IMG/VR virus record: IMGVR_UViG_3300027878_000019
Coordinates: 1-21,206 of that record
Reading direction: 5' to 3' (one strand)
Length of the DNA stretch: 21,206 nt
DNA from: a virus
A program made the translations under genes and the position numbers. Numbering within the stretch: the stretch's first letter is position 1; each line of letters begins with the position of its first letter. The notes under the pieces were generated by a model. It was not told the origin of the DNA and ran no database searches. It saw nothing but the letters and a program-made list of their open reading frames with translations. Positions 1-21,206 of this stretch are shown one piece after another.

Positions 1-485
1 CTATCAAGCACATCGTTCAATTGTGTAAGAATCGCACCACGCCGCGCCGCGTCCTCGATTGCGCCGCCTAGTGCCTTGAGTGCTGTAATTGCCCCGCCCA
101 CCGCAAGGCCACCAGCCAACGCACCGCCCAGGCCAGCCAACGCACCGCCGCCAATGCCCGCGCCGCCAGCGTTGCTAATGGGCGGCACCTTGATATCACT
201 AGCCGCGGCCCCTGCTCGTTCCAGCTCCGCACGCAGTCGCTGCGCTTCTCCGGTGGCACGCTGGAGATGGGATGTGTCTATCTCGCCAGCTTTCACCTGT
301 GCCGCTTTTTTCAGTTCATCGCCGTACAGCTTGGCTTGGTTGGTGGCAGATTTCAGCGAAGACGTGTCAAGTTTTCCGACCGTGATCTTACGCAACTCTG
401 ATTCAAACGTGGCGCGGATATTCGCCGCCTGCCGTTTGGCGTCGGATGTGTTTATGGATACGCGATATATTAGTTCTCTAGCCAT
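1..485 (-). CDS. Tail tape measure protein, N-terminal part (runs off the left edge)
   Basis: An open frame starts with ATG at 485-483 and stays open to base 1, giving about 161 residues of a longer protein. It begins MARELIYRVSINTSDAKRQ. The first 90 residues are helical and rich in Lys, Glu, Ala and Gln, with repeated phrases such as DTSSLKSATNQAK and DTSHLQRATGEAQ. A Gly/Ala-rich hydrophobic stretch follows at about residues 107-141. A coiled-coil start followed by a hydrophobic segment is typical of tape measure proteins, which set tail length and are threaded through the tail tube. The gene starts 4 bases after the stop of the upstream morphogenesis gene, with GGTGA about 5 bases before the ATG. 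Its position after the tube and chaperone genes fits the role. The assignment rests on architecture and order, because tape measure sequences diverge quickly. The length and any C-terminal enzymatic domain are outside the window. Confidence 0.8.
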   Translation of the reverse strand, partial: MARELIYRVSINTSDAKRQAANIRATFESELRKITVGKLDTSSLKSATNQAKLYGDELKKAAQVKAGEIDTSHLQRATGEAQRLRAELERAGAAASDIKVPPISNAGGAGIGGGALAGLGGALAGGLAVGGAITALKALGGAIEDAARRGAILTQLNDVLD

Positions 486-489
486 TTAG

Positions 490-969
490 TCACCGCGTGA
501 ACTCTCTGTCAACTTGTCCAAGCACGTACTCAATCGTGTCGATGATCCGCGCCTCGGACGACTCACCCAACAAGCTGATGGGGCGTGCTGGCATCCTGGA
601 TGTGCCGCGCTCGTGGAATAGTGCAACCCGTTCATCTGCGCTGCCTGCCTCAATCGTTAGGCCGGTCGCGCTCTGCCAAATGCGCTCATGGTGGTTCGGT
701 GCGCCACGGCTGACATAGCCAGCACGTAACCCGCCTGTTCGCACAAGCGTTGGGCCAGCGCCAAAGCCCTGCCGTCGCCGGTCGGTAATCGTTGCCGCTG
801 CCAGCCGCGCCCACGGACCAGCGCCCGATGATTGGCGCGTGAAATTGTCCTGAAAGCCCTGCGTAATGGCGTCCGCGATTTTACGCGTGTTGCCGGATCC
901 AGGGCGATTGATACGGTCAATCAGTTTTTCTAAATCATCGAAACGACTATTGGTCGTAAGTGTGATCAT
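490..969 (-). CDS. Virion morphogenesis / tail completion protein (Mu gpG-like)
   Basis: A 159-residue protein. The middle reads GPWARLAAATITDRRRQGF and then TLVRTGGLRAGYV. This matches the W-x-x-L...T...R/K...L-x-x-T-G-x-L-x-x-S layout of the phage virion morphogenesis (Mu gpG-like) family. The C-terminal HERGTSRMPARPISLL matches that family's conserved R-x-x-x-x-x-P-A-R-P-F/I motif. Such proteins act at the head-tail interface or in tail completion in the infected cell. The start overlaps the end of the upstream methyltransferase by 23 bases, and the stop lies 4 bases before the tape measure ATG, so translation is probably coupled. It sits after the chaperones, whereas related genes more often lie between the connector and tube genes. 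Family membership is likely; the exact assembly step is inferred. Confidence 0.7.
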   Translation of the reverse strand: MITLTTNSRFDDLEKLIDRINRPGSGNTRKIADAITQGFQDNFTRQSSGAGPWARLAAATITDRRRQGFGAGPTLVRTGGLRAGYVSRGAPNHHERIWQSATGLTIEAGSADERVALFHERGTSRMPARPISLLGESSEARIIDTIEYVLGQVDREFTR

Positions 970-2182
970 CGTGCGCCTCCATCAATGTCGGTTGCAGTTC
1001 GTGGGTTGCGCCGCTGATACGTTTCTCGGCAACGGCAAAGTAACCGGCATCGCGCTCGATTCCGACAAAGTTACTCCCCGTGTTGGCACAAGCAACGCCA
1101 GTTGTACCGCTACCCATAAACGGATCAAGCACGGTGCCGCCCGTGGGTGTCTTCACTAGCCTGCATAGATATTGCATCAACGCCAGTGGCTTGACGGAAA
1201 CATGGGGGTTGCGCCCGTCAAGGCCAGCATTGCGCTCAGACTGTGACGCCTTGGCGCAATAGAAAAATCGTGCCGCACTGCCGCCATTGTCATTGTGTCC
1301 GCGTACTGTACTTGCATAGTCGGGTGCCTTGAAGGTAGCCCCATTGATCCCAGCGCCACGGTGCGCGGCTTTCGCTGGTGCCGACGCAGGAAACAGATCC
1401 ATCACTTCATCGCTGCCATCGTGAATCAGGTTAGCAGGCCAGCGGCCCTGTGTCGTTTCGCCTACAGCGTACCTGCTACCCATATCGTAACTTGATGCCG
1501 TACCGTCCTGCGGGCGTGGGCCATGTTGCCCGCGTAGCGGTCTGCCCTCCGTGAGCACACGGCATTCGTCAATATTCAGTCCAGCCAATCCCCAGGTCAG
1601 CGCATTATTCGCAAAGCTACCGTCGACAGGTTTCATAGCGACAATAATCGGCTCATATGCGGGCTTTAGCGCTGTGCCATAGCCGTCGAATGCTTGGGCT
1701 GCTTCGGTTGCCGGTGCGGTTATGGGATCGAATCGTTCGGCACCGCACACAGAAGACTCGTAGCCATTAGCATATTGACCGCCCCTGCCACTGCCCGCCG
1801 CATTGCCCCAGCGTCTGATTTCGCCAATCACTTCGCGTTCAGCGCCCGCTGCCTTGTCCAGCAGCTTGCTAATGTTCGCAGATTTTGGAAATCCACTTCC
1901 ATATACCCACATAATACAATCGCGAATTTGCCAACCAGCATCCTCAATGGCGCAAGTCAATCGGTGATAAGTTCTGGTTCCACCAAAGGCAAGCAGGAAT
2001 GCACCAGGTTTGGCAACACGTAGCGCCTCCTGCCAGTAGGGTACGCCAGGAACACCGTGATCCCACGTCTTGCCCATAAAAGTTAATCCATATGGCGGAT
2101 CGGTCACAATACTGTCTATCGTGTTGTCTGCCATGCCCGTCATCACGTCCAGGCAGTCGCCATTATGTAGCGTGTAGCTCAT
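947..2182 (-). CDS. DNA methyltransferase (beta-class N4-cytosine/N6-adenine type)
   Basis: A 411-residue SAM-dependent DNA methyltransferase. The catalytic motif TDPPYGLTFMG lies near the N-terminus (DPPY at 28-31), and the SAM-binding motif DPFMGSGTTG lies near the C-terminus (about 353-362), followed by FVGIERDAGYF. Catalytic motif before SAM motif is the beta-class permutation, as in N-4/N-6 site methylases. The long middle segment (about residues 110-320) would be the target-recognition region; phrases such as ALKPAYEPIIVAMKP are typical of phage members. It probably modifies phage DNA to escape host restriction. Its ATG overlaps the TGA of the frameshifted chaperone (ATGA), and its end overlaps the next gene by 23 bases, so it is built into the tail operon. 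No restriction partner is visible. The modified base and recognition site cannot be read from sequence. Confidence 0.9.
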   Translation of the reverse strand: MSYTLHNGDCLDVMTGMADNTIDSIVTDPPYGLTFMGKTWDHGVPGVPYWQEALRVAKPGAFLLAFGGTRTYHRLTCAIEDAGWQIRDCIMWVYGSGFPKSANISKLLDKAAGAEREVIGEIRRWGNAAGSGRGGQYANGYESSVCGAERFDPITAPATEAAQAFDGYGTALKPAYEPIIVAMKPVDGSFANNALTWGLAGLNIDECRVLTEGRPLRGQHGPRPQDGTASSYDMGSRYAVGETTQGRWPANLIHDGSDEVMDLFPASAPAKAAHRGAGINGATFKAPDYASTVRGHNDNGGSAARFFYCAKASQSERNAGLDGRNPHVSVKPLALMQYLCRLVKTPTGGTVLDPFMGSGTTGVACANTGSNFVGIERDAGYFAVAEKRISGATHELQPTLMEAHDDHTYDQ

Positions 2183-3026
2183 CGTTTTCCCCGTCTGCCT
2201 GGTGCCTTTGGCATCTTCGGTACGGCGTCCCGTTCCTCACCGATTACCGATAAAATAAAAAGAAAGTCAGCTTGACGCACTGCCGGCATCTCGCTAACTT
2301 CCTGATAGGACATGCCTCGTTGCTCACCGCCGAATGCGCGCCATTTGATAAACTCGTCCAGTGACGTTGAATCACACAGACCATCTAGTTCACCGTCTTT
2401 CTGTTTCTGCCGTAACTCAGCAGCGGTTGGCGGCTTCTTCGGCTTATCCGATTTTCCGTCTTCCTCAACACGGACAATCGCCCGGGCTAGCTCACGGATT
2501 TCGGCACGATCAGCCGTAGCATTTTTTTTTCATCGTCGTTATCTGTCAGAAAACCAAACAGGCGCGCCGGGTTGACAGTAAAGGTTTTTACCAAAAGCGC
2601 GTCGGCTAAATCTGATGAAATCTGTTCCACTGCTTCGCTCATGTCATACCAGAATTCCGGTAGTTTGGCTTCTGTCCATGTTTCGCCGTCCTTCGCTTCC
2701 ACTTTACGCAGCGATGCAAGATTGGCTGCGTGCAGAATCATGGCATTTAGTTTGCTTTCGGCGGCGTCACGCTCGAATGTCGAAAGTGCTTTTACGGTTT
2801 CGGCATAGCGTACGCGCGCAAGCGGCACCACGTCGGCCTTTTTTCCGTCTTTCGCTGGTGGCGCGTATTCATCGGCAATGATACCAAAGGCCCGTTCGCG
2901 GTAACGGTCGAACAGGCTCTTTTGGTAGCCATTGCAAGCGCCAAAGGTAAGCCGGTATTCGACCTCAACACCGTCATCGTCAACGACAAATTCAAGCGTG
3001 TCGGTCTTCTTTAGAATATCGGTCAT
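2179..3026 (-). CDS. Tail assembly chaperone, frameshifted long form (GT-type fusion)
   Basis: A -1 frameshift on the A9 run at 2522-2530 joins the first 168 residues of the short chaperone to 114 more, giving 282 residues. In frame zero the slip region reads GAA AAA AAA ATG. After slipping back one base it reads AAT GCT ACG, continuing NATADRAEIRELARAIVR and ending GRRGKR. The extension frame has a TGA directly before the A-run and no ATG until its residue 71, so it is unlikely to be expressed separately at full length. It stays open for 345 bases and its TGA overlaps the methyltransferase ATG, as for a normally translated gene. Tail genes in this place commonly make a short and a long chaperone by frameshifting, the long one helping load the tape measure into the tube. 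Slippage direction is read from frames; efficiency is unknown. Transcriptional slippage is an alternative mechanism. Confidence 0.85.
2487..3026 (-). CDS. Tail assembly chaperone, short form (G-type)
   Basis: The unshifted product is 179 residues, starting MTDILKKTDTLEFVVDD and ending MLRLIVPKSVS after the A-run. The body is mixed alpha/beta, then helical and acidic, with no catalytic motif. The assignment rests on position directly after the tail tube gene (stop and start overlap as TGATG at 3026) and on the in-frame slippery A-run close to the 3' end, the arrangement seen in siphovirus tail chaperone genes. The family's role is to bind the tape measure protein and assist tube polymerisation in the cytoplasm without entering the finished virion. 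Only 11 residues follow the slip site in this frame, so the short and long forms share nearly the whole domain. Confidence 0.8.
   Translation of the reverse strand: MTDILKKTDTLEFVVDDDGVEVEYRLTFGACNGYQKSLFDRYRERAFGIIADEYAPPAKDGKKADVVPLARVRYAETVKALSTFERDAAESKLNAMILHAANLASLRKVEAKDGETWTEAKLPEFWYDMSEAVEQISSDLADALLVKTFTVNPARLFGFLTDNDDEKKMLRLIVPKSVS
2522..2530 (-). promoter_or_regulatory. Programmed -1 frameshift site (A9 slippery run)
   Basis: Nine consecutive A residues on the coding strand place the heptamer A AAA AAA (2529-2523) in the correct zero frame for tandem slippage. The zero-frame stop is 11 codons downstream and the -1 frame is open to 2179. A +1 shift would meet TGA within four codons, so only -1 gives a long product. 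I did not identify a certain downstream stem-loop or upstream Shine-Dalgarno-like stimulator. Confidence 0.8.
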
Positions 3027-4057
3027 CAGTAGGCCGCTATCCCGTTGACAACCGTGATAGTGTTGGGCACAGCAACATTTGCGATAACGCTGCCGGTGGC
3101 GGCAATCGTCATCAGGTCATCACCATTCGCCTGTGGACGCCCGTCCATTTTCCACTGCACTGATGGCATGGCTGTCTGGAATTTGTACGGCACTATCGTT
3201 GTTGGAATGACGGCAGCACTTAACCACTCGACGTTGACAGCGCCCATTACCGCGCCGGTGGCAACGGCTGTACCGCCGGTCGTTCCATAAGAAAGCGCCT
3301 CGTACATATCATCACTGATATTGGCGTCACTTAGCCCGATGTCTAGCCCGAAGCTAGTGCGGCCAAGGCCCGTGCGCACCGCCTCCCAAATCGCTTTGTC
3401 ATCCTCGCGCAATTCATTCGTGCCTTCGATGCTGATAGAACGAATGCGCTCTACGCAGGAATAGTTACCGATGGTCAGGGCTGTGCGTGTACCCAGCCAC
3501 GGCACGATTTCATCCAACACTTCCGCGGTATAGGTAGGCGATCCCGCCATTGGTTGAACGGTCAGACCGCGGAACTCTGCCGTCACTATGATTTCCTCGG
3601 GTGAGATCTCGAAGGAAAACGACGTGCAGCGCATATCAACGCCGCGTGTAACAAAAGTTCCGGCGCTATCAGGCACGCTCCATGCAATGGTAAACCATTT
3701 GTGGTTTGCATCGGTGTCCTGTGTGATCGTGTGCGTATAAAAGCCGGTTGAAGCAGCCGTGACCACTTTGTAGCCCGCCGCCATCAGGACGGGCACGATA
3801 AAATTAGGACGCAATGCGAACGTCACGGCTGCACCGGCCAGGTAGCCAGTTGGCAACTGTGGCGCGGCTAGCAGCCAGCTTGTGTCTGGTACAGAGGACG
3901 GGTGTTCAATGCGCCCCTCTTGGTATTCAGGCTCTGGCGCTAGTTCGCTGACGGTCGCTATTGCTCTAAATAGCGCAGTAGCTGGCGTACCCTTTGCCGT
4001 CTGTTTGCCGATGGCAAAGAACGCTGATTGGGAATTAGCTTCCGACGTTGCTGACAT
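3026..4057 (-). CDS. Major tail tube protein
   Basis: A 343-residue beta-rich protein beginning MSATSEANSQSAFFAIGKQT. The AIGKQTAKGTPAT opening is typical of phage tail tube proteins, which start with a short arm and then 'x-G-x-E-x-x-x-G-T' type segments. Long stretches of alternating hydrophobic and polar residues follow (for example SFSFEISPEEIIVTAEFRG). The C-terminal part (about 255-343) looks like a second beta domain, possibly an Ig-like decoration. It polymerises into the non-contractile tube. It is followed at once by the chaperone gene and preceded by the connector and terminator candidates, the normal order. Its start overlaps the upstream small gene by 23 bases. No sheath gene is adjacent, which argues for a siphovirus tail. 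The family is likely; the two-domain split is inferred. Confidence 0.75.
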   Translation of the reverse strand: MSATSEANSQSAFFAIGKQTAKGTPATALFRAIATVSELAPEPEYQEGRIEHPSSVPDTSWLLAAPQLPTGYLAGAAVTFALRPNFIVPVLMAAGYKVVTAASTGFYTHTITQDTDANHKWFTIAWSVPDSAGTFVTRGVDMRCTSFSFEISPEEIIVTAEFRGLTVQPMAGSPTYTAEVLDEIVPWLGTRTALTIGNYSCVERIRSISIEGTNELREDDKAIWEAVRTGLGRTSFGLDIGLSDANISDDMYEALSYGTTGGTAVATGAVMGAVNVEWLSAAVIPTTIVPYKFQTAMPSVQWKMDGRPQANGDDLMTIAATGSVIANVAVPNTITVVNGIAAY

Positions 4058-4295
4058 CTGTCACTTCCTTCTGCGTTTCCGCCACTTCCTCTTTTGCCAT
4101 CGCCTTGCGGTCTTGGATCAGGATTCCCACCTCGCGATCGGCAATGGTTTTCTGCGCCGCAGCATCTACGCCGCTCATTGCATCATTGAGGATGTGGAAC
4201 AGCGTCTCTTGCGCGTCGGTTGATTCAAGGCCGACCTTCTTTAGCGCCGCCTTGTGTTTGTCGGTGATATATTCCAACAATTTGTCTCGTGTCAT
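4035..4295 (-). CDS. Small helical protein of the tail operon, function unknown
   Basis: An 86-residue acidic and lysine-rich protein starting MTRDKLLEYITDKHKAALKK, predicted by eye to be almost wholly helical (residues 3-75) with a charged C-terminal EEVAETQKEVTD stretch that could be coiled coil. No catalytic or metal motif is visible and I do not recognise the family. It starts 6 bases after the stop of the putative tail terminator and overlaps the tail tube start by 23 bases. Position between connector and tube suggests a virion-assembly accessory role, but this is inference from location only. Confidence 0.6.
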   Translation of the reverse strand: MTRDKLLEYITDKHKAALKKVGLESTDAQETLFHILNDAMSGVDAAAQKTIADREVGILIQDRKAMAKEEVAETQKEVTDVSNVGS

Positions 4296-4301
4296 AATTT
4301 T

Positions 4302-4814
4302 TTAGCTCGCTTGTATGTCGAATAGGATCATTGCAATGCCTAGCCGCTTAGTGCTCTCGATGCCATCGTCAGTAAATCTGATCACATCGCAATCACCGCT
4401 GGTTATGGTGACTTTACGCGCTCTGAATCCCGCGGCAACCATCGCAAACTTATCGGTGCGCAATGGTGCTTCCATGCGCTCGTAGAATTCTTTAGTCTCT
4501 TCGGCCAGCGTGCCGATGGTTGAATTAGCTGTCGGACTGAGTACGCCGCCAACAATGCCCCATGCAGCGCAGCGGTAGGTTTTGCGGTACAGCGTGCTGT
4601 CGCCACCCGTGTGTCCGTCCAACGCATAATCAATGCGGTAACAGGCGACCGCGATAGCTGGCAATAGCCAGGTAGACCACACGAAGGCATCAGCATAATA
4701 CTCTTTGTTGACGGTCTTCGCTTTCATGGTGGTATAGGCACTGCCCGCGCCCATCGCGGTCGTGTACATATTCACCATGTAGGTGTCTAGCGCGTTCCAG
4801 AACACGTCAGGCAT
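4302..4814 (-). CDS. Putative tail terminator / neck protein
   Basis: A 170-residue protein beginning MPDVFWNALDTYMVNMYTTA. The first half is hydrophobic and aromatic (FVWSTWLLPAIAVACYRIDY), and the second half is beta-like with KFAMVAAGFRARKVTITSGD. I do not recognise a named family from the sequence. It sits between a connector-like gene and the tail tube gene, where head-closure and tail-terminator proteins are usually encoded. Its start codon directly follows the upstream stop with no clear ribosome-binding site, implying translational coupling. The functional label comes from gene order and is uncertain. Confidence 0.5.
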   Translation of the reverse strand: MPDVFWNALDTYMVNMYTTAMGAGSAYTTMKAKTVNKEYYADAFVWSTWLLPAIAVACYRIDYALDGHTGGDSTLYRKTYRCAAWGIVGGVLSPTANSTIGTLAEETKEFYERMEAPLRTDKFAMVAAGFRARKVTITSGDCDVIRFTDDGIESTKRLGIAMILFDIQAS

Positions 4815-5234
4815 CTAGTACCGAATCCCGCGCCGTGCGCTGATACGTCCAAAGAAAGCCGGGGCCGTGCCGGTCGTACTGCCAACCGCGGCATGGCCTT
4901 CGTATTCCGCCAGTTTTAGATTGGCGAGATTCACAAAGTATTCACGCTGATCAGCCGACATGGTTTTCGACACGCCAGGCTGATTGCTGAAATTGACCTG
5001 ATTCGGTGTGCTAGCTTGCATGTTCGCTTTGTAGCTGTAGGCGCGAAAGTAAACCCATGCCGCAGCAGCAGCATTCTGGCTAGCCGTAGCGATGCCGGGG
5101 TCGGCTTCAACCTTCGTTTCAGCCTGTTCCAACCAACCAGAGAGCAGCACAGCAAGCACACTGCCGGGGAATAACTCGGCAGTTAGTTCCCCTGTCGGCT
5201 GCTCTAGGTCGGCAATCGTCAGCGTGACAGCCAT
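4815..5234 (-). CDS. Putative head-tail connector protein
   Basis: A 139-residue mostly helical protein starting MAVTLTIADLEQPTGELTAE. A helical central part, SQNAAAAAWVYFRAYSYKAN, is followed by MSADQREYFVNLANLKLAEYE and a short basic C-terminus (GRISARRGIRY). Small helical proteins of this size located downstream of the major capsid gene commonly act as head-tail adaptors, binding the portal after packaging. The segment with repeated Ala and Tyr followed by a Q-x-x-Y/F helix resembles such connectors, but no decisive motif is present. It begins 2 bases after the preceding gene's stop and is immediately followed by the terminator candidate. The assignment is inferred from order, size and fold impression. 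Confidence 0.55.
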   Translation of the reverse strand: MAVTLTIADLEQPTGELTAELFPGSVLAVLLSGWLEQAETKVEADPGIATASQNAAAAAWVYFRAYSYKANMQASTPNQVNFSNQPGVSKTMSADQREYFVNLANLKLAEYEGHAAVGSTTGTAPAFFGRISARRGIRY

Positions 5235-5236
5235 TT

Positions 5237-5548
5237 TTACTTGCGCGCCTTCGTGTTGATAGTATTCACAGAGAGCGTGGCAGTGTCGGATACATCAACA
5301 GGCTTGTCGCCCCATGTCACAGGTGCTGTATCTGATTCCGGTGCTGCCGGTTTAGTCGCTGATGGATCGAATACCTTGACCAACGTGCCCGCCTTGATTC
5401 GCAGTAGCACCTCGGCTGTCTCCGCTACGTCATGCGTATTGTCGTCACCGCCGATGAAGATTTCGCCGGTTGGGTGGTCAGGGTGTTTTTCCCAGATCAC
5501 GACCTTCCCGTCTTTCTGCGCTGCCTTGACTTTGATTGTTTCAGCCAT
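5237..5548 (-). CDS. Small capsid-adjacent protein, function unknown
   Basis: A 103-residue protein starting MAETIKVKAAQKDGKVVIWE, with a strong AAGGAGG site 8 bases before its ATG. The first 60 residues look like a small beta domain (VVIWEKHPDHPTGEIFIGGDD then VAETAEVLLRIKAGTLVKVF). The rest is Pro/Ala/Asp/Thr-rich and probably flexible. It follows the major capsid gene by 12 bases. A compact domain with 'HPTGEIFI' and 'V-x-E-T-x-x-V' phrases appears in small proteins after capsid genes in many metagenomic phages, but I know no established function. It could be a minor head or adaptor protein. Confidence 0.6.
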   Translation of the reverse strand: MAETIKVKAAQKDGKVVIWEKHPDHPTGEIFIGGDDNTHDVAETAEVLLRIKAGTLVKVFDPSATKPAAPESDTAPVTWGDKPVDVSDTATLSVNTINTKARK

Positions 5549-5560
5549 CAGAAAGCCTCC

Positions 5561-6805
5561 TTAGCCGTTCACATTAAGAATTTTAGTTGCAGCGCCATCA
5601 CGGCCGGCAAATCCTTCTACCTCAGTCATTGTCATAATCTGCGTCTGATTCGTGATGTAACGCTCCATCTCACTGATCTCACTGCCGATCTCTGTGACAC
5701 GTTCCAAGGCGAAACGCCGGTCAAAGGCGACGATATTCAACGCCGGTGCGTCACTGGTCCAGCCGTAGCGCACGGTGTCAGCAAACTGGTTGATTGGTGT
5801 TAGGCCAGTGCCCAGCCCACCTTGCCCAACCGGCACGGTAGCCAGTGGGATGTTGGCCGATCCAGTATTCAGCAGTGCCAATTGCAGCGCAACCGCCTCT
5901 TGCATGAGGGCCGTGGTCACAATGTACGGATTGACAAACTTGAACTTGAAGGCCAACCAGCCTTTCAAGGTGAGTGTGCCAGCCGTCGCGGCGCTGTCCA
6001 GTGTGGTCAGGTTGTACGTTGTCGGCACGGTGTGGGCATTGCCGTCACCGTTGATCAGCACAGTCATGGCGGCTGAAACTTTATCAATTTCGCTTTGCAA
6101 CGCCATCCACTGAATATAAAAGGCGAGTTTATCGACACGCATTCGGCGCAAATCTTCGTAGGATGCCTGGATGCCACGCCCGTATTTGTGCAGGCGGATC
6201 GAAGTGTCCCCGCCAGCCAGCTTGGCAATCGGAATGTCGGCAGTTTCGCCAACGCGATATTTGCGCAGGGCTTCGGCATCGTAGGTCAGGAAATAACTGC
6301 GATAGGTATCGCTATCGATGGCTGTGGTCATGCTGACCAGCTCAGACAATGGAATGGCGGGCGCAATCCGTTCGCTAGGCCGAATGCCCATTGCGTCGGA
6401 ATAGGGCCGCTCCCATGAGCCGGTCACGCCGTCATTGCTCAGAAAGGTGGCGCGGTGTTGGCTCATGCCGTAGCTGACTTTGCGCCAGTTGCGTGCAACG
6501 AATTCGGTCAACAGCGCCTTGGTCCCGGCGTTGCGTGTGAAGGCGCTGGCGTTACTAGCCCAATAGCCTGCCGTAGCATCGGATTGCGTGCGAATACCGG
6601 CTTCCAACATCAGGCGCTCGAAGGTATCCAACTGGTCGCCTTTTTGGCTGGGGCTGATTTCTTCAAGCGCACGGCTTAATGTCGGCGTGTCCTCGATGCC
6701 AGATTCCAACATACGGTTGGCAACCGTGTTGTAAATATCAATTGGTTTGCGTTGGAACTGCTCCCACAATTCGCGGGTGCCCAACTCCTTAAATTCGATA
6801 GTCAT
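5561..6805 (-). CDS. Major capsid protein
   Basis: A 414-residue protein preceded by a strong AAAGGAGTG ribosome-binding site about 7 bases before ATG. The N-terminal 100 residues are helical (LWEQFQRKPIDIYNTVANRM) and would form an arm or delta-like segment. The core has mixed alpha/beta features, including YGRGIQASYEDLRRMRVDKL, the long spine-helix-like segment with a following MALQSEIDKVSAAMTVLING, and a late RYGWTSDAPALNIVAFDRRF strand region. The 'I-x-x-S-Y/E-D-L-x-x' helix followed by a helix ending in a Asn-Gly-Asp turn is characteristic of HK97-fold capsid proteins. It lies between protease/scaffold and cement genes upstream and connector genes downstream. The strong translation signal fits a protein needed in hundreds of copies. 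The fold is inferred from sequence layout and position. Confidence 0.8.
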   Translation of the reverse strand: MTIEFKELGTRELWEQFQRKPIDIYNTVANRMLESGIEDTPTLSRALEEISPSQKGDQLDTFERLMLEAGIRTQSDATAGYWASNASAFTRNAGTKALLTEFVARNWRKVSYGMSQHRATFLSNDGVTGSWERPYSDAMGIRPSERIAPAIPLSELVSMTTAIDSDTYRSYFLTYDAEALRKYRVGETADIPIAKLAGGDTSIRLHKYGRGIQASYEDLRRMRVDKLAFYIQWMALQSEIDKVSAAMTVLINGDGNAHTVPTTYNLTTLDSAATAGTLTLKGWLAFKFKFVNPYIVTTALMQEAVALQLALLNTGSANIPLATVPVGQGGLGTGLTPINQFADTVRYGWTSDAPALNIVAFDRRFALERVTEIGSEISEMERYITNQTQIMTMTEVEGFAGRDGAATKILNVNG

Positions 6806-6817
6806 TAAATCACTCCT

Positions 6818-7240
6818 TTAGAGTTTGACAACCACGGCTGTGGTCGTGCCTGCGTCAACAATCATCCCGCGTGCGACGCCCAATTCGGCGGCGGTTGCGG
6901 TGGCAACTTCGCGGATATAGCCTTCTGCCGATACCAGCAAGTCACCGACAATCTTTTTGCCAGGGGTAAGCGTTGCGCCCGTCCCGGCTGGCAATGTCAT
7001 GTAGCCGCCAGTCTGCACCACGGCTTTGTTGTCGGATTCGACAGAAATCAACTTGCCGACAATCTCTTCGCCGTCACCGGCAAGTTCGACCGTTTCACTT
7101 GCTGAGAAGGCAACAGCCAAGCCAACTCCCGCGCTGCCGTTTTTGGTGGTTGCGCTGTAGGTGATGGTACTGTTGTCAATCCAAAATGTTTGTGCTGAGT
7201 AGCCGATGCCGAAGGCGACGGCATTTCGTGGATCTGCCAT
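6818..7240 (-). CDS. Capsid cement/decoration protein-like
   Basis: A 140-residue beta-rich protein starting MADPRNAVAFGIGYSAQTF with AGGAG about 9 bases upstream of ATG. The region GEEIVGKLISVESDNKAVVQ followed by TGGYMTLPAGTGATLTPGKK and IVGDLLVSAEGYIREV matches the usual layout of small capsid cement proteins (DUF2190-like): a 'G-x-I/V-x-x-V-x-x-D-x-x-x-x-V-q-x-x-G' strand set, then 'G-x-x-V-x-G'. These proteins bind the outside of the capsid at local three-fold sites and stabilise it. The gene sits directly before the major capsid gene (12-base gap), a common place for them. The family is probable; whether it is essential or a surface decoration is unknown. Confidence 0.65.
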   Translation of the reverse strand: MADPRNAVAFGIGYSAQTFWIDNSTITYSATTKNGSAGVGLAVAFSASETVELAGDGEEIVGKLISVESDNKAVVQTGGYMTLPAGTGATLTPGKKIVGDLLVSAEGYIREVATATAAELGVARGMIVDAGTTTAVVVKL

Positions 7241-7252
7241 TGTAAAATTCTC

Positions 7253-7693
7253 CTAGTTGTTGCTTCGTCCGGCTTCAATCCAGTTGGTGCCATCGCCACG
7301 GAGCGTGATACTGTCGTGTTGCCCCATCGCGAAATTGGCTGACAATCTGAGTGTGCCGGTGTCAGTTAGTGTGATCGTGGCATTTGCCAGATTTGTAATG
7401 TAGATAAGTCGCCCTGCTGTGGGTGCTGCAATGCTTGATGTACCAACGCCTGTACTGCCGGTGATCGGCACGTATGCACCCAGCGGCGTGATCGTGCTGC
7501 CATTGGTAACAACGATGGCGGTAGTTGGCTGTGTCACCACGTCGCCAACAATCGTCACGTCGTCGCCGATAACTAGATCGCCACTCAACACAAGGCTAGA
7601 AAAGTTGCTGATCCCCTGTGCAAGCGCTGGCATATTGAGCAGTGCCACCAGAAGCAACGCGGCAATCAGTCCTAAAAGAAATGTTTTTCGCAT
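7253..7693 (-). CDS. Signal-peptide-bearing beta-rich protein in the head operon, function unknown
   Basis: A 146-residue protein. Residues 1-25 (MRKTFLLGLIAALLLVALLN then MPALA) form a textbook signal peptide: two basic residues, a 16-residue Leu/Ala core and an A-x-A cleavage site before QG. The mature part is Thr/Ile/Gly-rich and beta-like. It begins with alternating SLVLSGDLVIGDDVTIVGDV and ends in GRLIYITNLANATITLTDTG and DSITLRGDGTNWIEAGR, a pattern found at the ends of phage fibre and head-fibre proteins. It is placed between protease/scaffold and cement genes, where a cytoplasmically assembled head component is expected. Export would therefore be odd, so the hydrophobic N-terminus could be an anchor or could be removed for another reason. 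The start codon follows the upstream stop after 2 bases without a clear ribosome-binding site. Confidence 0.65.
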   Translation of the reverse strand: MRKTFLLGLIAALLLVALLNMPALAQGISNFSSLVLSGDLVIGDDVTIVGDVVTQPTTAIVVTNGSTITPLGAYVPITGSTGVGTSSIAAPTAGRLIYITNLANATITLTDTGTLRLSANFAMGQHDSITLRGDGTNWIEAGRSNN

Positions 7694-7695
7694 GA

Positions 7696-8907
7696 TTAGA
7701 CCGCGTACGCTTTCTGCGGCACGGCTGTGCGCTGCTTGGGCTTGCCTGCCGGTTCGCCCTCGTCGGTGCTTTGACGGCCACCGGAGAGACGTTGATCGCC
7801 GGTCGCCATCCAGTCATCTCGCATCCGCTTAATGATGGCGATTGTCGAACTGCGCAGCACCGTCTCATAGGTAGATTGGTCGAATTTGTCACCGTGGGCG
7901 CGTACACCTTCCTCAAGTGCAGCGGCGACAAGATCAGCACGATAGGCACGCCCATCAGCGGCCAGCGGTTCAAGCTCGATGAGTTTGGCACTGGCATCGG
8001 CCAGCTTTGGTTCAAGCGCGCGCAGGCGACTGAGTTCGGCACCTTCGGTTTGTAGTGCCGTGACAATATCCGCTGAAGCGTCAAGCCCGCGCACCTCGCG
8101 AATTTGGTTAATTACTTGTTCAAAATCCATTGTTTTGTCTTTCTGCTGGCTTACAGCAAACTGACGCCTAGTCGGTAGTTTTACCCGATAGCGCTCTTCG
8201 ATCATGCGTACAGCGTCGGGTTTCATGCGCCCTTCGGCTGCTTCGCGCTCTGCTTTGATTACTTCTGCTCTAGGTGTAGCGCCGTCGAACACGCTACTAA
8301 CTTCGGAAAGGCGCGCATTATGCACGGCGTAGGTTGCAAGTTTTGCGCTGATAAGATTGCCTTCTTTGACCTCGTAGCGCAGGCCCGGGACGTGTACGCA
8401 ATCCCAATCCCAGATGCTGCGGTTGCACAAATCACAAGTTTGCTCACCGCCGTGAAAACCAACTGAGGTATCTTTGAGTATGCCACTACGCAAGCCGCCA
8501 ATCAGGTCGTCTGTCGTAATGTCGTTGAGGCGCAGCCCGGGAATGGTGTAGAAGCTAGCCACAACGCGTGTGCGTGGCGGCTCTTGTGTGTCTTGCAGCG
8601 TGGCCTCAAACGACCGGCCAAACGGCAGTTCGTGATGTTTATGCCCAGGCAGGAAAGATACACCGGCACGGGCATCATCACGGAAATTAGACAGGGTACT
8701 CAGCGCCATGTGTGACGAATAGGCATCGATCAGGTCCGATGAGATTTCGGCATCCCAAAAGAATGGCGTTTTTTCCTCAAGGATTGCCGGATCTAATGCG
8801 TGGCGCTCTTTGATGATTGCCAGCAAATCCATCTGCCGTTGTTCGGATGGACGCAGGATACGCGCTGGAATTGTGAAAGTTAAGCCGGTTACGTCTAGTT
8901 CGCTCAT
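7696..8907 (-). CDS. Prohead protease with C-terminal scaffold-like domain
   Basis: A 403-residue protein. Residues 1-215 look like a phage prohead serine protease. GHKHHELPFGRS (His89 or His91) and the later ILKDTSVGFHGG (Ser148) supply candidate catalytic His and Ser in family order. Right after Ser148 come C158-x2-C161 and C170-x-H172, a possible zinc knuckle seen in some phage head proteases. Residues 215-345 are charged and helical (coiled-coil-like, AELSRLRALEPKLADASAKL), resembling a scaffold. The C-terminus is basic and disordered. Such fusions scaffold the prohead and then digest the scaffold. An internal ATG at 8130 (residue 260) could start a separate scaffold of 144 residues. The gene follows a hairpin and T-run at 8923-8956. 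GGGA lies about 7 bases before its ATG. The protease call is by motif; catalytic residues need structural confirmation. Confidence 0.75.
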   Translation of the reverse strand: MSELDVTGLTFTIPARILRPSEQRQMDLLAIIKERHALDPAILEEKTPFFWDAEISSDLIDAYSSHMALSTLSNFRDDARAGVSFLPGHKHHELPFGRSFEATLQDTQEPPRTRVVASFYTIPGLRLNDITTDDLIGGLRSGILKDTSVGFHGGEQTCDLCNRSIWDWDCVHVPGLRYEVKEGNLISAKLATYAVHNARLSEVSSVFDGATPRAEVIKAEREAAEGRMKPDAVRMIEERYRVKLPTRRQFAVSQQKDKTMDFEQVINQIREVRGLDASADIVTALQTEGAELSRLRALEPKLADASAKLIELEPLAADGRAYRADLVAAALEEGVRAHGDKFDQSTYETVLRSSTIAIIKRMRDDWMATGDQRLSGGRQSTDEGEPAGKPKQRTAVPQKAYAV

Positions 8908-8922
8908 GTGTTTTCCCGTAAG

Positions 8923-8956
8923 TAAAAATAACTCGTTACGATGATTGTAACGAGTT
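8923..8956 (-). terminator. Hairpin with T-run after the mini LuxR gene (terminator or attenuator)
   Basis: A perfect 10-bp inverted repeat, AACTCGTTAC at 8930-8939 and its complement at 8947-8956, with a 7-base loop, is followed on the minus strand by ATTTTTA. It lies between the mini LuxR gene and the protease gene, the largest non-coding gap in the window (84 bases). The stem has 4 GC pairs, so termination would be partial. The same dyad could instead be an operator for a dimeric regulator. Confidence 0.55.
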
Positions 8957-8991
8957 CAAAACATTTATTCTATCCCCAAAAGTCATTACTT

Positions 8992-9195
8992 TTAGGGATG
9001 CCCTGACTTCATCTGCATTGCAGCGCTCACGGCTATTTCAAATGCCGACGCAGTGCCGGTTTTCTCTCTGATGTTGCGAACATGGCTATAGACGGTATGG
9101 CGGCTAATAATCAACTGCCGCGCTATGATGATCTGACTTTTACCCTGAGCCAACAGAGTGACAACCTCTGTCTCTCGATCTGTTAAAAGTGACAT
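8992..9195 (-). CDS. Mini LuxR/GerE-type helix-turn-helix protein (head-module copy)
   Basis: A 67-residue protein that is essentially only a LuxR/GerE DNA-binding domain. L-T-x-R-E-x-E-V-V at residues 4-12 opens the fold. QGKSQIIIARQLIISRHTVY (about 17-36) covers the helix-turn-helix, and HVRNIREKTGTASAFEIAV is the family-typical recognition and C-terminal helix. There is no receiver or autoinducer domain. The start at 9195 is chosen because GGAGAGGTGGAC lies just before ATG and because the longer reading frame begins inside the upstream gene and lacks such a site. It would bind DNA as a transcription factor; its target is unknown. It sits in the late operon after a small unknown gene and is followed by a hairpin/T-run. 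It is a different sequence from the copy at 18669-18956. Confidence 0.8.
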   Translation of the reverse strand: MSLLTDRETEVVTLLAQGKSQIIIARQLIISRHTVYSHVRNIREKTGTASAFEIAVSAAMQMKSGHP

Positions 9196-9214
9196 GTCCA
9201 CCTCTCCGCTATCC

Positions 9215-9415
9215 TTACAATGGCTTCGCTTGCCGGTAATCCACAACATGCGTCTGGCGTGCGTCTCGTCCCCCAGGCAAGGTAGATTCAACAATCTCTA
9301 GGCGTTCGCTCATAGCATTAATCACATCCACCATAGCGTTGTGCAATGCTCGCATTTCCTCGCCAGATATTGCGTGATCGACATATTTTAGCTTTATCAT
9401 CCGACTTTTTTCCAC
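9215..9415 (-). CDS. Small conserved-looking protein between head morphogenesis and regulator genes, unknown
   Basis: About 66 residues, with the recognisable part reading MIKLKYVDHAISGEEMRALH then NAMVDVINAMSERLEIVEST. A short beta start is followed by a helix with heptad-like spacing, then a polar tail ending VVDYRQAKPL. The GTG at 9415 is chosen as start because AGGAG lies 7 bases upstream. An ATG at 9433 has no site and overlaps the upstream gene, and the ATG at 9400 is another option. I do not recognise a family. The gene lies between the gpF-like gene and the mini LuxR gene, whose strong start is 19 bases beyond this stop. A virion-assembly or accessory role is only a guess. Confidence 0.55.
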   Translation of the reverse strand: MEKSRMIKLKYVDHAISGEEMRALHNAMVDVINAMSERLEIVESTLPGGRDARQTHVVDYRQAKPL

Positions 9416-9417
9416 GT

Positions 9418-10251
9418 TTACGCTCCTATCCATATCGTGTTGGGAATTATCCAGTCAGTTAGATCGGGCCGGTAGGTGCAGCGGCAATTTACATGTATGG
9501 GGATCTGCAAATAGGACGGAATATCATTGACCACCATCCGTGCGCCGTGAAGCGGTGCACACAGTTTGCAAACGGCCCGATCTTCGCGTGTTACGAAAAA
9601 CTGATACGACACACTGTTCCGCCAAAACGCCTCGCCAATCATGTCAGCAATGCGCCGCGTTGTTTCCGTGATAGCGATCATTCCACTACGCACAAATGAC
9701 CAGCCACGAATCAGCGCACCCACCACGCCAGATACGCCATCGGCCAGGCTCCTAGTTAGTCCGGTGTTCGCCTGAATGACACTCGTCACCAGATCGTCAA
9801 TGGTTGTGTCGATAAGACTCAGTTCGGTGCCTTGCTTTGTCATCATGGCGGCGTGTTCGTCTAGCCCATCCAGATAGCCAGGATTGGTCAAGCGAAACAT
9901 GCCGGCAATGCCCATCTCAGACAATGCAATGCTGCCCCCTAGATTGGCGGCTCTACGTCCGTAGCGACGCAGTACCTCACGTATCGGCTGTGTAGCGGCT
10001 TCCTCTTTGTATCGACGTTTAAGCCACGTGCGCAGCTTGCCCGCCGTATCGGGCACTTGTGCGAAGCCGTTACGGAATGGATACCAATACAGGTCACGCA
10101 ACGCCGGCTCTAACTCGGCTTGCCATTGATCGCCTAGTGCGATCTCCTCTGGCAGGACTTGCTCACGCAACGACAGCAGCCCGTCATAGGCGCGTAGCAT
10201 CTTGCGCAAGCCAGATTCAAGCTGCGCGTCAATCGGGTTTATGATAGCCAT
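9418..10251 (-). CDS. Phage head morphogenesis protein (Mu gpF / SPP1 gp7-like)
   Basis: About 277 residues from ATG at 10251 (MAIINPIDAQ); an upstream TTG at 10263 has poor context. The N-terminal half is helical and would pack on the portal. The C-terminal domain carries the family signature: a TREDRAVCKLCAPLHGA segment (D-x-x-V-C-x-x-C) followed about 20 residues later by IPIHVNCRCTYRP (H-x-N-C-R-C). This is the cysteine/histidine pattern of the Mu gpF-like minor head proteins, which are injected or stay in the head and are needed for infective particles. The gene overlaps the portal gene end by 23 bases and the next gene begins at its stop. Position after portal is standard. Confidence 0.85.
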   Translation of the reverse strand: MAIINPIDAQLESGLRKMLRAYDGLLSLREQVLPEEIALGDQWQAELEPALRDLYWYPFRNGFAQVPDTAGKLRTWLKRRYKEEAATQPIREVLRRYGRRAANLGGSIALSEMGIAGMFRLTNPGYLDGLDEHAAMMTKQGTELSLIDTTIDDLVTSVIQANTGLTRSLADGVSGVVGALIRGWSFVRSGMIAITETTRRIADMIGEAFWRNSVSYQFFVTREDRAVCKLCAPLHGARMVVNDIPSYLQIPIHVNCRCTYRPDLTDWIIPNTIWIGA

Positions 10252-11740
10252 TTGTCCGCACAACTTCCAGCGCTTCCGCTACTTCGGTACGACCTACACG
10301 TAATTCTGCCAGAAACGCCTCTGCGCTGCGCACAACTTCCATGCCCTCACCATCTCCCTGTTGAATCTCTGGCGGCGCTGGTGCTTGCATCGTCGGCGCT
10401 TCTTCCACGGCTGGAGTACCGGTGATTGCAATTGATGCCTCGTCTTGCGTAATCCAGCCCTGATTGCGTTTCTCGCGTTCGTTGTTGATTTGCATGGTTT
10501 CAGTTTGCGCATCACGCAGCATTTCAGCAGCGCGCAACTCGGCAAACACAAAGCTGACTTTCGCCTGGATACCCTGCGCTTCTAGCGCTAACGTGAATAG
10601 GCGATTCAGCATAGTTTCGGCATAGTGTTGGATCGACTTTATGCCAGTGACGAATATCTCGTACTGGCGCGTGCTTTGTACATCGCCGGTTGACTCAGTG
10701 ATGCCTAGCAACAGGGGCATCGTTTTTGATGCCCGCGCCGACATTCTTTCTAATGCCGTGATAATGCTGTCGATACCGGCCAAGCTGCTGGAATCCACTG
10801 CACCAACAGGCCGGTTTACGTTGACATTGCTGGTATGGATGTAGGCATCGTCGGGCTGCAACTGTGCGTAGGCGCTGCTTACCTGATCAACCAAGTCGCC
10901 AACTAGAGCGTTAAACGATTCGGGGTTCTGCGCTAGATGTGGCGCTGATGCCAGCAGCTTATCAACGTCGATACTCAAGTCAATCCGCGGATAGCCTTGT
11001 TGTTGAATGACGCGTTTCAGATCGTGCATGACGCCAAGCAGAAACAGCGACGTAAATAATGTGGGGGCGGCCAGCGGTCTGCCGTACGGCGTGCTTGGCA
11101 TCGGGTCAACCGGGATATAGCGGAATGTTGGAATGTCTAGCGCCTTGAACTCATACGCCTGCCATTGCCCGGGTTGCCATTCGTCGCCGCTACCATCGGG
11201 GCTACTGCGTCGCCGGAAGCGAATCGACGCCGGATCGGGTGTTGCTAAATCGAGTGGCATCCGACCGCGCTTATCCAATACGAGTTCCGCACACAATGCG
11301 CCACGCATAAATGCGCCGGTAAAAATGCGCCCGATTACGACATCGAGCGTGCCGTATCTATCGTTAAGGCGGTTGACAAATTCATCGGTTGCCGCCTGCC
11401 CGCGCTTGTCTGGCGTGTCGCTGCCCAACCGCGTGACTTTCACCTCAAAGCCAGGGTTGCACATGCGCAGAAAATCATAGTGCGCACGGCTGACTTCCGG
11501 CGACAGATCGACCAACATTTCGAGTAACTTCGTTGGCGCAATGCTGTCAAAATCTTTAGACGAAAAGTTAAGCAGCTGCCAGTTGCTTTCGTAATTATTC
11601 GGTGGCATCACCACCCAGTTAGCGGCGGCGTAACTATTCATATCATCCACCGAAGCGCGCCCGCTTGGCAATGCACGCATTGCTATCGGCGGCGCTGTAC
11701 GTTTTGGTAGGAAGCGCCGGAAAAAATCATACCAGGCCAT
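10229..11740 (-). CDS. Portal protein
   Basis: A 503-residue protein beginning MAWYDFFRRFLPKRTAPPIA. It follows the large terminase with a 3-base gap and precedes a gpF-like gene, the canonical order. The central part has a portal-like sequence, including IPTFRYIPVDPMPSTPYGRP (the 'P-Y-G-x-P' turn is common in portals), a long helix LLGVMHDLKRVIQQQGYPRI, and a late STRQYEIFVTGIKSIQHYAE helix. The C-terminal 80 residues are acidic, Pro- and Ala-rich (EEAPTMQAPAPPEIQQGDGE) and probably disordered. The portal forms the 12-fold ring at the capsid vertex, where DNA enters and the tail docks. The fold is similar to the SPP1/HK97-type or DUF935 portals; which subgroup cannot be decided by eye. Confidence 0.85.
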   Translation of the reverse strand: MAWYDFFRRFLPKRTAPPIAMRALPSGRASVDDMNSYAAANWVVMPPNNYESNWQLLNFSSKDFDSIAPTKLLEMLVDLSPEVSRAHYDFLRMCNPGFEVKVTRLGSDTPDKRGQAATDEFVNRLNDRYGTLDVVIGRIFTGAFMRGALCAELVLDKRGRMPLDLATPDPASIRFRRRSSPDGSGDEWQPGQWQAYEFKALDIPTFRYIPVDPMPSTPYGRPLAAPTLFTSLFLLGVMHDLKRVIQQQGYPRIDLSIDVDKLLASAPHLAQNPESFNALVGDLVDQVSSAYAQLQPDDAYIHTSNVNVNRPVGAVDSSSLAGIDSIITALERMSARASKTMPLLLGITESTGDVQSTRQYEIFVTGIKSIQHYAETMLNRLFTLALEAQGIQAKVSFVFAELRAAEMLRDAQTETMQINNEREKRNQGWITQDEASIAITGTPAVEEAPTMQAPAPPEIQQGDGEGMEVVRSAEAFLAELRVGRTEVAEALEVVRTNGYHKPD

Positions 11741-11743
11741 ATG

Positions 11744-12994
11744 TTACCATCCTCTTGCTTTGCCTTGAACGAGTGGCGTTGCCATCACTGATCGTTGCGC
11801 TTGCCAGAGCATTAGTGCTCTCGCTATAACCGTATCGTCGTGCATACCAACCGGCGCTGAATACCGGCTGCGTCCAGTGTGGTGCGACATGATTCGTTCG
11901 TATGCCTCAATTTCACCTGTCCAAACTGGATCATCTTGAAACTGCCACTCTGTACGCTCAAAAGCCAACGCCAAGTTTTCAATTAGTGGCGGCTTGGTGG
12001 TGGCTGTTGTCTCAAATGCAATCACGGGCAGGCCATCACGCTGCAACATTTCCAGGTTAGGCTGTCCAATGCTATTGGATTCAGCCAGAATTATTGCTGG
12101 TTGCCACATGGCGAAAAGACTCTTCAGTCTGTCGCGCTGAAACACATAATCAATCTGATTGAATCTATCGCGCACTACTTCAGCCTTGCAGCGCGTGCAA
12201 CCGATACTGACTGTTGTAAAATCATTCTGCTTGCCCCAGTCCACGCCAGCAATTAGTGTGTGCCCAACGTGTGCGCTGGGCGTTGTGACTGGCGCACTCA
12301 TGCAAGCCGCAATATTGCGAAAAACAGCACCTTCGCCTTCGAGAAACTCAGCAAGAATTTCTTGCCGATAGGTTTCCTCTGTCATATCAGAGGTGATTTC
12401 CTCCAACGCGTCTTTGCTCAAATATGGATTGTCGTGGCTTGTAAAATGAAACGCCGCCCAGCGGCCTGTTGTGTCGCCCATGGCCTGATGATAGATCTTG
12501 TGGGCATGATTTTTACGCTTTGGCGTAAATATGAATACGGCATCGCCATCGTTATCGAGTAGCATTGGCGCGCCAACCTCTGTCCATGTGTCTGGATTCA
12601 TAATACTGTACTCGTCCAGTATCAATAAATCAGCATGATCACCACGTAGCGAATCGGCATCCCATGCCGTTTTGGTGCGAATGCGTCCACCGTTTTTGAT
12701 TTCCAATACGCGTTCGGTTTCGTTTTTGTAGACAACACCAGCAGAGACCAAATCCGCCAAAGCGCGCTTGCAACCAGTCCAAAAAACATTTGTCTGATCA
12801 GATGTTGGAGCAGCTTCCAAGACACGTTTGCCGCGCAGCATGGACTCAACCGCCAGCGACACCATGCCGGTGGTTTTGCCGCCGCGCCGCCCAGCGCAGA
12901 CAACTTTGCGCTTTGCGGGACTGCGCATAAAGCTAAGCTGCTTCTCGTGCGGCAATGGTAGATTAACTATTAGTTCGTTCGTCATTGCTTCCAT
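11744..12994 (-). CDS. terL: Terminase large subunit (ATPase and nuclease)
   Basis: A 416-residue packaging motor with both domains. ATPase: Walker A AGRRGGKT at about 34-41, Walker B LLILDEYS at about 123-130 with catalytic Glu128, and a coupling-like FTPKRKNH at about 156-163. Nuclease (RNase H-like): AGVDWGKQNDFT (Asp252), ILAESNSIGQPNL (Glu305) and GMHDDTVIARAL (Asp386/Asp387), the three acidic clusters that hold two metal ions. It cuts the concatemer and pumps DNA through the portal. Its start overlaps the end of the small-terminase candidate; MTNELIV, three codons in, is an equally possible start. All key residues are present, so it is probably functional. Confidence 0.95.
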   Translation of the reverse strand: MEAMTNELIVNLPLPHEKQLSFMRSPAKRKVVCAGRRGGKTTGMVSLAVESMLRGKRVLEAAPTSDQTNVFWTGCKRALADLVSAGVVYKNETERVLEIKNGGRIRTKTAWDADSLRGDHADLLILDEYSIMNPDTWTEVGAPMLLDNDGDAVFIFTPKRKNHAHKIYHQAMGDTTGRWAAFHFTSHDNPYLSKDALEEITSDMTEETYRQEILAEFLEGEGAVFRNIAACMSAPVTTPSAHVGHTLIAGVDWGKQNDFTTVSIGCTRCKAEVVRDRFNQIDYVFQRDRLKSLFAMWQPAIILAESNSIGQPNLEMLQRDGLPVIAFETTATTKPPLIENLALAFERTEWQFQDDPVWTGEIEAYERIMSHHTGRSRYSAPVGMHDDTVIARALMLWQAQRSVMATPLVQGKARGW

Positions 12995-13298
12995 CGTTAC
13001 CGTAGATAATCCTTATAACGACCTCGCCGCTCACATCGCCGGACAATTTCATCTCTTCCGGCACTTTGCCAAAGGCCACTTCCACAAACTTCATCTGTAG
13101 CGCCGGGTTGCCACTGGTAGCCCACTTGCGCAGAATCGCCTCGGCTACGGTGTAAGGGTTGCCGTCTTTGCCGGGAATGGTCTCATGGCTGATCTCTTGG
13201 GCCAGGGTGCGCAGCGCGTCGAATGTTACCGGCCTGCCTTTGCGATTTATGCGCTTGTCGCCTTTGCTGAATGGTTTTAGATTATCTTTACCTGCCAT
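12963..13298 (-). CDS. Putative small terminase subunit (DUF5681-like N-terminus)
   Basis: About 111 residues from ATG at 13298 (MAGKDNLKPFSKGDKRINRKGRP). The 'K-P-F-x-K-G-D-x-R-I-N-R-K-G-R-P' opening is the recognisable DUF5681-type signature common in small phage proteins next to large terminase. The rest is helical (FDALRTLAQEISHETIPGK, AILRKWATSGNPALQMKFVE) with a short acidic/basic end. An upstream extension to 13427 would overlap the methyltransferase gene by 94 bases without a family match, so I use 13298; a GTG at 13307 is possible. It lies immediately before the large terminase and overlaps it by 32 bases, where DNA-recognition subunits are encoded. DNA binding is inferred from the family's position rather than proven. 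Confidence 0.75.
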   Translation of the reverse strand: MAGKDNLKPFSKGDKRINRKGRPVTFDALRTLAQEISHETIPGKDGNPYTVAEAILRKWATSGNPALQMKFVEVAFGKVPEEMKLSGDVSGEVVIRIIYGNDGSNDERTNS

Positions 13299-13333
13299 GT
13301 CTCCCACTGTTGCCCCACTGTATAACTGTGGGT

Positions 13334-14500
13334 CTATTTCACTAACACCGGCTCGATGCCGGTATGGTCTGCGAATCGTTGAAGTGCTACCGCGACGTAC
13401 GCGGGCGAAAGTTCCACGGCACGACATTTGCGCCCAAGATTCTCGCAGGCGATCAGTGTTGTGCCGCTGCCTAGATAGGTATCAAGGATGATTTTCGGAT
13501 TGCGCTCGAATTGCTCTATGCACCACACAATTACATCTAGAGGCTTTTGAGTAGGATGCGATAATCTATCCTCCCCGCCTTTTCTGATCATGCCATTCCA
13601 CATGTGACGGATAAGTCTTACTGGTTTGTCTAAATTAGTCCACGCCAGTTCACAATCGGCAAATTGATTGCCATCATTTTGCTTATCCCAAACCAAATAG
13701 CATCTAGTTGGCGACAATTCGAAATAGTTGCCGCCCCATAAAATCACCTCGGTAGCTAATGACACAAGATAATCAATTACACTTTTAGTTGGTGTAGAGT
13801 TATCCCAATTTGTATCTGCGTAATGTCTTTTGGACGCGGCTGCGTTGCCGTACTGCTGTCCGCCCTTCTCGTGCATAGATCTATCAACCCCTATCCCATA
13901 AGGCGGATCGGTAAGTAAGGCATCCGCTTTCTCCCCACCCATCAGCCGTGCCACCGTCGCCGCGTCCGTGCAATCGCCACAAATGAGCCGGTGATCACCA
14001 AGCTGCCAAAGCTGGCCTAATGAAACATCCCACTTTGCGCGCAACTCCTCGGCTTTGTCTATCTGTGGCTCTGTGTCGCTGCCTGCGTCTGCCTCCGGTT
14101 CTTCTATGCCCAACTCAAATGCGTCAAAGCCCCAGGATAGTAGATCGTCTACCTCAAATTCATTCGCCAGAATATCGAAATCAAAATCGCCGGTCGTGCC
14201 GCGATGAAGATACACTGTCAGCCGTTCGCGCTCTTTCTCAGACAGTGGACGGCTTGCCACACGCACATCAACCTCATAGTCAAGGCCGTATGCGCCGGCT
14301 AGCACAGATAGCCGCTGGTGCCCGTTGTAGAGTTCGCCGTCATTCGGCCCAATCGCTAGCGTTTCCACCTGGCCGAAGTCGTTGACTGATTCGACTAGGC
14401 GTTCGGCTTGCTTGCTTTTGATGACGCGCGGATTGCGGGGCCACGGTTTGAGGTCGCGGAGTTTGCGCTTCTCGTTCGTCCAGGTGATCGACTTACCCAT
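13334..14500 (-). CDS. ParB-like nuclease domain fused to DNA methyltransferase
   Basis: About 388 residues from ATG at 14500 (GGGTG about 8 bases upstream; the upstream TTG at 14524 is weaker). Residues 1-90 form a ParB/sulfiredoxin-like domain: LRDLKPWPRNPRVIKSKQAE and the active-site-like GELYNGHQRLSVL (GHQR at about 60-63). The rest is a beta-class DNA methyltransferase with catalytic LLTDPPYGIG (about 195-204) and a C-terminal SAM-binding ILDTYLGSGTT (338-348). The DTYLGSGTT replaces the more usual DPF-x-GSGTT. Such fusions are frequent near phage terminases and are thought to methylate phage DNA; the ParB-like part may guide or regulate binding. It overlaps the preceding gene by 8 bases and is followed by the small terminase. 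Target site unknown. It is a second, distinct methyltransferase in this window. Confidence 0.9.
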   Translation of the reverse strand: MGKSITWTNEKRKLRDLKPWPRNPRVIKSKQAERLVESVNDFGQVETLAIGPNDGELYNGHQRLSVLAGAYGLDYEVDVRVASRPLSEKERERLTVYLHRGTTGDFDFDILANEFEVDDLLSWGFDAFELGIEEPEADAGSDTEPQIDKAEELRAKWDVSLGQLWQLGDHRLICGDCTDAATVARLMGGEKADALLTDPPYGIGVDRSMHEKGGQQYGNAAASKRHYADTNWDNSTPTKSVIDYLVSLATEVILWGGNYFELSPTRCYLVWDKQNDGNQFADCELAWTNLDKPVRLIRHMWNGMIRKGGEDRLSHPTQKPLDVIVWCIEQFERNPKIILDTYLGSGTTLIACENLGRKCRAVELSPAYVAVALQRFADHTGIEPVLVK

Positions 14501-14834
14501 CTGCAACACCCGCCATCTGTTCAATGCTAAATTTGGCTTGTGCCCTGCCCGTCAAGCCGCTGCCCACCGTGCTGTTGTACGTCCAGCTAACCGTAATCAC
14601 ACGCTGTAGCGCGTTTCCGGCAATCGCCAAATCGTTGCCGGTCAGTGCGAAGACCACCGTTGCCGCGGGTGCCACCACTACGGCGGCGCGATTATTGATG
14701 ACGGTGCCGCGCCGGTCTGTTAGCATCCATGTTATCGTGAGCGGCGTAACGGCGGTGCCGTCTTCATCGGTAAACGGGCCGACCGTGACTTTGGCCGTCC
14801 CTTTTTCCGCTGGTGTGACACTGATGTCAATCAT
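14493..14834 (-). CDS. Small beta-sandwich-like virion protein, unknown
   Basis: About 113 residues from ATG at 14834 (MIDISVTPAEKGTAKVTVGP), with GAGGA about 6 bases upstream; its ATG overlaps the upstream TGA as ATGA. Alternating hydrophobic residues (PLTITWMLTDRRGTVINNRA, ATVVFALTGNDLAIAG, RVITVSWTYNSTVGSGL) and the T-W/Y pairs give the look of an immunoglobulin-like or bacterial Ig-type beta sandwich. Small Ig-like proteins of this kind often decorate phage virions. No catalytic motif is visible. It joins the block of small structural-looking genes before the methyltransferase. The beta fold is judged by eye; function is unknown. Confidence 0.6.
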   Translation of the reverse strand: MIDISVTPAEKGTAKVTVGPFTDEDGTAVTPLTITWMLTDRRGTVINNRAAVVVAPAATVVFALTGNDLAIAGNALQRVITVSWTYNSTVGSGLTGRAQAKFSIEQMAGVADG

Positions 14835-15106
14835 TCGCAATCCTCGAATTCAATTAGAGTGCCTGGTAGCGCCATAGACACGAACACAGACGGTGTTGTC
14901 ATGGCGAACGTCACGCCAGGTATCGCCATAGATGCAGACACAGATGGCATCGCGATGGCAAACGCTGCGCTAGGTAGCGACACGAGAATTGTGCCGATGC
15001 AAACCTTACCTGTGGCAACGTCGCGATACGGAAAGTAGCCGAAGGTCAGCACGGATAGCGCATTGCCTAACCAGCCGCGGCTAGCTATCCGCTTGAATCG
15101 GTTCAT
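14831..15106 (-). CDS. Short protein with five 9-residue repeats (possible beta-helix), unknown
   Basis: A 91-residue protein. After a basic start (MNRFKRIASRGWLGNALS) and a YFPYRDVATGKVCIG linker, residues about 41-85 consist of five 9-residue units, each with Pro at position 6: ILVSLPSAA, FAIAMPSVS, ASMAIPGVT, FAMTTPSVF, VSMALPGTL. The units alternate small and hydrophobic residues, which would suit a stacked beta-strand coil. The DNA repeat unit is 54 bp, two 9-residue units. It ends in acidic LIEFEDCE. I do not know this family; similar Pro-spaced Met/Ala/Ser repeats occur in small proteins of tailed phages. Its start overlaps the previous stop (TGATG) and its stop overlaps the next ATG (ATGA). 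Confidence 0.6.
   Translation of the reverse strand: MNRFKRIASRGWLGNALSVLTFGYFPYRDVATGKVCIGTILVSLPSAAFAIAMPSVSASMAIPGVTFAMTTPSVFVSMALPGTLIEFEDCE
14865..14990. repeat. 54-bp tandem repeat, about 2.3 copies
   Basis: Copies begin at 14865 (GGTAGCGCCATAGACACG), 14919 (GGTATCGCCATAGATGCAG) and 14973 (GGTAGCGACACGAG), each 54 bases apart. The first two are diverged at several positions but keep the spacing exactly. They encode the paired 9-residue units of the repeat protein at 14831-15106. Substitutions mostly conserve the hydrophobic pattern, so the repeat is probably maintained at protein level. Confidence 0.75.
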
Positions 15107-15726
15107 CAGCTTGCCACTCGCGTTGTATCGGTCAGCGTGTGCGTCACGTTGGTTGCACCCACCGGATCATCGTACACAATGCTGGTTGGGTTCTGCGCAT
15201 CATTGGCAGTGGAATCGCCAACCGTTACTGACCATATATTCAACATAGCCGCTTCAAATGTCAAGCCGGTTGCCACCGCGTACGCCATGATTGCGGCCAC
15301 GACCGCGGCTGCGCTCGGTTGGGCCGCCGTGATTGCCGTCTGTGCAGCGGTGACGTTTGTCGGCGTGGCGAACCCCGTCGCCGTAGACCATGCACCCGCG
15401 CCATGTGTGCCACTGAGTTGCGTATCAATCTGCGCGACGGTTGGAATATCTACCGAACTCGTCAACACGTCTGCATTCTCAGTCTCACGCGGTGCCACCA
15501 TGAACGAACGCCGTAGGGTGGTGTCAGCAGAGTTGTAGAGAATGAAAACCCCGGCATGGGCGTCAGGCGCATTCAGTACGTACTGATACAAGCCATCCAC
15601 GACCTCGACAACGCCGGTGGTGATTGTAGTCACGAGCGTGCCCGCGGCATCGTACAGTTTGCCGTGAACCGTCAAATCTGTGTTGTGTGCGCCAAGGTCG
15701 GCAACGCAATATACTGGGTAGCTCAT
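15106..15726 (-). CDS. Virion structural-like protein, unknown
   Basis: A 206-residue protein starting MSYPVYCVADLGAHNTDLTV. Residues 1-85 look like a beta-sandwich domain (TLVTTITTGVVEVVDGLYQY then AHAGVFILYNSADTTLRRSF), of the kind that begins many phage accessory tail or fibre proteins. A middle Ala/Thr-rich stretch (TNVTAAQTAITAAQPSAAAV) is probably a helical linker. The last 60 residues contain FEAAMLNIWSVTVGDSTAND and a beta-like ending, a layout common in phage minor structural proteins. No enzyme motif is seen. It overlaps both neighbours by a few bases, as in a single translation unit. Role inferred from place and composition. Confidence 0.6.
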   Translation of the reverse strand: MSYPVYCVADLGAHNTDLTVHGKLYDAAGTLVTTITTGVVEVVDGLYQYVLNAPDAHAGVFILYNSADTTLRRSFMVAPRETENADVLTSSVDIPTVAQIDTQLSGTHGAGAWSTATGFATPTNVTAAQTAITAAQPSAAAVVAAIMAYAVATGLTFEAAMLNIWSVTVGDSTANDAQNPTSIVYDDPVGATNVTHTLTDTTRVAS

Positions 15727-15995
15727 GGTGTTGTGTTATCCAAAATTACGCCAAGTGAAGCCAGCGCCGTCAGCAGTGAGGCTAGTGCCGCATTGCCGCC
15801 CCGACTGCCAGTTACAGACGGCGGACTACTGCCACCAACCGGCGAAACAAATGGCGATTCGGTAGTCGGGCAAACCCATAGTCTGCCCGTATCGGTTGAC
15901 AGCCCCATCTCACCCTGCCAGCCTATTGCCGTCGCTCTGAGTATGGTTTGCGTGCCCAGTGAAGCACGTACGATCATCGGCGTTTTATTTAACAT
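15723..15995 (-). CDS. Small fibre-associated-like protein, unknown
   Basis: A 90-residue protein starting MLNKTPMIVRASLGTQTILR. Residues 25-45 (GWQGEMGLSTDTGRLWVCPT) resemble the 'L-x-x-G-E-x-G-x-x-T-D-T-G-x-x-x-x-G' strand-turn found at the front of phage fibre and head-fibre proteins. A Ser/Pro/Gly-rich linker and a helical AALASLLTALASLGVILDN end follow. It could be a fibre adaptor or a short fibre. It overlaps the preceding and following genes. I do not recognise a full family. Confidence 0.55.
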   Translation of the reverse strand: MLNKTPMIVRASLGTQTILRATAIGWQGEMGLSTDTGRLWVCPTTESPFVSPVGGSSPPSVTGSRGGNAALASLLTALASLGVILDNTTP

Positions 15996-16395
15996 TTGCC
16001 GCCTTCCCGTCAGGCTTGAACCGCTGTGTTATTTCATCCACAAACCACTGCGGATTCTCCAACGCCTTGCGTAGAATATCAGGATTCTCACGCATCTCGG
16101 CTATGATGGCATCCTGCACATTAGCCCGCTGCTGCAATGCGTCCCAGAATTGACTATAATCCTCTTGTAGAATGGCTTGCAGTTTTGTGAGCGCTTCTTT
16201 GAACATGTCGCCATCTTTGCGCTCTTTGACTGCCTCGATTTTCGCCTCTACCGCCTGCCGGTTGCGCTCGCCTACATTCTCAGCGATGGTGCGGCGGGTG
16301 TTGCCACTGTAGCCGTCAGGCACAGCAACAACCTCGCCACGGCTACGTGGCACGCCTTCGATAATATCATCCTCAGCCAGGACAATGATTTTCAT
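15985..16395 (-). CDS. Helical charged protein of the adsorption block, unknown
   Basis: A 136-residue protein starting MKIIVLAEDDIIEGVPRSRG. A short N-terminal beta segment (about 1-30, ending VVAVPDGYSG) precedes a long, highly charged helical stretch: NRQAVEAKIEAVKERKDGDM, LTKLQAILQEDYSQFWDALQ, then VQDAIIAEMRENPDILRKAL. The ending is basic (RFKPDGKAANVK). It could form coiled coils and might be an assembly factor or chaperone for the adjacent fibre or spike, but nothing proves this. It overlaps the spike gene stop as ATGA and the next gene's start by 11 bases. No recognised family. Confidence 0.55.
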   Translation of the reverse strand: MKIIVLAEDDIIEGVPRSRGEVVAVPDGYSGNTRRTIAENVGERNRQAVEAKIEAVKERKDGDMFKEALTKLQAILQEDYSQFWDALQQRANVQDAIIAEMRENPDILRKALENPQWFVDEITQRFKPDGKAANVK

Positions 16396-17282
16396 ACCAG
16401 TGTACCTTTGCTTTGGGCCGGTGATGTCGGTCTCAGATTGAAGTTGCCGCCTGCTACATTCTCAAAAAGCGGATTGGTGGTGAAGTTGGCTGTGCCAGCG
16501 GGCACAGTTGTAATATTGAAAAAACCAGAGTTTGAGAGTGCATTGGTGTTGTGTGTGCCGCTGCCACCCCTGTAATTTACCGTCAGGCCGCTAGCATTCG
16601 AGATAATCGAATTTTTGATAATGATGGCTATGGTTGGGTTAGTTCCGGCGTTGCCAGCTAGAAAGAACAATGTTTGGATTCGATTCGCACCAGTATTCGC
16701 TATATAAATGACAGTATTCTGTAAATCCCAGGTGATGACCATGTTTGTTGTGCCGAACGTCCTCCCACCGAATAGGGCGTTTTGGCCCGCCGATGTGATG
16801 TCGTTAATCAGGCAGGATATCAGGCGATAGGTTGGGTTACCTGTTAGCGAAAACGCCGTACCGATTAGGCCACCCTCGCCTGATACTGCGTGCGATATGG
16901 ATATATTGCCGAATGTACATCGCTGAAATAAATACAATCCGTCCGCACCCCCTGAGAAAAGTGGCGCACTAGACGTAGCAGTGGCATTTGTAAATCTGAG
17001 ACCGTTTTTCACCATGTTGGGCACTAACACCCAACTGATGGTCGCTGCTGCACCGTCGAAAATCGCCAGTCCGGTATTTTCTGCCTGAATTGTCAGAGAC
17101 TTCGTAAATGTCTGACTACTCCAAGTATGTGTCCCGTCTTTGCAGATGATTGTGTCGCCACTGGCAGCGCTCGTGTGCGCCTTGCTAATGGTGAGCCACG
17201 GCAACAGGGTGGTTCCCGTTCCGTTCGTATCGTGGCCTGGGGTTGTAGCGTGTGAGGCTGGAGCTATAAAAAAAGTTGGCAT
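16392..17282 (-). CDS. Parallel beta-helix spike-like protein
   Basis: A 296-residue protein beginning MPTFFIAPASHATTPGHDTN. The opening 'D-x-N-G-T-G-T-x-L-x-P-W-L-T-I-S-K-A' followed by AASGDTIICKDGTHTWSS is the typical start of right-handed beta-helix (DUF1565/pectate-lyase-like) proteins. The rest alternates short strands and Asn/Gly/Thr turns (SLTIQAENTGLAIFDGA, MVITWDLQNTVIYIANTG, NPTIAIIIKNSIISNASG). The end (NPLFENVAGGNFNLRPTSPA) is a classic beta-helix C-terminal motif ('N-P-x-F...G-N-F-x-L-x-P-x-S-P-A'). It would act as receptor-binding spike or depolymerase; no catalytic residues can be assigned. It starts at the stop of the tail-fibre gene (TGATG). Confidence 0.75.
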   Translation of the reverse strand: MPTFFIAPASHATTPGHDTNGTGTTLLPWLTISKAHTSAASGDTIICKDGTHTWSSQTFTKSLTIQAENTGLAIFDGAAATISWVLVPNMVKNGLRFTNATATSSAPLFSGGADGLYLFQRCTFGNISISHAVSGEGGLIGTAFSLTGNPTYRLISCLINDITSAGQNALFGGRTFGTTNMVITWDLQNTVIYIANTGANRIQTLFFLAGNAGTNPTIAIIIKNSIISNASGLTVNYRGGSGTHNTNALSNSGFFNITTVPAGTANFTTNPLFENVAGGNFNLRPTSPAQSKGTLV

Positions 17283-18310
17283 CAGCTTGTTATTGTTCTC
17301 CCGACTATCTGTGCGTGCGCAGGATACGCGCCCATGCTCGTGACGTATCCCTGCGTGAGTGGCAAGCCGTTCAACCCTAGCGCATCACTGTTTCCCGACA
17401 TTACTTCAATCCAACTCGTGAACCCAATCGGCCTGTGTTCCAATTCGTATTGCCCACTGACTGAATCCTCACGAAAGCGGAAACCTGTCACGACATCATT
17501 CCAGACACCTAACAGGTAGATTTGCAGCACACCGGACGATACCCGAATGCTGCCCGTGGTCGTGTTGTCGTTGCCGCCGATGGTAGAGTTGCTGATTGTC
17601 TTGTCGGTGATGCTGGCAGCGCTGTATCCCGCACGGTCGTTCTGCACCATCGGGGGTAGCAGTCCCATGTCAACCGCGTTCGGCTGCGCAATCAGTTCCA
17701 ATGGCGCAACGTACCAAGCCGAGCCGTCCCATACGAGCATTTCCAGCGTATCAGTCGCCAGCGCAACCGTGCGCACGGTTGGCGACGATGCCAGAATGGT
17801 GGCTCGTGTGTTGCTCACTACCGTGTATTGCGTGTGCGGATTGGGCAAGCCAACGTGAGCGGTAATCAGCCCCGCCGCCGTGCCAGCGGACTCAAACGCT
17901 GCGCTGCTCAACCCGTCTAGTAAATCAGCGTCCAGACCGCTACCGCTGCCGTCTACCGTGAGCAATTTGGTCAACACATCCGCTGCCGTGTAACCGCTTG
18001 CCAACAGATACGCAGTGCTGGCCTGTGTCGCCATCGTGCCAAGTCCCAGCGTCGTGCGTGCTGCTGTAGCGTTTGCGTCATCCACCAGCGTTGCGCCATA
18101 TGCGCTGATGCCGTGCGCCGTGGTCAGCGCTTGGTGCGCAGACACAGCAGCAGAAGCAGCGCCGAATGGTTCAACCGATAGTGGCACATACGTATATGTG
18201 CCACTATCCCACACCCAGGCTTTGCCGGAGTCGGTCGCGCCAGCGGCGGGCTTTGTCCACTCGCCATAATCGGTATATAGTTTAGATGGTGCAAACACGC
18301 CTACGGGCAT
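17282..18310 (-). CDS. Tail fibre protein
   Basis: A 342-residue protein with typical fibre modules. AVSAHQALTTAHGISAYGAT and ANATAARTTLGLGTMATQ (around residues 55-95) match the 'H-x-x-x-x-x-x-A-H-G...A-R-x-x-L-x-L-G-T' repeats of tail fibres. GSGLDADLLDGLSSAAFE (about 122-140) matches the 'S-G-L-D-A-D-x-L-D-G' fibre motif, and GLPNPHTQYT follows. The C-terminal third is beta-rich (TTTGSIRVSSGVLQIYLLGV, FREDSVSGQYELEH) and would form the distal tip. It acts in host attachment outside the cell. Codons 35-45 lie in a perfect 14-bp inverted repeat. No clear ribosome-binding site precedes its ATG, only 6 bases after the holin stop, suggesting coupling. Confidence 0.8.
   Translation of the reverse strand: MPVGVFAPSKLYTDYGEWTKPAAGATDSGKAWVWDSGTYTYVPLSVEPFGAASAAVSAHQALTTAHGISAYGATLVDDANATAARTTLGLGTMATQASTAYLLASGYTAADVLTKLLTVDGSGSGLDADLLDGLSSAAFESAGTAAGLITAHVGLPNPHTQYTVVSNTRATILASSPTVRTVALATDTLEMLVWDGSAWYVAPLELIAQPNAVDMGLLPPMVQNDRAGYSAASITDKTISNSTIGGNDNTTTGSIRVSSGVLQIYLLGVWNDVVTGFRFREDSVSGQYELEHRPIGFTSWIEVMSGNSDALGLNGLPLTQGYVTSMGAYPAHAQIVGRTITS
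18177..18208. repeat. Perfect 14-bp inverted repeat with 4-base loop inside the tail-fibre gene
   Basis: GATAGTGGCACATA at 18177-18190 and its exact complement TATGTGCCACTATC at 18195-18208 flank a CGTA loop. The hairpin falls near the 5' end of the tail-fibre coding sequence (roughly codons 35-45, SGTYTYVPLSV). The symmetry is complete with no mismatches. Confidence 0.85.
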
Positions 18311-18316
18311 TTTAGA

Positions 18317-18664
18317 TTATCCTAGCGCTCGTGTGTTTGCCGAACGTGACGCATTGACTAGCCGTCCCTTGAAAATATCTACCGCGCCCTCGATGATATT
18401 GCGGAGGGCACCGATGTTGATTTCGGGATGAGCCTCTTTTAGCTCATCCAGCACGTACTGCAATTTCCGACCGTTTGCCGTGTCCCACGTCTCGCCCTCG
18501 CGCGGCTTAATCATCTCCTCAGCGTCGATGACGAGCTTCAGCGCCAACTCGAACAGGCTTGATTGTGCTCCCCCATCGATATTTCGACCACGCCACCATG
18601 AGTAAACGGACAGGCCGCCGCTCAGGATAAGAAACGCTACGATCACAATCATTGAGGTATCCAT
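18317..18664 (-). CDS. Putative holin (phage LL-H type)
   Basis: A 115-residue protein with one N-terminal membrane segment (about residues 4-24, MIVIVAFLILSGGLSVYSWW) and an amphipathic cytoplasmic part. The pattern LKLVIDAEEMIKPREGETWD then GRKLQYVLDELKEAHPEINI and ALRNIIEGAVDIFK fits the LL-H-type holin layout: a hydrophobic start, an 'A-x-x-x-x-x-A-E-x' helix, a 'G-x-K-L-x-Y-V' helix and a final helix. Holins make the membrane lesion that lets lysis enzymes through. GAGGAG lies 8 bases before ATG. It is between the mini LuxR gene and the tail fibre. No endolysin is recognised in the window. Confidence is moderate because such small membrane proteins vary. Confidence 0.65.
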   Translation of the reverse strand: MDTSMIVIVAFLILSGGLSVYSWWRGRNIDGGAQSSLFELALKLVIDAEEMIKPREGETWDTANGRKLQYVLDELKEAHPEINIGALRNIIEGAVDIFKGRLVNASRSANTRALG

Positions 18665-18668
18665 GTTA

Positions 18669-18956
18669 TTACTCCTCTATGCCATTTAGGTTTGCCGGTC
18701 GCTCTATGCGTCCAGTCACCATTAATACTAATTCTACCAAGTTACGCGCTCCGGTTTTGGTGTAAATATAATGTTGGTGTGACACCACCGAGCATTGCGT
18801 CATGCCAAGATGCCTGCCAATCTCCTTACCTGTCACATGCCCAGCCAACACAGAACGAATCACACGTTCCTCAGATGGTGTTAAACTCAACCCGTGTCCT
18901 TGGCCCGTCTCCATCAGAATTCTGCGGTTAGGCTGGGCTTTGCGTTTCGCCATCAT
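18669..18956 (-). CDS. Mini LuxR/GerE-type helix-turn-helix protein (lysis-module copy)
   Basis: A 95-residue protein. A basic tail (MMAKRKAQPNRRILMETG) precedes a GerE-type DNA-binding domain at about 25-80: L-T-P-S-E-E-R-V-I-R-S-V-L-A-G, then TGKEIGRHLGMTQCSVVSHQ covering the turn and recognition helix, and YTKTGARNLVELVLMV as the last helix. There is no sensor domain. AGGGG lies about 7 bases before ATG. It lies between the lyase and holin genes, in a late region where a transcription factor is unusual. It shares the fold but little identity with the copy at 8992-9195. It may control late genes or act on host regulators; neither can be shown from sequence. Confidence 0.8.
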   Translation of the reverse strand: MMAKRKAQPNRRILMETGQGHGLSLTPSEERVIRSVLAGHVTGKEIGRHLGMTQCSVVSHQHYIYTKTGARNLVELVLMVTGRIERPANLNGIEE

Positions 18957-18965
18957 GCGACGCCC

Positions 18966-20891
18966 CTAGCCGCCACTCAGCGAAGACGTGTCAGCCTTGA
19001 TGAAAGCCTTTAGCGCAGCGATAGCTGTCGGCGTGCCCGTAACCGTCAGGCTGGACGTGTTGGGCGGGTCGACGGGTGGATCGACAGGTGTCGGGTTCAC
19101 AGGTGGCACGACAACGCCTGGTGCGCGTCCGGTACAAACCCCATTGTGGCACACTTGAAGCGCGTAGATCGTGACCTCGGCATAGTCGGATTTGCCATCG
19201 GGCAGCTTAGTAACAATGCCACCGGCTTGGTTGTAGGAGCCAGCCTTGAAATAACAGCCGCTGAGTTCCTTGGTCTGTGTATAGGCCACCAGCTGGCCGT
19301 TGTAGGTATAGGTTATTTTCCCGCCAGCCACCTGGAACCCTACGCGGAATTTGGTGCCTAGTCGATAGCTATCGGTGACTTTGTACCCTTCCGATTTGTC
19401 ACCATCGGTAATCCATAGACTCCCAATACTGCGGTCGCCAGTGGTGTTGCCGACTAGACGGAATACGGTTACATCGTCATTGCCATCGTGGATTTGCCCT
19501 ACCACAACGACAGGCTTACTGCCGATTGGAAGGACACTAACCATCTGCTCAATATCCATCGAATGCGTGCCCGTGGTCGATGACCATGCGGCTTGTGTTT
19601 TACCATCGGGTGACATCTCGCGCAATTCAGAACGTGGGTTCTTGGAGTTCTTGGTCGTTGCCCCGTCTGTGGGTGCCTTGAAGATGACGCCGTCCTTGGC
19701 ACTATTCAAATAGAACCATTCGCCACTATACATCAGCAGTCCGGGGATTTTCACTGTGTCCGGTGTAGTCTTCACCTTGCTAGGCAACGTGACGTACCAG
19801 CCATTCGATGCAATTACGTCCATTGGATAGGTTACTGTACCAGTCGGTGGCGGGTCAACTGGCGGCGGGTCTACAGGTGGTGGTTCCACTGGTGGTTCCA
19901 CTGGTGGCGCGGTGCCCGCTTTTGCGTGCGTCCAATCGGTGTACCCCATATTCTTACCAGACGTTGCCGCTGTTGTCGGGTAGCTTGTCCCGGCGTATGC
20001 GTTGACTAGCCAGGTGATCCAGGTATCGTCACTGGCTGCGGGGTTCTTGAATGCCGGACTATTGCCCGCCGCCGCACCGGTACCGTAGAGGATATCCATT
20101 GCCCGCACAATCGCGTTGTCGGACTCATTGAACGCTACCCACCCAGCACGGTGCAAAATAACCGCACAGACAACCAAGCCCTGCATACCCTCCCACATAT
20201 AGCCGCTTGGTGACGGGAGCCACTTGTAGCTCGCGGCACGTCGCCAATCTTCGGCAAGTACGCCGGACAGTGTGAATGCGCCTCTTTTGGCATCAGGCCG
20301 GTTGATACCCGCCTGTGGTGTGCCAGCGTGCCAATCGGTCGACGTGTATTTCATCTTGTTCCCCGGTGCGTATGCCCCGATGAAGGCGCGGTGCGCAATG
20401 ATGATCATCGCTATCCAGTCGGCACGCCCCGTATACACCGCGGCGGCGGCTAGGCTCGCCCGGGCGTGACCACCCCAATTGTTGGCGGATTGCTCGGCTG
20501 TGCCGATAACGCCGTCGCCACCAGAATGGCCTTGCACGTTGGCCGTGGTAGCTTTCTCTACCCACGTCAGAAAAGCTGCATCACGGTAGCCGATGATATC
20601 AGCGGCAATAATGTAGGTTTGCAGACCGCGTGATAACTCCAGCGCTCGGGCAAACTTTGACGCCATTGCCGAAACGAGGCCTGCAATCGTCTTATCGCGC
20701 ATGGCATTGTCGGCATTGCGCACGGCCACCAGTGCCCCGGCAAGGGTCAGCACATCGTGCTTGCTGTTGTTGTCGGACAGGTCAGCGCTGCCCCAGCTAC
20801 TGTTGGCAGCGCTTAGAACACTACTCCATGCAGCGCCGCTTGTGGGCAATGCTGCGATCTCTTCTGGCGAAATCCAAATTGACATTGACAT
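18966..20891 (-). CDS. Two-domain polysaccharide lyase (alginate-lyase-like toroid + PL7-like jelly roll)
   Basis: A 641-residue protein with AGGAG about 10 bases before ATG. Residues 1-325 form an alpha-helical alginate-lyase-like domain; NNWGGHARASLAAA (137-150) matches the N-N-W/H... motif carrying catalytic Asn/His in (alpha/alpha) toroid lyases. A Pro-rich linker follows (329-350). Residues 352-588 show the three PL7 signatures: RSELREM (420-426), QIH (466-468) and YFKAGSYNQ (547-555), which hold the catalytic Arg, His and Tyr of jelly-roll alginate lyases. A second Pro-rich linker (595-610) leads to a 30-residue tail. It would cleave uronate polymers (alginate-like or glucuronan) of capsule or biofilm by beta-elimination. 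No signal peptide. It lies beside holin, fibre and spike genes, so it may be a virion depolymerase or released at lysis. Substrate not proven. Confidence 0.85.
   Translation of the reverse strand: MSMSIWISPEEIAALPTSGAAWSSVLSAANSSWGSADLSDNNSKHDVLTLAGALVAVRNADNAMRDKTIAGLVSAMASKFARALELSRGLQTYIIAADIIGYRDAAFLTWVEKATTANVQGHSGGDGVIGTAEQSANNWGGHARASLAAAAVYTGRADWIAMIIIAHRAFIGAYAPGNKMKYTSTDWHAGTPQAGINRPDAKRGAFTLSGVLAEDWRRAASYKWLPSPSGYMWEGMQGLVVCAVILHRAGWVAFNESDNAIVRAMDILYGTGAAAGNSPAFKNPAASDDTWITWLVNAYAGTSYPTTAATSGKNMGYTDWTHAKAGTAPPVEPPVEPPPVDPPPVDPPPTGTVTYPMDVIASNGWYVTLPSKVKTTPDTVKIPGLLMYSGEWFYLNSAKDGVIFKAPTDGATTKNSKNPRSELREMSPDGKTQAAWSSTTGTHSMDIEQMVSVLPIGSKPVVVVGQIHDGNDDVTVFRLVGNTTGDRSIGSLWITDGDKSEGYKVTDSYRLGTKFRVGFQVAGGKITYTYNGQLVAYTQTKELSGCYFKAGSYNQAGGIVTKLPDGKSDYAEVTIYALQVCHNGVCTGRAPGVVVPPVNPTPVDPPVDPPNTSSLTVTGTPTAIAALKAFIKADTSSLSGG
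19842..19907 (-). repeat. Pro-rich linker repeat (PPVEPP / PPVDPP) in the lyase gene
   Basis: This stretch encodes residues 329-350 of the lyase and consists of tandem Pro-Pro-Val-Glu/Asp units. At DNA level, GGTGGTTCCACT occurs twice in a row (19879-19890, 19891-19902) with related units on both sides. A similar PPV-NP/DPP linker recurs at 19062-19109. Such linkers separate independently folding domains. Confidence 0.8.
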
Positions 20892-20906
20892 CGATGTTTT
20901 CTCCTA

Positions 20907-21206
20907 TTAATCAGTTTTCGATTCCGTTACTTCTAGTATATCCGGCCCCTTATGGATGAATAATCTATCAATCCAATAGATTGCCTCAAACGGAATGCCG
21001 AACAATACAAATCCCAAAAAACTTATACGTATATACTCACGGATTGAAGCAACCCCGATCATTGGGTGATCACCAACACTTATCCAGAGAAGCGCGCCGC
21101 ACGCGACCAGAAATAGGCTAGATGCTGCACCGATCGTGAAATACCAACCGTTATTCGGTACGTATGGCCCCCAATAGTAGTCAAATAGGTGTCGAATCGT
21201 TTTCGA
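20907..21206 (-). CDS. Small membrane protein, C-terminal part (runs off the right edge), unknown
   Basis: The frame is open from base 21206 to a TAA at 20907-20909 and gives 99 residues of a longer protein. Two hydrophobic stretches are visible: FTIGAASSLFLVACGALLWI (about residues 23-42) and ISFLGFVLFGIPFEAIYWI (about 61-79). A polar, acidic end follows (GPDILEVTESKTD). It is therefore an integral membrane protein with at least two spans. The next gene, the lyase, begins 15 bases later, so the two are probably co-transcribed. Position before lyase and holin allows a lysis-related or superinfection-exclusion role, but there is no family recognition. The start is outside the window. Confidence 0.65.
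   Translation of the reverse strand, partial: SKTIRHLFDYYWGPYVPNNGWYFTIGAASSLFLVACGALLWISVGDHPMIGVASIREYIRISFLGFVLFGIPFEAIYWIDRLFIHKGPDILEVTESKTD

Follow-up and report, generated by a model that had tools for sequence, protein, structure and literature searches.

The two-domain lyase gene and its surroundings

The window—the whole 21,206-nucleotide stretch analysed here—comes from a 21.2-kb uncultured virus record with genes for terminase, portal, major capsid, and tail fibre, each of them on the minus strand. It also encodes a 641-residue protein combining an N-terminal toroid lyase-like domain with a C-terminal PL7 (Alginate_lyase2) domain (Table 1). A preliminary description of this DNA had read the ORF as one phage protein with two unrelated lyase folds, which holds: PL7 is recognised by Pfam and by its match to the 1UAI structure, and the toroid by its predicted fold together with PF05426 matches of its family. 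The repetitive Pro-rich linker described between the domains is present as well, and more repeats follow in a second linker. The N-terminus lacks a hydrophobic stretch, in line with the claimed absence of a signal peptide, and no recognised virion anchor is fused to the protein.

Table 1. Features of the two-domain lyase gene and its downstream neighbours in the window (aa, residues of the lyase protein)
Feature	Position	Strand	Remarks
Two-domain polysaccharide lyase gene	18966..20891	minus	641 aa, one uninterrupted ORF; also fused in the sibling phage (L002:8004-9887)
N-terminal toroid lyase-like domain, aa 1-325	19917..20891	minus	AlphaFold2 model, VIA-align, PF05426 in relatives
NNWGGH, aa 137-142	20466..20483	minus	Asn138 ~ BoPL38 N242, Trp139 ~ catalytic H243 (motif alignment)
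Arg217-Arg218	20238..20243	minus	invariant 14/14; Arg218 ~ Arg of the PL38 DGS-P-E--R motif
Tyr231, proposed catalytic Tyr	20199..20201	minus	invariant; ~ BoPL38 Y298, A1-III Y246
Pro-rich repeat linker, aa 326-352 (repeats aa 329-349)	19836..19916	minus	length differs between siblings
PL7 (Alginate_lyase2) domain, aa 353-583	19143..19835	minus	PF08787 and 1UAI matches
RSELRE, aa 420-425	19617..19634	minus	PL7 motif
QIHD, aa 466-469 (QIH 466-468)	19485..19496	minus	PL7 motif
YFKAGSYNQ, aa 547-555	19227..19253	minus	PL7 motif
Second Pro-rich linker (repeats aa 597-610) and ~30-aa C-terminal tail	18969..19142	minus	kept in sibling
Tail-fibre-like protein, downstream of lyase gene	17282..18310	minus	phrog_7389 E 7e-9
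Small membrane protein, weak holin-like match	18317..18664	minus	phrog_6918 E 0.049; no Pfam match

The fusion is conserved. A distinct sibling phage contig (L002, 64 kb) carries the same fused ORF with identical domain order and a shorter Pro-rich linker, encoding a protein 83% identical to that of the window; hence, an assembly chimera or artefact is ruled out. Between the two phages, the toroid shows a dN/dS of 0.14 and PL7 one of 0.20, which marks purifying selection on both domains. A near-identical phage is absent from the GenBank phage collection.

The preliminary description also saw holin and adhesion genes beside this gene. Of these, the tail-fibre neighbour is supported; the holin has a weak profile match, and another small protein occupies its place in the sibling. 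Directly after the lyase gene lies a gene for a LuxR/GerE-type DNA-binding protein (18669-18956), and a second protein of LuxR/GerE-like appearance is encoded among the structural genes (8992-9294). Two N6/N4 DNA methyltransferases are encoded at 947-2182 and 13334-14524, one of them just upstream of the terminase genes. In the sibling, the protein two genes upstream of the lyase (L002:6850-7653) shows a weak match to CHAT, a caspase-like protease domain (PF12770, E 0.0025, under the cut-off), and probably has a membrane helix at its C-terminus; the window stops before the corresponding gene. Two sibling-side proteins (L002, L047-L049) carry a surface-type "YLPI" motif, which might hint at a Chloroflexota host.

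The PL7 domain and its phage relatives

Judged by its sequence, the C-terminal domain is clearly a PL7 jelly-roll lyase. PF08787 matches the ORF with E 7e-41 and 140.9 bits (cut-off 29.7) over profile positions 4-225 of 225. The closest solved structure is the polyguluronate lyase 1UAI (E 2.4e-44, aa 354-583), and AlgAT5 (5ZQI) matches with E 2e-41; against both, the whole domain aligns with catalytic motifs at the same spacing, whereas these structures are single-domain catalytic chains without a toroid partner. All three hallmark motifs of the preliminary description—RSELRE, QIH, and YFKAGSYNQ—are found. The catalytic residues of A1-II' (R146/E148/R150, Q189/H191, and Y278/K280/Y284/Q286), a set whose His, Gln, Tyr, and Arg roles in PL7 catalysis have been described (PMC8286568), recur at identical spacing as 420/422/424, 466/468, and 547/549/553/555.

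In the GenBank phage collection, a Pseudomonas phage gives a 31% match confined to the PL7 region. A PL7 scan returned 15 viral loci, one being the sibling; the others include L020 and one look-alike pair. None of the 14 other loci encodes a toroid within the fetched DNA, and among the viral records examined only window and sibling unite both domains. In these phages, PL7 is often part of a large tail-type protein. It shares a chain with a DUF5047 domain in L058 and is joined to a weakly matched right-handed beta-helix in L053 (4902-7079), an independent pairing with a different fold. In L060 (4224-7703), downstream of a tail-type protein, it is combined with a PhoD-like phosphatase domain and short inter-domain repeats. 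At L055 (4740-5612), PL7 follows a segment that resembles a peptidoglycan-binding domain, without Pfam support.

A divergent toroid family in phages and bacteria

Structure prediction of residues 1-325, which the preliminary description had named as a check on its toroid claim, returned a toroid lyase fold. The AlphaFold2 model, built from a five-sequence alignment, has a mean pLDDT of 79 and a pTM of 0.86; its stretch 216-228, beside the proposed catalytic Arg and Tyr, falls below a pLDDT of 50. VIA-align superimposes it on PL17, PL5, PL35, and PL38 toroid lyases with Z 18-21, best on PL17 (7BJT, Z 21.3, rmsd 2.8, 257 residues), followed by PL5 A1-III (Z 20.8) and PL38 (Z 19.2) with 266-275 residues aligned to PL5/PL38. 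Identities in these matches are only 9-15% (~10% to A1-III). The top Foldseek matches in the PDB are PL17, PL38-type, PL5, PL8, and PL39 lyases, with E values that all exceed 0.001, and a BFVD search with the model gave no convincing viral match. Against PF05426 (Alginate_lyase), the toroid domain of the window alone stays under the cut-off (E 0.0023, 17.9 bits, cut-off 22.2), and 11 of the 14 aligned family members match with E 0.01 or better, the best with 1.7e-11. These family-wide matches and the fold matches up to Z 21 rule out a chance resemblance and show, at the level of a model, that the domain belongs to the toroid-lyase fold class. The C-terminal beta domain with a second catalytic His, as in PL17, PL15, and PL39, is absent: the toroid stops at ~aa 325 and is followed by the Pro-rich linker and PL7.

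Relatives of the toroid occur in the sibling phage (89% identical), in two Patescibacteria MAGs (~60%), in an Acidimicrobiia MAG (39%), and in another eleven IMG/VR records, among them L010 and L011 with one identical protein. In the sampled genomes the family is rare (1/296 in the phylum of the Acidimicrobiia homologue L006, 3/287 in that of L004), and PHROGs hold no family for it. In an unrooted FastTree phylogeny, the two Patescibacteria proteins cluster with those of window and sibling (support 1.00), and the Acidimicrobiia protein lies next to this group, all among viral sequences; the tree suggests an exchange of the toroid gene between phages and cells, in one direction or the other. 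The Acidimicrobiia gene itself (L006:1152-5685) sits beside glycosyltransferase-like and chain-length-determinant-like genes, as in an exopolysaccharide operon. The N-terminal domain represents a divergent, uncharacterised lyase-like family shared by unrelated phages, and is the main novelty of the protein.

Ten positions are invariant in all 14 members: N138, R217, R218, Y231, W233, E234, Q237, D288, D289, and K313. As neither the toroid domain nor its family profile gave a significant direct sequence match to the PL5/PL38 structures of the PDB, residues were mapped through a bridging actinobacterial protein (L028; E 4e-63 to BoPL38, E 3e-4 to PL5 A1-III). This protein carries NNHG followed by DGS-P-E--R---Y, in register with NNWG and DG-LP-(E/D)-(E/D)--RR...Y of the toroid family; the mapping is a motif alignment and not a structural superposition, and an attempt to align the family profile directly with L028/L029 was unsuccessful. 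By this mapping, N138 corresponds to N242 of BoPL38, W139 to H243, R218 to the motif Arg, and Y231 to Y298. The catalytic Tyr and the supporting Arg of PL5/PL38 hence find counterparts in Y231 and R218. Their Asn-His pair does not: position 139 is Trp in 13 of 14 members and His only in the cellular homologue L006. Of the earlier description as a helical toroid lyase-like domain with an NNWG-H motif, the fold stands (Z 19-20.8 to PL5/PL38), and the motif departs from the NNHG that is canonical for these two families; the toroid is neither a canonical PL5 nor a canonical PL38 lyase, and alginate cannot be called as its substrate.

The consequences can be read from characterised toroids. In PL5, roles of Asn, His, Tyr, and Arg in catalysis have been described (PMC8286568). 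In BoPL38, mannuronate loses its proton to Y298 in a syn elimination and guluronate to H243 in an anti elimination (PMC13169297). In the PL35 enzyme GAGase III, mutation of the corresponding His abolished activity on alginate, whereas for glycosaminoglycans this His was dispensable (PMC12088678). The loss of the His might hence mean that the phage toroid does not cut alginate, or that it is inactive. H142, one helical turn past W139 and kept in 13 of 14 members, could in part stand in for the missing His.

An inactive toroid could serve as a polysaccharide binder akin to a carbohydrate-binding module and leave all cutting to PL7. The Trp in place of the paired catalytic His fits this option, as an aromatic side chain there would lend itself to stacking against sugars in the cleft, and so does the His retained by the cellular homologue. 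We nevertheless regard it as unlikely, since Asn138, Arg217/218, Tyr231, Glu234, and Lys313 do not vary among the 14 members, diverse as these are, and the dN/dS of the toroid between window and sibling is low. Most family members, moreover, bear the toroid as a standalone domain without another lyase, which is easier to reconcile with an enzyme than with a binding module, and PL5 and PL38 can use Tyr as the base for mannuronate (PMC8286568, PMC13169297).

Proposed action and comparison with known systems

We infer activity, substrates, and location of the protein, and consider it rather probable that it is a phage two-domain depolymerase of uronic-acid polymers, with PL7 and a single-domain toroid from a new family associated with phages kept apart on a flexible Pro-rich tether. 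Both domains would cut by beta-elimination. In PL7, Arg420 and Gln466 would hold the carboxylate, with His468 and Tyr553 as base and acid; because of its QIH motif and its closeness to a polyguluronate lyase, this domain probably prefers guluronate. In the toroid, Asn138 would neutralise the carboxylate and Tyr231, aided by Arg218, would both abstract and donate the proton; going by the residue roles in BoPL38 and GAGase III, this predicts a syn elimination that targets units of the mannuronate or glucuronate type, with Trp139 marking the loss of the His with which PL38 acts on guluronate. Between them, the two domains would hence cover different bonds or different polymers.

This bears on the two pairings offered by the preliminary description. 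Exolytic toroid families such as PL15 and PL17 carry an extra beta domain, and single-domain toroids such as A1-III as well as 1UAI-like PL7 enzymes are endo-acting. With that beta domain missing here, an endo plus exo pairing becomes the weaker option, and complementary specificity for blocks or for polymers would fit better, by analogy to A1-I. A more far-reaching idea, to which we attach only limited credence, is that the toroid defines a new polysaccharide-lyase family, spread widely among phages, whose Asn-Trp pair serves to cut a uronan other than alginate, and that together with PL7 it opens two chemically distinct exopolysaccharides at the same time.

The phage probably produces the protein at a late stage of infection, and the protein would act on the virion or after lysis, clearing exopolysaccharide of the host or of a biofilm. 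A virion-associated or lysis-released depolymerase is the most likely and best reading in view of the tail-type PL7 relatives, the tail-fibre neighbour, the missing signal peptide, and the toroid gene of L008, which is flanked by genes for a head-tail adaptor and a major tail protein. If the gene were instead an auxiliary metabolic one, its product would be a soluble lyase releasing sugars from polysaccharide outside the cell to nourish the infected host. This interpretation has been given to viral PL6 alginate lyases (PMC12285232), and the toroid relatives L008 and L009 bear hydrophobic, signal-peptide-like N-termini; yet the protein of the window, lacking a signal peptide, could gain access to an external polymer only once the cell has lysed. 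The scanned proteins of window and sibling include no recognised transporter or uronate-catabolism enzyme, and the lyase gene lies near tail-fibre and terminase genes, all of which makes this option improbable. Equally improbable is a substitute or partner of an endolysin whose target at lysis would be a wall or sheath polymer of uronic acids in some unusual host: Pfam recognised no peptidoglycan hydrolase among the 52 sibling-phage proteins, which leaves room for a role at lysis, and a small membrane protein gene lies nearby, but its holin match is weak and the gene is replaced in the sibling, an endolysin may exist unrecognised, and PL7 relatives are built into large proteins that show features of phage tails.

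Phages that degrade alginate have been on record since 1977, yet a review gives the sequences of their enzymes as not determined. The genes described here offer concrete candidates, namely the PL7 module seen in several tail-type proteins of phages and the toroid family, which lacks an annotation and spans phages that differ widely in G+C content. Provided that it is active, the toroid–PL7 pair would be a natural dual-specificity enzyme for biofilm stripping, and its Asn-Trp variant would test the need for the catalytic His in toroid lyases. Within our partial coverage of the literature, no paper describing a phage PL7–toroid fusion was found; a 2025 study presented viral PL6 lyases as not described from viral genomes before (PMC12285232).

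The alginate lyases of Azotobacter and Pseudomonas phages, known biochemically and with the sequences of PT6 and the Azotobacter phage listed as not determined (PMC5380687), are likewise phage lyases that strip a uronic-acid polysaccharide. Compared with virion depolymerases, the present protein bears two non-beta-helix folds on one chain and is, by the tests run, not a trimeric tailspike. The PL7 proteins of L058 and L053 share its phage setting and lack the toroid. BoPL38 (8BDQ) and A1-III (1QAZ) are single-domain toroids as well, with Z 19-20.5 and with Asn, the DG--P-E--R motif, and Tyr conserved; they differ by an identity of 10-14%, by His243/His192 at the position of Trp139, and by a 7-residue insertion between Arg and Tyr. 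The closest parallel in architecture is A1-I of Sphingomonas sp. A1, a PL5 plus PL7 precursor on one polypeptide (PMC9781882, PMC7287115), so that the combination of toroid and PL7 has a bacterial precedent and is not new in kind. Both proteins join a helical toroid and a PL7 jelly roll on one chain, and the specificities within A1-I are complementary. By contrast, A1-I is bacterial, processes itself into A1-II and A1-III, and bears a true PL5 toroid with the catalytic His, whereas the present protein is phage-borne, has neither a signal peptide nor signs of processing, and carries Trp in place of His.
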